A stretch of DNA of 64,000 nt from Polynucleobacter necessarius (GTDB taxonomy: Bacteria; Pseudomonadota; Gammaproteobacteria; Burkholderiales; Burkholderiaceae), in the NCBI GenBank assembly GCA_900095165.1, contig LT606947.1, positions 930,001 to 994,000 on the forward strand, in the 5' to 3' direction. A program made the position numbers and the translations under genes. The stretch's first letter is position 1, and the number at the start of each line of letters is the position of its first letter. The notes beneath the pieces are model-generated. The model was not told the origin of the DNA. It made no database searches and saw only the letters and a list, made by a program, of their open reading frames with translations. Below are positions 1 to 64,000 of this stretch, piece by piece.

Positions 1-399
1 ACCTTCGCGCTCCAGCTCACGGCAAGTATCTAAAGTTGCCTTATGCTCAGTCTTCACGGTAATGATGTGATTACCGCGATCTTTATAAAAGTGGGCGGCA
101 CCTTTGAGTGCCAAGTTAATACTTTCAGTTGCACCGCTAGTAAATACGATCTCTCTTGGATCCGCGTGAACTAACTGGGCAACTTCTGAACGCGCCCACT
201 CAACTGCCTCTTCTGCAGCCCAACCGTAGGCATGACTACGAGATGCCGCATTACCAAACTGCTCGCGCAAGTAAGGCAACATCTTATCCACTACACGCGG
301 ATCAATCGGCGTGGTAGCTGAGTAGTCCATATATACCGGGAAGTGTTTGGGACTAAACATCGGTATCGGCTGTTGAGGAATGTCTTGTGGTGTGTTCAT
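1..399 (-). CDS. iscS: Cysteine desulfurase IscS, N-terminal part (truncated by window edge)
   Basis: The first 133 codons are present and run off the left edge. IscS is a PLP enzyme that takes sulfur from cysteine for Fe-S cluster assembly in the cytoplasm. The translation shows the class V aminotransferase N-terminus: [14 protein letters not shown], then [15 protein letters not shown] and the [10 protein letters not shown] segment that contains the PLP-stacking His. The PLP lysine and the mobile Cys loop lie outside the window. It sits 38 bases downstream of iscR on the same strand, as in isc operons, so it is probably repressed by IscR. The ATG at 399 is the only reasonable start. Confidence 0.93.
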
Positions 400-437
400 T
401 TTTTACTTATCGATAAATAGACTCAGAAGTTATTGAC

Positions 438-1007
438 TTAACTTTGCTGAGCTAGGTTAAAAACAGAATTCACAAGAGGTCGCTTTGGAGCGACTTCTTT
501 TACTGCGGTAACTGCTGATGCCGGCTTTTCTGCCTTAACACTTTCAGTCTTGATTTTCTTAGAGCGCAAATCATGCAATACGATTCCACGTCCAGATTGC
601 CGTTGCACCAAGTCACGCAATGACACGGAACTCAGGTGCTCCACCATCTTGGCATTCAGGTTTGACCAAAGATCATGAGTCATACAACGCCCATGATTTT
701 CTTCATCGCTATGGCAATTGCCTTTGCCACCACATTGGGTTGCATCTAAGGGCTCATCCACGGCCACAATAATGTCGGCCACACTAATGTCTTCTGACTT
801 GCGGGCTAGGGTGTAACCACCGCCAGGACCGCGAGTACTCTCAACAATATTGAAACGGCGTAATTTGCCGAACAACTGCTCTAAGTAAGACAGGGAAATC
901 TTCTGTCTTTGGCTAATTCCGGCCAAAGTTACAGGCCCGTGCGTCTCGCGCAGGGCTAAATCAATCATTGCGGTTACTGCAAAACGGCCTTTGGTTGTAA
1001 GTCTCAT
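438..1007 (-). CDS. iscR: Fe-S cluster-sensing Rrf2-family regulator IscR
   Basis: Cytoplasmic winged-helix regulator that represses the isc operon when it holds a [2Fe-2S] cluster. The N-terminal HTH (MRLTTKGRFAVTAMIDLA) and the wing segment RGPGGGYTLAR are typical. Candidate cluster ligands are Cys92, Cys98, Cys108 and His111. The last Cys spacing is four residues longer than in E. coli IscR (C92, C98, C104, H107). The protein has 189 residues, with a C-terminal tail longer than in E. coli. It is the first gene of the operon with iscS, and a candidate IscR site lies upstream. Confidence 0.93.
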   Translation of the reverse strand: MRLTTKGRFAVTAMIDLALRETHGPVTLAGISQRQKISLSYLEQLFGKLRRFNIVESTRGPGGGYTLARKSEDISVADIIVAVDEPLDATQCGGKGNCHSDEENHGRCMTHDLWSNLNAKMVEHLSSVSLRDLVQRQSGRGIVLHDLRSKKIKTESVKAEKPASAVTAVKEVAPKRPLVNSVFNLAQQS

Positions 1008-1055
1008 ATGTCACCTTGGTAATGGATTGTTATGGACAGCTAACAGTCGGGCGGG

Positions 1056-1082
1056 TAATACCCGACCATTCCGCTCAACTTT
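1056..1082 (-). promoter_or_regulatory. Candidate IscR type 1 operator upstream of iscR
   Basis: Read on the minus strand, the segment contains GTTGAGCGG then GGTCGGGTATT. This resembles the E. coli type 1 IscR site (GTTGAC...GTCGGGTAT) from memory. It lies about 50-75 bases upstream of the iscR start, where autorepression would act. The match is by eye and no matrix score was computed. Confidence 0.4.
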
Positions 1083-1121
1083 ACCATATACCCAACTAAT
1101 CTGCTCAGGATTAAAACAGCC

Positions 1122-3275
1122 CTAGATAGCATCCCTGGAGCGCGCCCCAAAAGCCATTTCCTTAACCTTAGTAAGGCGATCACGGGTAGCTGCAGCCTTC
1201 TCAAACTCTAAATTCTTAGCCTCAGAGTTCATCTGCTTCTCCAAGCGCTTGATTTCGCCCGCCAGGTCCTTCTCGCTCATATTCTCGTAGCGAGCCCGCT
1301 CCTGCTCCACCTGCATCTCAGAGCGCTTCTCCTTGACGTCATAGACCCCATCAATAATGTCTTTAATGCGCTTTTGAACGCCACGAGGTTCAATCCCATT
1401 GGCCTTGTTAAAGGCGATTTGCTTGGTTCGGCGACGCTCAGTTTCCCCCATCGCCCGCTTCATGGAATTGGTAATGCGATCGGCATACAAAATCGCCTTA
1501 CCTTTGACGTTCCGTGCTGCCCTACCAATCGTCTGAATCAAGCTGCGCTCAGAACGCAAGAAGCCTTCTTTATCCGCATCCAAGATAGCCACCAGTGAAA
1601 CCTCCGGAATATCCAAGCCCTCGCGCAATAAATTAATGCCGACCAAAACATCGAAGACGCCTAAGCGTAAATCGCGCAGAATTTCTACACGCTCTACCGT
1701 ATCAATATCCGAATGCACGTAGCGTACCTTTACCCCGTTATCAGATAAATAATCAGTAAGTTGTTCAGCCATGCGTTTTGTTAGCACGGTCACCAAGACA
1801 CGTTCATGCACTTTGACTCGTTCATGAATCTGATTTAATAAATCATCTACTTGTGTGCTTGCTGGCAACACTTCAATTTCTGGATCGATTAATCCAGTTG
1901 GTCTAGCAACTTGCTCTACAACTTGTCCCGTGTGCGTATTTTCATAATCAGCAGGTGTTGCAGAAACGAAAACTGTTTGACGCATCTTGGTTTCAAACTC
2001 AGTGAACTTGAGTGGGCGGTTATCCATTGCCGAAGGCAAGCGGAAACCAAATTCAACCAAAGTATGTTTTCGTGACTTATCCCCGTTGTACATGGCATTC
2101 AGCTGGCCAATCAGAACATGACTCTCATCTAAGAACATCAAAGCATCATTTGGTAAGTAGTCCACCAAGGTAGGCGGAGCCTCACCAGGCATGGCACCAG
2201 AGAGGTGACGGGAGTAGTTCTCAATACCCTTACAAAACCCTAATTCATTGAGCATCTCCAAATCAAAGCGTGTGCGCTGCTCCAAACGTTGCACCTCAAC
2301 TAGCTTGCCATCTTTAACGAATTCATCTAAACGAGTGCGCAATTCCGCCTTAATCGTTTCAATCGCTTTAAGAACTGTATCGCGCGGTGTAACGTAATGC
2401 GAACTTGGGTAGACAGTAAAGCGAGGGATTTTTTGACGAATTCTTCCAGTGAGTGGATCAAAGAATTGCAAGCTCTCGATGACATCATCAAAGAGTTCGA
2501 CGCGCACGGCTAATTCGTTATGCTCAGCTGGGAAAATGTCAATTGTGTCGCCCCGCACTCTAAACACACCGCGCTTGAAATCAGTTTCGTTACGGTCATA
2601 TTGCATTGCAATTAAGCGCATCAAAATATCGCGCTGACTCATCTTGTCGCCAGGACGTAAAGTCATCACCATACTGTGATAGTCGCCGGGATTACCAATA
2701 CCGTAAATTGCGGAAACGGTTGCTACGATGATGACATCACGTCTCTCCAATAAGCTCTTGGTAGCGGATAGTCGCATTTGCTCAATGTGCTCATTGATGG
2801 ATAAATCCTTTTCAATAAACAAATCCCGCGTCGGGACATAAGCCTCTGGCTGATAGTAATCGTAGTAACTAACGAAATACTCCACCGCATTTTTGGGGAA
2901 AAACTCCCGAAATTCACTATAGAGCTGAGCGGCTAAGGTCTTATTAGGGGCAAAAATAATGGCTGGACGACCAGTTTTGGCAATCACATTGGCCATCGTG
3001 AAGGTTTTGCCCGAGCCAGTGACGCCTAAAAGGGTCTGAAAGGTCAATCCATCCTCAATTCCTGCCACTAAAGCATCAATTGCAGCCGGTTGATCTCCTG
3101 CGGGCGGAAATGGCTGGTATAGCTGAAACGATGAATCTGGGAAGGAAACGAACTTAGCTGGATCCAGGTCGTGCCCTACCTCGCCCAAAGGATCAGCTAT
3201 AGGGCTTTTCTTGTTTTCAGCGACTTTGGAATTTGAGGAAGTTTTAGGCAACTTAGGGGGCATCTCAGCTATCAT
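1122..3275 (-). CDS. uvrB: Excinuclease ABC subunit B
   Basis: Damage-verifying helicase-like subunit of nucleotide excision repair, acting with UvrA and UvrC. Walker A GVTGSGKT, the beta-hairpin segment [17 protein letters not shown], the helicase motif QTIGRAARN and a C-terminal UVR motif ([19 protein letters not shown]) are all present. The frame opens at a TTG at 3314. I chose the ATG at 3275 (717 residues); an ATG at 3263 is also possible, because the first 18 codons do not look like UvrB and no start has a strong ribosome site. The stop is TAG. It is divergent from the aminotransferase gene at 3447. Confidence 0.93.
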
Positions 3276-3280
3276 TTCAT

Positions 3281-3300
3281 CTGTGACTGTTAGTTCACAG
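3281..3300. promoter_or_regulatory. Inverted repeat in front of uvrB
   Basis: CTGTGA, eight bases, TCACAG: a perfect 6-bp inverted repeat just upstream of the preferred uvrB ATG. It is not a canonical LexA box (CTGT-N8-ACAG) nor a canonical CRP site (TGTGA-N6-TCACA). It could be an operator or chance. Confidence 0.25.
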
Positions 3301-3446
3301 CGAATTTTGTACAAACATTGATTTTACCGTTTTTATTTGGAAATAGTTGAATCTAGCCTCAAAAACAGCCATTTAAAGTAAATTTAACTGAATTTAACGT
3401 AAATTAATCCCGAAATACCTCATTAACCACCCTTTTCGACCCTCAA

Positions 3447-4646
3447 ATGAACCTTTTCACCTCAGTCCAGCTAGCCCCTAAAGATCCTATTTTTGGCCTC
3501 ACAGAAGCCTATGTCGCCGATCAACGCGCAGACAAGGTTAACCTGGGTGTTGGTGTGTACTACACCGATGAGGGCAAGGTACCTCTTTTGAAGGCGGTTA
3601 TTAAAGCCGAGGAAGCAATTGTTGCAAAGCACTCTCCTCGCAGCTACATTCCGATTGAAGGTCCAAACCCATACAACAGCGCGGTACAAAACCTATTGTT
3701 CGGCGCTGATTCTTCCCTCATTAAAGATGGTCGCGTTGTTACTGCTGAGTGCCTTGGTGGGACCGGTGCGTTACGCGTTGGCGCAGACTTTATCAAGCGT
3801 CTCAATTTAAATGCGCCTTGCGCTATTAGTAATCCAACTTGGGAAAACCACCGCGGCATTTTTGAATCCGCAGGATTTGAAGTAGTTGAGTACACCTACT
3901 TCGACGGCAAAACTCGTGGCGTTGATTTTGATGGCATGGTGAAGTCACTAGAGTCTTTCTCTAAGTTCACCACCGTACTACTCCATGCTTGCTGCCATAA
4001 CCCAACTGGCGCCGACATCACTGAAGTGCAATGGCGTCAAGTAATTGAGATTTGCAAAGCAAAAGAATTGATTCCGTTCTTGGATATGGCTTACCAAGGC
4101 TTTGCCGCTGGTATTGAGCAAGACGGCATTGCAGTGCGCTTGTTCGCAGAATCTGGAATGTCTTTCTTTGTGTCGAGCTCTTTCTCCAAATCATTCTCAC
4201 TCTATGGTGAGCGTGTTGGTGCTTTGTCTATCGTGACCCAAAGCAAAGATGAATCTACTCGCGTGCTGTCTCAATTGAAGCGTGTGATTCGCACAAACTA
4301 CTCCAACCCTCCAACTCATGGTGCTGCGATTACAGCTGCCGTTCTGAATTCACCGGAACTAAGAAAGCTTTGGGAGGATGAATTAGTCGAAATGCGTGAT
4401 CGCATTAAAGCAATGCGTCAGAGGCTTGTGCAAAAACTCGCTGCAGCTGGCGTAAAGCAAGATTTTGCATTTATTGAGGCTCAGCGCGGCATGTTCTCTT
4501 ACTCCGGACTAAGCGCCGAGCAAGTAGAGCGTTTACAAAAAGAAGATGGTATTTACGCCCTCTCCACTGGTCGTATTTGTGTGGCCGCTCTCAATACTAA
4601 AAATATTGATAAGGTAGCTCAAGCGATAGCCCGTGTACTGGCGTAA
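3447..4646 (+). CDS. Class I aspartate/aromatic amino acid aminotransferase
   Basis: PLP enzyme of the AspC/TyrB subgroup that moves amino groups between aspartate, tyrosine or phenylalanine and 2-oxoacids. The PLP lysine is Lys248 in SSSFSKSFSLYGERVG. CHNPTGAD (around residues 183-190) and the C-terminal substrate-binding Arg region (TGRICVAALN) are present. The length of 399 residues is normal. The sequence alone does not separate AspC from TyrB specificity, so no symbol is given. It is divergent from uvrB and stands 42 bases before the broken phaZ. Confidence 0.92.
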   Translation: MNLFTSVQLAPKDPIFGLTEAYVADQRADKVNLGVGVYYTDEGKVPLLKAVIKAEEAIVAKHSPRSYIPIEGPNPYNSAVQNLLFGADSSLIKDGRVVTAECLGGTGALRVGADFIKRLNLNAPCAISNPTWENHRGIFESAGFEVVEYTYFDGKTRGVDFDGMVKSLESFSKFTTVLLHACCHNPTGADITEVQWRQVIEICKAKELIPFLDMAYQGFAAGIEQDGIAVRLFAESGMSFFVSSSFSKSFSLYGERVGALSIVTQSKDESTRVLSQLKRVIRTNYSNPPTHGAAITAAVLNSPELRKLWEDELVEMRDRIKAMRQRLVQKLAAAGVKQDFAFIEAQRGMFSYSGLSAEQVERLQKEDGIYALSTGRICVAALNTKNIDKVAQAIARVLA

Positions 4647-4688
4647 AAGCCCGTAATAAACAGTTACACTGCATTATCAGGAGGCAAC

Positions 4689-5987
4689 ATGCTATATCAG
4701 TTACATGAATTTCAAAAAGCTTTACTTCAACCGGTAAGCTCATGGGCTCGAGCAGCATCTGAGGTATTTATTAATGCTTCCAATCCCGCATCAAAGGTTC
4801 CAGGTTCGGATCGCTTAGCTGCTAGCTATGAGCTTTTATACCGCCTAAGTAAAAACTATAAGAAACCCGAGTTTGGTATTCGCGCTGTACAAGCGCATGG
4901 TCGCGAAATAGCGATTCATGAGAGAACCATCATAGCTAAGCCATTTTGCAACCTCATTCGTTTCAAGCGCTTCTCCGATGATCTTGATGTCATCAAGAAG
5001 CTGAAAGATGATCCAGCAGTCTTAGTCGTTGCACCACTATCTGGACACCACTCCACTTTGTTGCGTGACACTGTGCGCACACTATTGCAAGACCACAAGG
5101 TTTACATTACTGATTGGATCGATGCACGTATTGTTCCAGTCGATGCAGGTGATTTTGGTCTTGATGATTACGCTCACTATGTTCAAGATTTCATCCGCGC
5201 GATTGGTGCAGAAAACTTACATGTGATCTCCGTCTGCCAACCAACCGTTCCTACATTAGGCGCAATCTCCTTAATGGCCTCTGCCGGAGAAAAAACACCG
5301 GCCTCCATGATCATGATGGGCGGCCCAATTGATGCACGCAAATCTCCAACTGCTGTTAATAATTTAGCCGATCAAAAGTCTTATGATTGGTTTGAAAGCC
5401 ATGTAATTTACAAAGTACCGCCAAGTTACCCAGGTGCTGGCCGTAAGGTGTATCCAGGTTTCTTGCAACACACTGGTTTTATTGCAATGAACCCCCAGAA
5501 CCACTTGCAGTCACACTAGGATTATTTCCAAAACTTAGTACGTGGCGATGAGCAGGATGCCGAAGCCCACATTCGTTTCTATGATGAGTACAACGCTGTT
5601 CTGGATATGGATGCGAAGTTTTACTTAGACACCATTAAGACCGTCTTCCAAGACTACTCATTACCAAATGGCACTTGGACAGTTGCAGGCGATCTAGTCA
5701 AGCCACAGGATATTAAGAAAACCGCCATTCTTACTGTTGAAGGTGAGTTGGACGACATCTCTGGTAGTGGACAAACTCGCTCAGCACATGCATTGTGTGC
5801 AGGCATTCCTAAGGCCGATAAAGACCATTACGAAGTTGCTGGCGCTAGTCACTATGGCATCTTCTCTGGCCGTCGTTGGCGTGAGAAGGTGTACCCAAAA
5901 ATTAAATCGTTTATTCGTGAGCACCAAGGTGTTCAGAAAAAAACAAAGGTCAGACCCCCAAAGCTGGGCTCTAAGAAAGCTGTATAA
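4689..5987 (+). pseudogene. phaZ: Intracellular poly(3-hydroxybutyrate) depolymerase, interrupted by an in-frame TAG
   Basis: The reading frame is colinear with the PhaZ1 family over 432 codons, but codon 277 (5517-5519) is TAG. The catalytic triad known for the Ralstonia eutropha enzyme is at identical numbers: Cys183 (SVCQPTVP) before the stop, Asp355 (EGELDD) and His388 (ASHYGIF) after it. There is therefore no other insertion or deletion. Flanking residues are HLQSH before and DYFQNLVRGD after; I expect Lys or Gln at this place. Without readthrough the product lacks two of three catalytic residues. A good ribosome site (AGGAGG) precedes the ATG. The role would be mobilising stored PHB in the cytoplasm. 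Confidence 0.88.
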
Positions 5988-6041
5988 ACCAGCGGCGCAA
6001 CTTTCAGGTCGCGCTTCTAGCTTTAGGGCGCCTTAATTGCA

Positions 6042-6734
6042 ATGAATATCAGACAGACGAAAGAACTTGCTAATCGTCTCGAGGATATTCTTCCTCAAAC
6101 CCAATGCACCAAATGCAGCTACCCAGACTGCAGAGCCTATGCAGAAGCAATGGCAATGGGTGAGGCCTTACCCAATCGCTGCCCTCCTGGTGACGTAGAG
6201 GGCATTCAAAGACTCAGCGCTATCCTTGCCCTCATCTTCCCCCAGGATACTTTTGAACTGCACCCGCAGATTGATTCTGAATGCGGTATGGAACGTCCCA
6301 GGCCGCTAGCATTTATAGACCCTAAGACTTGCATTGGCTGCACCTTATGCATTCAGGCGTGTCCTGTAGACGCGATTGTGGGAGCCTCAAAACAAATGCA
6401 CGTGGTCTTGAGTAATTGGTGCACGGGTTGCGATCTGTGCATACCGCCCTGCCCTGTAGATTGCATCACCATGATTGATGTGACGGATGAGAAAACCGGC
6501 TGGGATGCTTGGTCACCAGAATTGGCAAAACTTGCACGCTCACGATATGAAACGCGTGATGCCCGACTGGATCGTGAACAGCGCGACAATGATGAGCGGC
6601 TAGCAAAGAAAGCCGCTGCCAAATTAGCAATAGTCAATGCAGAGAGCCTAGATTCTGAAGCGGCTTCAAAAGAACAGGAACGAAAGCGCACCATCATCGC
6701 TGCTGTCATTGCGAGAGCCCAGCAAAAGAAATGA
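6042..6734 (+). CDS. rsxB: RsxB/RnfB-like iron-sulfur electron transfer protein
   Basis: Ferredoxin-like subunit of the Rnf/Rsx type. An N-terminal 4Fe-4S motif (CTKCSYPDC, with a later Cys in NRCPPG) is followed by two bacterial ferredoxin clusters, CIGCTLCIQACP and CTGCDLCIPPCP. A charged Ala/Lys-rich tail completes 230 residues. The N-terminal membrane anchor of classical RnfB is missing, so the protein looks soluble. The stop overlaps the nth start (ATGATGA), so the two are translationally coupled. In E. coli nth also ends the rsx operon, but no rsxA, C, D, G or E is present here, so the electron partner is unknown. Confidence 0.88.
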   Translation: MNIRQTKELANRLEDILPQTQCTKCSYPDCRAYAEAMAMGEALPNRCPPGDVEGIQRLSAILALIFPQDTFELHPQIDSECGMERPRPLAFIDPKTCIGCTLCIQACPVDAIVGASKQMHVVLSNWCTGCDLCIPPCPVDCITMIDVTDEKTGWDAWSPELAKLARSRYETRDARLDREQRDNDERLAKKAAAKLAIVNAESLDSEAASKEQERKRTIIAAVIARAQQKK

Positions 6735-7390
6735 TGAATCTCGAAAAGCGCCAAGCCTTCTTTGAGTTGCTCCGGGAAAATAATCCCCACCCAGAAACAG
6801 AACTGGAATACAGCTCCCCATTTGAATTACTCATTGCTGTTTTGCTATCTGCACAAGCCACTGACATTTCAGTGAATAAAGGTACACGCAAGCTATTTAA
6901 GATTGCCAATACGCCTCAAGCACTGTTGGATCTAGGTGAGGAAGGCGTTAAGCCCTTCATTCAGCACATTGGTTTATTCAATTCCAAAGGTAGGCATATC
7001 CAAGAAACCTGTCGGCTACTCCTTGAAAAACATGGCGGCGAAGTTCCGCAAAACAGGGTGGAACTAGAGGCACTGCCAGGCGTTGGCAGAAAGACTGCAA
7101 ACGTCATTCTCAACACGGCTTTTGGCCAACCCACCATGGCTGTTGACACCCATATCTTTAGGGTCTCAAACCGAACAGGCTTAGCGCCTGGCAAGGATGC
7201 TGTAAATGTAGAAGAGCAATTACTGAAGCGCGTTCCAAAAGAGTTTTTAATGGATGCTCACCATTGGCTTATTCTGCATGGTAGATATACCTGCAAGGCT
7301 CGTAACCCTGATTGCGAACAATGTATTGTTGAACCACTCTGTGGCTTTAAGCAAAAAACTGGCAAAGGAAAAGTTCGTGACAATATTTAA
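6731..7390 (+). CDS. nth: Endonuclease III (DNA glycosylase/AP lyase)
   Basis: Base-excision repair enzyme that removes oxidised pyrimidines. The helix-hairpin-helix LPGVGRKTANVIL holds the catalytic Lys121, and Asp139 follows in AVDTHIFRV. The 4Fe-4S loop C-x6-C-x2-C-x5-C (CKARNPDCEQCIVEPLC) is complete. Length is 219 residues. Two adjacent ATGs (6731 and 6734) overlap the rsxB stop. Its 3' end overlaps the DUF1841 gene by 14 bases, so rsxB, nth and DUF1841 look like one operon. Confidence 0.95.
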   Translation: MMNLEKRQAFFELLRENNPHPETELEYSSPFELLIAVLLSAQATDISVNKGTRKLFKIANTPQALLDLGEEGVKPFIQHIGLFNSKGRHIQETCRLLLEKHGGEVPQNRVELEALPGVGRKTANVILNTAFGQPTMAVDTHIFRVSNRTGLAPGKDAVNVEEQLLKRVPKEFLMDAHHWLILHGRYTCKARNPDCEQCIVEPLCGFKQKTGKGKVRDNI

Positions 7391-7808
7391 TCCCACTCGC
7401 GAAGAAGTGCGTCGCTTTTTCTGTGACACCTGGAAGAAGAAAACCGAGAACCATATTCTGACGCCAATGGAAATCATTGCTAGCGACTGGATGGTTGAGC
7501 ACCCGGAATATCATCCACTCCTATCGGATCCAGAAGGCGCAGCGGCACAAGACTACACACCAGAACGCGGCGAGACCAACCCCTTCCTTCATTTGTCAAT
7601 GCATCTCTCGATTAGCGAGCAAATCTCCATCGATCAACCGCCTGGCATTAAAGAGATCGCAGATACGTTATCGCAGAAGACGGGCTCAATGCATGAATCT
7701 CAGCATTTGATGATGGAATGCTTAGGGCAAGTGATGTGGGATGCGCAGCGTCAAGGGCAACCATTGCAACCAGACAAATATCTTGAAGCCTTGAAGAAGT
7801 TGGTTTAG
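7377..7808 (+). CDS. DUF1841 family protein
   Basis: 143 residues with the DUF1841 pattern: an N-terminal FNPTREEVRRFFCDTW, MTPMEIIASDWM-like helices, a middle LHLSMHLSISEQISIDQP and a C-terminal HLMMECLGQVMWDAQRQG. The function is unknown; the family is common in beta- and gammaproteobacteria. I chose the GTG at 7377 because an AGGAAAAG ribosome site precedes it and the family begins with this FNP segment. The frame is open further upstream but that part lies inside nth. The TAG stop overlaps the convergent HIT gene by four bases. Confidence 0.85.
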   Translation: MTIFNPTREEVRRFFCDTWKKKTENHILTPMEIIASDWMVEHPEYHPLLSDPEGAAAQDYTPERGETNPFLHLSMHLSISEQISIDQPPGIKEIADTLSQKTGSMHESQHLMMECLGQVMWDAQRQGQPLQPDKYLEALKKLV

Positions 7809-8245
7809 CAAAGCCCAGCTATTGCAGACTTAATCGCTGACGGCAACTCTTGGGCCATTTTTCTTCTTGCTTCTAAATTTGCCGCGGGAGTTTTCTGAAT
7901 TTTTTGAGACCAGGCCGACCCCGGAAAGAAAGCATCATCTTGATATCTAGGGATCACATGCCAATGGATATGAGGAACCATATTACCCAGCGCCGCAATA
8001 TTGATCTTGTCTGGGTGCATCACATGACGCACGGCCTCCTCCACCGCAAATACCAGCGACATAACGTGTTCGTGCTCGCCATGGCTCAGATCAGTCATTT
8101 CAGCAACATGACGATTCCAGATCACGCGGCAAAAACCAGGAAGATCGGGATCATTTACGAGGATGACACGGCAGTCATCGCCGCGCCAAATCAACTGCCC
8201 CTCTTCAGGCCTGAGCTCTTCTTTACAGAGTACGCAATTAGTCAT
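7805..8245 (-). CDS. HIT family nucleotide hydrolase
   Basis: Small cytoplasmic hydrolase of the histidine triad superfamily. The triad HIHWHVIPR is around residues 92-100, and an N-terminal CxxC (CVLCKEEL) is seen in many of these proteins. The family acts on AMP-linked or dinucleoside polyphosphate substrates; the substrate cannot be read from the sequence. Length is 146 residues. It is convergent with and overlaps the DUF1841 gene by four bases, and stands downstream of aceA on the same strand. Confidence 0.88.
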   Translation of the reverse strand: MTNCVLCKEELRPEEGQLIWRGDDCRVILVNDPDLPGFCRVIWNRHVAEMTDLSHGEHEHVMSLVFAVEEAVRHVMHPDKINIAALGNMVPHIHWHVIPRYQDDAFFPGSAWSQKIQKTPAANLEARRKMAQELPSAIKSAIAGLC

Positions 8246-8359
8246 GGGAAGAATGTATACGAAAACGGCATCTAAGTCACCCTTGTGGGGTAATTTAGAT
8301 GCCGGTACAGTAAGGACAGATTTTTACTATGCTGCTACTACGCACTACTTAGGGATTTC

Positions 8360-9649
8360 TTAGTGGAACTGCTCTTCTTCTGTAGAACCAGTCAACGCTA
8401 TTACTGAAGACTTACCACCTTGAATCACGGTAGTTACGTCATCGAAATAACCAGTACCAACTTCTTGCTGATGCGATACGAATGTGTAACCACGATCACG
8501 CGCAGCGAATTCTGGTTCTTGTACTTTCTCGATGTAAGCAGTCATACCGCGCTGCATGTAGTCTTGAGCCAAGTCGAACATGTTGTACCACATGGAGTGA
8601 ATACCAGCCAATATGATGAACTGATACTTGTAGCCCATTGCACCTAATTCGCGTTGGAACTTCGCAATAGTTGCGTCGTCCAAGTTTTTCTTCCAGTTGA
8701 AAGATGGTGAGCAGTTGTAAGCCAACATCTTGCCTGGGAACTTCGCACGAATTGCTTCAGCGAACTGACGAGCAAACTCGAGGTCAGGTGTACCAGTTTC
8801 ACACCAAACCATATCAGCGTATGCCAAACCACGGGAGATCGCTTGATCCAAGCCCTTACGTGTTTTGTAGGAGCCTTCAGCAGTACGCTCGCCTGTCAAG
8901 AATGGCTTGTCGTTTGCATCATAGTCAGATGTCAACAAATCAGCAGCCTCAGCATCAGTACGAGCCAAGATGATGGTTGGAACGCCCATAACGTCAGCAG
9001 CTAAACGTGCAGAGATCAATTTCTGAACAGATTCAGTAGTTGGCAACAATACCTTACCACCCAAGTGACCGCACTTCTTAACAGAAGAGAGTTGATCTTC
9101 GAAGTGAACACCAGCGGCGCCCTGCTTGATCAATGCCTTGCTTAATTCGAATGCATTCAATACGCCACCGAAACCAGCTTCAGCATCAGCAACGATTGGA
9201 GCAAAATACTCGATATAACCAGCGTCACCTTTGTTGATACCTTTGGCTGTTTGAATTTCATCGGCACGTTGGAATGAGTTGTTAATGCGCTCAACCATCT
9301 TAGGAACTGAGTCAACTGGATACAAAGATTGGTCCGGATACATTGCTGCGTATGAGTTATCGTCAGCCGCAACCTACCAACCTGACAAGTAAATAGCTTG
9401 AACGCCAGCTTTAACCTGTTGCATTGCCTGGCCACCAGTCAAAGCACCTAAACAGTTAACGTAAGCTTCGTTATTAACCAAGTCCCAGAGACGCTCTGCG
9501 CCATGCTTAGCTAATGTGTGCTCAATCTTCAATGAGCCGCGGAAACGAATGACGTCTTCAGCTGTGTAGCCACGTGTAATACCCTTCCAGCGCTGATTGG
9601 TATCCCAGTCTTTTTGTAATGCTGCGATTTCTGCTTTGCGATCTGCCAT
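8360..9649 (-). pseudogene. aceA: Isocitrate lyase, interrupted by an in-frame TAG
   Basis: The frame covers 429 codons of isocitrate lyase, the glyoxylate-shunt enzyme that splits isocitrate to succinate and glyoxylate. Codon 92 is TAG (9374-9376 on the plus strand). Residues 1-91 end with AIYLSGW, and after the stop the frame continues [14 protein letters not shown]; the family has Gln here (SGWQVAAD), so the change looks like CAG to TAG. The active-site segment KKCGHLGG (Cys193) and the rest of the barrel are intact. A restart at the ATG at 9343 would lack the N-terminal domain, so normal activity needs readthrough. An AGGGAGAAA ribosome site precedes the ATG. Confidence 0.92.
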
Positions 9650-9697
9650 GTTTTTCTCCCTAAGTTAAACAAGTACTTCAAGTATTTGAACATTCAA

Positions 9698-9718
9698 GTC
9701 TTATGTCTTATGTCTTAT
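9698..9718. repeat. Three tandem copies of a 7-base unit upstream of aceA
   Basis: GTCTTAT occurs three times without interruption, about 50-70 bases upstream of the aceA ATG in an AT-rich region. The whole 9650-9924 interval holds no gene that I can see and should contain the aceA promoter on the minus strand. Confidence 0.7.
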
Positions 9719-9894
9719 ATAAGAGTTTAAGGATCCAGGAAAAGCATGCAAGCATTATTTCAATATTTATTGAAAATAATTAGTTCAATTAATTCAAAGG
9801 TTTAAATAGAGTATTTTACAATATGAAATAAACATCCAAAGGGCGAAAACACCCCCAACTTGAAATGTTGCACTGCATTTTATATATGGGAATG

Positions 9895-9915
9895 TCTTTT
9901 CATAATATGAAAAGA
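9895..9915. promoter_or_regulatory. Perfect 21-bp palindrome between the MFS gene and aceA
   Basis: TCTTTTCATA, one central A, TATGAAAAGA: a perfect 10+1+10 inverted repeat. It lies 10 bases beyond the MFS stop. On the minus strand no T run follows, so it is not a classical terminator. It could be an operator for aceA, about 245 bases upstream of that start, or an mRNA 3'-end stem. Confidence 0.4.
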
Positions 9916-9924
9916 GGAGCTTGC

Positions 9925-11163
9925 CTAGGGGGTTTTAGAGCTACTGATAGTGGCGACCTTGAATCCAGTCAAGATGATCATGAGTTGTAGAAGAGCTACG
10001 CCAATAAACAAAAGCTTTGGCAAGCCCACATCCAAGAAGATTCCAAAGATTAATGGGCTGAGAGCGGCGCCTAGATCGATGCCAGAATAGACGATGCCGT
10101 ACACCCTTTCCGATGAGCCTGATGGTGTCGCCGAGCGAATCATAAAATCACGTGATGGCGCAGCAATACCCAAGCCAAGTCCAATCACAATGAAGGCAAT
10201 CACAATCAATTCGACAGGCACTAAACCAGTAGCCAATAAAAGACCCATCACGATATTGATGGTAAAACAAATCATAATAATGTGCTCGGGCACTTTTAAC
10301 TTGGTAGCCAGATAACCACCCAACAGCATTCCTCCAGCACCACCCATAGACATGAGTGTCAGGTAGTAATTACCGGAACTCACGGCAATGTTATAGATCT
10401 TTAAAAGCGCGGTTGGAGCAAATGACTGCAGGCCGGTAGTTGCAGCCATGCTAAAGAAAAAGAAAATCCAGCAAAGCCATACAACCGGTAGCTTCAAAAA
10501 TCCAAAGGTGTTCATCGGTGCACCGCCGGGATTGCTTTGGGCATGACTAGCCTGTGACTCCTCACGTCTTGCATGAACGTCATCAATTAAGCGCACCCTA
10601 CTAATCCACAAGGTTAAAAAGATCAATACTTCAAGCACTGCAGCAGATAAAAAGGCAATACGCCAATCAGCGATAGTAGCCACAGCCACCATAAAGGCTG
10701 GCGCTGCCGCCCAACCGATATAGCCTGTTACCCCATGAATGGAGTAAGCATAGGGCAAATTAGGTGGTGAAATTTTGTGATTAATCAGCGTGTAATCCAC
10801 GGGATGGAAAATGCCGTTGCCACATCCCGCTATTACCGCACCCAAAACTAACATGGCATAGCCATTGCTTTGCGAATAAATGAGCGCAGCCAATGCAAGC
10901 AAGCCAAATCCAGCAAACAGCACGGGACGAGCGCCAATACGGTCCACCAAAAAACCAGATGCAGCCTGAATAATGCAGGAGACCACAAAGAAAATGGTCA
11001 TGAGCAGACCTAGTTCAGCATAGTTAAAGCCAAACTCCGCCTTCAGCCATGAGAACATGGGCGGCAGGATTAAATGAAAGAAATGGGAGCTGCCGTGAAC
11101 CAGGCTAATGAGACCAACAACCCGAACATCACTAGCGCGCCTACTTATCAGGGCGTCAGTCAT
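9925..11163 (-). CDS. Major facilitator superfamily transporter
   Basis: Inner-membrane secondary transporter with about twelve hydrophobic segments over 412 residues. The loop after the second helix region reads GFLVDRIGARPVLF, matching the MFS signature G-x3-D-R-x-G-R/A-R. A long cytoplasmic loop around residues 190-215 separates the two halves. The substrate is not recognisable. The start is the first ATG, ahead of MTDALISRRASDVR. The gene is intact, in contrast to its neighbour aceA. It lies downstream of clpB on the same strand with a 48-base gap. Confidence 0.85.
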   Translation of the reverse strand: MTDALISRRASDVRVVGLISLVHGSSHFFHLILPPMFSWLKAEFGFNYAELGLLMTIFFVVSCIIQAASGFLVDRIGARPVLFAGFGLLALAALIYSQSNGYAMLVLGAVIAGCGNGIFHPVDYTLINHKISPPNLPYAYSIHGVTGYIGWAAAPAFMVAVATIADWRIAFLSAAVLEVLIFLTLWISRVRLIDDVHARREESQASHAQSNPGGAPMNTFGFLKLPVVWLCWIFFFFSMAATTGLQSFAPTALLKIYNIAVSSGNYYLTLMSMGGAGGMLLGGYLATKLKVPEHIIMICFTINIVMGLLLATGLVPVELIVIAFIVIGLGLGIAAPSRDFMIRSATPSGSSERVYGIVYSGIDLGAALSPLIFGIFLDVGLPKLLFIGVALLQLMIILTGFKVATISSSKTP

Positions 11164-11211
11164 GTGCCGAGTTTACTGGTGCAGAGAAATTCCTGCTGAA
11201 ATAAAGCGGTA

Positions 11212-13806
11212 TTACTTACTAAAACTGAAATCGCCGTTCTTATCGACGCCCACAGGAACGGTGTCCTTAGGACCAAACTTGCCTTCCAAAATCATCTTGG
11301 ATACTGGGTTCTCGATATATTGCTGAATCGCACGCTTGAGCGGTCTAGCTCCAAATACAGGATCAAAGCCGACCTCTGCAATCTTGCTCAGAGCGGCATC
11401 ACTGACCTTCATTTGCATATTCACCTTTGCCAAACGATCTGACAAGTTCTTAAGCAAGATCTTCGCGATATTGGCGATATTGTCTTTATCCAAGCCTTGG
11501 AATACCACGATCTCATCAATACGATTAAGGAACTCAGGACGGAAATGATTCTTCAGCTCTTCAAACACCGCATCTTTGATTTCGGATTGCTTCTTATCCG
11601 TCATGCACTGGATGAGATGCGAGCCGATATTGCTGGTCATCACGATCACTGTATTCTTAAAGCCCACAGTACGACCTTGACCATCGGTTAGGCGGCCATC
11701 GTCTAAGACCTGCAAGAGTACGTTAAAGACATCTGGGTGTGCTTTTTCAATCTCATCAAACAAGATAACGCTATACGGATGGCGACGTACTTGTTCGGTT
11801 AAGTAACCACCCTCTTCGTAACCTACATAGCCTGGAGGCGCACCGATTAAACGAGCTACGCTGTGCTTCTCCATGAACTCACTCATGTCGATACGAATGA
11901 GGTGATCCTCACTATCGAATAAGAAACCAGCCAAGGCTTTGCAAAGCTCAGTCTTACCGACACCTGTAGGCCCTAAGAATAAGAATGAGCCATACGGACG
12001 ATTCTCTTCGGCAAGTCCAGCACGGGAGCGACGAATAGCATCCGATACCGCACGAATAGCTTCCTCTTGGCCAACTACGCGCTTATGCAGCAATTCCTCC
12101 ATCTTCAATAGCTTATCGCGCTCACCCTGCATCATCTTCGATACCGGAATACCAGTTGCTCGAGAGACTACCTCTGCAATCTCTTCTGCGCCCACCTGGG
12201 TGCGCAAGAGCTTGTTCTTCACTACGCCATCTTTATCACACTTTGCTTCAGCAGCGGCGGCAGATTTGAGCTTAGCCTCAAGCTCAGGCAACTTACCGTA
12301 CTGCAACTCGGCAACTTGCTCCAACTTACCGTCGCGCTGTAGCTTAGCAATATCAGCACGAACTTTTTCAATTTCTTCTTTGAGATGAGCAGCGCCCAAT
12401 ACGGCACCCTTTTCCGCTTTCCAGATTTCTTCTAGGTCGGCATACTCAGCACCAAGACGCTTGATCTCCTCTTCAATGAGGCTAAGACGTTTTTGTGATG
12501 CCTCATCCTTTTCTTTCTTAACAGCTTCACGCTCAATCTTGAGCTGAATAAGGCGACGCTCCAACTTATCCATCACTTCAGGCTTGGAATCGATCTCCAT
12601 CCGAATGCGTGAACCAGCCTCATCAATTAAGTCAATCGCCTTATCCGGCAAGAAGCGATCTGTAATGTAACGATGAGATAACTCTGCCGCTGCCACAATG
12701 GCAGGATCAGTAATCTCTATACCATGGTGAAGCTCATAACGCTCTTGCAAACCACGCAAAATGGCAATAGTTGCCTCTACGCTAGGCTCTTCCACCATGA
12801 CTTTTTGGAAGCGACGCTCAAGTGCAGGATCTTTCTCAATGTACTTGCGGTACTCATCTAAGGTCGTTGCACCGATGCAATGCAATTCACCACGCGCTAA
12901 GGCTGGCTTGAGCATATTGCCGGCATCCATTGCGCCATCGCCTTTACCGGCACCAACCATCGTATGGATCTCATCAATAAAGATGATGGTCTGACCTTCG
13001 TCTTTCGCTACATCGCTCAGAACAGCCTTTAGACGTTCTTCGAATTCACCGCGGTACTTGGCACCCGCTAATAACAAGGCCATATCCAATACAAGGACAC
13101 GTTTGTTCTTGAGGGTTTCAGGAACTTCATCATTAATAATGCGTTGAGCTAAACCCTCGACGATGGCGGTCTTACCAACACCCGGCTCACCAATGAGTAC
13201 TGGGTTATTTTTTCCGCGACGCTGCAAGATCTGAATGGTGCGACGAATTTCATCGTCGCGACCAATGACAGGATCAAGCTTGCCCATGCGAGCACGCTCA
13301 GTTAAATCGACGGTGTATTTCTTTAAGGCCTCACGTTGACCTTCAGCATCTGCACTATTCACTGATTCTCCTCCGCGCACTAAATCAATAGCCGCCTCTA
13401 ACGATTTACGATTTAAGCCATTCTCACGAGCAACCCTGCCCAGCTCGCCTTTATCATCTGCTACTACCAGCAAGAAAAGCTCGCCAGCAATAAACTGATC
13501 ATTGCGCTTATTGGCCTCTTTTTCACATAAGTTGAGCCAGTTGCTTAAATCGCGACCAACCTGAACCTCACCGCTAGTACCTTGCACTTCTGGGAGATTG
13601 CTAATTAGCTTCTCGGCTGCCTTCTCAAGGCCGGGTACGTTAACGCCAGCGCGGGTTAATAAACTCTTGGCACCACCATCGGAGTCGCACAACATCGCTA
13701 AGAGCAAGTGAGCAGGCTCGATATATTGATTGTCTTTTGCCAAAGCAAGGCTTTGCGCCTCGCTGAGCGCCTCTTGAAACTTCGTAGTTAATTTATCTAT
13801 TCTCAT
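11212..13806 (-). CDS. clpB: ATP-dependent disaggregase ClpB
   Basis: Hexameric AAA+ chaperone that dissolves protein aggregates with DnaK. It shows a Clp N-domain with two repeats (residues 1-145), a first ATPase with Walker A GEPGVGKT and [10 protein letters not shown], a long coiled-coil M domain (about 400-525) rich in Glu/Lys, a second ATPase with GPTGVGKT and [13 protein letters not shown], and the pore loop [12 protein letters not shown]. Length is 864 residues, standard for ClpB. It is intact. No clear heat-shock promoter was identified in the 65 bases upstream. Confidence 0.97.
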
Positions 13807-13871
13807 TTTTTAAGCCCTATCTACTACAGCTATTTTTCACACATATCTATCTATAGAATATAGGGGCATTC

Positions 13872-14166
13872 TTGATAACTTCAAGTCTGTTGGACCTCTT
13901 TTTAAGCGAATTTATCCCTATTTTGACCTGGCTTGTTTACCTCCTAGAATGTTCTGATGGCAGCTATTATGCTGGTATTACAAACCACCTAGAACATCGC
14001 TTGGCAGCCCATAATTCAGGGGATGGTGCTCGGTATACGAGAGCGCGCAGAACCTGTTACCCTCTTGGCCACGCAAGAGCACCTAGATCGATCTGAGGCC
14101 TCCAAGGCGGAGGCTAGATTGAAGAAATTACCTAGATCTGAAAAGTTGGGCTTTTTTAATGCCTAA
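13872..14166 (+). pseudogene. GIY-YIG nuclease family protein, frameshifted
   Basis: Residues [20 protein letters not shown] and [21 protein letters not shown] form the start of a YhbQ/UPF0213-type GIY-YIG domain. After codon AGA (14049-14051) the frame diverges and soon stops at TGA. If one A at about 14051-14052 is skipped, the next frame reads [30 protein letters not shown] and KLGFFNA to the TAA at 14164-14166, which is exactly the family's C-terminal half. A single inserted base therefore breaks the gene. The true start may be a TTG at 13923 (MTWLVYLLE). The family's role is uncertain, possibly a small structure-specific nuclease. Confidence 0.85.
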
Positions 14167-14214
14167 AAGATGGGTTTAATCTTCGCAGGATCTCAGGCAT
14201 CGCGATCCCAATGA

Positions 14215-14643
14215 TTAGTCCAAACAGGATCTAAGCTCAGAGATAAGCCTTTTAAACTGCTCGGCCCTTAAAAACTGACCGATCTGCACGCTTTGATCAG
14301 CCTCCTCGATTAAAAAAACTTTTTCAGTTTCTTGTGGCGAGGAAATCCTAGCCCAGCGAGTATTAAATTCAAGAACAGTCTCTTTGTAGGCGATAAATTT
14401 CCTCACAATTAAGCGGGTTCCACTAATTTCAATTTCCTCAAAATCCAAAGCATGTCGACAGTAAATCAAAAAACCCGCGGTGACAGCAGTCAACTCAATT
14501 GCTGTAAAGATGAGAATAATTTTTACGCCAGCCAATAGAAAACCAGTGGCAACGGTTAATGAAAGACAAACTAGGGCGATATAGAGCTTGAGCAACTGAC
14601 CTGGGGTCAGCGCGCAATTTTGCCTCATCTTCCAGGTTTTCAT
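14215..14643 (-). CDS. DUF2244 family membrane protein
   Basis: 142 residues: a short basic N-terminus, two adjacent hydrophobic helices (around LYIALVCLSLTVATGFLLAG and IILIFTAIELTAVTAGFLIY), then a soluble C-terminal beta-rich part with FEEIEISGTRLIV and a TRWARI segment. This layout fits DUF2244, an inner-membrane family without a defined function that is often near respiratory genes. I chose the ATG at 14643 because it overlaps the TGA of the upstream Cys-rich gene (ATGA), which signals coupling. The frame stays open farther upstream, but that part is antisense-like and overlaps the neighbour. Confidence 0.75.
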   Translation of the reverse strand: MKTWKMRQNCALTPGQLLKLYIALVCLSLTVATGFLLAGVKIILIFTAIELTAVTAGFLIYCRHALDFEEIEISGTRLIVRKFIAYKETVLEFNTRWARISSPQETEKVFLIEEADQSVQIGQFLRAEQFKRLISELRSCLD

Positions 14644-14816
14644 TCTGGACAATTTTTTTCGGGATTGGGTATTGAGTTCGAAGAATTGCCACCCACAGGG
14701 ATCAGGGGTGGCGCGCTCATTTTCTCGCCATCCCATACTTGGCCACACCAACACTCCCCTGTTTCATTGATGATGCAAACACCTGAGCCACAGCAACGTT
14801 TATCTGGCGCCTTCAT
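14640..14816 (-). CDS. Small cysteine-rich protein, unknown function
   Basis: 58 residues beginning MKAPDKRCCGSGVC. Cysteines are clustered: CCGSGVC, then ECWCGQVWDG, and one near the C-terminus. The ECWC segment resembles the small Cys_rich_CWC family, which suggests metal binding, but I cannot confirm membership. The Ser/Pro/Asn-rich tail looks disordered. It is coupled by an ATGA overlap to the DUF2244 gene. An in-frame ATG at 14840 would add eight residues. Confidence 0.6.
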   Translation of the reverse strand: MKAPDKRCCGSGVCIINETGECWCGQVWDGEKMSAPPLIPVGGNSSNSIPNPEKNCPE

Positions 14817-14908
14817 GATTAACCTATTCGTTCTAGACAATTCATAATGAAGCCTATTCTATGGTTTTTATCTTAATTGCGCCCACACCCCGCCTAGAGT
14901 TACCCAGC

Positions 14909-15519
14909 ATGCAAAACTCCTTATTCAAGCAATTCAACTCATCTGATCCAATATGCGCACTGGAAAGAGATGGTCGGGCTGAATATTTCAATTATTTTTA
15001 TGATGCGGATGAATCAGATCATCTTTATAAAAGCTTGCTGAACCCTCTCCCCTGGGAGTCGGATGAGCTCAAGATGTTTGGCAGGTTAGTAAGGACCGCA
15101 AGAAAAGTTGTCTGGGTGGGTGATCCAGAGTGCGCATATACCTACTCTGAAGTTCAAAAAAAGCCTCAGGCCTGGACCAATGACTTATTCAAAATGAAGC
15201 ATAAGCTTGAACAATTAACTGGCCATACCTATAACTCTTGCTTGCTCAATCTATATCATAGCGGCACTGAAGGTATGGGCTGGCACAGTGACGATGAGAA
15301 AGAGCTGGATCCCACAACTCCCATTGCCTCAGTCAGCTTAGGCGCTCAACGTAAATTTGCATTCCGCCATAAGCAAGATAAAACGACTAGCTCTTTATGA
15401 ATGGCAGTCTACTGATCATGCATCCGCCGATTCAAAAACATTGGTATCACAGCCTTCTCAAAACAAAAACTGTTACAGGTCCACGCATCAATCTCACTTT
15501 TCGGAAAATATTTCCCTGA
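14909..15519 (+). pseudogene. AlkB-like 2-oxoglutarate/Fe(II) dioxygenase, frameshifted
   Basis: AlkB-type enzymes remove alkyl groups from DNA bases by oxidation. The first frame carries LLNPLPWESDE, YNSCLLNLYHSGTEGMGWHS with the iron ligands H-x-D (WHSDD), and ASVSLGAQRKFAFRHKQDK, then stops at TGA 15398-15400. From the overlapping ATG at 15397 the next frame reads MNGSLLIMHPPIQKHWYHSL and then VTGPRINLTFRKIFP to the TGA at 15517-15519. That contains the distal iron His (KHWYH) and the 2-oxoglutarate Arg (R-x5-R). One missing A in CTTTATG explains the shift. The first frame is also open upstream to an ATG at 14861. Both halves are needed for an active site, so the gene is probably dead. Confidence 0.88.
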
Positions 15520-15584
15520 ATGTGAGAGGACTTGGCTATAGCGTCTTGAACTAGTCTTTAGATTAAAAAGGGGTGAGCGCTAAA

Positions 15585-16043
15585 TTATTTCCAACGCGCC
15601 ATTGCAGCATCGTCCGTCACACGGGCATCAACCCACTTACCACCATCTGGGGTCTCTTCCTTCTTCCAAAATGGCGCCGCAGTTTTGAGGTAATCCATGA
15701 TGAACTCACAAGCAGTGAATGCCTCTCCTCGGTGAGCACTAGTAACCGCGACTAGGACAATTTGATCTTCTGGCAGAAGCGGGCCCACTCGATGGATCAC
15801 TAGAGTCTTGTAAAGATCCCAGCGGCCTCTAGCTTGTTGGATGATTTACTCTAGGGATTTTTCTGTCATACCAGGGTAGTGCTCAAGCGTCATACCCTTA
15901 ACTTGACTGCCATCATTCATATCTCGGACGGTACCCACAAAATTTACTATCGCACCAACACGAGGATCATCCTTGCGTAACGCCTTTACTTCAGCAGTGA
16001 GATCAAAGTCTTGCTCTTGAATGCGGATGAAATCGCTCTGCAT
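15585..16043 (-). pseudogene. moaE: Molybdopterin synthase large subunit MoaE, interrupted by TAA
   Basis: MoaE with MoaD converts precursor Z to molybdopterin. The frame runs from the ATG at 16043 (MQSDFIRIQEQDF) through FVGTVRDMNDG and GMTLEHYPGMTEKSLE to a TAA at 15846-15848. It then continues in the same frame with IIQQARGRWDLYKTLVIHRV and the catalytic Lys region APFWKKEE. Glu is expected at the stop (GAA to TAA). Nothing else is wrong over 152 codons. The truncated product lacks the active-site lysines. The start is one base after the moaD stop. Confidence 0.9.
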
Positions 16044-16044
16044 C

Positions 16045-16302
16045 TTAGCCGCCAGTAACCGGGGGAAAGAATGCGACCTCAGCACCCTCTACTAGCGCAG
16101 TGGAATCGGCCACCATCTCTTGATTTATGGCGCAACGGATCACCTTAGTGCTAGCCAATACTTCGGCCCAAGGATTTCCTCGCTGAGCAAGGTAGCCTCT
16201 TAAGTCAGCAATGGTTTTTACTTCTGGTGGCGTAGTGATGCTCTCACCAGAAAGTCCAAGGCCTTCTCTTAAGGAGGCAAAGAATCGTAATTCGAGTTTC
16301 AT
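16045..16302 (-). CDS. moaD: Molybdopterin synthase sulfur carrier subunit MoaD
   Basis: Ubiquitin-like sulfur carrier of 85 residues that ends with the obligatory Gly-Gly (FFPPVTGG), the site of thiocarboxylation. The N-terminus MKLELRFFASLREGLGLSGE is typical. The gene is intact although both its partner moaE and the downstream-pathway gene moeA in the same operon are broken. It may therefore be a relic that has not yet decayed. It lies 18 bases after moeA in the minus-strand series. Confidence 0.9.
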   Translation of the reverse strand: MKLELRFFASLREGLGLSGESITTPPEVKTIADLRGYLAQRGNPWAEVLASTKVIRCAINQEMVADSTALVEGAEVAFFPPVTGG

Positions 16303-16320
16303 AAGGGAATCGTAATACGA

Positions 16321-17563
16321 TTAGGCGAGGAGCGCGTTAAATGGAATGTACTTCACCAGCTCACCTGCTTTAAAAGTATGTCCTGGGGGGCAATCCAGCA
16401 AACCATCACCCCATGAAGCGCTTGTAAGCACCCCGGAGCTTTGATTGGGGAATAAATCTAAGCCACCCTGCGCATTGATCTTGACGCGCAAAAATTCATT
16501 ACGACGATCCCCTTTAAGCCAATCAAAGTCAGCACGCATTGGGTAAGACTGAGGTGCGCCCGCATCTCGCCCCTGCAACCTCAGAATGAATGGTCGCACA
16601 AATAATAGGAAGGTTACAAAACTCGATATTGGGTTACCGGGTAGTCCAATAAACCAGGTTTCTCCATCCTGATTCTCACTTGACTTGCGCACAGCACCAA
16701 AAGCCAAAGGCTTACCAGGCTTAATAGCAATCTGCCAGAGATCCAACCGACCCTCAGCTGTCACTGCAGGTTTGATGTGATCCTCTTCACCAACTGAGAC
16801 GCCACCAGAAGTAATGATCAGATCATGATCCTTGCTCGCCTTACGCAGGGTTTCCTTGGTTGACTCAAGACTATCGGGAACGATTCCAAAATCTGTGGCA
16901 TCACATCCCAGGGACTTAATACAGGCTAACAAAGTGTCGCGATTCGAGTTGTAGATACCGCCCGGCTTGAGTGGCTCACCCGGCAGAGAAAGTTCCGTCA
17001 CCAGTGAAAAAGGCAGCAACCCTGACTTTACGTTTTACATTCAAGTGCGTTAAGCCAGCAGATGCTGCAACGCCTAACTCTTGTGGCCGCAAAAAAGTAC
17101 TGGCAGTTAGGGCAACTTTGCCGGCAGTCAAATCCTCACCTCTTCGACGAATCCATTGACCTGATGTTGGTGCAATATTGACCTGCACTTGATCGCTTGA
17201 CCCCTCTGGAATGGCGCAGTCTTCTTGCATCACAACAGCATCAGCACCAGGAGGAACTGGAGCCCCCGTGAAGATTCTGGCGGCAGTGCCTGGCTCTAAC
17301 TGTGTACCCATCGAGCCCGCCGGAATACGTTGTACAATCTTGAGGGTACATCCAGGACTTTGGGTGTCCGCAGTGCGCACCGCAAAACCATCCATTGAGG
17401 TGTTATCAAGCGGAGGCACATCTACCAAGCTGTTAACGTTTTCCGCAAGCACACGGCCGAGCGCAGCCTGCATAGCAACCGCCTCACTCTCACCTACAGA
17501 TTTTGCATTTGACAGCAGATGGTCTAAAGCCTGCTGAGCAGTCAACATCGGAGGCTTGGTCAT
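16321..17563 (-). pseudogene. moeA: Molybdopterin molybdenumtransferase MoeA, frameshifted
   Basis: MoeA inserts molybdate into adenylated molybdopterin. The first frame (MTKPPMLTAQQALDHLLSNA..., DNTSMDGFAVR, FTGAPVPPGADAVVMQED) reads correctly to FFTGD at codon 189, then becomes nonsense and stops. The second frame resumes at once with ELSLPGEPLKPGGIYNSNRD and then ITSGGVSVGEEDHIK, IKPGKPLAFG and GLPGNPISS to the end. One extra C on the plus strand at 16995-16996 (G on the coding strand) explains it. Domains I-II are separated from the catalytic domain III, so function should be lost. Confidence 0.92.
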
Positions 17564-17578
17564 AGTACTTTTTCTGGG

Positions 17579-19021
17579 TTAATTGACGTGGGCAGTAATG
17601 AAGTTTTTCACTTGACGGACATCAGCATCGATATTTTCAACGCGCTGTGGCTTTGACTTAATATCCTTAAATGCCACCGGGCACTCTGCGGGACGACCTA
17701 AAGCCACTTCAATCGTTTCTTCAAACTTAATTGGCAAGGCAGTTTCCAAGACAATCATCGGCACACCTGCTTCTAAATGCTCACGCGCCACCTTCAAACC
17801 ATCGGCAGTATGAGTATCAATCATCACACCATATTGCTTATCAATATCACGAATGGTTTCTAGGCGATTTTGATGGGTGCTGCGACCAGATTGAAATCCA
17901 TACTTCGCAATATCTTTAAAGACAGCGTCTTTAGAAATATCAAAGCCACCAACTTCATCCACTTGTTTGAACATGCCTGCAGTTGCTTTGCCATCTTTAC
18001 CCATAAGATCAAATACAAAGCGCTCAAAATTACTTGCCTTCGAAATGTCCATGGATGGGCTAGAGGTATGTAAAGTCTCGGCAGACTTGCGCGCACGGTA
18101 AACGCCTGTACGGAAGAACTCATCGAGAACATCATTCTCGTTAGTGGCAGCAATCAAATGCGCAATTGGCAAACCCATCATACGCGCAATGTGCCCAGCG
18201 CAGATATTGCCAAAGTTGCCAGATGGTACGGTGAAAGAGACTTTTTCTGAGCTTGATTTTGTCGCGAGTAAATAACCTTGGAAGTAGTAAACCACTTGAG
18301 CAACTACACGACCCCAGTTAATCGAGTTCACGGTACCGATTTGATTATTTGCTTTAAAGGCATGGTCATTGCTGACTGCTTTGACAATATCTTGACAGTC
18401 ATCAAATACACCAGCAACTGCCAGGTTAAAAATATTAGGATCTTGCAAAGAATACATTTGCGCAGATTGGAAAGCGCTCATCTTGCCACGTGGTGAAAGC
18501 ATAAATACCTTAACACCTTCTTTGCCACGCATAGCGTATTCAGCAGCACTACCAGTATCACCAGAGGTCGCGCCCAAGATATTGAGTTTTTGACCTTTTT
18601 TCTTTAGCGCGTATTCAAAGAGATTGCCGAGTAACTGCATCGCCATATCTTTAAATGCCAATGTTGGTCCGTTAGACAGGCTCAATAAGCCAATGCGAGC
18701 ACCCTGCTCTTCACCCAACCAATGCAATGGAGTAATGTCTTTAGCATTATCTTCAGCGCGGCCATTGCAATAGACCTGCTCTGTATAAGTTTTGCGCAGT
18801 AATGCACGCAAATCCGCTTCAGGAATATCGTCGCAATACAGACTCAACACTTCATAAGCAAGATCGGCATAAGACAATCCACGCCAAGAATCCAACTGCT
18901 CTTTAGTGACTTGTGGATACTCAGCAGGAAGATACAAGCCGCCATCCGGCGCCAATCCGCCGAGCAAGATTTCTAAAAAGGATTGCTGTGGGCTATTGCC
19001 CCGGGTTGATTGGTAACACAT
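17579..19021 (-). CDS. thrC: Threonine synthase
   Basis: PLP enzyme that makes threonine from O-phosphohomoserine, the last step of the pathway. The N-terminal MCYQSTRGN matches the thrC family, and the PLP lysine is Lys124 in SNGPTLAFKDMAMQL. The TSGDTGSAAEYA phosphate loop and VPSGNFGNICAGHIA follow. Length is 480 residues, normal for the long thrC class. It lies nine bases downstream of hom, so hom and thrC are co-transcribed. The gene is intact. Confidence 0.96.
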   Translation of the reverse strand: MCYQSTRGNSPQQSFLEILLGGLAPDGGLYLPAEYPQVTKEQLDSWRGLSYADLAYEVLSLYCDDIPEADLRALLRKTYTEQVYCNGRAEDNAKDITPLHWLGEEQGARIGLLSLSNGPTLAFKDMAMQLLGNLFEYALKKKGQKLNILGATSGDTGSAAEYAMRGKEGVKVFMLSPRGKMSAFQSAQMYSLQDPNIFNLAVAGVFDDCQDIVKAVSNDHAFKANNQIGTVNSINWGRVVAQVVYYFQGYLLATKSSSEKVSFTVPSGNFGNICAGHIARMMGLPIAHLIAATNENDVLDEFFRTGVYRARKSAETLHTSSPSMDISKASNFERFVFDLMGKDGKATAGMFKQVDEVGGFDISKDAVFKDIAKYGFQSGRSTHQNRLETIRDIDKQYGVMIDTHTADGLKVAREHLEAGVPMIVLETALPIKFEETIEVALGRPAECPVAFKDIKSKPQRVENIDADVRQVKNFITAHVN

Positions 19022-19030
19022 GTATTTATC

Positions 19031-20341
19031 TTAGGAAAGATTTTCTAAACGGATCTTCACCACTTCGCCAGCAACCGTTTTCAGATTCTGAATTTCCTGA
19101 ATTGCAGCCAGCATGTGCTTTTCTTTGGTCTCATGAGTTAGCGCCACCAAATCAGTTTGACTTTCACCCTCGTCCGCTTCTTTTTGCAAAAGTGCATCAA
19201 TCGAAATGCCGTGAGCCGCCAAAATCTTTGTGATATCAGCCAACACACCAGCTTGATCCGCTACGCGCAAACGTAAATAATAGCTGGTAGTGATTTCGCT
19301 CATTGGCAATACGGTGATGTCGCGCACTGCATCAGGCTGGAATGCCAAATACGGAACGTGATTCTCACGGCTTGCACCCAATAGACGGGTGATATCCACT
19401 AAGTCGGCAATCACAGCAGAGGCGGTTGGCTCTGAGCCCGCACCCTTACCGTAGTAAAGCGTAGTCCCAACAGCGTCACCAAATACCTGAACAGCATTCA
19501 TGGCGCCCTCAACGTTTGCAATTAAACGCTTGGTGGAAATCAAGGTTGGGTGCACACGCAACTCAACACCTGTTGTTGTCTTCTTAGCAATACCCAACAA
19601 CTTAATGCGATAGCCTAACTGCTCAGCATATTTAATATCGATGGCATCTAACTTCGTAATACCTTCAACGTGGGCTTTCTCAAACTGCATTGGAATACCA
19701 AATGCAATTGCACTCATGATGGTTGCCTTGTGGGCAGCATCTACACCTTCAATATCAAATGTAGGGTCCGCTTCTGCATAACCCAAACGCTGTGCCTCTT
19801 TTAAGGCGGTCGCAAAGTCCAAGCCCTTGTCGCGCATCTCAGAAAGAATAAAGTTAGTAGTGCCGTTAATGATGCCGGCGATCCACTCAATGCGGTTTGC
19901 AGTCAAGCCTTCACGAAGCGCTTTGATGATTGGAATACCGCCAGCAACAGCCGCTTCAAAAGCGACCATCACACCCTTTTCATGGGCGGCCTTAAAAATC
20001 TCATTACCATGTACAGCGATCAAAGCTTTATTAGCTGTCACGACATGTTTACCAGCAGCGATTGCCTCTAGTACCAAGTCTTTAGCAATACCGTAACCGC
20101 CGATCAACTCAACAACGATATCAATCTCGGGGTTGTTAATGACTGCACGAGCATCACTCACTACTTGGGCATGATCTTTAACCAACTCTTTAGCGCGCTC
20201 TACATTGAGATCGGCAACCGTATTGATGCGAATGCTACGACCAGCGCGACGCGTAATCTCATCTTGATTGCGCTCCAGAACAGTAAATACGCCACCACCT
20301 ACGGTGCCAATGCCTAATAGACCAACTTGAATCGGTTTCAT
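19031..20341 (-). CDS. hom: Homoserine dehydrogenase
   Basis: NAD(P)-dependent reduction of aspartate semialdehyde to homoserine for threonine and methionine synthesis. A Rossmann motif GLLGIGTVGGGVF is at the N-terminus, the family signature with YAEADPTFDIEGVDAAHK lies in the middle, and a C-terminal ACT domain begins near RLRVADQAGVLADITKILA. That domain suggests feedback control by threonine. 436 residues is the normal monofunctional length. Its start overlaps the end of the upstream aminotransferase by four bases. Confidence 0.96.
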   Translation of the reverse strand: MKPIQVGLLGIGTVGGGVFTVLERNQDEITRRAGRSIRINTVADLNVERAKELVKDHAQVVSDARAVINNPEIDIVVELIGGYGIAKDLVLEAIAAGKHVVTANKALIAVHGNEIFKAAHEKGVMVAFEAAVAGGIPIIKALREGLTANRIEWIAGIINGTTNFILSEMRDKGLDFATALKEAQRLGYAEADPTFDIEGVDAAHKATIMSAIAFGIPMQFEKAHVEGITKLDAIDIKYAEQLGYRIKLLGIAKKTTTGVELRVHPTLISTKRLIANVEGAMNAVQVFGDAVGTTLYYGKGAGSEPTASAVIADLVDITRLLGASRENHVPYLAFQPDAVRDITVLPMSEITTSYYLRLRVADQAGVLADITKILAAHGISIDALLQKEADEGESQTDLVALTHETKEKHMLAAIQEIQNLKTVAGEVVKIRLENLS

Positions 20342-21597
20342 GATGCCTTTGTTGCAGTTGAGTTAGCCGCTTTACGACTATGTTTTTGACGATAACGCTC
20401 CAGAAAGCGTGCCAGACGAGCAATCGCCTCTTTCAGCACATCTTCGTGAGGCAAGAACACTACGCGGAAGTGGTCTGGTTTGCCCCAGTTAAAACCGGAG
20501 CCCTGAACCAATAACACTTTTTCCTCTTTCAAAAGATCGGCTACAAATTGCTGATCATCCTCGATCGGATACATCTCGGGATCGAGTTTTGGAAATAAGT
20601 ACAAAGCGGACTTTGGCTTAACGCAAGTCACACCAGGGATATCGGTAATGAGTTTCCAGGCAAGATCGCGCTGCTTAGCTAAACGACCACCTTCATTTAC
20701 CAAATCATTAATACTTTGATAGCCACCCAATGCCGCTTGAATAGCGTACTGGCCAGGCACATTGGCGCACAAGCGCATTGAGGACAGCATGTTGAGGCCC
20801 TCAATGTAATCACGAATCAGTTCTTTGTCCCCAGAAACTACCATCCAGCCAGCACGGTAGCCGCAAGAGCGATAGTTCTTAGATAAACCGTTAAAAGTGA
20901 TGGTAACTACATCGGTAGATAAGGATGCCAAAGAGATGTGCTTCTCTTTGTCGTACAATATCTTGTCGTAAATCTCGTCGGCAAATAGAATCAGACCATG
21001 CTCACGCGCAATTGAAGTTAACTCAATCAACACTTCTTTTGAGTAGATTGCACCCGTTGGATTGTTGGGGTTGATCACCACAATTGCCTTTGTGCGCGGC
21101 GTAATTCGTTTGCGTAAATCCGCCAGGTCTGGAGCCCACTCCTTTGACTCATCACAAAGGTAGTGCACTGGAGTACCGCCAGATAGACTGACTGCAGCCG
21201 TCCACAATGGATAGTCAGGGGCTGGTACCAATACTTCATCACCGTTGTTCAGCAATGCGTTCATTGCCAAGACGATTAATTCAGAAACGCCATTGCCGGT
21301 ATAGATGTCATCCAAGGTAACCCCTTGGATGCCTTTTTCTTGGCAATACTGCATGATGGCATTATGAGCTGCAAAGATTCCTTTGGAATCAGAGTACGCT
21401 GAAGCATTACCCAAATTGCGAATCATGTTCAACTGAATCTCTTCTGGAGGATCAAAACCAAAAACACCCACATTGCCGATGTTTAATTTAATGATTTTGT
21501 GACCTTCTTCCTCCATGCGCTGAGCGAGCTCCAGCACGGGTCCGCGAATGTCATAACAGACGTGATTGAGTTTTTCGGACTTTAGGATCGGTTTCAC
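20338..21597 (-). CDS. alaA: AlaA-type pyridoxal-phosphate aminotransferase
   Basis: Class I aminotransferase, probably the glutamate-pyruvate enzyme that makes alanine. It begins MKPILKSEKLNHVCYDIRGP, as AlaA does. The PLP lysine is Lys240 in TFNGLSKNYRSCGYR, the same number as in E. coli AlaA. NPNNPTGAIYS and FADEIYDKILYD are also present. Length is 419 residues with a basic C-terminal tail. It precedes hom and thrC in what appears to be one operon. Confidence 0.88.
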   Translation of the reverse strand: MKPILKSEKLNHVCYDIRGPVLELAQRMEEEGHKIIKLNIGNVGVFGFDPPEEIQLNMIRNLGNASAYSDSKGIFAAHNAIMQYCQEKGIQGVTLDDIYTGNGVSELIVLAMNALLNNGDEVLVPAPDYPLWTAAVSLSGGTPVHYLCDESKEWAPDLADLRKRITPRTKAIVVINPNNPTGAIYSKEVLIELTSIAREHGLILFADEIYDKILYDKEKHISLASLSTDVVTITFNGLSKNYRSCGYRAGWMVVSGDKELIRDYIEGLNMLSSMRLCANVPGQYAIQAALGGYQSINDLVNEGGRLAKQRDLAWKLITDIPGVTCVKPKSALYLFPKLDPEMYPIEDDQQFVADLLKEEKVLLVQGSGFNWGKPDHFRVVFLPHEDVLKEAIARLARFLERYRQKHSRKAANSTATKAS

Positions 21598-21644
21598 AAT
21601 AAATTAAAGGGTAAGTTCTTGAAATCTAGGAAAAAACAGCTAGC

Positions 21645-21650
21645 TATAAT
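21645..21650 (+). promoter_or_regulatory. Putative -10 element for the DUF498-arn operon
   Basis: A perfect TATAAT sits 27 bases ahead of the GTG start at 21677, in the 79-base gap divergent from alaA. The best -35 candidate (TTGAAA at 21619-21624) is 20 bases away, longer than ideal. Nothing else in the operon up to 28831 looks like a stronger promoter. Confidence 0.45.
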
Positions 21651-21676
21651 CCTCATAATTATGACAGAGAGTCCAT

Positions 21677-22054
21677 GTGAAGCTTCAATCTGACCCCCAT
21701 TCCGGAGCCAATACGATCACCGGTTACGGCGATGGCTACATCGAGATCAATAAGATCCCCTATAGTCACGCGGTTTTATTGAGTTCCGACGGTGAAATCC
21801 TCGAATGGGCCAGAAAGTCCTTTGATGATCTGAGTCCAGCAGATTTCACTCAAATGGCCTCCCTTAAACCTGAATTAATCATTATTGGTACCGGTAAACG
21901 CCAGCGCTTTCCAAAACCTGAGTTATTAAAGACCCTCATAGAAGCCAAGGTTGGATTTGAGGTAATGGATTCTCAAGCAGCTTGTCGCACCTATAACATT
22001 CTTGTCGGCGAAGGTCGCCAGGTTCTACTCGCCCTTATTGTGGAAGCCGCCTAA
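21677..22054 (+). CDS. Mth938/DUF498 domain protein
   Basis: 125-residue cytoplasmic protein of the DUF498 (Mth938-like) family, whose role in bacteria is not defined. The fold's features visible here are ITGYGDGYIEINKIPYSHAV, PELIIIGTGKRQRFP and a C-terminal FEVMDSQAACRTYNILVGEG. It starts with GTG; an ATG two bases earlier runs straight into TGA. The TAA overlaps the arnT ATG by one base (TAATG), so arnT translation is probably coupled to it. Confidence 0.85.
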   Translation: MKLQSDPHSGANTITGYGDGYIEINKIPYSHAVLLSSDGEILEWARKSFDDLSPADFTQMASLKPELIIIGTGKRQRFPKPELLKTLIEAKVGFEVMDSQAACRTYNILVGEGRQVLLALIVEAA

Positions 22055-23748
22055 TGCAATTTGGCCAAATTCGACAGTCAAGCGTCATCAACCCGGCGTC
22101 TATTTTGATTCTGGTCCTGGTATACGCCCTACTCTGGTTTGGCACCCTCAACTACCGTCATCTCATCCCCTCTGACGAAGGACGTTATGCCGAGATTGCC
22201 CGCGAGATGCTCGTCACTGGAGATTGGGTCACCCCACGCTACAACGGTTACAAGTATTTTGAAAAACCCCCATTACAAATTTGGGCTACTGCCACCGCTT
22301 TTAATCTTTTTGGCATCGGCGATTGGCAAGCGCGCCTATGGACTGCACTCACTGGTTTTCTAACGATTGCATTTATTGGATTTACTGGTGCACGCATCTA
22401 CAGCGCGCGAGCAGGCTGGCTGGCTGCAATCGCTTTAGCATCTAGCCCAATGTGGGTAATTGGTGGGCACATCAACTCATTGGATATGGGATTGTCAGCC
22501 TTTTTAGTTGCAGCACTGTGCAGTTTCTTGTTGGCGCAAACGGCTCACAACTCAAGTGACACCAGAAAGTGGATGTGGGCCTGCTGGGCCTTCATGGCCT
22601 TAGCAACGTTATCTAAAGGCGTCATCGGAGTTGCCATCCCCGGCATGGTATTCATTGTTTATTCGATTACTGCATGGGACTGGAAAATCTGGAAGCGCCT
22701 GCACATCATTAGTGGCGCCATTTTATTTTTAGCAATTACTGCGCCATGGTTTGTTCTGGTGGCACAACGCAATCCAGAATTTCTAGAGTTCTTTTTTATT
22801 CATGAGCACCTGCAACGTTTTACGCAAACTGCTCATAGCAGAACCGGTCCGATTTATTACTTCATTCCACTACTACTTCTCGGCTTTTTGCCATGGATTA
22901 CACAAACTCCTGGAGCCCTGGCTCAAGCTTGGCGCGAGCGCAACCGTGAGTTCTCGAGCGACTGGTTACTCGCCTGCTGGTTTACCGTGATCATGGGCTT
23001 CTTTAGCATGTCTCAATCGAAATTGCCTGGCTACATCATCCCAGTCTTTCCGGCGTTAGCAATGCTTGTCGGTCATCGCTTAGATCGCAATCTAGGTTTT
23101 AGTAATTCGCTGGGATTGCCCTGGAAATTGCAAATCCTCTTCTTTGCAATTTTGGGCGGCGTGGGCTTTTTCTTTTTAGATGCAGTTGGCAAACAAGCAA
23201 GGCCGGATGAAATTGAATCCTATGTGCAATACACCTATTGGATCATTGCAGCACTCATCGCCTTGATTTCATTTAGCCTACTAGCGAACATTCAAAGTAA
23301 GCGCAATGGCTTAAGCAGTATTACGAGCTTTGCAAGTGGGTTTTTTCTCTGCGCAATCATCGCAGGCACGGGCCATGAAACTCTCGGCCGCGCAGTCTCG
23401 GGTATAGATTTAATTGAGAAAGTGAAAGTGGGTATTCCAGAGAGGGTGAATTTCTATTCAGTCAGAATACTTGATCACACAGTGCCTTTCTATCTTGGTA
23501 GAACGATGATCATGGTGGAATCACCAGATGAACTTGAGTTTGGTGTGAAGCAAGAACCTGAGTTGTGGCTCCCCACTTTCGATGCCTTTATTGAGTGCTG
23601 GAAAGAGGATCAATCCGCTTACGCCTTGATGGTTCCAGAGCAATTTATCGAATTACAAAAACTAAACGTCCCAATGCAGGAAGTGGGCAGAGACTCTCGG
23701 CGCGTCATTATTAAGCACCCGGATTCACAAAGCAGCTCAGCACAATAA
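22054..23748 (+). CDS. arnT: ArnT-like lipid A aminoarabinosyltransferase
   Basis: Integral membrane glycosyltransferase of the GT39/GT83 superfamily, expected to transfer L-Ara4N from undecaprenyl phosphate to lipid A in the periplasmic leaflet. The first periplasmic loop has the catalytic acidic motif SDEGRYAEIAREML, followed by GDWVTPRYNGYKYFEKPPL. About twelve transmembrane helices and a soluble C-terminal domain make 564 residues. The assignment to ArnT rests on its place at the head of arnB-C-A-D. Starts with ATG overlapping the previous stop. Confidence 0.88.
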   Translation: MQFGQIRQSSVINPASILILVLVYALLWFGTLNYRHLIPSDEGRYAEIAREMLVTGDWVTPRYNGYKYFEKPPLQIWATATAFNLFGIGDWQARLWTALTGFLTIAFIGFTGARIYSARAGWLAAIALASSPMWVIGGHINSLDMGLSAFLVAALCSFLLAQTAHNSSDTRKWMWACWAFMALATLSKGVIGVAIPGMVFIVYSITAWDWKIWKRLHIISGAILFLAITAPWFVLVAQRNPEFLEFFFIHEHLQRFTQTAHSRTGPIYYFIPLLLLGFLPWITQTPGALAQAWRERNREFSSDWLLACWFTVIMGFFSMSQSKLPGYIIPVFPALAMLVGHRLDRNLGFSNSLGLPWKLQILFFAILGGVGFFFLDAVGKQARPDEIESYVQYTYWIIAALIALISFSLLANIQSKRNGLSSITSFASGFFLCAIIAGTGHETLGRAVSGIDLIEKVKVGIPERVNFYSVRILDHTVPFYLGRTMIMVESPDELEFGVKQEPELWLPTFDAFIECWKEDQSAYALMVPEQFIELQKLNVPMQEVGRDSRRVIIKHPDSQSSSAQ

Positions 23749-23763
23749 ATACTTAAGGCTCCC

Positions 23764-24936
23764 ATGTCAGTCACTCAAAACTCCCCGCCCTTCATTCCTT
23801 TTACGCGTCCACACTTCAATCAAGAAACGATTGATGCAGTTGCAGAGGTATTGCGCTCTGGCTGGGTAACTTCAGGGCCGAAACTAGCGGAGTTTGAAGC
23901 TACCTTGAGTGAATACTTTGGCGGTCGCCCTGTACGTTGTTTTGCCAACGGCACTGCCACCATGAAAATCGCTCTGCAGGTTGCTGGAATTGGATCGGGT
24001 GATGAAGTGATTACTACCCCAATCTCTTGGGTAGCAACCTCCAATGTGATTCTGAGTGTTGGTGCAAGACCTGTCTTTGTGGATATTGACCCTGTCACCC
24101 GCAATATTGATTTAAGCAAGCTGGCTGCAGCGATTACATCGAAGACGCGTGCCATCATGCCCGTCTACTTAGCTGGGCTGCCTGTCAATATGGATCAACT
24201 CTATGACTTGGCCAAGCAGTACAAGCTGCGCGTGATTGAAGATGCAGCGCAAGCCTTTGGATCGCAATGGAAAGGCCAAAAGATTGGCAGCATTGGTGAT
24301 CTCGTAAGCTTTAGCTTTCAGGCAAATAAAAATTTATCTACCGTTGAGGGCGGCTGCCTTGTTCTCAATAATGCTGACGAAGCTAAGCTTGCTGAGAAGT
24401 TTCGCCTACAAGGCCTTACTCGCCAAGGCATGGATGGCATGGATGTAGATGTTTTAGGCGGCAAAGATAACCTGACAGATGTCAATGCAGTGATTGGCTT
24501 ACATCAACTCAAACAATTGCCAGCATTTCAGACGCGCAGAAGCGCTTTAGCTAGGCAGTACTTTGATGTCATTCGCACTGAAATGAAATCCGCCAGCTTA
24601 GATAATCTCAACTTAGAACTGCCGGTAGAAAACTTCACCGATGGCAACTGGCACATGTTTCAAGTTGTACTTCCGCTTGAGCAGTTGAATGTAGATCGCG
24701 CACAGGTGATGACTGAACTCAAAGATTTGGGTATTGGCACTGGTGTTCACTACCCTACCATTACTGGATTCACCCTTTACCAAAAACTGGGTTACAAAGT
24801 TAATGCCACTCCAATAGCGGAGCGTATTGGCCGTTCAATTTTGACCCTCCCCCTCTTCCCAGGCATGGCAGATGAAGATATTGGCCGTATAGCTAGTGCT
24901 TTGACTGGAATTCTGAAGAAACATCGCAAAAACTAG
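23764..24936 (+). CDS. arnB: UDP-4-amino-4-deoxy-L-arabinose aminotransferase
   Basis: DegT/DnrJ/EryC1-family PLP enzyme that aminates UDP-Ara4O to UDP-L-Ara4N with glutamate. The PLP lysine is Lys189 in SFSFQANKNLSTVEGG. The sugar-aminotransferase pieces PFTRPHFNQETIDAV, VTSGPKLAEFE and VIEDAAQAFGSQWKG are in order. Length is 390 residues; the stop is TAG. It follows arnT after 15 bases and precedes arnC. Confidence 0.93.
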   Translation: MSVTQNSPPFIPFTRPHFNQETIDAVAEVLRSGWVTSGPKLAEFEATLSEYFGGRPVRCFANGTATMKIALQVAGIGSGDEVITTPISWVATSNVILSVGARPVFVDIDPVTRNIDLSKLAAAITSKTRAIMPVYLAGLPVNMDQLYDLAKQYKLRVIEDAAQAFGSQWKGQKIGSIGDLVSFSFQANKNLSTVEGGCLVLNNADEAKLAEKFRLQGLTRQGMDGMDVDVLGGKDNLTDVNAVIGLHQLKQLPAFQTRRSALARQYFDVIRTEMKSASLDNLNLELPVENFTDGNWHMFQVVLPLEQLNVDRAQVMTELKDLGIGTGVHYPTITGFTLYQKLGYKVNATPIAERIGRSILTLPLFPGMADEDIGRIASALTGILKKHRKN

Positions 24937-24967
24937 TATCAAGAGCGGAATAAGGCAAAATTGCAGC

Positions 24968-25939
24968 ATGACTGCAAATTTAGCTACCCAAGCCTGCAAT
25001 CCGACACTCAGCATTGTCATTCCCGTTTACAACGAGGAAGATGGCCTTCAGGCCCTCTTTGATCGCCTATATCCCGCGTTGGATGTCATGGCGAGCAAGC
25101 GCAACATTACTTATGAAGTGGTGTTTGTGAATGATGGCAGCAAAGATCGCTCTGCCGACTTCCTGGCTAAACAAGTTGAACTGCGCCCTGATGTGACTCG
25201 CGCAGTGTTATTTCATAGCAACTTTGGTCAGCATATGGCGATCATGGCCGGCTTTGAATACTCTTGCGGCGAATACATCATCACGCTGGATGCTGATTTG
25301 CAGAATCCCCCCGAAGAAATTGACGCCCCGGTAAATGAATTACTTAAAGGTCACGACTACGTCGGCACTATTCGCGCTAATCGTCGCGATAGCTTCTTCA
25401 GAAAATTCGCTTCCCGCGCGATGAATCATTTACGCGAAAAAATTACCCGCATCACGATGACTGACCAAGGTTGCATGCTGCGTGGCTACAGCCGTCGCAT
25501 TGTTGATCTCGTGCGTCAGTGCGATGAAAGCAACACATTTATTCCGGCGCTGGCTTACACCTTCGCATCCAACCCAACAGAAATCAGCGTAAAACATGAA
25601 GAGCGTTTTGCTGGTGAATCCAAGTACAGCCTGTATCAACTCATTCGCTTGAACTTTGATTTGGTGACCGGCTTCTCCGTAATGCCTTTGCAGATTTTCT
25701 CAATCCTGGGAATGCTCTTGGCAATGGCTGCAGGTAGCTTGTTTATCTACCTCTTAGTCCGCCGCTTTGTACTAGGCGCTGAGGTTGAAGGCGTATTTAC
25801 ATTATTTGCCCTTACCTTCTTCTTGATTGGCGTAATGCTGTTTGGCCTTGGCTTACTTGGTGAATACATTGGCCGCATCTACCAGCAGGTTCGCGAGCGT
25901 CCACGCTATGTTGTGCAAACTGTTTTAGAGAAAAAATAA
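24968..25939 (+). CDS. arnC: Undecaprenyl-phosphate 4-deoxy-4-formamido-L-arabinose transferase
   Basis: GT2-family inner-membrane glycosyltransferase that loads formylated Ara4N on undecaprenyl phosphate. SIVIPVYNEEDGLQALFDRL opens the domain, VFVNDGSKDRSADFL and the metal-binding TLDADLQNPPEE follow, and two transmembrane helices lie at about residues 240-265 and 275-300. 323 residues is the ArnC length. The stop is directly followed by the TTG start of the formyltransferase gene, with no gap. Confidence 0.93.
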   Translation: MTANLATQACNPTLSIVIPVYNEEDGLQALFDRLYPALDVMASKRNITYEVVFVNDGSKDRSADFLAKQVELRPDVTRAVLFHSNFGQHMAIMAGFEYSCGEYIITLDADLQNPPEEIDAPVNELLKGHDYVGTIRANRRDSFFRKFASRAMNHLREKITRITMTDQGCMLRGYSRRIVDLVRQCDESNTFIPALAYTFASNPTEISVKHEERFAGESKYSLYQLIRLNFDLVTGFSVMPLQIFSILGMLLAMAAGSLFIYLLVRRFVLGAEVEGVFTLFALTFFLIGVMLFGLGLLGEYIGRIYQQVRERPRYVVQTVLEKK

Positions 25940-26812
25940 TTGCGCGCAGTCGTCTTTGCTTACCATGATGTTGGTGTTAATTGCCTCAAGGCATTACTGA
26001 GTGCAGACATCCAGATTGACCTGGTTGTCACCCATCAAGATGACCCCAATGAGAATGTCTGGTTTGGGAGTGTTGCCAAGCTCTGTGAGGAAAAAAAGAT
26101 TCCTTACATCACACCAAATGCAAATCAGTTGATGGATCTTGTGCCGCAGATTCAGAAGTTAGCACCTGATTATCTTTTCTCTTTCTACTACCGCCATATG
26201 ATTCCAGCTGAGATCTTGGCTTGCGCGAAGATTGGCGCTTTGAATATGCATGGCTCACTGCTGCCAAAGTATCGTGGCCGAGCTCCAGTCAATTGGGCCA
26301 TTCTCCATGGAGAAGCTGAAACTGGTGCCACATTGCACATCATGGAAGTCAAGCCAGATGCAGGCGACATTGTTGGGCAATCTAAGGTTTCCATTGGCCC
26401 CAATGAAACTGCTACAGAAGTCTTTGCCAAGGTAAGTCAAGCAGCTGTTGTCGTAATAAACCAGGTCCTGCCGGAACTAGTTCAAGGTCACATCCCCAGA
26501 AAACCCAATAATTTAGCTCAAGGAAGCTATTTTGGGGGTCGAAAGCCTGCCGATGGGCAGATTCTGTGGCATCAGACAGCTCAACAGGTTCACGACCTCG
26601 TTAGAGCCGTTTCACCCCCTTATCCCGGGGCTTTTACCGACTGGCAAGGTCAGCGCATGATTGTGGCCCGTACGAGTCTGGAAGGGCCAGTTGTGGGGCA
26701 GCTAGATCTTCAAACCCCCGGTATCCAAGTGGTTGATAATCAGGTATTCGGCGTTTGTGGTGACCAGAGAGCGGTAGCAATACTGGACTGGTTCCCAGCA
26801 AACAGCCAATAA
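25940..26812 (+). CDS. arnA: UDP-L-Ara4N formyltransferase (ArnA N-terminal activity as a separate gene)
   Basis: Formyl-THF-dependent transferase that formylates UDP-L-Ara4N. It matches the N-terminal domain of E. coli ArnA, with catalytic Asn102 and His104 (LNMHGSLLPKYRGRAPVNW) and Asp140 (KPDAGDIVG) at the same numbers. The 290 residues end after the formyltransferase C-terminal subdomain, and the decarboxylase domain is a separate gene 42 bases downstream. The start is TTG immediately after the arnC stop, giving MRAVVFAYHDVG. This is a split ArnA, not a broken one. Confidence 0.9.
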   Translation: MRAVVFAYHDVGVNCLKALLSADIQIDLVVTHQDDPNENVWFGSVAKLCEEKKIPYITPNANQLMDLVPQIQKLAPDYLFSFYYRHMIPAEILACAKIGALNMHGSLLPKYRGRAPVNWAILHGEAETGATLHIMEVKPDAGDIVGQSKVSIGPNETATEVFAKVSQAAVVVINQVLPELVQGHIPRKPNNLAQGSYFGGRKPADGQILWHQTAQQVHDLVRAVSPPYPGAFTDWQGQRMIVARTSLEGPVVGQLDLQTPGIQVVDNQVFGVCGDQRAVAILDWFPANSQ

Positions 26813-26854
26813 ATTAAAAGCAGCACTCTTTAGATTAAAAACAAGGCAGTAAAG

Positions 26855-27901
26855 ATGAAAAAAGTACTCATTCTTGGCGTAAACGGCTTTATTGGTCACC
26901 ACCTTTCCAAGCGCATCCTAGAGACAACCAATTGGGATGTCTATGGCATGGATATGCAAAACGATCGCTTGGGCGATTTGGTGAACCATCCCCGCATGCA
27001 CTTCTTTGAAGGCGATATCACAATCAATAAAGAATGGGTTGAATATCACATCCGTAAATGCGATGTCATTCTGCCTTTAGTAGCAATTGCGACACCAGCA
27101 ACTTACGTTCAGCAACCATTAAAAGTATTTGAACTCGACTTCGAAGCCAATTTGCCCATCGTGCGTTCGGCCGTTAAATACAAAAAGCATTTGGTATTTC
27201 CATCCACATCTGAAGTCTATGGCATGTGTGAAGACGGTGAATTTGATGCCGCTAAATCCAATATGGTTTATGGCCCAATCAATAAGCCACGCTGGATCTA
27301 CGCTTGCTCTAAGCAATTGATGGATCGCGTGATCTGGGGCTATGGCATGGAAGGCTTGCGCCTTACCCTCTTCCGTCCATTTAACTGGATTGGGCCTGGG
27401 CTAGACAGCATCTACACACCCAAAGAAGGCTCTTCTCGCGTAGTGACTCAGTTCTTGGGTCACATCGTTCGCGGCGAATCCATCAACGTGGTTGATGGCG
27501 GCGCGCAGAAACGTGCCTTTACTTATGTTGACGATGGTATCGATGCCTTGATGCGCATCATCGACAACAAAGATGGCGTTGCAAATGGCAAGATCTATAA
27601 CATCGGCAATCCAAAGAACAATAACTCCATTCGCGAACTGGCTAATCAAATGCTGGAGATTGCTCGCAGCATTCCAGAGTATGCAAAGACAGCCAATGAA
27701 GTAAAGATTGTAGAAACCACTTCTGGCGCTTACTACGGCGAAGGCTATCAAGACGTTCAGAACCGCGTTCCTGCAATTGATAACACAATGAGTGAATTAG
27801 GCTGGAAGCCAACTACCAATATGAGCGACGCGCTGAAGAATATTTTCGAAGCCTATCGCGAGGACGTAGAAAAAGCACGTCACTTGGTTGATAACGAATA
27901 A
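26855..27901 (+). CDS. arnA: UDP-glucuronate 4-oxidative decarboxylase (ArnA C-terminal activity as a separate gene)
   Basis: NAD-dependent SDR enzyme that converts UDP-glucuronate to UDP-Ara4O. The Rossmann motif GVNGFIGHHLSKRIL is N-terminal, then FPSTSEVYGMC and the Tyr-x3-Lys catalytic pair in WIYACSKQLMDRV, and the ArnA-type segment FRPFNWIGPGLDSIYTPKEG. 348 residues, equal to the C-terminal half of E. coli ArnA. Separate from the formyltransferase gene; the two may associate. Confidence 0.92.
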   Translation: MKKVLILGVNGFIGHHLSKRILETTNWDVYGMDMQNDRLGDLVNHPRMHFFEGDITINKEWVEYHIRKCDVILPLVAIATPATYVQQPLKVFELDFEANLPIVRSAVKYKKHLVFPSTSEVYGMCEDGEFDAAKSNMVYGPINKPRWIYACSKQLMDRVIWGYGMEGLRLTLFRPFNWIGPGLDSIYTPKEGSSRVVTQFLGHIVRGESINVVDGGAQKRAFTYVDDGIDALMRIIDNKDGVANGKIYNIGNPKNNNSIRELANQMLEIARSIPEYAKTANEVKIVETTSGAYYGEGYQDVQNRVPAIDNTMSELGWKPTTNMSDALKNIFEAYREDVEKARHLVDNE

Positions 27902-27913
27902 GCACAGAGGTTC

Positions 27914-28831
27914 ATGGCTAAGATTGTTCTCAAGGTAGATGTTGACACCTTACGCGGCACCAAAGAAGGCGCCCCTAATCTAGCGCGTACGCTTGAGTGT
28001 TTTGGCCTCAAAGCCACCTTCCTATTTAGTTTAGGTCCCGACCACACAGGCTGGGCTCTCAAGCGGGTCTTTAAGCCAGGCTTTCTGAAGAAGGTGAGCC
28101 GCACTTCCGTTGTTGAGCACTATGGCATCAAAACCCTACTCTACGGCGTCCTTTTACCTGGACCCGACATTGGCAAACAAGCGGCTGCCGAAATGCGTGC
28201 GATTGATTTGGCCGGCCATGAAACTGGTATTCATACTTGGGATCATGTGGCTTGGCAAGATGCCGTGCGTAATCGTGATACTCAATGGACTAAAGCACAG
28301 ATGCAAAAAAGCTGGGATCGTTTTGTGGAGATCTTTGGCCACCCGCCAGTTACTTATGGTGCTGCTGGCTGGCAAATGAATGAGGCAGCTTTTGAGCAAC
28401 TCGATCAATGGGGTATTAAATATTCTTCCGATGGCAGAGCCAATCCTAACTTAATGCCTTATCGATTTGACCTGCCTTCTGGCAAAGCGAAACATGTCCA
28501 GTACCCAACGACATTGCCCACTTTTGATGAATTGATTGGTATTGATAATGCCGACGAGTTTGGCGCTGTAAATAAACTCTTGGAAATTACACAAAGCAAT
28601 CCAAATGATCAGGCATTTACTCTGCATGCAGAGCTTGAAGGTCAAAAGCTACTGCCCGCATTTGAGCAATTGCTTGCTGGATGGCTCAAGCAAGGCCATG
28701 ACCTAGTCACCATGGGCGAACTGCATCAATCCTGGGAGGCTACAAAGCAACTCGATAAAATAGCAGTGCAGCCAGTTACTTGGGGAGAAATACCTAACCG
28801 CAGCGGTGAACTCATTTTGCAAGCAGTTTAA
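27914..28831 (+). CDS. arnD: 4-deoxy-4-formamido-L-arabinose-phosphoundecaprenol deformylase
   Basis: Polysaccharide-deacetylase-fold enzyme that removes the formyl group after ArnC. The metal and catalytic motifs KVDVDTLRGTKEG, GHETGIHTWDHVAWQD and the late TLHAELEGQ agree with ArnD. Length is 305 residues. It is the last gene of the arn series; no arnE or arnF flippase gene follows, so flipping of Ara4N-undecaprenyl phosphate must use something outside the window. Confidence 0.9.
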   Translation: MAKIVLKVDVDTLRGTKEGAPNLARTLECFGLKATFLFSLGPDHTGWALKRVFKPGFLKKVSRTSVVEHYGIKTLLYGVLLPGPDIGKQAAAEMRAIDLAGHETGIHTWDHVAWQDAVRNRDTQWTKAQMQKSWDRFVEIFGHPPVTYGAAGWQMNEAAFEQLDQWGIKYSSDGRANPNLMPYRFDLPSGKAKHVQYPTTLPTFDELIGIDNADEFGAVNKLLEITQSNPNDQAFTLHAELEGQKLLPAFEQLLAGWLKQGHDLVTMGELHQSWEATKQLDKIAVQPVTWGEIPNRSGELILQAV

Positions 28832-28878
28832 GTAGCATCACAATACGTAATACATAAAGTTAAATTAGAGAGACCATC

Positions 28879-29346
28879 ATGACAGTAGAAATCGGTAAGC
28901 CAATGCCTCAGCGTGCAATCCCAGCAACATCAGGATTAACCTTTACGCCAGATTCTGCTAAAGGCAAAAAGCTGGTTATCTACTTTTACCAAAAAGATAT
29001 GACTTCTGGCTGCACTGCAGAGTCTGGTGAGTTTAGGGACAACATTGATGCCTTCACCAAAGCCAATACTTTGATCGTTGGCGTATCTCGGGATAGCCTC
29101 AAATCGCACGACAACTTCCGCAGCAAACTTGAGCTACCATTTGAGCTCGTTGCTGACACCGAGGAAACCCTATGTCAGCTTTTTGACGTGATGAAGCTCA
29201 AGAATATGTATGGCAAACAAGTTCGCGGTGTTGAGCGCAGTACCTTCCTCTTTGACTCCTCGGGCAAGCTTGTAAAAGAGTGGCGCGGACTTAAAGTTCC
29301 AGGACATGTGACAGAGGTATTACAAGCAGCCCAAGCAGCTAAATAA
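28879..29346 (+). CDS. bcp: Thioredoxin-dependent thiol peroxidase (BCP/PrxQ type)
   Basis: Peroxiredoxin of 155 residues that reduces hydroperoxides in the cytoplasm. The peroxidatic Cys is Cys45 in DMTSGCTAESGEF. The resolving Cys that E. coli BCP has five residues later is Gly here, so the enzyme is either 1-Cys or uses the Cys in ETLCQLFDV. A catalytic Arg is in RGVERSTFLF. AGAGAG ahead of the ATG serves as ribosome site. Confidence 0.9.
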   Translation: MTVEIGKPMPQRAIPATSGLTFTPDSAKGKKLVIYFYQKDMTSGCTAESGEFRDNIDAFTKANTLIVGVSRDSLKSHDNFRSKLELPFELVADTEETLCQLFDVMKLKNMYGKQVRGVERSTFLFDSSGKLVKEWRGLKVPGHVTEVLQAAQAAK

Positions 29347-29374
29347 TTTTTTAAATTAATTTAATCTAGGGTAC

Positions 29375-29402
29375 TTGCAAAGCCCAAAATTTGGGGTAAA
29401 GT
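29375..29402 (+). promoter_or_regulatory. Candidate promoter in the bcp-phoH gap
   Basis: TTGCAA, 16 bases, TAAAGT: four of six matches at each hexamer. It would begin a transcript near 29409 that meets the hairpin at 29532 and then the phoH ribosome site. Weak evidence, by eye. Confidence 0.3.
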
Positions 29403-29531
29403 TGTTCATATGCACCGTAAACGACGGGAAAGTCTAATAATCCGTTTGACTCATCAACCTGAATATTTAAGAACAGGCTCGGTAAACATTCCCCACCGTT
29501 TTACAGATCGTTTTACACCCAGTTTCGTTAT

Positions 29532-29567
29532 AAACCGTCAATGCAATTCGCTTGACGGTTTTTTCTT
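29532..29567 (+). terminator. Terminator-like hairpin directly before the phoH ribosome site
   Basis: AAACCGTCAA and TTGACGGTTT form a perfect 10-bp stem with a 10-base loop, followed by a T-rich run. The phoH ribosome site AGGAG begins only three bases after the T run. It may end a short transcript from the bcp-phoH gap or act as an attenuator of phoH. Confidence 0.75.
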
Positions 29568-29581
29568 TTAGGAGAGTCTGC

Positions 29582-31256
29582 ATGCCATTACCCCCAATCC
29601 CAACTCAAATTGCTGGCCAAGTAAAAATTAGCAGTAAGAACACTCCAAACTTAAAGAAACGTCCTGCGCCAGCAAAAACCGTTGTGATGGAAAGCCATGC
29701 GCCAGATTGGGCAACAGATGCTGAAGAGGATCTCTCTGCCGCTGGAAGTAGCGCTTGAGAAAATTAAAGGCGATCGCAGGCCGGCAGCGGCCCGTAGTGA
29801 GCGCAGCGATAACAAAGCAGTAATCGTTCCAGAAAAACCAAAGCGCATCATTAGAACTGGCTCTCCAAGTCTATTTGTCTTAGATACCAACGTATTGATG
29901 CATGATCCAAGCTCGCTATTCCGCTTCTCTGAACACGACCTTTTCCTCCAAATGACCACTCTTGAGGAGTTGGATAACCATAAGAAAGGAATGACAGAGG
30001 TTGCTCGCAATGCTCGTACCGTCAGCCGTTCTTTAGATCAATTGGTTGCAGGTACTAGCGGCACATTAGATGAAGGTATTCCACTCAACAAGTTAGGCAA
30101 TCAGGATGTCTCTGGTCGACTCTTTTTCCAAACCAAACTTACTACCCAGGCATTGCCTGAGGGATTACCTGAAGGTAAATGTGACAACCTCATCTTGGCG
30201 GTTGTTAGTGAGCTACAAAAGACCCGTAAAGGCCAAGAGGTGGTATTGGTATCCAAAGATATCAATATGCGCATTAAGACGCGCGCCTTAGGATTGCCTG
30301 CTGAAGATTACTTCAACGACCAGATCTTAGAAGATCGTGACCTGATGTATTCCGGTGTCATGTCATTGCCCGCAGACTTTTGGCCTAAGCATGGTAAAGA
30401 TATGGAAAGCTGGGCTGATGGTAAATCTGGAACGATGTTCTATCGCGTAACCGGCCCTTCAGTTGCGAGCATGCTGGTAAATGAATTTGTCTACCAAGAA
30501 AATCCGGATGGCTCTACGCCTTTCTACGCGCAAGTCAAAGAAATTAATGACAAGACTGCCCTCCTTCAAACCTTGAGAGACTTTTCTCATCAGAAAAATA
30601 ATGTGTGGAGTGTAACTGCGCGCAATCGTGAGCAAAACTTCGCCATGAACTTACTCATGAACCCAGATGTGGATTTCATCACGCTATTGGGTCAAGCGGG
30701 TACTGGTAAAACCTTGCTGGCCTTAGCTGCCGGCTTAGAACAAGTGCTCGATAGTAAGCGCTATAACGAAATCATTATTACCCGCGCCACAGTTCCTGTT
30801 GGTGAAGATATCGGCTTCTTACCAGGCACTGAAGAAGAGAAAATGCAGCCTTGGATGGGTGCGTTTGACGACAACCTTGAGATATTGCAACGCAATGAGG
30901 ATGGCGCCGGCGAATGGGGTCGTGCCGCCACTCAGGAGCTGATTCGCTCACGCATCAAAGTGAAGAGCATGAACTTCATGCGTGGCAGAACCTTTGTGAG
31001 CAAGTTTGTGATTATTGATGAGGCGCAAAACTTAACGCCCAAACAAATGAAGACGTTAGTCACTCGTGCAGGTCCAGGAACTAAGATTGTTTGTTTAGGT
31101 AATATTGCCCAAATCGATACGCCCTACTTAACTGAAGGCTCTTCAGGTCTTACTTATGTGGTTGATCGCTTCAAAGGCTGGCGTCATGGTGGGCATGTGA
31201 CACTTGCCAGTGGCGAGCGTTCACGTCTTGCGGATCATGCTGCTGACGCACTCTAA
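29582..31256 (+). CDS. PhoH family protein with PIN domain; probable N-terminal frameshift
   Basis: Cytoplasmic PIN nuclease domain fused to a PhoH ATPase. The PIN part has LFVLDTNVLMHDPSSLFRF and TLEELDNHKKG. The ATPase has LLGQAGTGKTLLALAAG, TRATVPVGEDIGFLPG and VIIDEAQNLTPKQMK. A strong ribosome site precedes the ATG at 29582 (MPLPPIPTQIAGQVKISS), but that frame stops at 29756-29758. The long frame with all domains opens at 29697 in another phase and has no ribosome site. I infer one inserted base between about 29697 and 29756, in a variable linker. Translation from 29697 (519 residues) could still give both domains. Confidence 0.75.
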
Positions 31257-31767
31257 GCTACCCCCCTCATGCCGCACTCTAATAGGGTGTGGCATTTTTA
31301 TTTTCGCCCTACTATCACTCTCGGGTTGCGGAAGCTTTGGCTCAAAAAATAATGCGGCTAAAGTCGCCCAATTCAAACAAGATACCAGTGTAGGCACAGA
31401 GAACATCTCCATTGCAGCAGTAGGTTTAATTGGCGTGCCCTATCGCTACGGCGGAAATAATCCGAAGGGCGGATTTGATTGCAGCGGGCTGATTGCTTAC
31501 GTCTACCAAAAGTCAGCCAATATCAAGCTACCGCGGACCATTCAAGAAATTAGCGTCAAAGGTCAAAGTGTTGAAAATCAACCCCCTGCACCAGGTGATC
31601 TCATTTTCTTTAATACCACTGGTGAAAAGTATTCACACGCAGGAATATATGTGGGACAAGGCAGATTTGTGCATGCCCCAAGCGCTGGGGGAACCGTACG
31701 CCTGGAGTTCATCACTACACCCTACTGGGCAGCCAGATTTACTGAGGCGAGAAGGTTAACGCCTTAA
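31237..31767 (+). CDS. NlpC/P60 family lipoprotein peptidase
   Basis: Cell-wall peptidase, probably cutting peptide stems of peptidoglycan. An N-terminal hydrophobic stretch ends in the lipobox LLSLSGC, so it is a periplasm-facing lipoprotein. The catalytic Cys is in GGFDCSGLIAYVYQ, with His residues in YSHAGIYVG and FVHAPSAGG. I chose the ATG at 31237, which overlaps the phoH end by 20 bases; the frame also opens at a TTG at 31204. Length is 176 residues from this start. Confidence 0.88.
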   Translation: MLLTHSKLPPSCRTLIGCGIFIFALLSLSGCGSFGSKNNAAKVAQFKQDTSVGTENISIAAVGLIGVPYRYGGNNPKGGFDCSGLIAYVYQKSANIKLPRTIQEISVKGQSVENQPPAPGDLIFFNTTGEKYSHAGIYVGQGRFVHAPSAGGTVRLEFITTPYWAARFTEARRLTP

Positions 31768-31879
31768 TTATTAGCCTTTCGAGATAGCATTAACACCGTA
31801 TTCCCAAAAGACTGAATATTGTTTACATTGCTAGATAGAACAATTGGTTCTTTAGATTACTCACTTGGGGGTGGCTCGT

Positions 31880-32146
31880 ATGAAGAAAAACATCATCGCT
31901 TTAAGTATTGCATTGAGTTTTGCTATTCCATCTATCGCTTTTGCAGATCAAGCAGCTTGTGAAGCCAAAGCAGTAAGCAAAGATGGTAAGCCATTGTATG
32001 GAGCAGCTAAAGATGCTTCTATCAAGAAATGCATGGGTGATGCCAAGCCCAATGATTGCGAAGCCAAGGCAGTGAGCAAAGATGGTAAGCCACTGTATGG
32101 CGCCGCTAAAGCAGCCTCAATTAAAAAGTGTGAAGGTAGCAAGTAA
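31880..32146 (+). CDS. Secreted small protein with two PsiF-type repeats
   Basis: 88 residues. MKKNIIALSIALSFAIPSIAFA is a clear signal peptide with cleavage after AFA. The mature part holds two nearly identical 33-residue units, each with paired Cys (CEAKAVSKDGKPLYGAAK then ASIKKC). The Cys spacing and the basic character fit the PsiF repeat family, known from a phosphate-starvation-inducible E. coli protein; the function is unknown. The two units probably each form a disulfide in the periplasm. A TTG-started extension to 31865 is possible but less likely. Confidence 0.75.
   Translation: MKKNIIALSIALSFAIPSIAFADQAACEAKAVSKDGKPLYGAAKDASIKKCMGDAKPNDCEAKAVSKDGKPLYGAAKAASIKKCEGSK
31958..32131 (+). 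repeat. Tandem duplication with 99-base period inside the PsiF-like gene
   Basis: The segment from 31958 to 32032 is repeated from 32057 to 32131 with scattered, mostly silent differences. The period is exactly 33 codons. This shows an internal duplication that has been kept in frame. Confidence 0.85.
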
Positions 32147-32164
32147 ACACATATCGCCTTAGTT

Positions 32165-32191
32165 AAACAGCCTCGCATTGCGAGGCTGTTT
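32165..32191. terminator. Bidirectional terminator between the PsiF-like gene and dnaB
   Basis: AAACAGCCTCG and CGAGGCTGTTT form an 11-bp stem, with T-rich sequence on the plus side and A-rich on the other. The two genes converge here (stops at 32146 and 32212). Confidence 0.85.
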
Positions 32192-32211
32192 TATTCTTAA
32201 TTGCTTGTGAA

Positions 32212-34707
32212 TTAGAACGGCTCGTATCCACCAGAGGAGTAGCCAACTGATCCCATCGCCAAGTTATCAAACTTGGTATACGGACCTTGCCAGCTGAGGC
32301 GGATTGTTCCGATTGGACCGTTACGTTGCTTACTAATGATGATTTCAGCGATGCCTTTGTCCTGGGTGGTATCTGGGTGATAAACCTCATCGCGATAGAT
32401 AAACATAATTAAGTCAGCATCCTGCTCAATCGCGCCTGACTCACGCAAATCAGACATGATTGGGCGCTTATTAGGGCGCTGCTCAAGGCCACGATTTAAC
32501 TGCGACAACGCGACTACTGGGCACTGCAATTCTTTTGCAAGAGACTTAAGCGAGCGCGAAATTTCTGATATCTCCGTTGCACGGCTCTCAGAACCAGAGC
32601 CGCTCATCAACTGCAAGTAATCAATCACAACCAGGCCAAGTGTTCCACCAAAGTTACGAGCAATACGGCGTGCGCGTGCACGCAACTCTAAACTTGAAAG
32701 AGCGCCAGTCTCATCAATCAAAATTTGGGTATTACTTAAACGGGCAATCGCATCGGTAACACGTGGCCACTCATCATCCTGCAACTTCCCAGTACGCATA
32801 CGACCTTGGTCAACGCGCCCTACTGAGCCCAGTAAACGAGCTGCTAATTGCTCACCCGACATCTCCATAGAGAACACAACAACAGGCAATCCTTCGGCCA
32901 ATGCAACGTTCTCCGCAATATTTAATGCGAACGCAGTATTGTGGGTCACTACGTAATCATTGGTTACATAGGTTCTATCTGGGTGATTAACAGAGATGCA
33001 TTGAGCCTCGGTAACTCTAGACGGCTCAATACTCTTAAATGAAAGTCTGCGCTGGCGATTCCAAGTTGACCTAAGTCTTTCCTTCTTCTCAGGCAATGTG
33101 AATGCTTCAAAGCCGGGGCCAAAATTCATATTCAGGACATAAGATAAACGACCCTGCTTCTTCTCGCCTTTGTGGGTATAACTTGTCTGTTTTTGTGCGA
33201 TTGAGCAAAAGCCACCCAATGATCTAGCCAAGGAGGCAACGTCTTCCGACAATTGCTTGCTTGCAGTACAAAAACGCAGAGAGCCCCACTTCTCAATCCA
33301 CCCATCAATGTCCATAAGGCCTTGGAATAGAGTGAGACGAGAAGTCTTATTGGCCTCAAGATAAGTAGCAGGAATGTATTTATCAAAACTTCTACAACCG
33401 AGAACATCTAAATCCCGCAAGGCTGAGCGGAAATAATTCGTAGGCACGGACTGACGTTGGCCATTGGCAGCAATTCTGGATTTGGAAACCAATCTCCAAT
33501 CATACGCGTTGGCATGAACTAATTCCATCTCATAGCCAGCTAGAACATTCATGCGCTCAATAAGCTCTGGAGATTTTGTCGAGAACATCACGCCGCCATG
33601 GGATAAGGCTAAAGCTCCATCACCCAATAAGGCACCGAGGACCCAAGGGTTTATTGGCAATGTATTTGAATGACCAAAATCACCCGAAACAGGATCTATC
33701 CACAGACGATTCTTGTAGCGAACACAAGACAGCATTTCCATTAAACGCGCAGTATTGATGACCTTGGGCGCATCCCAATCGCGATACATGACGCGCCACA
33801 AATGCTCATCACAGCATTCAGCTTCACGACCGTCAGAGAAGGTAATCTTGTAAATCTGTTTAATTCCCTGAGGATAGACGCCTGTAACCATGGAATGCTC
33901 ACCATCCACAGAGGCAAGGCGATCGCCAAAACGTAAGTCGCCCATCAACTTCCAGCCGTCAACCGTCTTTACTTTGGCATCAAGTGGTTGCGCTTTACCC
34001 ATCGACGGCCTTCCAGCAACAATCACCAAGTCGCCTTTTTGCAGGCCGCTAGTTTGCTTATCTAGGTCAATAAATCCAGTTGCAATACCGGTGATATCAC
34101 TTCCACCCTGGCGGTTGTAGAGCTCATCAATACGAGCGACAACGGTTTTGAGCAAGGACTCAATCTCAAGGTAATCGGCCTTGCGACTACTCTCTTCACC
34201 GATTTGCAAAATGCGTGATTCAGCCTCATCCAAAAGCGTTCTCACTGAACGACCCTCGGGAACAAAAGCAGAGTTCACAATATTGTCAGACACCTCAATT
34301 AGACGACGCAGAATGCTGCGGTCTCGAACAATGTCGGCATAGCCTTTGATGTTCGCTGCACTGGGTGTGCTTTGCGCTAATGAGTTGAGGTAATCAATAC
34401 CAACTAAATCACCACCTTGCTCAGACTTTACGGCCTCATGGACAGTAATGACGTCAGCGGGATGATTGTCGCCAACTAAACGCTGAATGATCTTATAGAT
34501 CAGAGCATGTTCAGGGCGATAGAAATCTTTATCAGTTAACACACCACCTAGGCGATCCCAGGCCGTGTTATCGATCAGTAGACCGCCGAGCAAAGATTGC
34601 TCGGCTTCTACAGAATGCGGCGGTACTTTGAGAGCCTGCAAGGCTGCATCCCAAGAACCCATCATGCCAGGATTTGACATAAGAGAGCGTGAGCGGGATT
34701 CAGCCAT
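32212..34707 (-). CDS. dnaB: Replicative DNA helicase DnaB with intein in the Walker A loop
   Basis: Hexameric replication-fork helicase. The N-terminal DnaB domain (PPHSVEAEQSLLGGLLID) spans about residues 28-130. The RecA-like ATPase begins near 205 and its Walker A reads GRPSMGK up to Lys238. It is interrupted by a 352-residue intein and resumes with TAFALNIAENVAL at residue 591. Walker B LVVIDYLQLM and the DnaB motifs LSQLNRGLEQR and DLRESGAIEQDADLIMF follow. The precursor has 831 residues and the spliced protein 479, normal for DnaB. Without splicing the ATP site is destroyed, so splicing must work for the cell to live. It is downstream of rplI in the rpsF-priB-rpsR-rplI series. Confidence 0.96.
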   Translation of the reverse strand: MAESRSRSLMSNPGMMGSWDAALQALKVPPHSVEAEQSLLGGLLIDNTAWDRLGGVLTDKDFYRPEHALIYKIIQRLVGDNHPADVITVHEAVKSEQGGDLVGIDYLNSLAQSTPSAANIKGYADIVRDRSILRRLIEVSDNIVNSAFVPEGRSVRTLLDEAESRILQIGEESSRKADYLEIESLLKTVVARIDELYNRQGGSDITGIATGFIDLDKQTSGLQKGDLVIVAGRPSMGKAQPLDAKVKTVDGWKLMGDLRFGDRLASVDGEHSMVTGVYPQGIKQIYKITFSDGREAECCDEHLWRVMYRDWDAPKVINTARLMEMLSCVRYKNRLWIDPVSGDFGHSNTLPINPWVLGALLGDGALALSHGGVMFSTKSPELIERMNVLAGYEMELVHANAYDWRLVSKSRIAANGQRQSVPTNYFRSALRDLDVLGCRSFDKYIPATYLEANKTSRLTLFQGLMDIDGWIEKWGSLRFCTASKQLSEDVASLARSLGGFCSIAQKQTSYTHKGEKKQGRLSYVLNMNFGPGFEAFTLPEKKERLRSTWNRQRRLSFKSIEPSRVTEAQCISVNHPDRTYVTNDYVVTHNTAFALNIAENVALAEGLPVVVFSMEMSGEQLAARLLGSVGRVDQGRMRTGKLQDDEWPRVTDAIARLSNTQILIDETGALSSLELRARARRIARNFGGTLGLVVIDYLQLMSGSGSESRATEISEISRSLKSLAKELQCPVVALSQLNRGLEQRPNKRPIMSDLRESGAIEQDADLIMFIYRDEVYHPDTTQDKGIAEIIISKQRNGPIGTIRLSWQGPYTKFDNLAMGSVGYSSGGYEPF
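32938..33993 (-). mobile_element. DnaB intein, class-3 type, with LAGLIDADG homing endonuclease
   Basis: 352 residues (DnaB 239-590) between GRPSMGK and TAFALN. Residue 1 is Ala, not Cys or Ser, so canonical first-step chemistry is impossible. The class 3 signature is present: Trp66 in block B (CDEHLW), Cys332 in block F (EAQCISVNHPDRTY) and Thr350 in block G (VVTHN), with block B His64 and terminal Asn352. The +1 extein residue is Thr. Two LAGLIDADG-type motifs, VLGALLGDG (118-126) and LFQGLMDIDG (222-231), keep both acidic residues (Asp125, Asp230), so the homing endonuclease could be active. Both splice borders are in frame. Confidence 0.93.
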
Positions 34708-34731
34708 GAGGCTAGCTTACAGATCTAAAAC

Positions 34732-35184
34732 TTACGCTTGCTCGCCAACTACGCGGATAGTGATGTCAAACACTACATCGGTATGTACAGCTACCGCTAC
34801 AGGGTGATCACCAACCATCTTCAACGGGCCAGTAGGCATACGTACAGAAGCTTTTTCAATTACAAAGCCTTTAGCTTTCAAAGCATCAGCGATGTCATGA
34901 TTGGTTACAGAGCCAAACAAACGACCGTCAACACCTGCTTTTTGATCGATTTCGAGAACCAAGTCTTTGAGCTTTGCGCCAACCGCTTCAGCAGCAGCCA
35001 ATTTCTCAGCAGCCAATTTTTCCAACTCAGCACGACGCACCGCAAAGTCAGCGATAGCTGTTTCAGTTGCACGACGAGCCTTACGTTGTGGAATTAGAAA
35101 ATTACGAGCGTAACCGTCTTTAACACGAACGATGTCGCCGAGGTTGCCCAGGTTAATTACTTTTTCTAAAAGAATGATTTGCAT
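34732..35184 (-). CDS. rplI: 50S ribosomal protein L9
   Basis: 150 residues with the L9 N-terminus [19 protein letters not shown] then [16 protein letters not shown], a long central helix and the C-terminal RNA-binding domain. I chose the ATG at 35184 because it is the family start; the open frame farther upstream overlaps rpsR. Part of the rpsF-priB-rpsR-rplI operon, 13 bases after rpsR. Confidence 0.97.
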
Positions 35185-35197
35185 TGAGGGCTCCCAA

Positions 35198-35470
35198 TTA
35201 TTTCTTGTGTTGATCGGAGAATGGCAACAAAGCCAAGTAACGAGCACGCTTGATAGCAGTATCTAACTGACGCTGGTATTTAGCTTTCGTGCCTGTCAAA
35301 CGTGCAGGAGTGATCTTGGCGTTTTCGCCAATGAAGTCCTTTAATGTGTCTACATCTTTGTAGTCAATCTGTTCTACGCCAGCAACAGTGAAACGGCAAT
35401 AACGCTTACGCTTGAACAATGGGTTCTGAGCTGGTTTCTTTTTGAAATCGGGTTTCTTTCCAAACGCCAT
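35198..35470 (-). CDS. rpsR: 30S ribosomal protein S18
   Basis: 90 residues. The S18 core [20 protein letters not shown] and the later [20 protein letters not shown] with [12 protein letters not shown] are standard. An N-terminal Lys-rich extension ([11 protein letters not shown]) is common in Burkholderiaceae. It lies between priB and rplI, 13 bases after priB. Confidence 0.97.
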
Positions 35471-35483
35471 GATGATTTCCTCT

Positions 35484-35777
35484 TTAATTTTTCAATTGAA
35501 TATGGGTGATATGGAAAACAAGTCTTTGATTACGTAGAGTCTTGAGCGCTAAGAATCCCTCAAACACCGCCTCAGCTCCTAAATCCATTTGCTCTAAACC
35601 CTTTTGTATCGGGCCAATTGCTATGGCTTCAACGCTCATGTGAATTTTCCTTGCGCTTCCTACCTCGTTTACTTCGCCGCTATGTTCTAGCTGGCAATGC
35701 ATCACCGGTATTCCTGCTGGTGTAAATCGAATCGCGTCTTTGGCTACCAAGAATGCAGTTAGGGTGAAATGATTCAA
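35484..35777 (-). CDS. priB: Primosomal replication protein N (PriB)
   Basis: 97-residue OB-fold single-stranded DNA-binding protein that helps restart stalled forks. It starts [20 protein letters not shown] and ends with HITHIQLKN. It stands between rpsF and rpsR as in most beta- and gammaproteobacteria. Intact. Confidence 0.92.
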
Positions 35778-35836
35778 CGCCGCTCCGTCACTCTAATACG
35801 TTTTCTAGTCTGTGTATTCCTCTTCAAATTTATAAC

Positions 35837-36211
35837 TTAAGCCGCTGCTACAGAAGCGTCGGATTGAGCTGATTTGCGCACTTCTTCGCGTTGCACTTCT
35901 TTCATCATGATGGAAGGCTTTGTTTCAGCTTTCTTAGTCTTGATGATGAGGTGACGCAAAACAGCATCGTTAAATTTGAATGCGTGCTCGAGCTCGTCCA
36001 GAGTTTTCTGGTCGCACTCAATGTTCATACAAACGTAATGGGCTTTAGCAAGTTTGTCGATCATGTAAGCCATCTGACGACGACCCCAATCTTCCATGCG
36101 GTGAATTTTGCCGCCAGCAGCAGCTAATGTCGCTTTGTAGCGATCGATCATCGCAGGCACTTGCTCGCTTTGGTCCGGGTGGACGATAAAGACGATTTCA
36201 TAATGACGCAT
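35837..36211 (-). CDS. rpsF: 30S ribosomal protein S6
   Basis: 124 residues starting [20 protein letters not shown], with [16 protein letters not shown] and [20 protein letters not shown]. The tail is Lys/Ala-rich. First gene of the operon that ends with dnaB. An AAGGAG ribosome site precedes the ATG. The 132-base region upstream should contain the operon promoter; no strong consensus was found. Confidence 0.97.
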
Positions 36212-36343
36212 CTAACACTCCTTAAGGATAAAGTCACCTGGGCGTCTTGCTAACTTCCGATGGTTTTAAAGTTAGCGCCAGTGTGACAAGGTATAACAAA
36301 TTGTAAGTAAAACTAACTACACATATTTACTGCTTGTAAGTCC

Positions 36344-37420
36344 TTACCGAATTTCAGGTAAGTCCGCTATTCTAGCAAAAAAATCCTGCCAAGTCAGGGG
36401 TTTAGCGGCTTTATTTGCCCGCTTTGCCGCATTTAAAGCTAATTGGAGCGCAATTCTGGCTCTGGGTGCAGTCAAGAGTCCAGATGCACGGCATCCAAGC
36501 GCATCTACCTCAGGAATATTTTGCAAAGTAGCGCCCGCACCAGTTCTAGTCGTTCTCACCAAAGCAATGCCCTGAGTCATTGCCTGATCCAAGGGCTTCA
36601 CCCATGCATCATGAAAGCCGCCTTGCCCTGATCCAGCAAGCACAAAGCCTTGTACAGCGCTACCAAGCCACCGTGTGATGGTTTCAGGACGTGCACCTGC
36701 ATGGCTGGTCAAGATCTCAACCCAAGGCCACTCGCCTTCCTGTGGGATTGGTAAATCCTCATTCCAGGCAGCCTGTACCGCCTTGATGCCAGACAACCAA
36801 GAGGGATTAATTAAGCCTACCGAGCTTGATGGGGCATCTTGCAATGGAGCATTGAGGGCTGTGGCGTGGCGCTTAGCTAGATCGATTGCCATGCATCCAC
36901 GTCCATCCATGACTGCATAAATGCCACCAGGACAGTTATCAATAGAAGTAGAGGCCCAGCACAAGGCATCCAGCAGATTCGAGGGGCCATCAGCCCCAGG
37001 TGCATTACTTGGCAGCATTGCCCCAGTCAAAATAATCCTCTTAGACTGAGTCTGAGCTAACTTGCCACAAGTTACCTGCAGAAATAAACCCGTTTCCTCG
37101 ATCGTATCGGTGCCGTGAGTCACCACAATCCCTTTGACTGTCGCATCTAGCAAAGCCTCTTTTACAGCCAGACCCAGCATGGTCAGGTGGGCGTCGGTTA
37201 GATTGCGGCTATTGATGTTGGCTAGCTGACGCGAAACCAGCTTAACCCTCTCTGGCACCATTGATTGGACATGCGCCACCAAGGCATCAACCCCAACTTG
37301 ACCCGCTTGATATTGGAGCGGGTTTTCTTCAGGATTTGGTGCGAGACCTGCAATAGTGCCTCCCATGCCTAAAACAAGAAGATGGGGTGAATTTTCAGAA
37401 AGACTGGGGTTTGAGCTCAT
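36344..37420 (-). CDS. L-asparaginase
   Basis: Cytoplasmic asparaginase family enzyme that hydrolyses asparagine to aspartate. The first active-site motif reads [12 protein letters not shown] and the second [16 protein letters not shown]; the segment [20 protein letters not shown] follows. I chose the ATG at 37420 (358 residues, [15 protein letters not shown]), because the upstream extension to 37489 overlaps the lexA promoter and start. No signal peptide is seen, so it is probably the housekeeping type. Confidence 0.85.
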
Positions 37421-37446
37421 TCCTCCATTATCCGCCTCCAAATTGC

Positions 37447-37481
37447 TTGAAAATTCAAATAGTGCTGTATACAATCCCAGT
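37447..37481 (+). promoter_or_regulatory. lexA promoter with overlapping LexA operator, apparently leaderless
   Basis: TTGAAA at 37447-37452, 17 bases, TACAAT at 37470-37475 gives a good sigma-70 promoter. Transcription would begin about seven bases later, at the lexA ATG (37482). A near-consensus LexA box, CTGT-N8-CCAG (37465-37480; one mismatch to CTGT-N8-ACAG), covers the -10. There is no room for a ribosome site. Confidence 0.65.
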
Positions 37482-38201
37482 ATGGACATAAATACAGTCG
37501 ATTTTCCAGAGGAGCTGACTGCCCTTCATAAACTCACCTCACGTCAAAGTGAGATTTTGGAATTGATTACCAAGGCCATCGATGAAAGTGGCTCACCGCC
37601 AACGCGCGCTGAGATTGCAACGCAACTAGGTTTTGCTTCTGCCAACGCAGCTGAAGAACATTTACGTGCCTTGGCAAAAAAAGGATACATCAAGCTGACA
37701 CCAGGAACTTCGCGCGGTATTCGCATTCCACAACGCTTTAACCAGACGCACAATCCAAACAAATATCGTCAGATGTCTTTACCTTCTGGCGCGCTTCAGC
37801 AACTTACATTGCCACTCATTGGTCGTGTTGCCGCAGGCTCTCCAATCACAGCCATCGAGCACATTGAGAAACAAGTGCCGATTGATCCAAGCCTATTTAG
37901 CAAGGGCGCAGATTATTTATTAAAAGTGGTTGGCATGAGCATGCGCGATGCCGGAATTTTGGATGGCGACTATCTTGCCGTAAGAAAAACTTCTGAAGTA
38001 CGTAACGGCGATATCGTGGTTGCGCGCTTAGATGATGAAGTCACAGTGAAACGTTGGAATCAAAAGAAAACTGCGGATGGCATGGTGATTGAATTGCAAG
38101 CCGAGAACCCAGACTTCAAAAATATTTTGGTAGATAGACGACAACCGAACTTCGCGGTAGAGGGTCAGGCTGTTGGGCTAATCAGGGCTGGCGGACTCTA
38201 A
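37482..38201 (+). CDS. lexA: SOS repressor LexA
   Basis: 239 residues. N-terminal winged helix ([36 protein letters not shown]), then the self-cleavage site Ala118-Gly119 (GRVAAGSP) and the catalytic Ser153 ([10 protein letters not shown]) and Lys190 (DEVTVKRW). It represses DNA damage genes and is cleaved with RecA. The ATG at 37482 sits right at the predicted transcription start. The frame is open farther upstream, but that part is inside the asparaginase region and not LexA-like. Confidence 0.96.
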
Positions 38202-38220
38202 GCCAACCAGGCTGATAAAG

Positions 38221-38247
38221 AAAAAGGTCTCGTTCAGAGACCTTTTT
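38221..38247. terminator. Bidirectional terminator after lexA
   Basis: AAAAAGGTCT and AGACCTTTTT form a 10-bp stem with a 7-base loop (38231-38237). It lies between the convergent lexA and lipoprotein genes and has T runs on both strands. Confidence 0.88.
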
Positions 38248-38272
38248 CTATTGCTGACTGATGTAGCTTTTA

Positions 38273-38734
38273 TTATTTCTTGGTCGGTGCAACAACGTTT
38301 GCATTTTTTGGCGACGCAGTAATGGTGATGATTGTTTTAGGTCCGCCAAATGAGCCTTCGTTCACCTCAATAGTTGAAGTGCGATCACCTTTGGTAAAAA
38401 CCAAAATACTGGTTTTTGATTTCACGGCGTTCACAGTGGTCCAGCCCACTTTAGGGTATTCCGACTGGAAGAAAGCATAAATATCGGTTGGAGATTGAAT
38501 TCCAGATAAAACGACACGCCCCACACAGTTATCGCCACGGCCAATAATTAAAGAATCTGAACCGATAATTTTTGATGCTGCAGGTAGTGGCATATCACCC
38601 AGCAGTTGCGACTGAATTTCTTGCGCCTCACTAGGCGTTTCAGTTGGGGAGTCGCCTGAAGATGCACAAGCCACCAAGAGTAGCGATAGCGATAAAGCTG
38701 ATGCGAATTTAGTGAGTCGTTTCAGTTGGATCAT
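38273..38734 (-). CDS. Putative lipoprotein, unknown function
   Basis: 153 residues. A signal peptide ends in the lipobox LLLVACASS, so lipid attachment at Cys23 is expected. The mature part starts with a Ser/Thr/Glu/Pro-rich stretch, then a small alpha/beta domain with DNCVGRVVLSGIQSPTDIYA, FFQSEYPKVGWTTV and a final beta segment PKTIITITASPK. I do not recognise the family. It stands alone, next to two tRNA genes. Confidence 0.75.
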   Translation of the reverse strand: MIQLKRLTKFASALSLSLLLVACASSGDSPTETPSEAQEIQSQLLGDMPLPAASKIIGSDSLIIGRGDNCVGRVVLSGIQSPTDIYAFFQSEYPKVGWTTVNAVKSKTSILVFTKGDRTSTIEVNEGSFGGPKTIITITASPKNANVVAPTKK

Positions 38735-38764
38735 GTTCTTGCCCTGATAATCAATCTAAATTAC

Positions 38765-38838
38765 TGGAGGCGCGTGAGGGAATCGAACCCCCGTACGAAG
38801 CTTTGCAGGCTCCTGCCTAACCACTCGGCCAACGCGCC
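38765..38838 (-). tRNA. tRNA-Cys (anticodon GCA)
   Basis: 74 bases including an encoded CCA. The acceptor stem GGCGCGT pairs with ACGCGCC, the anticodon loop reads CTGCAAA, and the T loop is GGTTCGATTCC. All four arms fold by eye. Confidence 0.96.
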
Positions 38839-38887
38839 ATATGCTTGAATCAAAAATGGGAAGCTTTTTAGGGCTTCCCATCGAACT

Positions 38888-38963
38888 TGGAGCGGGAAAG
38901 GAGGTTCGAACTCCCGACCTATACCTTGGCAAGGTATCGCTCTACCAGCTGAGCTATTCCCGC
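38888..38963 (-). tRNA. tRNA-Gly (anticodon GCC)
   Basis: 76 bases including an encoded CCA. The acceptor stem is GCGGGAA/TTCCCGC, the D arm AGCTCAGCTGGTAGAGC, the anticodon loop TTGCCAA, and the T loop GAGTTCGAACCTC. It lies 49 bases upstream of tRNA-Cys on the same strand, probably in one transcript with pgsA. Confidence 0.96.
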
Positions 38964-39080
38964 ATAACAGGGCAGTAGTTTAACAAACAATTTGGGAGAA
39001 CGCATTATTTGTTAGCAAGACTAAAAACTGGTGAGAATCACGTTTCCACCAAACCCTTACCGGCCATGGGTTTGTGGCAT

Positions 39081-39656
39081 TTATTCGGCCTTATCAACCA
39101 ACTGCGGTAAAGCCTTTTTCATGTAATAGAACATGGACCACAGCGTTAAAAAGGAAGCAATCCAAATAAGCCAAGTGCCAACTTGTGCACAATTTAACCA
39201 CCCAAATACAGTGTCGTTTAGCAATAAAAATGGAATGGCAACAAGTTGAGCGGTAGTTTTTAACTTGCCGACCATGTGTACAGCAACACTTTTCCCAGCA
39301 CCTAAAAGCGCCATCCACTCTCTTAATGCTGAGATAGTAATTTCACGACCAATAATGATTAGAGCCACCCAGACTTGAACGCGATCCATATTGAGCAGAA
39401 TCAGTAATGAAGCAGCCACAATTAATTTGTCAGCGACTGGGTCCAAGAATTGGCCAAACGCCGACTCCTGTTTCATGCGTCTAGCCAAAAATCCATCCAG
39501 CCAATCAGTGACAGCCGCAAACACAAAAATAATGGTAGCAGTGAGGTTCTTGTCGAAGGGAGTAAGCCAGCTATTGGGCAAATAGAACACTGCAACGACT
39601 AGCGGAATTGCAGCAACGCGCAACCAGGTCAGGGCAATGGGTAGATTAAAAGGCAT
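39081..39656 (-). CDS. pgsA: CDP-diacylglycerol-glycerol-3-phosphate 3-phosphatidyltransferase
   Basis: Inner-membrane enzyme that commits CDP-diacylglycerol to phosphatidylglycerol. The CDP-alcohol phosphotransferase motif DG-x2-AR-x8-G-x3-D-x3-D is complete (DGFLARRMKQESAFGQFLD then PVAD). Several transmembrane segments in 191 residues. It lies 36 bases after uvrC and upstream of the tRNA-Gly/tRNA-Cys pair, an order common in proteobacteria. Confidence 0.95.
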   Translation of the reverse strand: MPFNLPIALTWLRVAAIPLVVAVFYLPNSWLTPFDKNLTATIIFVFAAVTDWLDGFLARRMKQESAFGQFLDPVADKLIVAASLLILLNMDRVQVWVALIIIGREITISALREWMALLGAGKSVAVHMVGKLKTTAQLVAIPFLLLNDTVFGWLNCAQVGTWLIWIASFLTLWSMFYYMKKALPQLVDKAE

Positions 39657-39692
39657 AGCTCAAGCATAAACCAATGTGAATGCGCTGGGAAA

Positions 39693-41633
39693 TCAATGGA
39701 GTTGCTTATAGATTTGCTCAGCCAATGCAGTGGAAATTCCCTCAACACTAGAAAGCTCTTCAATAGTTGCATTGGAAACGCCACGCAACCCCCCAAAACG
39801 GGCGAGTAGTTTTTGACGTCGTTTGGCGCCTATCCCCTCAATTTCCTCTAACTGGGAAACTGTTCTGGCTTTTGCTCGTTTAGCTCGCATGCCAGTGATA
39901 GCAAAGCGATGTGCCTCGTCACGTATCTGCGCCACCAGTAACAAAGCAGCGCTGTCGATACCGAGCTCAAGCGACCGACGTCCATCCGCAAAGATGAGGG
40001 TCTCCAGACCCACCTTACGTCCCTCACCTTTAGCGACACCAACAATCAATCCAATATCCATGCCAAATTCAGAAAGGACTTGTCTTGCCATTTCAACCTG
40101 GCCTTTGCCTCCGTCGATCAAAATCACTTGGGGCATCTTCTCAACAAGGAGTTCTTGAAAGTTTGCATAACGCCGTTGCAAGACCTGACGCATTGCTGCG
40201 TAGTCATCGCCCGGCGTAATGTCATTAATATTGAATCGGCGATATTCACTAGGCTGCATCGCATTTTTGGAATACACCACACAAGAAGCCTGGGTAGCCT
40301 CGCCAGAGGTATGACTAATGTCAAAACACTCAATACGTAGCTGCTCAAGACTTTCTAATTCCAAGGCCAAGACATCAGCCAATGCCCGCGCTCTTGCTAG
40401 CTGGCCACCCGTCTCTACTAAACGCTTTGCTATCGCAATCTTGGCATTACCTTCTGCCATAGCTAACCAATGTCGCCTCTGACCTTGTGGCTGATGTAAG
40501 AAGGTAATGCGCTTACCAGCTTGTGCGTTCAATAAATCATGCAAACCTTCCGGAGCCGATTGCTCTGAAACATCTTCAACACCCTCTTCTGGAGCTGCAA
40601 TATCATCAACTAGCTTTTTCAGGGGATGATTCAGAATCAGTACAGGCGGAATTAAATTGGTAGTCGCCTCACCATCGCCTGACTTCTCCTCCAAATAATG
40701 TTGAGCAATAAATGCCTCCAGAATTTCAGCAGGCGGAGGCAGCTCTCCAGAGGTTGAGCGTAAGCCCTTAGGAAAGTAAGCGCGATCCCCCAAATGGCGA
40801 CCACCACGAATCATTGCCAAATTGACGCAGACCACACCCTCCATTTGAGCAACAGCAATCACATCCACATCGCCCTCACCATCAGCAACAGTGTCCATGG
40901 ATTGTTGTTGTAAGACGCTAGAGAGATCCGCAATACGATCTCTGAACACTGCCGCCATTTCAAATTCCATGGCATCGCTATACGCGTGCATTTTCTTTTC
41001 AAGCTCAGAGAGCACGCGACTATGGTCGCCCTCTAAAAAACGTGTTGCCTGAGCTACGTCCTGCCCATACTGCTCAACACTTAAACGGCCAACACAGGGC
41101 GCACTACAGCGATGAATTTGATGGAGGAGGCATGGACGACTGCGGTTTTTAAATACGGAGTCTTCACAAGTTCTCAGGCGAAATACTTTTTGCAAAATCT
41201 GGACACTATTCCGTACCGCCCATGAATTTGGGAATGGGCCAAAATAGTGATTACGCTTATCTGTTTTTCCGCGATATGAGGCCAAATGTGGAAATTGGTG
41301 CCCAGTCAACATGACGTAGGGATAGGATTTATCATCTCGAAAGAGAATGTTGAATGGAGGTGCCAACTCTTTAATGAGATTGTTCTCTAGAATTAAGGCT
41401 TCGGTTTCTGAGCGTGTTACTGTAGTTTCATAGCGGGAAATTTTTCTCATCATCAACTCTATGCGTGATGAAAGCTGCGTTCGTTGGAAGTAACTAGATA
41501 CACGCTTTTTGAGATTGCGCGCTTTTCCGACATACAAAATATGTCCCGCCTCATCAAAGAAGCGATACACCCCCGGCAATCCGGGTAGCCGTTTAACATC
41601 CTGCTGAAGGGTTTCAAAAAGCGAATTGCTCAT
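39693..41633 (-). CDS. uvrC: Excinuclease ABC subunit C
   Basis: Makes both incisions in nucleotide excision repair. An N-terminal GIY-YIG domain ([20 protein letters not shown]), the Cys-rich segment [17 protein letters not shown], a UVR motif around residues 205-240 ([20 protein letters not shown]), the RNase H-like domain ([23 protein letters not shown]) and two C-terminal HhH motifs are in order. 646 residues. Its ATG shares the tetranucleotide CATG with the ATG of divergent earP. Confidence 0.97.
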
Positions 41634-42711
41634 GCGTTGGGATATTTTCTGTCAAATCGTAGACAACTATGGTGATGCCGGTGTTTGCTGGCGTCTAGCA
41701 AGAAACTTAACAAGTCTTCACGGCCAAGACGTGCGCATTTTCTGTGACGATCTGCCAACCCTTAATTTACTCGCTTCTGGTGTTGATCCAGAAATCAAGC
41801 GCCGCATCGACATCCAGCCCTGGGAAGCAAGCCATAACAATAGCCGCCATTCAGTTGAGCCCCCTGATGTCGTCATTGAGGCATTTGGATGTAATCTTCC
41901 TGAGCGCTACCTAGCAGGCTTGCTGATTGCCCCCAAAAAACCCATCATCCTCAATTTAGAGTACTTATGTGCAGAGCCCTGGATTGTGGACTTTCATCAG
42001 AAGGCATCCCCTCAAGCTCACGGCATTTCTAAGTACTTCTTCTTCCCGGGCTTCCAAAAGAATGTGGGTGGTATTTTGATTGACCCAATACCTAAGGGGC
42101 AATCACTCACCGAGCAATTGATTCCCGAGAGCCTCGAAGCCAGTTGGAAGCTCTTGCGACCGAATACAAAACGCATCAGCGTTTTCTGCTACCCAGGTGC
42201 GCCGCTCTTGCCATGGTTGGAAGATCTGGCGACCTTGGGTGAGAACTTCGATGTTGTATTGACGCTTGGGCAACGCGAGCAATTGCAGTTCAGCTCTGGC
42301 AGCTCTACTCAACCACTTGCTTTGCCCGACTCTATTCGATTGATCTCGATTCCTTTTGTTTCTCAAGATGAATACGATTGGGTGCTTTCACAATGCGACT
42401 TCAATATTGTTCGAGGTGAAGATTCATTTGTCCGAGCTCAGTTAGCTGGAAAGCCCTTCATTTGGCATATTTATCCTCAAGAAGATGGCGCTCACAAGAC
42501 CAAGTTAGCTGCATTCTTAGACCTCTATCTTGAGGATGCATCACAAGAGCTTAAACACGCTGTAATAGCTGCTATGACTTGGGAAATGCCTAGCGAGTGG
42601 CATCAGTTGATTGATGACTGGAGCACCCATTCCAAGGTCTGGCGAGACGATTTACTTGAAAAACAAGCTGATGGTGGCCTTACTGTCCGTCTAATGGGCT
42701 TTGTAGCCTGA
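41632..42711 (+). CDS. earP: EF-P arginine rhamnosyltransferase EarP
   Basis: Transfers rhamnose from dTDP-rhamnose to an arginine of EF-P. The N-terminal signature [20 protein letters not shown] contains the conserved Asp residues of EarP, and the C-terminal [20 protein letters not shown] plus [20 protein letters not shown] form the donor-binding part. 359 residues from the ATG at 41632; an in-frame TTG at 41626 would add two residues. Efp follows 87 bases downstream, as expected for this pair. Confidence 0.95.
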
Positions 42712-42798
42712 TCTTGTGCGAAATCCGCCTGCGGGCGGTTACAATCTTGTTTTTGATAAAAATCGCAGAAAATCAGCTCTGCACCCAGGAATAGAAAG

Positions 42799-43359
42799 AT
42801 GAAAACAGCACAAGAACTCTGCGTTGGTAACGTAGTAATGATCGGCACTGATGCCATGGTCGTTTTAAAAGCAGAATATAGCCGCTCAGGCCGCAACTCT
42901 TCTGTTGTGAAAATGAAATTTAAGAACTTGTTAACTGGTGCGCCTAACGAGGGCGTATTCAAGGCAGATGACAAATTTGATGTGGTGATCTTGGATAAGA
43001 AAGATTGCACATACTCTTACTTCGCAGATCCAATGTATGTATTTATGGATGGGGACTACAACCAATACGAAGTTGAAGCTGAATTCATGGGCGATGCATT
43101 GCATTACCTCGAAGAAAGCATGCCTTGCGAAGTCGTGTTCTATGAAGGTAAAGCGCTCTCTGTAGCAATGCCAAACTCTTTGGTTCGTGAAATTATTTAC
43201 ACAGAGCCAGCGGTTAAAGGCGATACCAGCTCAGGCAAAGTATTGAAGACTGCAAAATTGGCTACCGGCTATGAATTGCAAGTTCCATTGTTCTGCAACA
43301 CTGGTGACAAGATCGAGATCGATACTCGCACCGGTGAATATCGCAGCCGCGCTAACTAA
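42799..43359 (+). CDS. efp: Elongation factor P
   Basis: Relieves ribosome stalling at polyproline. 186 residues starting [20 protein letters not shown]. The tip loop reads YSRSGRNSS with Arg32, the rhamnosylated residue in EarP-type organisms, instead of the Lys34 used with EpmA. OB-fold domains II and III follow and it ends with [14 protein letters not shown] hairpin (CCGCC TGC GGGCGG) sits in the gap upstream. Confidence 0.97.
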
Positions 43360-43376
43360 TTAGCTCGCTCGATAGC

Positions 43377-43404
43377 AAAAAGCCCGGCATGCCGGGCTTT
43401 TTTA
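43377..43404. terminator. Bidirectional terminator between efp and nagZ
   Basis: AGCCCGGC and GCCGGGCT form an 8-bp GC-rich stem flanked by A and T runs, between the convergent efp and nagZ genes. Confidence 0.92.
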
Positions 43405-43428
43405 TTATCTAGATTTATTACTTACTGT

Positions 43429-44517
43429 CTAGGCAATGAGCTTCAACTGCTGAAGCAAACCTTTGGCATGTTGATATTGCGCCTCAGACTGCAACCCATC
43501 CCAAGCTGGAGCTGTGGCAGTCGGCATCAAGCGATTTAGTCGAATGGCAGATTCTGCTTGTTTTGCTTTTGAGACTTTTAACTGACTAAGTAATTGATCT
43601 GCGAGATCGGGGCGATTACAAATCAACACTGCATCGCATCCCGCCTCAAGCGCCATATCCGCACCCTTCACTACAGAGCCAGCAACGCTCGCACCCTCCA
43701 TTGAAAGGTTATCACTAAAGATCACACCTTCGAAGCCCAACTCTTGGCGCAAAATGGAATGCAACCAAACCTTAGAAAATCCAGCGGGATTCTTATCTAC
43801 TTTTGGATAGATCACATGAGCCAGCATCACTGCAGTCAAACTGAGGTCCAACCACTCATAAGGCTTAGCATCGTCATTCAGGATTTGCTTCAAAGGACGC
43901 TCATCAACCGGAATGGCTACATGAGAATCCGCCTCTGCCCATCCATGGCCTGGGAAGTGCTTACCGCAGTTCGCCATACCTGCAAGACGCAAACCTTCGT
44001 TCAAACTCTTGGCCAATGCAAAAGTAATTTGAGGATCACGACTAAATGCGCGATCTCCAATTACACCACTGCGACCAAAATCAAGATCCAGAATTGGAGT
44101 AAAACTAAAGTCCACACCGCAAGCACGCAACTCAGCAGCTAGGACATAGCCACAAGCAGTAGCTGCAGCCATGGCAATCGCAGCAGATTCGGCAGCGTGT
44201 TTTGATTTATCTGTTGACTTATTTTTAGATCCCCAGAGTTCACCAAGCTTGCGCATGGCAGGTAAATGAGTAAAGCCATCAGCCCTGCAGCGCTGAACAC
44301 GTCCACCCTCATGATCAATGGAGATTAATACATCAGAGCGAAGCTTTTTAATTTCCGCGGTGAGTTTGGTCAGCTGCTTGCGATTGGCAAAGTTTCTGCC
44401 AAACAAAATCACGCCGCCAGTAAGTGGATGCAAGATACGACGGCGATCCTCCGCATTTAACTCAAAACCAACAACATCTAAAGTAACTTGGCCTGGTTTC
44501 ATATTCGACTTAGTCAT
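43429..44517 (-). CDS. nagZ: Beta-N-acetylhexosaminidase (cell-wall recycling)
   Basis: GH3 glycosidase that removes GlcNAc from anhydromuropeptides in the cytoplasm. Typical pieces: GVILFGRNFANRKQLTKLTA, SIDHEGGRVQRCR, the catalytic loop GKHFPGHGWAEADSHVA with the acid/base Asp-His pair, and GVIFSDNLSMEGA with the nucleophile Asp. 362 residues. Last gene of the minus-strand series acpS-nagZ; the start is at MTKSNMKPGQV. Confidence 0.95.
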   Translation of the reverse strand: MTKSNMKPGQVTLDVVGFELNAEDRRRILHPLTGGVILFGRNFANRKQLTKLTAEIKKLRSDVLISIDHEGGRVQRCRADGFTHLPAMRKLGELWGSKNKSTDKSKHAAESAAIAMAAATACGYVLAAELRACGVDFSFTPILDLDFGRSGVIGDRAFSRDPQITFALAKSLNEGLRLAGMANCGKHFPGHGWAEADSHVAIPVDERPLKQILNDDAKPYEWLDLSLTAVMLAHVIYPKVDKNPAGFSKVWLHSILRQELGFEGVIFSDNLSMEGASVAGSVVKGADMALEAGCDAVLICNRPDLADQLLSQLKVSKAKQAESAIRLNRLMPTATAPAWDGLQSEAQYQHAKGLLQQLKLIA

Positions 44518-44563
44518 GTGTTCCTCGAAATTTCTTTAGTTGTATTTTCTTTTAGTGCTTGTT

Positions 44564-44968
44564 TTATTTTTGAACTACGATGACATGAGCTATTGCCATG
44601 TCTTGCTCATCACTGACGGTGACCTGGGCTTCCCAATTTTTGTTTTGCATGAATTTCGCCAATGCACCTAAATAAGAAATGACTGGCTTACCACTGGGCT
44701 CATTGAGGGTTTGCAAGGAGCGCCAAGTCATCGGCATTCTCATGCCCAGGCCAATTGCTTTTGAGAACGCCTCTTTTGCAGCAAAGCGCGTTGCCAAGAA
44801 AGCAATACCCCTCTTGTGATTTCTAGCCAAGCGATGCTTGAAAACCAGCATCTCATCTGACCCCAGAATCTTTTCAGCCAGGCGACCATTAGTGCGGTCA
44901 TAAGCAGCTTGAAGCCGCTCGATTTGCAAGATGTCCGTGCCTATGCCAATGATCATTTGATATGCCAT
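44564..44968 (-). CDS. acpS: Holo-[acyl-carrier-protein] synthase
   Basis: Transfers phosphopantetheine from CoA to the ACP serine. [13 protein letters not shown] holds the metal-binding Asp, and [12 protein letters not shown] the second motif with Glu-Ala-Lys. 134 residues from the ATG at 44968; a second ATG at 44956 (MIIGIGTD) is equally plausible. It begins three bases after the pdxJ stop. Confidence 0.94.
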
Positions 44969-44971
44969 CTT

Positions 44972-45715
44972 TTAAGCTTGAGCTCTACTCTGATCCATCA
45001 GAGCCTTCATGTCGGTAATCGCATTTTGCCAACCCTTAAAGAGGGCCTCAGCAACAATCGCATGTCCAATATTGAGCTCGGATAGCTCGGCAATAGCGGC
45101 AACTGGGATCACATTAGCCTCATTTAAACCATGACCCGCATTGGCTCGTAGGCCAATACTCTTTCCAAACTGAGCTGCCTTTCTGATGCGCTCAAGCTCT
45201 TGAATTTGTTGGTCGCCAGCCAGATCCGCGTATCGGCCGGTATGCAATTCAACCACTGTTGCACCAACGTCTTTTGCGGCTTGGATTTGCTTTTCCTCAG
45301 GATCAATAAAAAGCGAGACCCTGATGCCGGCAGCTTTTAACTGCGTAGTGGCTGACTTCACTGCATCAAAGTGACCAACGACGTCTAAGCCGCCCTCAGT
45401 AGTTATCTCTTCACGCTTTTCAGGGACCAGGCATACGTCATGAGGTTGCACCATACAAGTAATATTGATCATCTCCGGCGTAACGGCGCACTTCAAATTC
45501 ATTCGCGCCTGAATCAAAGGGCGTAAAGCCATCAAATCTGCATCTTTAATATGGCGACGGTCCTCACGCAAATGTAAGGTAATTAAATCAGCGCCCGCCT
45601 CTTCAGCCAAGCGAGCCGCTTTTAATGGGTCAGGGTAAACCGTGCCACGTGCATTACGCAAAGTAGCGACGTGATCAATATTGATGCCAAGCTCAAGCTT
45701 TGGTTGGGTATTCAT
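44972..45715 (-). CDS. pdxJ: Pyridoxine 5'-phosphate synthase
   Basis: TIM-barrel enzyme that closes the pyridine ring of vitamin B6. [18 protein letters not shown] with the catalytic Asp-His, [27 protein letters not shown] and [10 protein letters not shown] are all present. 247 residues. Between recO and acpS in the conserved series; recO ends 13 bases upstream. Confidence 0.96.
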
Positions 45716-45727
45716 TGAAGTAGATTA

Positions 45728-46462
45728 CTAGATTTTCTTTAGATCAATCAAAATCTGACGGGTAATGAGTGCTTGATCCTGAAGGTGCAAACCCAATAAG
45801 AAACGCATCAATTGCTTGCTTTCAGAAAGCGTTTCTTGATCAGAAAAGTCTCCCGCAGCAATGACTAACAGAGATTTACCACTCAAAACTGGCCAGTGGC
45901 CTGGATCATCCCCTTGAACGGGCCTCACACCGCGCTCCGGCTGATAGACATATTGCTCATTCAAGATCGGAGCGCTATTGGTTTCAACGCAGCGATCCAG
46001 TGCTGCCGCATATCCCGTTTCTTGCAAGAGCGTTAACTCAAAGGGGCGCAGAATTTCTTCTAAACCCTTGGATTCAAACTCGAGATTAGATAAAGCCGAG
46101 ATCGTATCGGTGTAATGGTCGTAGAGTTTTTCATAGTCATCCTCACGAGCTAGAAATTTGACCAATAACTCATTGAGATAAAAGCCGCAGAGCAATGCAT
46201 CGCCCACCAATGAAGGAGTACCGCCAACCCACTCCGACTTCGTCAAAGTACGCAACTCGGACTTGCCACTCCAAGAGACCAATAAAGGTTGAAAGCGTTG
46301 TAAAACTGGACGCAATACTGAGTTTGGCCGCTTAGCCCCCTTAGCAATCAATGCCATACGGCCATGCTGCCGAGTAAAGACATCCAGAATTAAGCTGGTT
46401 TCCTTATAAGGAATGCTGTGCAATACAAAAGCAGGTTCGTCAGCAACACGAATCGAGGCCAT
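45728..46462 (-). CDS. recO: DNA repair protein RecO
   Basis: Loads RecA with RecR in the RecFOR pathway. The N-terminal OB fold shows FVLHSIPYKETSLILDVFTR and MALIAKGAKRPNS, followed by the helical C-terminal domain with FYLNELLVKFLARED. The zinc-binding Cys residues of many RecO proteins are reduced to Cys157 here. 244 residues. It follows era by six bases. Confidence 0.93.
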   Translation of the reverse strand: MASIRVADEPAFVLHSIPYKETSLILDVFTRQHGRMALIAKGAKRPNSVLRPVLQRFQPLLVSWSGKSELRTLTKSEWVGGTPSLVGDALLCGFYLNELLVKFLAREDDYEKLYDHYTDTISALSNLEFESKGLEEILRPFELTLLQETGYAAALDRCVETNSAPILNEQYVYQPERGVRPVQGDDPGHWPVLSGKSLLVIAAGDFSDQETLSESKQLMRFLLGLHLQDQALITRQILIDLKKI

Positions 46463-46468
46463 GAATAG

Positions 46469-47404
46469 TTACTCTAGCCCTTGCGCCCGCAATTCAGCGC
46501 GATCGTCAGCCCATCCACGTTTAACTTTGACCCAAGTCTCGAGGAATACTTTTCCATCAAAAAGCTTTTCCATATCAATGCGAGCGTCGGTAGAAATCTT
46601 CTTCAGTCGCTCACCTTTAGCACCAATAATCATCGCCTTATGGCTATCGCGATCAACCAAAATGGTTGCTGCAATCCGACGCATCTTGCCATCCATCTTG
46701 AACTGATCAATTACCACTGTGCTGGTGTAAGGCAACTCTTCACCGGTAAAGCGGAAGACCTTCTCACGCAAGATCTCAGCAGCCAAGAAACGCTCACTGC
46801 GATCGGTGATGGTATCGCCATCGTAGACCGCCGATGCCTCAGGTAGATAACTCTCAAGCACATCCAATAATCTTTCAACATCCCCAGGACTCTTGGCACT
46901 CATTGGTACGATTTCAGCGAACTCGCACTTCTGATCTTCATGGCCACCTAATTCACACCAAGGACGGGCCATCTCTTTAATAAAATTCAGTAGTGCCTGA
47001 TCACGCTCAGATGGAGTCTGAAAGCGACTATTAAATAAATCCAATTTATTTAAAACCAAGACAACAGGCAAGTCATCCGGCAGTAATTTCAAGACCTTCT
47101 TATCATCTTCGCCAAAGTAACCAGCCTCAACCACAAAGCAAGCTACATTCACATCTTGTAGGGCTGTAGTTACCGTACGGTTCAATGCCTTGTTGAGCGT
47201 ATTCATTAAACGCGTCTGAAAGCCTGGCGTATCAATAAAGATGAACTGCGCCTCTTCACGATTCTGAATACCCAAAATACGATGACGCGTAGTTTGCGCT
47301 TTACGAGAGGTGATGCTAATCTTCTGACCAACCAATGCATTCAATAGGGTGGATTTGCCAATATTGGGACGGCCAACAATGGCGATAGTGCCGCATCTAA
47401 ACAC
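46469..47404 (-). CDS. era: GTPase Era
   Basis: Ribosome-assembly GTPase that binds 16S rRNA. G1 [10 protein letters not shown]2 region [13 protein letters not shown]3 DTPGFQ, G4 NKLD and a C-terminal KH domain ([20 protein letters not shown]). The start is GTG at 47404, two bases after the rnc stop; the protein lacks about three residues seen at the start of related Era proteins. 311 residues. Confidence 0.96.
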
Positions 47405-47406
47405 GA

Positions 47407-48198
47407 TTAGCCCTTCAGCTTAAGATTTAACTGCTCTTCGGTTGCTACTTTTTTTGCTGCTTTCTTTTTAGCAGAACGAGTCTTTTTGGGTTTGCCTAGC
47501 GCCTGTGGCAAGGCATTTAATGCGGCGATTAAAGCTATCTTCGCAGCCGCCTGCTCCGCCGCACGTCGAGATGCGCCCTCCCCCTTAACAGATACCTTAA
47601 GGTTGGGGATTAAACACTCCACCTCAAATTGCTGGTTATGGGCCGCACCGCTTGTACCCGTGACGTTATAAGTGGGTAACGGCAATTGATAGCTTTGCAG
47701 ATACTCTTGCAATAAAGTTTTGTCATCCTTACCCAATGTTTTAGGATCAACATTGGCCAAAATAATGGAATAGAGTTTGCGTAAACAAGTCTTGGCAGCA
47801 TCAAACCCGCCATCTAAGAATATTGCACCAGTGACTGCCTCAAGCGTATCAGCCAGAATAGATGGTCGACGAAAGCCTCCACTCTTCAACTCACCTTCGC
47901 CTAAGCGCAGATAGTCTGATAACGATAGAGTTTGAGCAATCTCATAGAGTGCTTGCTGCTTGACTAAGTTAGCCCGTACGCGAGAAAGATCGCCCTCATC
48001 CAGATCTGAATAACGCTCGTAGAACATTTCAGCAACGACGCAATTGAGAATGGAGTCGCCCAGAAATTCCAGGCGCTCATTATTTTTCTTGCTGTGACTA
48101 CGATGCGTTAGAGCTTGATTAAGTAGCTCTAGTTTTTTGAACGTGTAGCCCAGTTGCGCTTGGAGCGGTGCAGTTTCGATGACGGCGCGGGCGTTCAT
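47407..48198 (-). CDS. rnc: Ribonuclease III
   Basis: Cuts double-stranded RNA in rRNA and mRNA processing. The signature [19 protein letters not shown] gives the catalytic acidic residues, and the C-terminal dsRNA-binding domain is [20 protein letters not shown] onward. A Lys/Ala-rich tail ([16 protein letters not shown]) is unusual but common in this family group. I chose the ATG at 48198 (263 residues), which follows the lepB stop; a TTG at 48219 overlaps lepB. Confidence 0.95.
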
Positions 48199-48202
48199 GA
48201 CT

Positions 48203-49009
48203 TTATTCGAAGCCGCCAATGCGACCCAGATTTCCGAGATTTAACCAAACAAAGAATGCTTTACCGACAATATTTTTATCTGGTACAAAACCCCAGTAAC
48301 GAGAATCCGCGCTGTTATCGCGGTTATCGCCCATGGCAAAGTAATGCCCCGCAGGCACCTTGCATGTGAGGCCCGCATTAATATATTGGCAATATTCAAA
48401 TCCAGGAAAACGCTCTACAGGGAACATGCCAGCCGGACGATCGGAGTCATTCAGAATCTCATGCTTATTGCCACCCAAATCCGCAGGAAAAGACTCTGCA
48501 AACCGTTTGGCATAACGCATGTTTTCTGGGTCTAAGTAAAACTCGCCACCGCCATATTGCAGCGGTTGACCATTTACAGTTAAACGCTTGTCTTGATAGG
48601 TAATGGTGTCACCAGGCAATGCTATGACGCGCTTAATGTAGTCAATAGACTCGTCACGGGGATAGCGGAATACGACCACATCGCCACGTTTTGGAGAGCC
48701 TAACTCGACAACCTTCTGATTGATTACTGGCAATCGAATACCATAGGTAAATTTATTCGCCAGAATAAAGTCGCCAATCTGCAGAGTTGGAATCATCGAG
48801 CCCGATGGGATTTTGAATGGCTCCACAATAAAAGAACGCAATACAAATACCGCACAGATTACCGGGAAGAAGCCAGCCGTGTATTCCAACCACAATGACA
48901 TGCGATCGATACCAGCCATACGTCTTTGCGGGGCAAAGTAGTAACGGTCAGCAATCCAGGCAACGCCCGAAACCACTACTAAGATAAATAGGATTAGCGC
49001 AAAGTTCAT
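48203..49009 (-). CDS. lepB: Signal peptidase I
   Basis: Inner-membrane serine protease that removes signal peptides. Two N-terminal transmembrane segments, then catalytic Ser71 ([16 protein letters not shown]) and Lys126 ([12 protein letters not shown]), and the conserved [17 protein letters not shown] near the C-terminus. 268 residues. Its ATG abuts the lepA stop. The order lepA-lepB-rnc-era is standard. Confidence 0.97.
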
Positions 49010-50814
49010 TAGTCGTCTACCTGCAAAATGGCTAAGAAGGCCTCTTGTGGGATCTCCACGTTACCTACCTGCTTCATGCGCTTCTTACCTTCTTTTTGTT
49101 TCTCTAACAATTTGCGCTTACGGGAAATGTCACCACCGTAACACTTAGCCAACACATTCTTACGTAAAGCCTTCACGTTTTCACGAGCAACGATGTTGCT
49201 ACCAATTGCAGCCTGAATAGCTACATCAAACATTTGACGCGGAATAATGCCACGCATTTTTGCAACCACTTCGCGTCCACGATGTTGGCTATTACTGCGA
49301 TGAACAATCACAGACAGTGCATCTACTCGCTCGCCATTAATCAGGATGTCGACCCTAACCACATCAGCCGGACGATATTCTTTGAACTCGTAATCCATGG
49401 ATGCATAGCCACGAGAAATCGATTTCATTTTGTCAAAGAAATCCAAAACAATCTCGGCCATTGGCAACTCATACGTGAGCTTCACTTGGCGACCAAGGTA
49501 ATTCATATCCATCTGTATGCCACGCTTACCAACGCACAGGGTAATGATCGCACCCACGTACTCTTGCGGCATATACAGATTGACCGTCACGATTGGCTCA
49601 AGAATCGTATTGATCTTGCTAGCCTCGGGCATCTTCGATGGGTTATCCACCGATAAGATGGTGCCATCCGATTGCTCTACCTGGTACACCACTGTTGGTG
49701 CGGTAGTAATAAGATTCATGCCGTACTGACGCTCTAAGCGCTCTTGTACGATCTCCATATGGAGCAATCCCAAGAAGCCGCAGCGGAATCCAAAACCAAG
49801 CGCTTGCGAAACCTCGGGCTCATATAAGAGTGAGGCATCATTTAATTGCAGCTTCTCCAAAGATTCGCGCAGTTGATCGTATTCACTCGACTCCACTGGG
49901 TATAGGCCTGCAAAAACCTGAGGCTTAACTTCTTTAAAGCCTGGAAGCGGCTCGGCAGCAGGAACTCGGCCTTGCTGACCAGGAGTATGGGTAACTGTGT
50001 CACCCACCTTGGCGGCTTTTAACTCTTTAATACCGGCAATCACAAAGCCCACCTGACCAGCAGACAACTCTGGACGATCCACGGACTTTGGACTAAATAC
50101 ACCAACATGCTCAACTAAATGACTTGAACCATTGGCCATCAAAGTAATTTTTTCTTTTGGCTTTAAGGTGCCGTTCACAACCCGCACTAACATCACCACG
50201 CCAACATAGTTATCAAACCAAGAATCAATAATCAAGGCTTGCAAAGGGTCTGCTGCATTGCCTTTTGGTGGAGGTACACGAGCAATCATCTCTTCGATGA
50301 CATCCTGCACACCTAAACCCGTTTTAGCTGAGCAAGTCACTGCATCAGAAGCGTCAATACCAATAACATCTTCAATTTCTTTTTTAGCGCGCTCGGGGTC
50401 AGCCTGTGGCAAATCAATCTTATTAAGCACTGGCACTACTTCAACACCCAACTCTAGCGCCATATAACAGTTAGCAACTGTTTGAGCTTCAACGCCTTGA
50501 CTAGCATCCACCACTAAGAGCGCGCCTTCGCATGCTGATAAGGAGCGACTAACCTCATAGGAAAAGTCAACGTGACCCGGTGTATCAATCAAATTGATGT
50601 TGTAGGTTTTACCGTCTTTGGATTTATAAGTCAGCGCTGCTGTTTGCGCTTTAATCGTGATGCCTCGCTCACGCTCGATATCCATTGAGTCGAGCACTTG
50701 AGCTTCCATTTCACGATCAGATAGACCGCCACATAGTTGAATAATGCGATCAGCAAGCGTTGATTTGCCGTGATCAATGTGGGCGATGATAGAAAAATTG
50801 CGGATTAAATCCAT
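49009..50814 (-). CDS. lepA: Elongation factor 4 (LepA)
   Basis: Translational GTPase that acts on stalled or initiating ribosomes. G1 [14 protein letters not shown]2 with [11 protein letters not shown]3 DTPGHVDF, G4 NKIDLP and the LepA-specific C-terminal domain ([19 protein letters not shown]). 601 residues. Starts 144 bases after the mucD stop. The gap holds no gene that I can support. Confidence 0.97.
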
Positions 50815-50958
50815 AGCGTCTTATGTGGTCTTCAAAAAACGCCTTGTCAGAACGCACCACAATGATGCGCTGCAAAAAGTCGTCTTAAAGTGATTGTAAT
50901 GGGTGGCGCTCATTTAACGCGGAACCCGTTTATTCCATGCAAAAACCCAGGTTTTGGC

Positions 50959-52407
50959 TTATTTTGGCCTAACAGGAATAATCATGGTGCTATCAGCCCT
51001 GCGGACAAAAACTGGGACTGCCTTATTGACATTCAAGCCCTTAACTAGGCCCTCAAACTGCTTTACCCCAGTAATGTCAGTATCTGCAATCCGAATAATG
51101 ACATCACCAGGACGCACCCCTGCACGCGCTAGGGGGCCGTCTCCTAGGCCTGTAACCTCAACGCCACCGCGAATATTGAGCTCCTTCTTCTTGCTATCTG
51201 ATGGCTCAGAAACCGCTATCCCAAGAGAATTGGCATTTCCACCGGATGCCCCAGAGTTATCAGCCTTCTTCACGGCAGCCTGACCAGCCTCAGTATCCGT
51301 CACAGAAACCATTAATTCTTTGGTAGAGCCTTTGCGCCAAACCTGGACGCTGGCACTGGTGCCCGGTTTAGTTTCACCAACCGCTCTAGGCAGATCGGTA
51401 GATTTTCCAATATCGCGGCCATTAAAGCTCAGAATGACGTCCCCAGACTCAATGCCGCCCGCTGCTGCTGGACCACCCGGCTCAACATTACGAACATAAG
51501 CTCCGCGAGGCTTACCCAACCCCAAGCTCTCAGCAATCTCTTTAGTCATTTCTCCTAAAGCGACCCCGATACGACCACGTGTCATTTTTCCATTGGTACG
51601 TAATTGATCTGCCACGCGCATGGCCTCATCAATCGGAATCGCAAATGAGATGCCCATATAACCGCCAGAGCGGCTAAAGATTTGTGAGTTAATGCCGATA
51701 ACTTGTCCAGCTGTATTCAACAAAGGACCGCCCGAATTACCAGGATTTACCGCTACGTCAGTCTGAATGAATGGCAAGTAGTCGCCAGTATCACGACTCT
51801 TGGCTGATACGATGCCTGCGGTCACAGTATTTTCCAAGCCAAATGGGGAGCCAATGGCCAATACCCATTCACCCACCCTTACTCGAGAAGAATCACCCAG
51901 TGGCAACTTAGGTAAATCGCGTACATCGATTTTGACAACCGCTACATCGGTACGCTTATCCATACCCAGTAACTTCGCTTTGTACTCACGCTTATCAGTC
52001 AGAGTGACATAAATAGTGTTCGCACCATCAACGACGTGGGCATTCGTCAAAATCAAACCATTGGATTCAATAATGAAACCCGAGCCTACCCCACGATCTG
52101 CCTCTTGAGGCTTACCAGAGTTTGGCTGCGCTTGTTTAGGTGCATTCGGTAAACCTGGAATGGGCACGCCGAAGAAACGACGGAAGAACTCAGCTTGATC
52201 CTCTGGCATTCCTGGGAAGCCGCCCTGGGCTTGCTGCTGCATCACTTTTTCAGTGGTACAAATATTCACAACGGCCGGACTGGCTCGCTCAACTAGATCA
52301 GCAAAATCAGAAATAGAGACGCGTGGGCTCTGAGCACAGGCCTGAGGAATGAATGCAATTTGTCCCAAGCTAAAGATAGCCAAGAGCGCAATAAAATACT
52401 TTTTCAT
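50959..52407 (-). CDS. mucD: Periplasmic Do/DegP-family serine protease (MucD type)
   Basis: Envelope quality-control protease. A signal peptide (MKKYFIALLAIFSLGQIAFI, cleavage near AQA) precedes the trypsin-like domain with His124 (LTNAHVVDGA), Asp154 (KRTDVAVV) and Ser225 (NPGNSGGPLL), then two PDZ domains (MTRGRIGVALGEMTKE..., and RGGVEVTGLGDGPLARAG). 482 residues from the ATG at 52407; the frame opens ten codons earlier. Normally part of a sigma-E operon, but here it directly follows fabF. Confidence 0.93.
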   Translation of the reverse strand: MKKYFIALLAIFSLGQIAFIPQACAQSPRVSISDFADLVERASPAVVNICTTEKVMQQQAQGGFPGMPEDQAEFFRRFFGVPIPGLPNAPKQAQPNSGKPQEADRGVGSGFIIESNGLILTNAHVVDGANTIYVTLTDKREYKAKLLGMDKRTDVAVVKIDVRDLPKLPLGDSSRVRVGEWVLAIGSPFGLENTVTAGIVSAKSRDTGDYLPFIQTDVAVNPGNSGGPLLNTAGQVIGINSQIFSRSGGYMGISFAIPIDEAMRVADQLRTNGKMTRGRIGVALGEMTKEIAESLGLGKPRGAYVRNVEPGGPAAAGGIESGDVILSFNGRDIGKSTDLPRAVGETKPGTSASVQVWRKGSTKELMVSVTDTEAGQAAVKKADNSGASGGNANSLGIAVSEPSDSKKKELNIRGGVEVTGLGDGPLARAGVRPGDVIIRIADTDITGVKQFEGLVKGLNVNKAVPVFVRRADSTMIIPVRPK

Positions 52408-52478
52408 AATGCTATAGACCCGCTTGGTAAAAACCAATAATTAAAGAAGCGAAGAAAGGAAATAACCTAGTAAGAATA

Positions 52479-53726
52479 TTAGGTCAGTTTGCCAAAAATC
52501 AAGGTACCGTTAGTACCCCCAAAGCCAAAGTTGTTTTTGACAGCATGTTCGATCTTCACATCACGAGCAGTATTGGCGCAGTAGTCCAAATCACACTCAG
52601 GATCTTGATTGAAGATGTTGATTGTTGGTGGAGACTTCTGGTTATGTAAAGCCAGAATAGTAAATACAGACTCCAAGCTACCAGCACCACCTAAAAGGTG
52701 GCCAGTCATTGACTTAGTAGAGTTAATTAGCGTCTTCTTAGCATGATCGCCAAGAGCAGCCTTGATGACACCAGTTTCGTTCTTATCACCCAAAGGTGTT
52801 GAAGTGCCGTGTGCGTTAATGTATTGAATCTGATCGGCGTTCAAACCAGCATCGCGCATTGCGTTTACCATGCAACGACGTGGACCATCCATATTTGGAG
52901 CAGTCATGTGATACGCATCACCACTCATGCCAAAGCCTAAGAGTTCGCAGTAGATTTTTGCGCCACGTGCTTTGGCATGTTCGTACTCTTCAAGCACCAC
53001 AACACCAGCACCCTCACCCAGCACGAAACCGTCGCGGTCTTTATCCCATGGGCGTGAAGCTGTTGCAGGATCATCATTACGAGTAGATAGTGCGCGAGCC
53101 GAAGCAAAGCCACCAACCCCCAATGCAGAAATTGTAGATTCGGCACCACCAGCAACCATCATATCGGCATCACCATACTGAATTAAGCGCGCTGCCAATC
53201 CAATACTATGCAAACCTGTAGTGCAGGCAGTAACCGCAGCCACATTTGGACCTTTAAGGCCAAACAAGATACTGAGGTGCCCAGAAATCATATTGATGAT
53301 TGAGCCTGGCACAAAGAATGGGGAGATGCGACGAGGACCGCGAGCAAGCAACTCAGCGCCAGTCTCCTCAATCATCGGTAAGCCACCAATGCCCGAACCA
53401 ACCATGACGCCAATGCGCTCAGCGTTTTCTTCAGTTACTTGTAAACCGCTATCGCGAATTGCTTGCGTACCAGCGGCGATACCGTAATGGATAAAGGTAT
53501 CCATATGGCGCGCCTCTTTGGCAGAAACATATTCTTCAACATTGAAATCTTTCACCTCGCCAGCGAAATGTACGCTTAGCGGAGTGTGGTCAAACTTCGT
53601 GATGGTAGCAATGCCCGATCTGCCAGCGAGCAAATTAGACCAAGCTATATCAACCGAGTTACCAACTGGTGAAATAAGGCCTAAGCCGGTAACAACAATC
53701 CGGCGACGGCCATTTGATGCTGACAC
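52479..53726 (-). CDS. fabF: 3-oxoacyl-[ACP] synthase II
   Basis: Condensing enzyme of fatty acid elongation. The catalytic Cys is in [13 protein letters not shown], and the two His residues in [13 protein letters not shown] and [12 protein letters not shown]. 415 residues starting [20 protein letters not shown]. It follows acpP by 28 bases. Confidence 0.97.
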
Positions 53727-53754
53727 AGTAATAGCTTTTAACTAAACTCGGGAA

Positions 53755-53994
53755 TTAACCCTGAGCTTTAGACTGAGCAAAATCGATAGCGAGCTGAACA
53801 GTAGTGATTTTTTCAGCTTCTTCATCCGGAATTTCAATCTCGAATTCATCTTCCAAAGCCATTACCAATTCAACAGTGTCAAGAGAGTCTGCGCCCAAGT
53901 CGCTCACAAAAGAAGATTCATTATTGATATCTGCTTCTGCGACGCCCAATTGCTCAGCGACGATCTTCTTAACGCGTTGTTCGATGTTATCCAT
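53755..53994 (-). CDS. acpP: Acyl carrier protein
   Basis: 79 residues starting [20 protein letters not shown]. The phosphopantetheine attachment site is Ser37 in [15 protein letters not shown]. Highly acidic, as usual. I chose the ATG at 53994; a TTG four codons earlier is open but overlaps the GGGGGAA ribosome site. Between fabG and fabF. Confidence 0.97.
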
Positions 53995-54097
53995 TAATTC
54001 CCCCAAGGGTTGTAAAAAAACGATGAAAAGAATTTTATCAGCTTGGCGGACCGAATTAGCAATTCCGCCAAAAAATGATCAAATTTCTGCTTTATTT

Positions 54098-54841
54098 TTA
54101 GGCTAAATAGAGTCCGCCATTGACATGTAAGGTATTACCCGTAATGTAACCTGCCGCCGGGGATGCCAAAAACGTCACTGCTTGAGCCACATCCTCTGGA
54201 CTACCCAGACGAGCCAAGGGAATATTCGCTTTTAGGCTATTTTGCTGCTCTTCGCTCAAAGCGCGAATCATATCGGTATCAATAAATCCGGGTGCAACAC
54301 AATTCACAGTGATATTGCGGCTACCGATTTCACGGGCTAAAGCACGGGTCATACCAGAAACGCCCGATTTAGCAGCTGCGTAATTCGCCTGCCCCGGGTT
54401 ACCCATATGACCAACAATCGAGGTGATATTAATAATGCGGCCAGCACGTGCCTTCATCATTGGGCGCATTACGGCCTGTGACAAGCGGAAAACCGCACTT
54501 AAATTGGTGTCGATCACATCTGTCCACTCATCTGTTTTCATGCGCATGGCGAGGTTGTCGCGTGTAATACCAGCGTTATTAACCAAAATATTGATGCCAC
54601 CAAAATCCTTGACGATCAAATCGATAATGTCTTCACAAGCCTTTGGATCAGTCACATTTAATACTTCACCACGACCACCACTCGCTTGCAAACGGGCATT
54701 GATCGCTTTAGCGCCATCCTCAGAGGTGGCGGTACCAATTACCTTAGCACCACATTTCACCAACTCATCCGCAATCGCTTGACCAATACCGCGCGATGCG
54801 CCAGTTACCAATGCAATTTGTCCACTTAAGTCGAGATTCAT
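54098..54841 (-). CDS. fabG: 3-oxoacyl-[ACP] reductase
   Basis: NADPH-dependent SDR that reduces the ketoacyl group. TGASRGIGQAIADEL for cofactor binding, NNAGITRDNL, the catalytic Ser-Tyr-Lys in NITSIVGHMGNPGQANYAAA and KSG. 247 residues. Between fabD and acpP, with 103 bases before acpP, where an extra acpP promoter is usual. Confidence 0.97.
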   Translation of the reverse strand: MNLDLSGQIALVTGASRGIGQAIADELVKCGAKVIGTATSEDGAKAINARLQASGGRGEVLNVTDPKACEDIIDLIVKDFGGINILVNNAGITRDNLAMRMKTDEWTDVIDTNLSAVFRLSQAVMRPMMKARAGRIINITSIVGHMGNPGQANYAAAKSGVSGMTRALAREIGSRNITVNCVAPGFIDTDMIRALSEEQQNSLKANIPLARLGSPEDVAQAVTFLASPAAGYITGNTLHVNGGLYLA

Positions 54842-54880
54842 ATTTGTCTTCCGTTGTGTCTTTGTTTTTTATTTGTATTT

Positions 54881-55816
54881 TTACTTTACTGTAGCCAAGG
54901 CTTCGGTGAGGCTGGCTTCATCAAAAATAGGGATACCAACAACATTCTCATTGATACGCTTAGTCAGCCCGGCCAATACCTTGCCAGGACCGCATTCCAC
55001 CACCTGAGTGATACCCTGCTGTGCCATGGCATTGATCGTCTCTTGCCAACGCACTGGTTTGGCAGCTTGACGCACTAAGGCATCTTTAATAGCTGCTGGA
55101 TCATTGAGGACATTCACATCCACGTTATTGACCACAGAAATAGTAGGCACCTTGAATTCAATCTCAGCCAAGTAGCCTTTGAGTTTTTCAGAAGCGGGCT
55201 GCAATAAAGATGAATGAAATGGTGCGGACACTGGCAATGGCAAAGCGCGTTTCGCGCCAGCTGCCTTGAGTAATTCACAGGTCTTAGTCACTGCATCGCT
55301 ACCACCCGCAATCACTACTTGCCCCGGCGCATTGAAATTCACTGCCTCTACTACACCACCAGAGGCTGTAGCAGCTTCAGCGCAAACCGTTTTCACAATC
55401 TCATCATCTAAACCTAAGATTGCAGCCATACCACCCGTACCAACTGGTAGAGCTGTCTGCATAGCCTCAGCACGAAAGCGCACCAAGGGCACAGCATCTT
55501 TAAAAGAGATTACGCCGGCAGCAACCAAAGCAGAATACTCACCCAAACTGTGACCAGCCATCATCTGAGGAACGGCGCCGCCAGAAGCTAACCAAGCGCG
55601 ATAAAATGCGATCGCAGCAGTCAACATCACTGGCTGAGTATTGGTGGTTAGGGACAATGCTTCAGCAGGACCTTCAGCAATCAGTTTTGCAACATCCTCA
55701 CCCAAAGCATCTGAGGCTTCTTGCAAAGTTGCACGAACTTCAGCGCGATCAGCAATGGAGTTGAGCATCCCAACGGATTGGGAGCCTTGGCCAGGGAATA
55801 CAAATGCAAATGTCAT
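54881..55816 (-). CDS. fabD: Malonyl-CoA:ACP transacylase
   Basis: Loads malonyl groups on ACP. FVFPGQGSQSVGML at the N-terminus, catalytic Ser90 in MAGHSLGEYSALVAAG and the distal His in SAPFHSSLLQPAS. 311 residues from the ATG at 55816 (MTFAFVFPG); the open frame continues upstream but overlaps fabH. Confidence 0.96.
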   Translation of the reverse strand: MTFAFVFPGQGSQSVGMLNSIADRAEVRATLQEASDALGEDVAKLIAEGPAEALSLTTNTQPVMLTAAIAFYRAWLASGGAVPQMMAGHSLGEYSALVAAGVISFKDAVPLVRFRAEAMQTALPVGTGGMAAILGLDDEIVKTVCAEAATASGGVVEAVNFNAPGQVVIAGGSDAVTKTCELLKAAGAKRALPLPVSAPFHSSLLQPASEKLKGYLAEIEFKVPTISVVNNVDVNVLNDPAAIKDALVRQAAKPVRWQETINAMAQQGITQVVECGPGKVLAGLTKRINENVVGIPIFDEASLTEALATVK

Positions 55817-55856
55817 AGGAATAATCGCTGAAGAATGGTTATTAATGTATTTTTGC

Positions 55857-56843
55857 TTAGTACTTAATTGCTGCTGCACCCCAAGCAAAGCCACCGCCCA
55901 CACCCTCTAATAAGAGGTGTTGACCGCGTTGAATTTGACCGGAGCGCACACCAACATCCAAGGCAAGCGGAATAGATGCGGCAGAAGTATTGCCGTGCTC
56001 ATGCACAGTCACAATTACTTTATCCATCGACATACCCATCTTGCGAGCCGTGCTCTCCATAATGCGAATATTGGCTTGGTGTGGCACCAACCAATCAATT
56101 TGTTCTGGCTTGAGATTGGCTTTTTCTAGTGCCTCATGTGCAACTTGCTCAAGCACTTTGACGGCCAACTTAAATACTGCTGGGCCGTCCATAGTCAAGT
56201 AAGCAGTTCCCTCTATACCACCCTGCTTTGCACGCCCAGGAACACAGAGGATGTCGCGTTGACTGCCATCAGCATGTAAGGCGGTTGCCAAAATACCGGG
56301 CTCTTTCGAAGCTTCGAGAACCACCGCTCCAGCTCCATCACCAAATAAAATAGAGGTAGTGCGATCTTGGAAATCCAAAATACGAGAGAAGGTTTCTGCG
56401 CCGAGAACTAAAACTTTTTTGTAAGTGCCAGTACGAATAAATGCATCCGCAATCGCGAGAGCATAAGTAAAGCCAGCACATACCGCCTGGACATCAAATG
56501 CTGCGCAATTTGTATGAGCGCCCAGCTTATCTTGCACTACGCAAGCAGTGCTTGGAAAGCCACCCAAATGATCTGGCGTAGATGTTGCCAAAATAATAAG
56601 GTCAAGATCTTCTGAAGTGCAGCAAGCAGACTCTAATGCAGCTTCAGCCGCTTTGACCGCCAAGTCACTGGTGAGTTGATTATCTGCGGCGAAGTGACGA
56701 GCAGATATGCCGCTACGAGTCACAATCCATTCATCACTAGTCTCAAGACCAATCTTCGCCAAACGCTCAACGAGATTTTGATTGCTTAAACGTTGCTCTG
56801 GAAGATAACTTCCAGTTCCCGCTATCCGTGAATAAGTACTCAT
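55857..56843 (-). CDS. fabH: 3-oxoacyl-[ACP] synthase III
   Basis: Starts fatty acid synthesis with acetyl-CoA and malonyl-ACP. The catalytic Cys122 is in [18 protein letters not shown], and His and Asn in [12 protein letters not shown] and [14 protein letters not shown]. 328 residues. It follows plsX by two bases. Confidence 0.97.
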
Positions 56844-56845
56844 GA

Positions 56846-57856
56846 TTATTTTGCCTCCGCCACAAAAGTTTGAGCGATACGCTCTACCATGCGATTTTTT
56901 GCTGCTTCATATGCCCTATCGAGCGCAAAACCAAATGCAAAACGATCTGCAGAGCCATGACTCTTAATTACGCAGCCACGCAAACCCAAGAGTACCGCAC
57001 CGTTGTAACGACGATGATCCACGCGCTTACGCACACGTAACAATGGCACCATAGCGCAGATTGCCATTAACTTCGTAAGCCATGATCGATTGAATTCTTC
57101 TTTAATTAAGCCGCTCATCATCTTCGCCAAGCCTTCGCTTGCCTTGAGAACGACGTTACCAACAAAGCCGTCACACACAACGATATCCGTAGTGCCTTTA
57201 AAAATATCATTACCTTCTACGTTGCCGTAGAAGTTTAAGTTTGTTTGGCGTAGCAACTCACTCGTTTGCTTAACCACTTCATTCCCTTTAATCACTTCTT
57301 CACCGATATTGAGAAGACCGATTGAAGGATTTTGTGTGCCATCGACCACTTGAACCATCACGTTAGCCATTTGTGCAAACTGCACTAAATGCATTGGTTC
57401 GCAATCTGCGTTGGCACCGAGATCGAGCATGGTCGTACCGCGCCCTTTTTCATTGGGGATCGCAGTAGCAATTGCAGGACGATCAACACCATTAAGGGTT
57501 TTAAGGATATAGCGGGAGATCGCCATTAAAGCACCTGTATTGCCAGAAGAAATGATCGCATCAGCCAGACCTTCTTTCACCTGCTCAATAGCAACGCGCA
57601 TGGAAGAATCTTTTTTACGTCGCAACGCAACCTCAATAGGGTCATCCATCAAGACAACTTCACTGGCGGGAATAATTTGAATGCACTCCATTAGCGCTTT
57701 TGGAAATTTACTCAAAGCTTGCTTGAGCACTTCCGGATTACCAACTAAGGCAATCTTTACATCAGCATGTTTTTCGAGAAAATCGCAACAAGCGGGAACC
57801 GTAACAACTGCCCCGTGATCTCCGCCCATGGCATCGATAGCAAGAGTGACACTCAT
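56846..57856 (-). CDS. plsX: Phosphate acyltransferase PlsX
   Basis: Makes acyl-phosphate from acyl-ACP for phospholipid synthesis. [20 protein letters not shown] at the start, [39 protein letters not shown]. 336 residues. Follows rpmF in the conserved rpmF-plsX-fab order, with a terminator-like hairpin between. Confidence 0.97.
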
Positions 57857-57894
57857 AAAATCAAGTATTGCTGCAAGTGGTATTTTTCAAAGAA

Positions 57895-57922
57895 AAAAGC
57901 GGCTTTTAATGGAGCCGCTTTT
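57895..57922 (-). terminator. Hairpin with T run between rpmF and plsX
   Basis: On the minus strand AAAAGCGGCT and AGCCGCTTTT pair over 10 bp with an 8-base loop and a T-rich tail. It may end part of the rpmF transcript and lower read-through into plsX. Confidence 0.8.
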
Positions 57923-57940
57923 ATCTTTTAGACTAAAAAA

Positions 57941-58120
57941 TTAGTCGTTTTTAGTTTTAACAACTTTACGGCCACGGTAGTAGCCGTTTGGTGAAATGTG
58001 GTGGCGCAAATGAGCCTCACCAGTTGTGGCTTCAACAGCCGTAGCAGGTGCGGTCAAAAAGTCGTGCGCACGGTGCATGCCACGTTTGGATTGGGATTTT
58101 TTATTCTGTTGGACGGCCAT
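57941..58120 (-). CDS. rpmF: 50S ribosomal protein L32
   Basis: 59 residues starting [20 protein letters not shown] and continuing [20 protein letters not shown]. This is the L32 variant that lacks the zinc-binding Cys pairs. An AGGAGTTCAAT ribosome site precedes the ATG. Located between yceD and plsX, as expected. Confidence 0.96.
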
Positions 58121-58225
58121 ATTGAACTCCTAAGCAAGGCGACATTCTAGCATGTAAATTGAGCTAAATGCTTGATTAATTGATAAAGCAGGCTTGAAAA
58201 GCCACCGCTAATGCGGGTAGTCTAA

Positions 58226-58805
58226 TCAATTTTTCTTCATATTTTTCAATATGTTAAAGGGATTTTGGGGCTTTTCAGAGGCATCTGAAGCTTCCCCTCC
58301 CTCCCCGAATGAAGAGGCATGTTGTTTGCAAGTGCCCTCTGGATGCTTTGGAATTAAGGGCATAGACAGGAGAATTTCGTCCTCAATTAGCCCCAAAAGG
58401 TCAAAGTGCTGACTTGCTACCAATGGCTCTTGTTGGTCATCCTCCATTGGGAAGGCATCTGCCGCCTCCTCAGAGGCCACCATGATAAATCGACTTTCTT
58501 GAGCTAAATCTAGGCCACAGTCCTGCAAGCAACTTTGACAAACCAGGTGAATCCAGCCTTTTACGGCTAATTCCAGGATTTTCTGGGGCTCGGAACCCGG
58601 AGAATCGGCAAAATGAGTCTTTACTTGCCAATGGAAGCCATCACCTGACTCGATGCTGGAGGCCTCCTCAGCTACCCTCGGTAGGGCTGAAATCTCCAAA
58701 AAACCAGCCCCTTGATAGGACTGGGGGGGCGTAAAAATCGATCCGTCCCAAAGCCTTGGGATCAGTGGATAGCTCAACTTGAGGTAAAATTTGATTACGA
58801 TTCAT
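58226..58805 (-). pseudogene. yceD: YceD/DUF177 protein with probable frameshift in a C7 tract
   Basis: The YceD/DUF177 family is linked to 23S rRNA accumulation and sits before rpmF. The main frame has ISALPRVAEEASS, the Cys pair LVCQSCLQDCG and the C-terminal LGLIEDEILLSMPLIP, but its only start is a TTG at 58777 preceding unfamiliar residues. An ATG at 58805 opens another frame that reads MNRNQILPQVELSTDPKALG then RIDFYAPP, and meets the main frame at a run of seven C (plus-strand G run at about 58722-58728). One C too many would explain it. If the TTG is real the gene is intact with 183 residues. Only Cys positions and context support the family. Confidence 0.6.
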
Positions 58806-58848
58806 GACATCAGTCTAAATGAAGGCTTCAGCGAAAGTACAAGTAGTG

Positions 58849-59442
58849 ATGAGCAATTCTGCAAAAAAACTAATTCTGGCATCCACCTCAGTCTATCGTC
58901 GAGAGCTCTTGGAGCGCTTGCGCATCCCTTTTGACGTCATCTCCCAAGATGTGGATGAAACCCAACTCCCCGGTGAGAGCGCCTTAGGTTTAGCCTTGCG
59001 CCTAGCAAAAACCAAAGCAGCCGCAGTTGCGAAAGATCACCCTGAGGCTTGGGTTATTGGCTCTGATCAAGTAGCCGACCTTTGTGGAGCTGCTATTGGT
59101 AAACCAGGAAATTTTGAGCGTGCAATGGCGCAACTCCAACTCATGCGTGGTGCAACAGTCACTTTTCAAACAGCGCTATGTCTAATGCGTGGCGATGTCG
59201 AAACCACGATCAATATTCCAACTGAAGTTACCTTTCGCAAACTATCGGATGATGTTCTAGAGGCATACCTCCATGCCGAAGAACCCTACGACTGCGCGGG
59301 TAGCGCCAAGTCTGAAGGCCTAGGAATCTCACTCTTAGAATCCATCAAGAGCGATGATCCTACAGCCTTAATCGGCCTGCCATTGATAGCGCTGAGCGGC
59401 CTCTTGCGTGATGCTGGTTTTGTCATTCCAGTAAAGAAATAA
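58849..59442 (+). CDS. Maf-like nucleoside triphosphate pyrophosphatase
   Basis: House-cleaning enzyme that hydrolyses non-canonical nucleotides. The Maf signature LILASTSVYRRELLERL, DVDETQLPGES, WVIGSDQVADL and YDCAGSAKSEG are present, which points to the YceF subgroup. 197 residues from the ATG at 58849 (MSNSAKKLIL); an ATG at 58819 would add ten residues. Divergent from yceD. Confidence 0.92.
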   Translation: MSNSAKKLILASTSVYRRELLERLRIPFDVISQDVDETQLPGESALGLALRLAKTKAAAVAKDHPEAWVIGSDQVADLCGAAIGKPGNFERAMAQLQLMRGATVTFQTALCLMRGDVETTINIPTEVTFRKLSDDVLEAYLHAEEPYDCAGSAKSEGLGISLLESIKSDDPTALIGLPLIALSGLLRDAGFVIPVKK

Positions 59443-59461
59443 AAAAAACGAAACTAAATAA

Positions 59462-60235
59462 ATGAGCTCAACCTTAGGCACCCTCTTTTTAATTCCCAAT
59501 ACTTTGGGTGATGATTCTCGTACCGAGCAATTGCCCTGGGTGCTGCCAAGCGAAACCATTACCCAAACTGCCAAGCTGACCCACTGGATTGTGGAGGATA
59601 CAAAAACCGCCCGTGCTTTTTTAAAAGCAGTCGATAGCGTTTCACCTTTAGCGTGTACTATTCAAGAAATGCACATGAGTGAGTGGCGTGGCGTTGCGCG
59701 CAATGCTAAGTACGGTGATGCAGTCAAACCAATGGATTTACTCAAACCGCTCATCGCTGGAAAAGATATGGGCCTCATGTCAGAGGCAGGTGTTCCCGGT
59801 GTTGCAGATCCTGGCGCGGAACTCGTACTGGTTGCGCATAAGCTGGGCGCTAAAGTAAAGCCGATGGTTGGTCCAAGCTCTATTTTATTGGGTCTGATGG
59901 CCAGCGGTTTGAATGGTCAGCGCTTTGCGTTTCAGGGTTATATTCCGCATGATGCACAAGATCGCATTGCACGACTTAAGCAGTTGGAAGTGGAATCTAG
60001 AAAGTTACAGCAGACGCAAATTTGGATTGAGACACTCTATCGCAATATCGCCACGCTGATGGCTTGCCTGAACGCACTATCACCGCAATCATTACTGTGT
60101 CTTGGCATGGATCTCAGCCTTCCAAGCGAGACGATTACAACGCTTTCGATTGCAGACTGGCGTAAGCGTTTTCCGAATGAAGCCGCCTGCGCCTCATTAC
60201 AAAATAGGCCAGCAGTATTTCTATTGCTAGCCTAG
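59462..60235 (+). CDS. SAM-dependent methyltransferase, RsmI-like (tetrapyrrole methylase fold)
   Basis: 257 residues. TLFLIPNTLGDD opens the fold, LMSEAGVPGVADPGAELV and GPSSILLGLMASGLNGQRFA are the RsmI-type SAM-binding loops, and the C-terminus has FQGYIPHDAQDR. It is shorter and more divergent than RsmI at the N-terminus, so it is probably the paralog found next to maf and sppA in Burkholderiales, with unknown target. The stop is TAG. Confidence 0.85.
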   Translation: MSSTLGTLFLIPNTLGDDSRTEQLPWVLPSETITQTAKLTHWIVEDTKTARAFLKAVDSVSPLACTIQEMHMSEWRGVARNAKYGDAVKPMDLLKPLIAGKDMGLMSEAGVPGVADPGAELVLVAHKLGAKVKPMVGPSSILLGLMASGLNGQRFAFQGYIPHDAQDRIARLKQLEVESRKLQQTQIWIETLYRNIATLMACLNALSPQSLLCLGMDLSLPSETITTLSIADWRKRFPNEAACASLQNRPAVFLLLA

Positions 60236-60269
60236 GAGTTTAGTTTGCTACCTTGTTGATCTATCGTTG

Positions 60270-61229
60270 TTACTTTAGATCGGGCGTCTTAATTAAGGCC
60301 TTACCGGCCGCAGAACCAACCTCAGCGCCAAAACGTTTAGCAACACGTTCTGCGAAATTCTCTTTCATAGTGTAGTCCAGAATATCCGGTGCCTTAAAGA
60401 TGTCGCGCGCTACAGTCTCGACCGTTCCATAGCCATCCACCAAGCCAATTTTGATTGCCTGCTCGCCATTCCAAACGCGACCTGAGAACATCTCTGGAGT
60501 TTCCTTTAGACGATCCCCACGACCTGCTTTAACCACTGCAATAAATTGCTGATGAATCTCATCGATCATAGTCTTGATCATTTCCACTTGTTGTGGATTT
60601 TCTTTGGAGAACGGATCCATCATTCCCTTGTTCGAGCCAGCGGTAATCATGCGACGAGTTACACCCAACTTATCCATCAAACCAGTGAAACCAAACCCTT
60701 CCATGATCACGCCAATCGAGCCTACCAAGCTAGCTTTATCTACCAAAATCTGATCACCAGCAACAGCAACGTAGTAACCACCTGAGGCGCAGATATCTTC
60801 CACGACAACATAAAACGGCTTACTTGGATAGAATTTTCGTAAGCGGTGAATTTCATCATTCATCATGCCAGCCTGAACCGGGGAGCCCCCAGGACTATTG
60901 ATGCGTAAGACTACGCCAGCACTATTTTCATTTTCAAAAGCAGCCGTTAAAGATGAATTGATATCCAAAGCATTGGCTATCGAGCTTGAAGAAATCTCTC
61001 CTTCAAGCGTGACTAAAGCTGTGTGCTTCTCCATACCCATACCGCGCCCTGGCAGATGAAAATCAAATACTACTAGCACTACACCAACAAAGACGATAAG
61101 AGTGAGAATGCGAAAGACCACTTTCCAGCGACGCGCCTTACGGGTCTCTTTTAAATTCTCTAGCAATAAATGCTCAAGAGCTTGACGCTCCCAATTTTGA
61201 TTCGCGTTCTCGGATTGATTTTGATCCAT
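60270..61229 (-). CDS. sppA: Signal peptide peptidase SppA-type S49 protease
   Basis: Inner-membrane protease. One transmembrane helix near residues 40-60 (FRILTLIVFVGVVLVVF), then the S49 domain with RINSPGGSPVQAGMMNDEI, catalytic Ser in EDICASGGYYVAVAGD and the Lys-containing GSIGVIMEGFG region. 319 residues, the short single-domain type. Between the HAD gene and the methyltransferase, convergent with the latter. Confidence 0.9.
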   Translation of the reverse strand: MDQNQSENANQNWERQALEHLLLENLKETRKARRWKVVFRILTLIVFVGVVLVVFDFHLPGRGMGMEKHTALVTLEGEISSSSIANALDINSSLTAAFENENSAGVVLRINSPGGSPVQAGMMNDEIHRLRKFYPSKPFYVVVEDICASGGYYVAVAGDQILVDKASLVGSIGVIMEGFGFTGLMDKLGVTRRMITAGSNKGMMDPFSKENPQQVEMIKTMIDEIHQQFIAVVKAGRGDRLKETPEMFSGRVWNGEQAIKIGLVDGYGTVETVARDIFKAPDILDYTMKENFAERVAKRFGAEVGSAAGKALIKTPDLK

Positions 61230-61251
61230 CTTTTTAATCCTTAATAACTAA

Positions 61252-61938
61252 CTAGTTTTTAACGGTGAGATTCCGACTTAGCCAACCCGCCAGCTGCGAG
61301 ACATCATCCACATGAATGAGTGATGGTGCTTCTTTTAAAGTGCTCGGAGGATGTGCACCGTAAGTTACCGCCACTGCATCAACACCAGCATTGGCCGCCA
61401 TATCTAAATCATGGGTAGTATCGCCAATCATCAACATACGACGCATCGGCACTTGCATGACATCCGAAAGCTCTAGGAGCATTCCAGGATGCGGCTTGGA
61501 GAAAGATTCATCTGCAGTACGCGTTTCATGGAACATCTGCTCTAGCTGATGGTACTTTAAAGATCGATCTAATCCCACGCGAGATTTACCCGTCGCAACA
61601 CCTAAAAGATAGCCATCCTCGCGCAAGCTGTGAAGTAACTCACGAATACCTGGAAATAAATCCAGCTCGTGATCCTTAGCGAGGTAGTGGTAACGAAAAC
61701 GCTCAGTTAATTTTGGGAAATGTGCTGGCTCAATCCACGGCACCGCTCTTCTCAATGAATCCTGAATACCCAAGCCAATAACAGAGCTAGCCAAAGTGTC
61801 ATCTGGCTCCTTGAAACCTAAATCGCGACACGCCTGCTGAATACAGTTCACGATCGTCGGCGTGGAATCCATAATGGTTCCATCCCAATCCCACACAATC
61901 AGGTCGTAACGTCTATCGGGTTTTTGCTCTTCAGGCAT
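61252..61938 (-). CDS. HAD-superfamily phosphatase (phosphoglycolate phosphatase-like)
   Basis: HAD motif I is VWDWDGTIMDST with a variant DWD in place of the usual DxD-L. Motif II lies in LLGVATGKSRVGLD and motif IV in MLMIGDTTHDLDMAANAG. 228 residues from the ATG at 61938, which overlaps the rluC end; a TTG at 61953 is also in frame. The substrate is unknown. Coupled with rluC. Confidence 0.85.
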   Translation of the reverse strand: MPEEQKPDRRYDLIVWDWDGTIMDSTPTIVNCIQQACRDLGFKEPDDTLASSVIGLGIQDSLRRAVPWIEPAHFPKLTERFRYHYLAKDHELDLFPGIRELLHSLREDGYLLGVATGKSRVGLDRSLKYHQLEQMFHETRTADESFSKPHPGMLLELSDVMQVPMRRMLMIGDTTHDLDMAANAGVDAVAVTYGAHPPSTLKEAPSLIHVDDVSQLAGWLSRNLTVKN

Positions 61939-62950
61939 TGTTGGGCGCTTCAAAGGTTTTCATCATCGCGGTAAATTCAGCGGGTAGTGGAGATTCGATG
62001 CGCATTTTCTCGCCAGTACGAGGATGGGTAAAGCCAGCTAAATGGGCGTGTAGATACAAGCGCTTAGATTTGACAATTTTGTCTTGATCTTCTAAGCCAT
62101 ACTTATCATCACCCAAAATCGAGTGACCTAGTTTTTGGAGGTGTACGCGAATTTGGTGGGTACGACCCGTTTTGAGCTGAGCCTCGGCAAGAGTAATTGC
62201 CACTTCCCCACGCTTCATTAATTTAGTAACGCGCAAGGCGGTATGGCTTGGTAGGCCGTCTGGGTCAACCCGAACGCGACGCTCGCCATTGGCTAATAAG
62301 TATTTATGTAATGCAAACTTCAGCTGCATCGTACCTGCGCCCTGAGCAATTTCACCATGGGCCAGTAAGTAGTAACGCTTGTCTGTTTGGCCTTCGCGGA
62401 TCTGGCGATGCAATTCCACCAAGGCGCTGCGCTTTTTTGCCAAAAGCAAGACGCCTGAAGTATCTCGATCCAAACGATGGACCAATTCCAAAAATTTGAG
62501 CTCAGGGCGGGTAATGCGCAGGGTTTCAATAACGCCCAGGGCAATACCTGAACCCCCATGAACCGCCAAACCTGCTGGCTTATTGATTATTAATAGGGCT
62601 TCATCCTCAAACAAAATGGGCATTTTGTCGGAATATCCCTGCGCCCGAGACTTGGTTTGGGCGGTATTGACTGCTGCCATTTGGGCGGGCTCAGCGATCC
62701 GGACTGGCGGAACTCTGATTACATCCCCTTCAACCAGGCGTGTAGTTGGGTCAGCCCTTTTCTTGTTTACTCGAACTTCTCCAGAGCGAATAATCCGGTA
62801 AACGTGGCTTTTGGGAACCCCTTTAGCCCAACGCAAGAGGTAGTTATCCAGTCGCTGGCCAGCCTCTTCCGGATCAATGGTCTGGAGATGAACGGCTACT
62901 GGAGCGGTGGTTTTCACCTGTGAAGGCTTGGAAATGGGTTCGGATTTCAT
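61931..62950 (-). CDS. rluC: 23S rRNA pseudouridine synthase RluC
   Basis: RluA-family enzyme. The N-terminal S4 domain has RLDNYLLRWAKGVPKSHVYR, and the catalytic Asp lies in LVHRLDRDTSGVLLLAK. C-terminal EAQLKTGRTHQIRVHL and DDKYGL follow. 339 residues. The neighbour rne, divergent across a long leader, matches the usual rluC-rne arrangement. Confidence 0.93.
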   Translation of the reverse strand: MKSEPISKPSQVKTTAPVAVHLQTIDPEEAGQRLDNYLLRWAKGVPKSHVYRIIRSGEVRVNKKRADPTTRLVEGDVIRVPPVRIAEPAQMAAVNTAQTKSRAQGYSDKMPILFEDEALLIINKPAGLAVHGGSGIALGVIETLRITRPELKFLELVHRLDRDTSGVLLLAKKRSALVELHRQIREGQTDKRYYLLAHGEIAQGAGTMQLKFALHKYLLANGERRVRVDPDGLPSHTALRVTKLMKRGEVAITLAEAQLKTGRTHQIRVHLQKLGHSILGDDKYGLEDQDKIVKSKRLYLHAHLAGFTHPRTGEKMRIESPLPAEFTAMMKTFEAPNNA

Positions 62951-63400
62951 GATTTATCTCTTTTGTCGCCTCGACAGGGGACTCAACAATACCCCATTGT
63001 CGTTCAACTTGTGCCGTATAATCAACGCTCTAGCCAATTTATTGGCTAGAGACTGACCTGATTCAGGTTCGAATCGTAGAGCTTGGGGTCGCCCTTAATA
63101 GACTCCCGGGGTTGCCCCTCCCCCGTTGTAATGAGGCGCAGGGTTGGTGTGTCGTATGCCGCGACCCGCGATTAGAAGACAGTTTTCAGGCGCGCGCCTG
63201 CATTGATGACCTAAAGGAGGTCTCTGCGACGATCGTCAAGTGTGGCACCGGTTTAACAACATTGAACTTGGTGTACCAGGCAATAAATGCCTGGAATTGC
63301 TTGATCCACACTCCAAAGCCGCCAATGGGCTATGCCCCAGGCGGCGCTTAACTTGTCCCTAACGCAGCGCGCAACGACGCACTACCAATAGGAGAGTGTT
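62951..63400 (+). promoter_or_regulatory. Long structured leader region of rne, with no gene
   Basis: 450 bases between rluC and rne without a credible gene. A TATAAT at 63017-63022 is the best -10 for rne, though no good -35 is spaced correctly. The transcript would have about 370 untranslated bases. Two strong hairpins lie near its end: CCAGGCA/TGCCTGG at 63276-63294 and GCCGCC...GGCGGC (63318-63345) with an inner TGGGC/GCCC stem. RNase E autoregulates through its 5' leader in E. coli; the same is inferred here. Confidence 0.55.
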
Positions 63401-64000
63401 ATGAAACGCATGTTATTTAATGCAACTCAACAAGAAGAGTTGCGAGTTGCCATCGTCGATGATCAAAAACTCATCGATATCGATATCGAAGCTGCCGGTC
63501 GCGAACAACGCAAAGGCAATATTTACAAAGGTGTTATTACCCGCATTGAGCCCTCGCTCGAAGCTTGCTTTGTAAATTACGGCGAAGAGCGCCATGGCTT
63601 CCTGCCATTTAAAGAAGTTGCTCGTACCCACTTTAAAGAGGGTATTGATGTCCGCAATGCCTCTATTAAAGATGCCTTACGTGAAGGCCAAGAAATCATT
63701 GTTCAGGTAGAAAAAGAAGAGCGCGGACAAAAAGGCGCCGCCCTCACCTCTTTTGTCTCCCTGGCAGGTCGCTATTTGGTATTAATGCCAAATAACCCAC
63801 GTGGAGGCGGCGTTTCTCGTCGCATTGAAGGTGAAGACCGCCAAGAACTTCGTGAAGCAATGTCCCAATTACACGTACCAGATGGCATGAGCATCATTGC
63901 TCGTACAGCCGGTATTGGCCGTGATGCTACTGAGCTGCAATGGGATTTAAATTATCTCATGCAGTTGTGGACAGCGATTGACGAAGCCGCTAAAGGCAAC
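63401..64000 (+). CDS. rne: Ribonuclease E, N-terminal part (truncated by window edge)
   Basis: First 200 codons of the endoribonuclease that starts mRNA decay and rRNA processing. It begins [20 protein letters not shown], then the S1 RNA-binding domain ([32 protein letters not shown]) and the start of the 5'-sensor/RNase H region ([20 protein letters not shown], and [17 protein letters not shown]). AGGAGAG precedes the ATG. The catalytic Asp residues and the C-terminal scaffold lie outside the window. Confidence 0.95.

Follow-up and report, generated by a model that had tools for sequence, protein, structure and literature searches.

Genome-wide early gene decay in a young, probably ciliate-associated Polynucleobacter lineage

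Broken genes in the interval 4689–17563

The window analysed here is a stretch of 64,000 nucleotides of a freshwater Polynucleobacter genome, and six genes within its interval 4689–17563 were found to be interrupted (Table 1). The window was matched by tblastn against ORFs conserved among the corresponding regions of ten relatives, and it was aligned at the nucleotide level with the genes of genome G008. The lesions of phaZ, aceA, the GIY-YIG gene, alkB, moaE and moeA were not present in close undecayed relatives. A gene was called a pseudogene if a lesion absent from relatives cut its frame inside a domain, and this is the case for all six, while phoH and yceD keep their domains. The sequence-only reading had assigned exactly one stop or one-base indel to each of the six genes, which holds for five of them but fails for alkB, where seven bases are missing on balance. 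With three of the four references aligned, the gap was broken up and a TAG was read there as well, and this spot may thus have undergone more than a single change; no alkB ORF was obtained from the fifth reference. A distant MoeA-like paralogue is also present, so loss of moeA alone may be tolerable.

Table 1. Broken, frameshifted and intact genes of the window (positions within the 64,000 nucleotides)
Feature	Position	Strand	Lesion or remark	Pfam match on G076 ortholog
phaZ (PHB depolymerase), pseudogene	4689–5987	+	in-frame TAG at 5517; relatives TGG	PHB_depo_C (ortholog intact)
aceA (isocitrate lyase), pseudogene	8360–9649	-	TAG at 9376; relatives CAG/CAA	ICL
clpB, intact	11212–13806	-	inside interval; name presumed	
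GIY-YIG protein, pseudogene	13872–14160	+	one added base at about 14052	GIY-YIG
AlkB-like 2OG-Fe(II) oxygenase, pseudogene	14861–15520	+	net loss of 7 bases near 15397–15400	2OG-FeII_Oxy_2
moaE (molybdopterin synthase large subunit), pseudogene	15585–16085	-	TAA at 15848; relatives GAA/GTA	MoaE
moaD, intact	16045–16302	-	between two broken molybdenum-cofactor genes; name presumed	
moeA (molybdenum cofactor insertion), pseudogene	16321–17563	-	one added base at about 16996	MoeA domains
phoH/PIN gene, N-terminal frameshift	29552–31256	+	one added base at about 29744	
yceD, N-terminal frameshift	58226–58805	-	C7 vs C6 in three relatives, near 58725–58735	

Several genes standing between the broken ones are whole, among them clpB, an MFS transporter gene, nth, rsxB and a HIT gene. 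Core genes had been described as intact, and tblastn and nucleotide alignment bore this out for clpB, thrC, hom, nth and uvrB (these names, like those of moaD, the MFS transporter, rsxB and HIT, are presumed). The suspected frameshifts of phoH and yceD proved to be real. Both are N-terminal and leave domain-covering reading frames, a 519-aa ORF (29697–31256) that spans both phoH/PIN domains and a 183-aa ORF (58226–58777) that spans the yceD domain, so these two genes may not be dead. Five further marks, near 21982, 37395, 38276 and 59396 and at a 69-aa ORF at 14658, were discarded as start-site, alignment or variable-gene artefacts because they lie at gene ends or occur in undecayed relatives as well.

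Distribution of broken genes over the genome

To this window were added further pieces of the same genome, giving a 464-kb sample of 20 pieces (the stretch adjoining the window being merged with it), five of which held no assessable gene. The 296 matched loci were reduced to 270 assessable genes by removing 17 located at the ends of stretches, three without a coding signature and six below 74% identity. Of the 270, 41 were called broken, or 40 of 269 once a false call (1016642, with a reference gene that was flagged in the control as well) was dropped. In the undecayed control genome G065 the same caller flagged four genes out of 165, a rate of about 2% that would explain about six of the 41 calls. 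Among the calls kept, some are weak, for instance that of a 100-aa ORF at 1202322, and of the six excluded low-identity loci at least two (112260 and 922648) seemed to be broken.

No other 13 kb of the sample is as dense in broken genes as the interval, where 6 of 14 genes are broken vs 35 of 256 in the rest of the sample (Fisher p=0.010). This density would fit damage confined to these 13 kb and caused by a local mutation hot spot or by gene conversion. However, five of 12 genes are broken in each of two other 13-kb stretches, 11 of the 15 stretches having assessable genes contain broken ones, and several genes between the broken ones of the interval are intact, so that a local event is very improbable and was rejected. 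The decay is genome-wide and not particular to the interval. Adjacent pairs of broken genes number 12 vs 5.7 after shuffling (p=0.006); frameshift-only genes adjoining genes with stops, tested alone, gave no significant excess (p=0.08). That the interval stands out is probably due to a number of dispensable genes adjoining each other there.

Type and age of the lesions

Within the 40 broken genes, 26 carry a single lesion, 11 carry two and three carry more. The 58 lesions comprise 25 stops and 33 frameshifts, and 16 of the 20 nonsense lesions with one changed base are transitions. All three stop codons occur, TAG being the commonest (12/25). This preference would fit a recoded stop codon, with the genes still read through, but frameshifts and all three stops are found among the lesions and, of 224 intact genes counted, 25 still end in TAG; recoding is thus given practically no credence and was rejected.

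It could also be supposed that the genome is healthy and that the stops and frameshifts are false ones introduced by sequencing or assembly. The yceD lesion lies in a C7/C6 run, one-base insertions are the commonest indel, and four of 20 one-base indels fall in runs of at least four, which make up 5.6% of positions. The other 16 lie outside such runs, with gap placement being approximate. Assembly artefacts would be expected mainly as one-base indels within long runs and evenly distributed among genes, a pattern that was not observed. The large share of nonsense lesions and their transitions also argue against error, as do the clustering of broken genes beyond chance and the occurrence of lesions in genes that other decaying genomes have broken too. 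Assembly error is therefore disfavoured as the source of the lesions on these sequence patterns, and we consider it quite unlikely.

The one-base indels consist of 13 insertions and seven deletions. Bacteria usually show an excess of deletions, and the insertion excess was counted against early erosion.

Very recent relaxed selection had been proposed from the sequence-only reading, with dN/dS as its check. Relative to a control pair, dN/dS is raised 1.24-fold in broken genes (95% 1.10–1.44, 14 genes) and 1.22-fold in intact genes (95% 1.14–1.31, 113 genes), as calculated on the 127 genes that are common to the differing own and control gene sets and intact in the control. As the excess in broken genes is no greater than that in intact ones, the relaxation is recent relative to the divergence from relatives, in agreement with the proposal and with the predominance of single lesions. 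Over the whole sample dN/dS is higher in broken than in intact genes (0.050 vs 0.042, Mann-Whitney p=0.03), and the same gene classes differ likewise in the control pair (0.040 vs 0.034).

Parallel decay in other Polynucleobacter genomes

Decay is also seen in four further complete Polynucleobacter genomes, where it hits the same neighbourhood. In a tree of 59 rows, built by a quick method without bootstrap, the five decaying genomes are scattered among undecayed strains, and the present genome is nested among them as a separate lineage, grouping with six others at SH-aLRT 100. Its sister strains are 31A-FELB, 80A-SIGWE and 78F-HAINBA. The strains surrounding it are presumably free-living isolates. 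The placement of G106 has a support of 86, and G103 is unresolved within an 11-row group.

A search of 151 genomes found aceA interrupted or fragmented in five single-contig genomes, the decaying ones, by different lesions at different places; malate synthase is broken in four of the five decaying genomes and undetected in the fifth. Overlap was tested on G008 genes, of which 58 remained after three flagged in controls were dropped (57 in a strict version); the interval therefore counts 13 genes here vs 14 in the genome sample. Of the 58 genes, 21 have been broken or lost in at least one other decaying genome too, and all eight window lesions fall in these 21 (p=1e-4). With strict mid-gene calls the overlap is 5/6 (p=0.007), and enrichment of the interval in the three genomes that are more decayed reaches only p=0.06–0.07. 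For the three distant decaying genomes tblastn calls were used because nucleotide alignment gave many paired false shifts. It should also be noted that the GIY-YIG stop of G106 and G017 and the moaE stop of G106 are near the gene end and may be start/stop differences. No alkB was detected in G106, G017 or G103, possibly because their clade lacks the gene rather than through decay.

Proposed origin of the decay

It is considered highly probable that this is a young Polynucleobacter in early genome erosion, probably associated with a ciliate. The lineage would have recently shifted to host-restricted life, most likely inside a ciliate, and genes needed only outside the host would no longer be under selection. 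Those released would include genes for the glyoxylate shunt, PHB use, late molybdenum-cofactor steps and accessory repair as well as metal and drug efflux and catabolism, and their function has presumably been lost. Point mutations and short indels would then strike the released genes at random, leaving the majority of broken genes with one lesion so far.

A free-living strain that discards genes it does not use, whether in culture or in a stable habitat and outside any host, is an unlikely source of the same pattern. Shunt, PHB and metal-efflux genes are presumably conditional, and the genome size lies inside the range of undecayed relatives. However, the sample also has broken orthologs of panC, thiL, cysM and a RelA/SpoT-type gene, all of which a free-living cell is expected to need, and overlapping gene sets are broken in the four other lineages, three of which have smaller genomes (1.55–1.70 Mb).

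The present genome, at 1.89 Mb, is not reduced compared with three near single-contig relatives (1.84, 1.91 and 2.05 Mb), and this was counted against host restriction. Loss of genome size is a later sign of host restriction.

Searches for MutS and MutL domains gave no hit in any of nine Polynucleobacter genomes, some of them undecayed, and were positive in 11 of the 14 control genomes. There is for this reason no need to invoke a mutator that arose only in this lineage. The free-living laboratory strain P. asymbioticus is likewise reported to lack mutS and mutL (PMC5644125). A tentative joint reading is that the PnecC group lost MutS and MutL while free-living, that its symbionts start with a raised mutation supply, and that breakage is early and possibly follows a repeatable order, with the glyoxylate shunt and late molybdenum-cofactor steps first. 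If so, the PnecC group would amount to an experiment on the onset of genome erosion that nature has run several times over. Few very young symbionts are known that have close free-living sisters. This genome and at least one more early-stage one (G108) catch broken genes mostly at a single lesion, allowing a direct reading of the order in which genes are lost, and the five decaying lineages offer a test of the predictability of early gene loss.

Comparison with known systems

The erosion described here is a known kind of process and not a new one, and it is a good example since some of the same genes are also broken in related lineages. P. necessarius and other Euplotes symbionts of the PnecC group belong to the same genus and are described as having many pseudogenes, with independent origins of the sequenced symbionts and drift as the main driver (PMC5018217, PMC11253213). 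Unlike in those symbionts, as far as these accounts describe them, the decay here is early, some 15% of the genes in the sample being broken, most of them by a single lesion, and the genome size is unreduced. Sodalis pierantonius SOPE and strain HS likewise represent a young symbiosis with many pseudogenes, including predicted cryptic ones; in SOPE, however, almost half of the protein genes are reported to be broken and IS elements have expanded (PMC3499248, PMC3914690), vs the smaller share in this sample. The Sodalis symbionts of Columbicola lice resemble the present case in their largely convergent gene loss across independent lineages, but that account covers 34 lineages with known hosts (PMC11137140), whereas five genomes were compared here over one window.

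Lesions within the Window

The window was compared with the ORFs conserved among the regions of ten relatives, and the lesions detected are listed in the table below. The families of the six broken genes, all located at 4689–17563 (here termed the interval), were confirmed by Pfam on the intact orthologs of G076, a colinear undecayed reference genome. The sequence-only reading had assigned exactly one stop or one-base indel to each of these genes, which holds for five of them but not for alkB. Its frameshifts in phoH and yceD were also found, but only near the gene starts, with the domains still covered. Core neighbors, which it had described as intact, were indeed whole, e.g., those presumed to be clpB, thrC and hom (these names, like nth, uvrB, rsxB, HIT, moaD, alaA and DUF1841, are tentative, judged from the sequence). 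The gene block between the GIY-YIG and alkB genes is also mostly missing in the undecayed control G065, and is present in the undecayed relatives G008, G076 and G058 and largely in G105.

Features discussed, with positions in the window or in the named genome (G000, the studied genome)
Feature	Position	Observation	State
phaZ	5517	TAG	broken
aceA	9376	TAG	broken
GIY-YIG gene		one extra base	broken
alkB		net 7 bases lost	broken
moaE	15848	TAA	broken
moeA		one extra base	broken
phoH		one extra base near start	519 aa ORF still spans domains
yceD		one extra base near start, in C run	183 aa ORF still spans domain
Block between GIY-YIG and alkB genes	14157-14909	several kb in extent	mostly missing
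Malate synthase (locus L198)	G000:C1:717672-718421	frameshift	broken
RelA/SpoT-type gene	G000:C1:480434-482466	frameshift at about codon 393 of 679	broken
moeA match, 40-contig genome G084	G084:C7:32635-33348	begins at residue 179	may reflect a frameshift, a contig artefact or a further strain in decay

Genome-Wide Spread and Age of the Lesions

The genome is a single contig of 1,893,413 bases, of which the window spans 930001–994000, with Polynucleobacter strains such as 31A-FELB, 80A-SIGWE, 78F-HAINBA and MG-27-Goln-C1 as closest named relatives. The undecayed genomes, G076, G065 and G105 among them, are probably free-living, judging from their whole genes. A sample of twenty 20-kb stretches plus the window (464 kb) was scanned with G076 genes, assessable genes coming from 15 of 20 merged pieces. 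In total, 41 of 270 genes were called broken (40/269 after removal of one false call), and 11 of the 15 pieces contained such genes. The same caller flagged 4/165 genes in G065 and, in the window region only, 2/60 in G105, 1/63 in G008, 2/53 in G058 and 9/64 in the decaying genome G108. The calls in the control genomes have the appearance of variable genes, differing start sites or a mis-paired paralogue.

Decay is thus not local to the interval, although its 6 broken genes of 14 represent the highest density found in the sample, with 5 of 12 broken at two other places. Adjacent broken pairs numbered 12, against 5.7 with shuffled labels (p=0.006). Genes broken elsewhere include panC, thiL, cysM, umuC and radC, genes for metal efflux, drug efflux and fatty-acid catabolism, and an RsmB-like and a RelA/SpoT-type gene, both assigned from best matches that fell short of the curated cut-off. 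The RelA/SpoT-type frameshift might weaken the stringent response.

Sequencing errors could produce false lesions, and 4 of 20 one-base indels do lie within runs of four or more, a higher share than the 5.6% of positions that these runs occupy. However, the remaining 16 lie outside them, nonsense changes account for 25 of the 58 lesions, and 16 of the 20 nonsense lesions due to a single-base change are transitions. The lesions are therefore not regarded as errors; that of yceD would be doubted first.

The 40 broken genes carry one lesion in 26 cases, two in 11, three in 2 and four in 1. A zero-truncated Poisson fit gave 0.80 lesions per unconstrained gene, so that approximately 45% of such genes would still appear whole; by that estimate, cryptic pseudogenes would account for about 33 more of the sampled genes. 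Poisson logic of the same kind was applied to Serratia symbiotica, as told in PMC3499248. Measured against G076 and expressed relative to the G065–G076 pair, dN/dS was 1.24 for broken genes (95% 1.10–1.44, 14 genes) and 1.22 for intact genes (95% 1.14–1.31, 113 genes), a slight relaxation across the whole lineage. As broken genes show no extra excess, their lesions probably arose after nearly all of the divergence. Together with the predominance of single lesions, this supports the very recent relaxed selection proposed from the sequence alone.

Parallel Decay in the Genus

A search for aceA gave a match in 148 of 151 genomes of the genus. The gene was interrupted or fragmented, by differing lesions, in five genomes that each consist of a single contig: G000, G108, G106, G017 and G103. 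No stop was present in any other full-length match among those listed; in eight further genomes matches were at best weak, and contig ends truncated several matches. moeA is broken in four of these five decaying genomes, with partial matches in a few draft genomes. The malate synthase gene is likewise broken in G000, G108, G106 and G017, and went undetected in G103; in G000 both glyoxylate-shunt enzymes are therefore broken. The malate synthase lesions in G108, G106 and G017 differ from that of G000, those of G000, G108 and G106 all lying no more than a few codons from codon 263. G000 and G108 have whole MoaC and PhaC_N domains, which in G106, G017 and G103 are damaged, partial or undetected; this suggests ordered stages of decay.

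A four-gene tree placed the five genomes apart, among undecayed strains (support of 86 for G106; G103 unresolved within its group). A second genome at an early stage of decay is G108, whose sister in the tree is GWA2_45_21; in its region (loci L167–L170), lesions affect aceA, moaE and genes presumed to be uvrB, moaD, alaA and a DUF1841-like gene.

All 8 window lesions fall within the 21 of 58 genes that one or more other decaying genomes have also broken or lost (p=1e-4). The interval is enriched for broken or lost genes in each of the five genomes, with p from 0.0004 to 0.019. In a strict version, with mid-gene lesions only and losses not counted, 5 of 6 window lesions lay within the 17 of 57 genes hit in other decaying genomes (p=0.007); interval enrichment was p=0.00005 in G000 and 0.008 in G108, and only p=0.06–0.07 in G106, G017 and G103. 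The simplest account is that selection would relax once a lineage moves into a presumed host, after which random small mutations would strike the genes concerned; the apparent cluster would exist because dispensable genes adjoin one another.

Mismatch Repair and Comparison with Known Symbionts

None of the nine Polynucleobacter genomes searched (G000 and eight others), whether undecayed or decaying, yielded a MutS or MutL domain, and a family-wide search detected MutS in 0/11 Polynucleobacter members drawn vs. 100/109 others. This absence is already known for PnecC: according to PMC5644125, mutS and mutL are missing in all 20 PnecC genomes screened, while P. rarus and P. cosmopolitanus, which lie outside PnecC, have both genes. 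It may have raised mutation supply before symbiosis, and could in this way be linked to symbiont decay.

Polynucleobacter symbionts that have arisen several times and carry many pseudogenes have already been described (PMC5018217 and PMC11253213). The studied genome shares this abundance of pseudogenes and, its host being presumed, is a further member of the group at an early stage.
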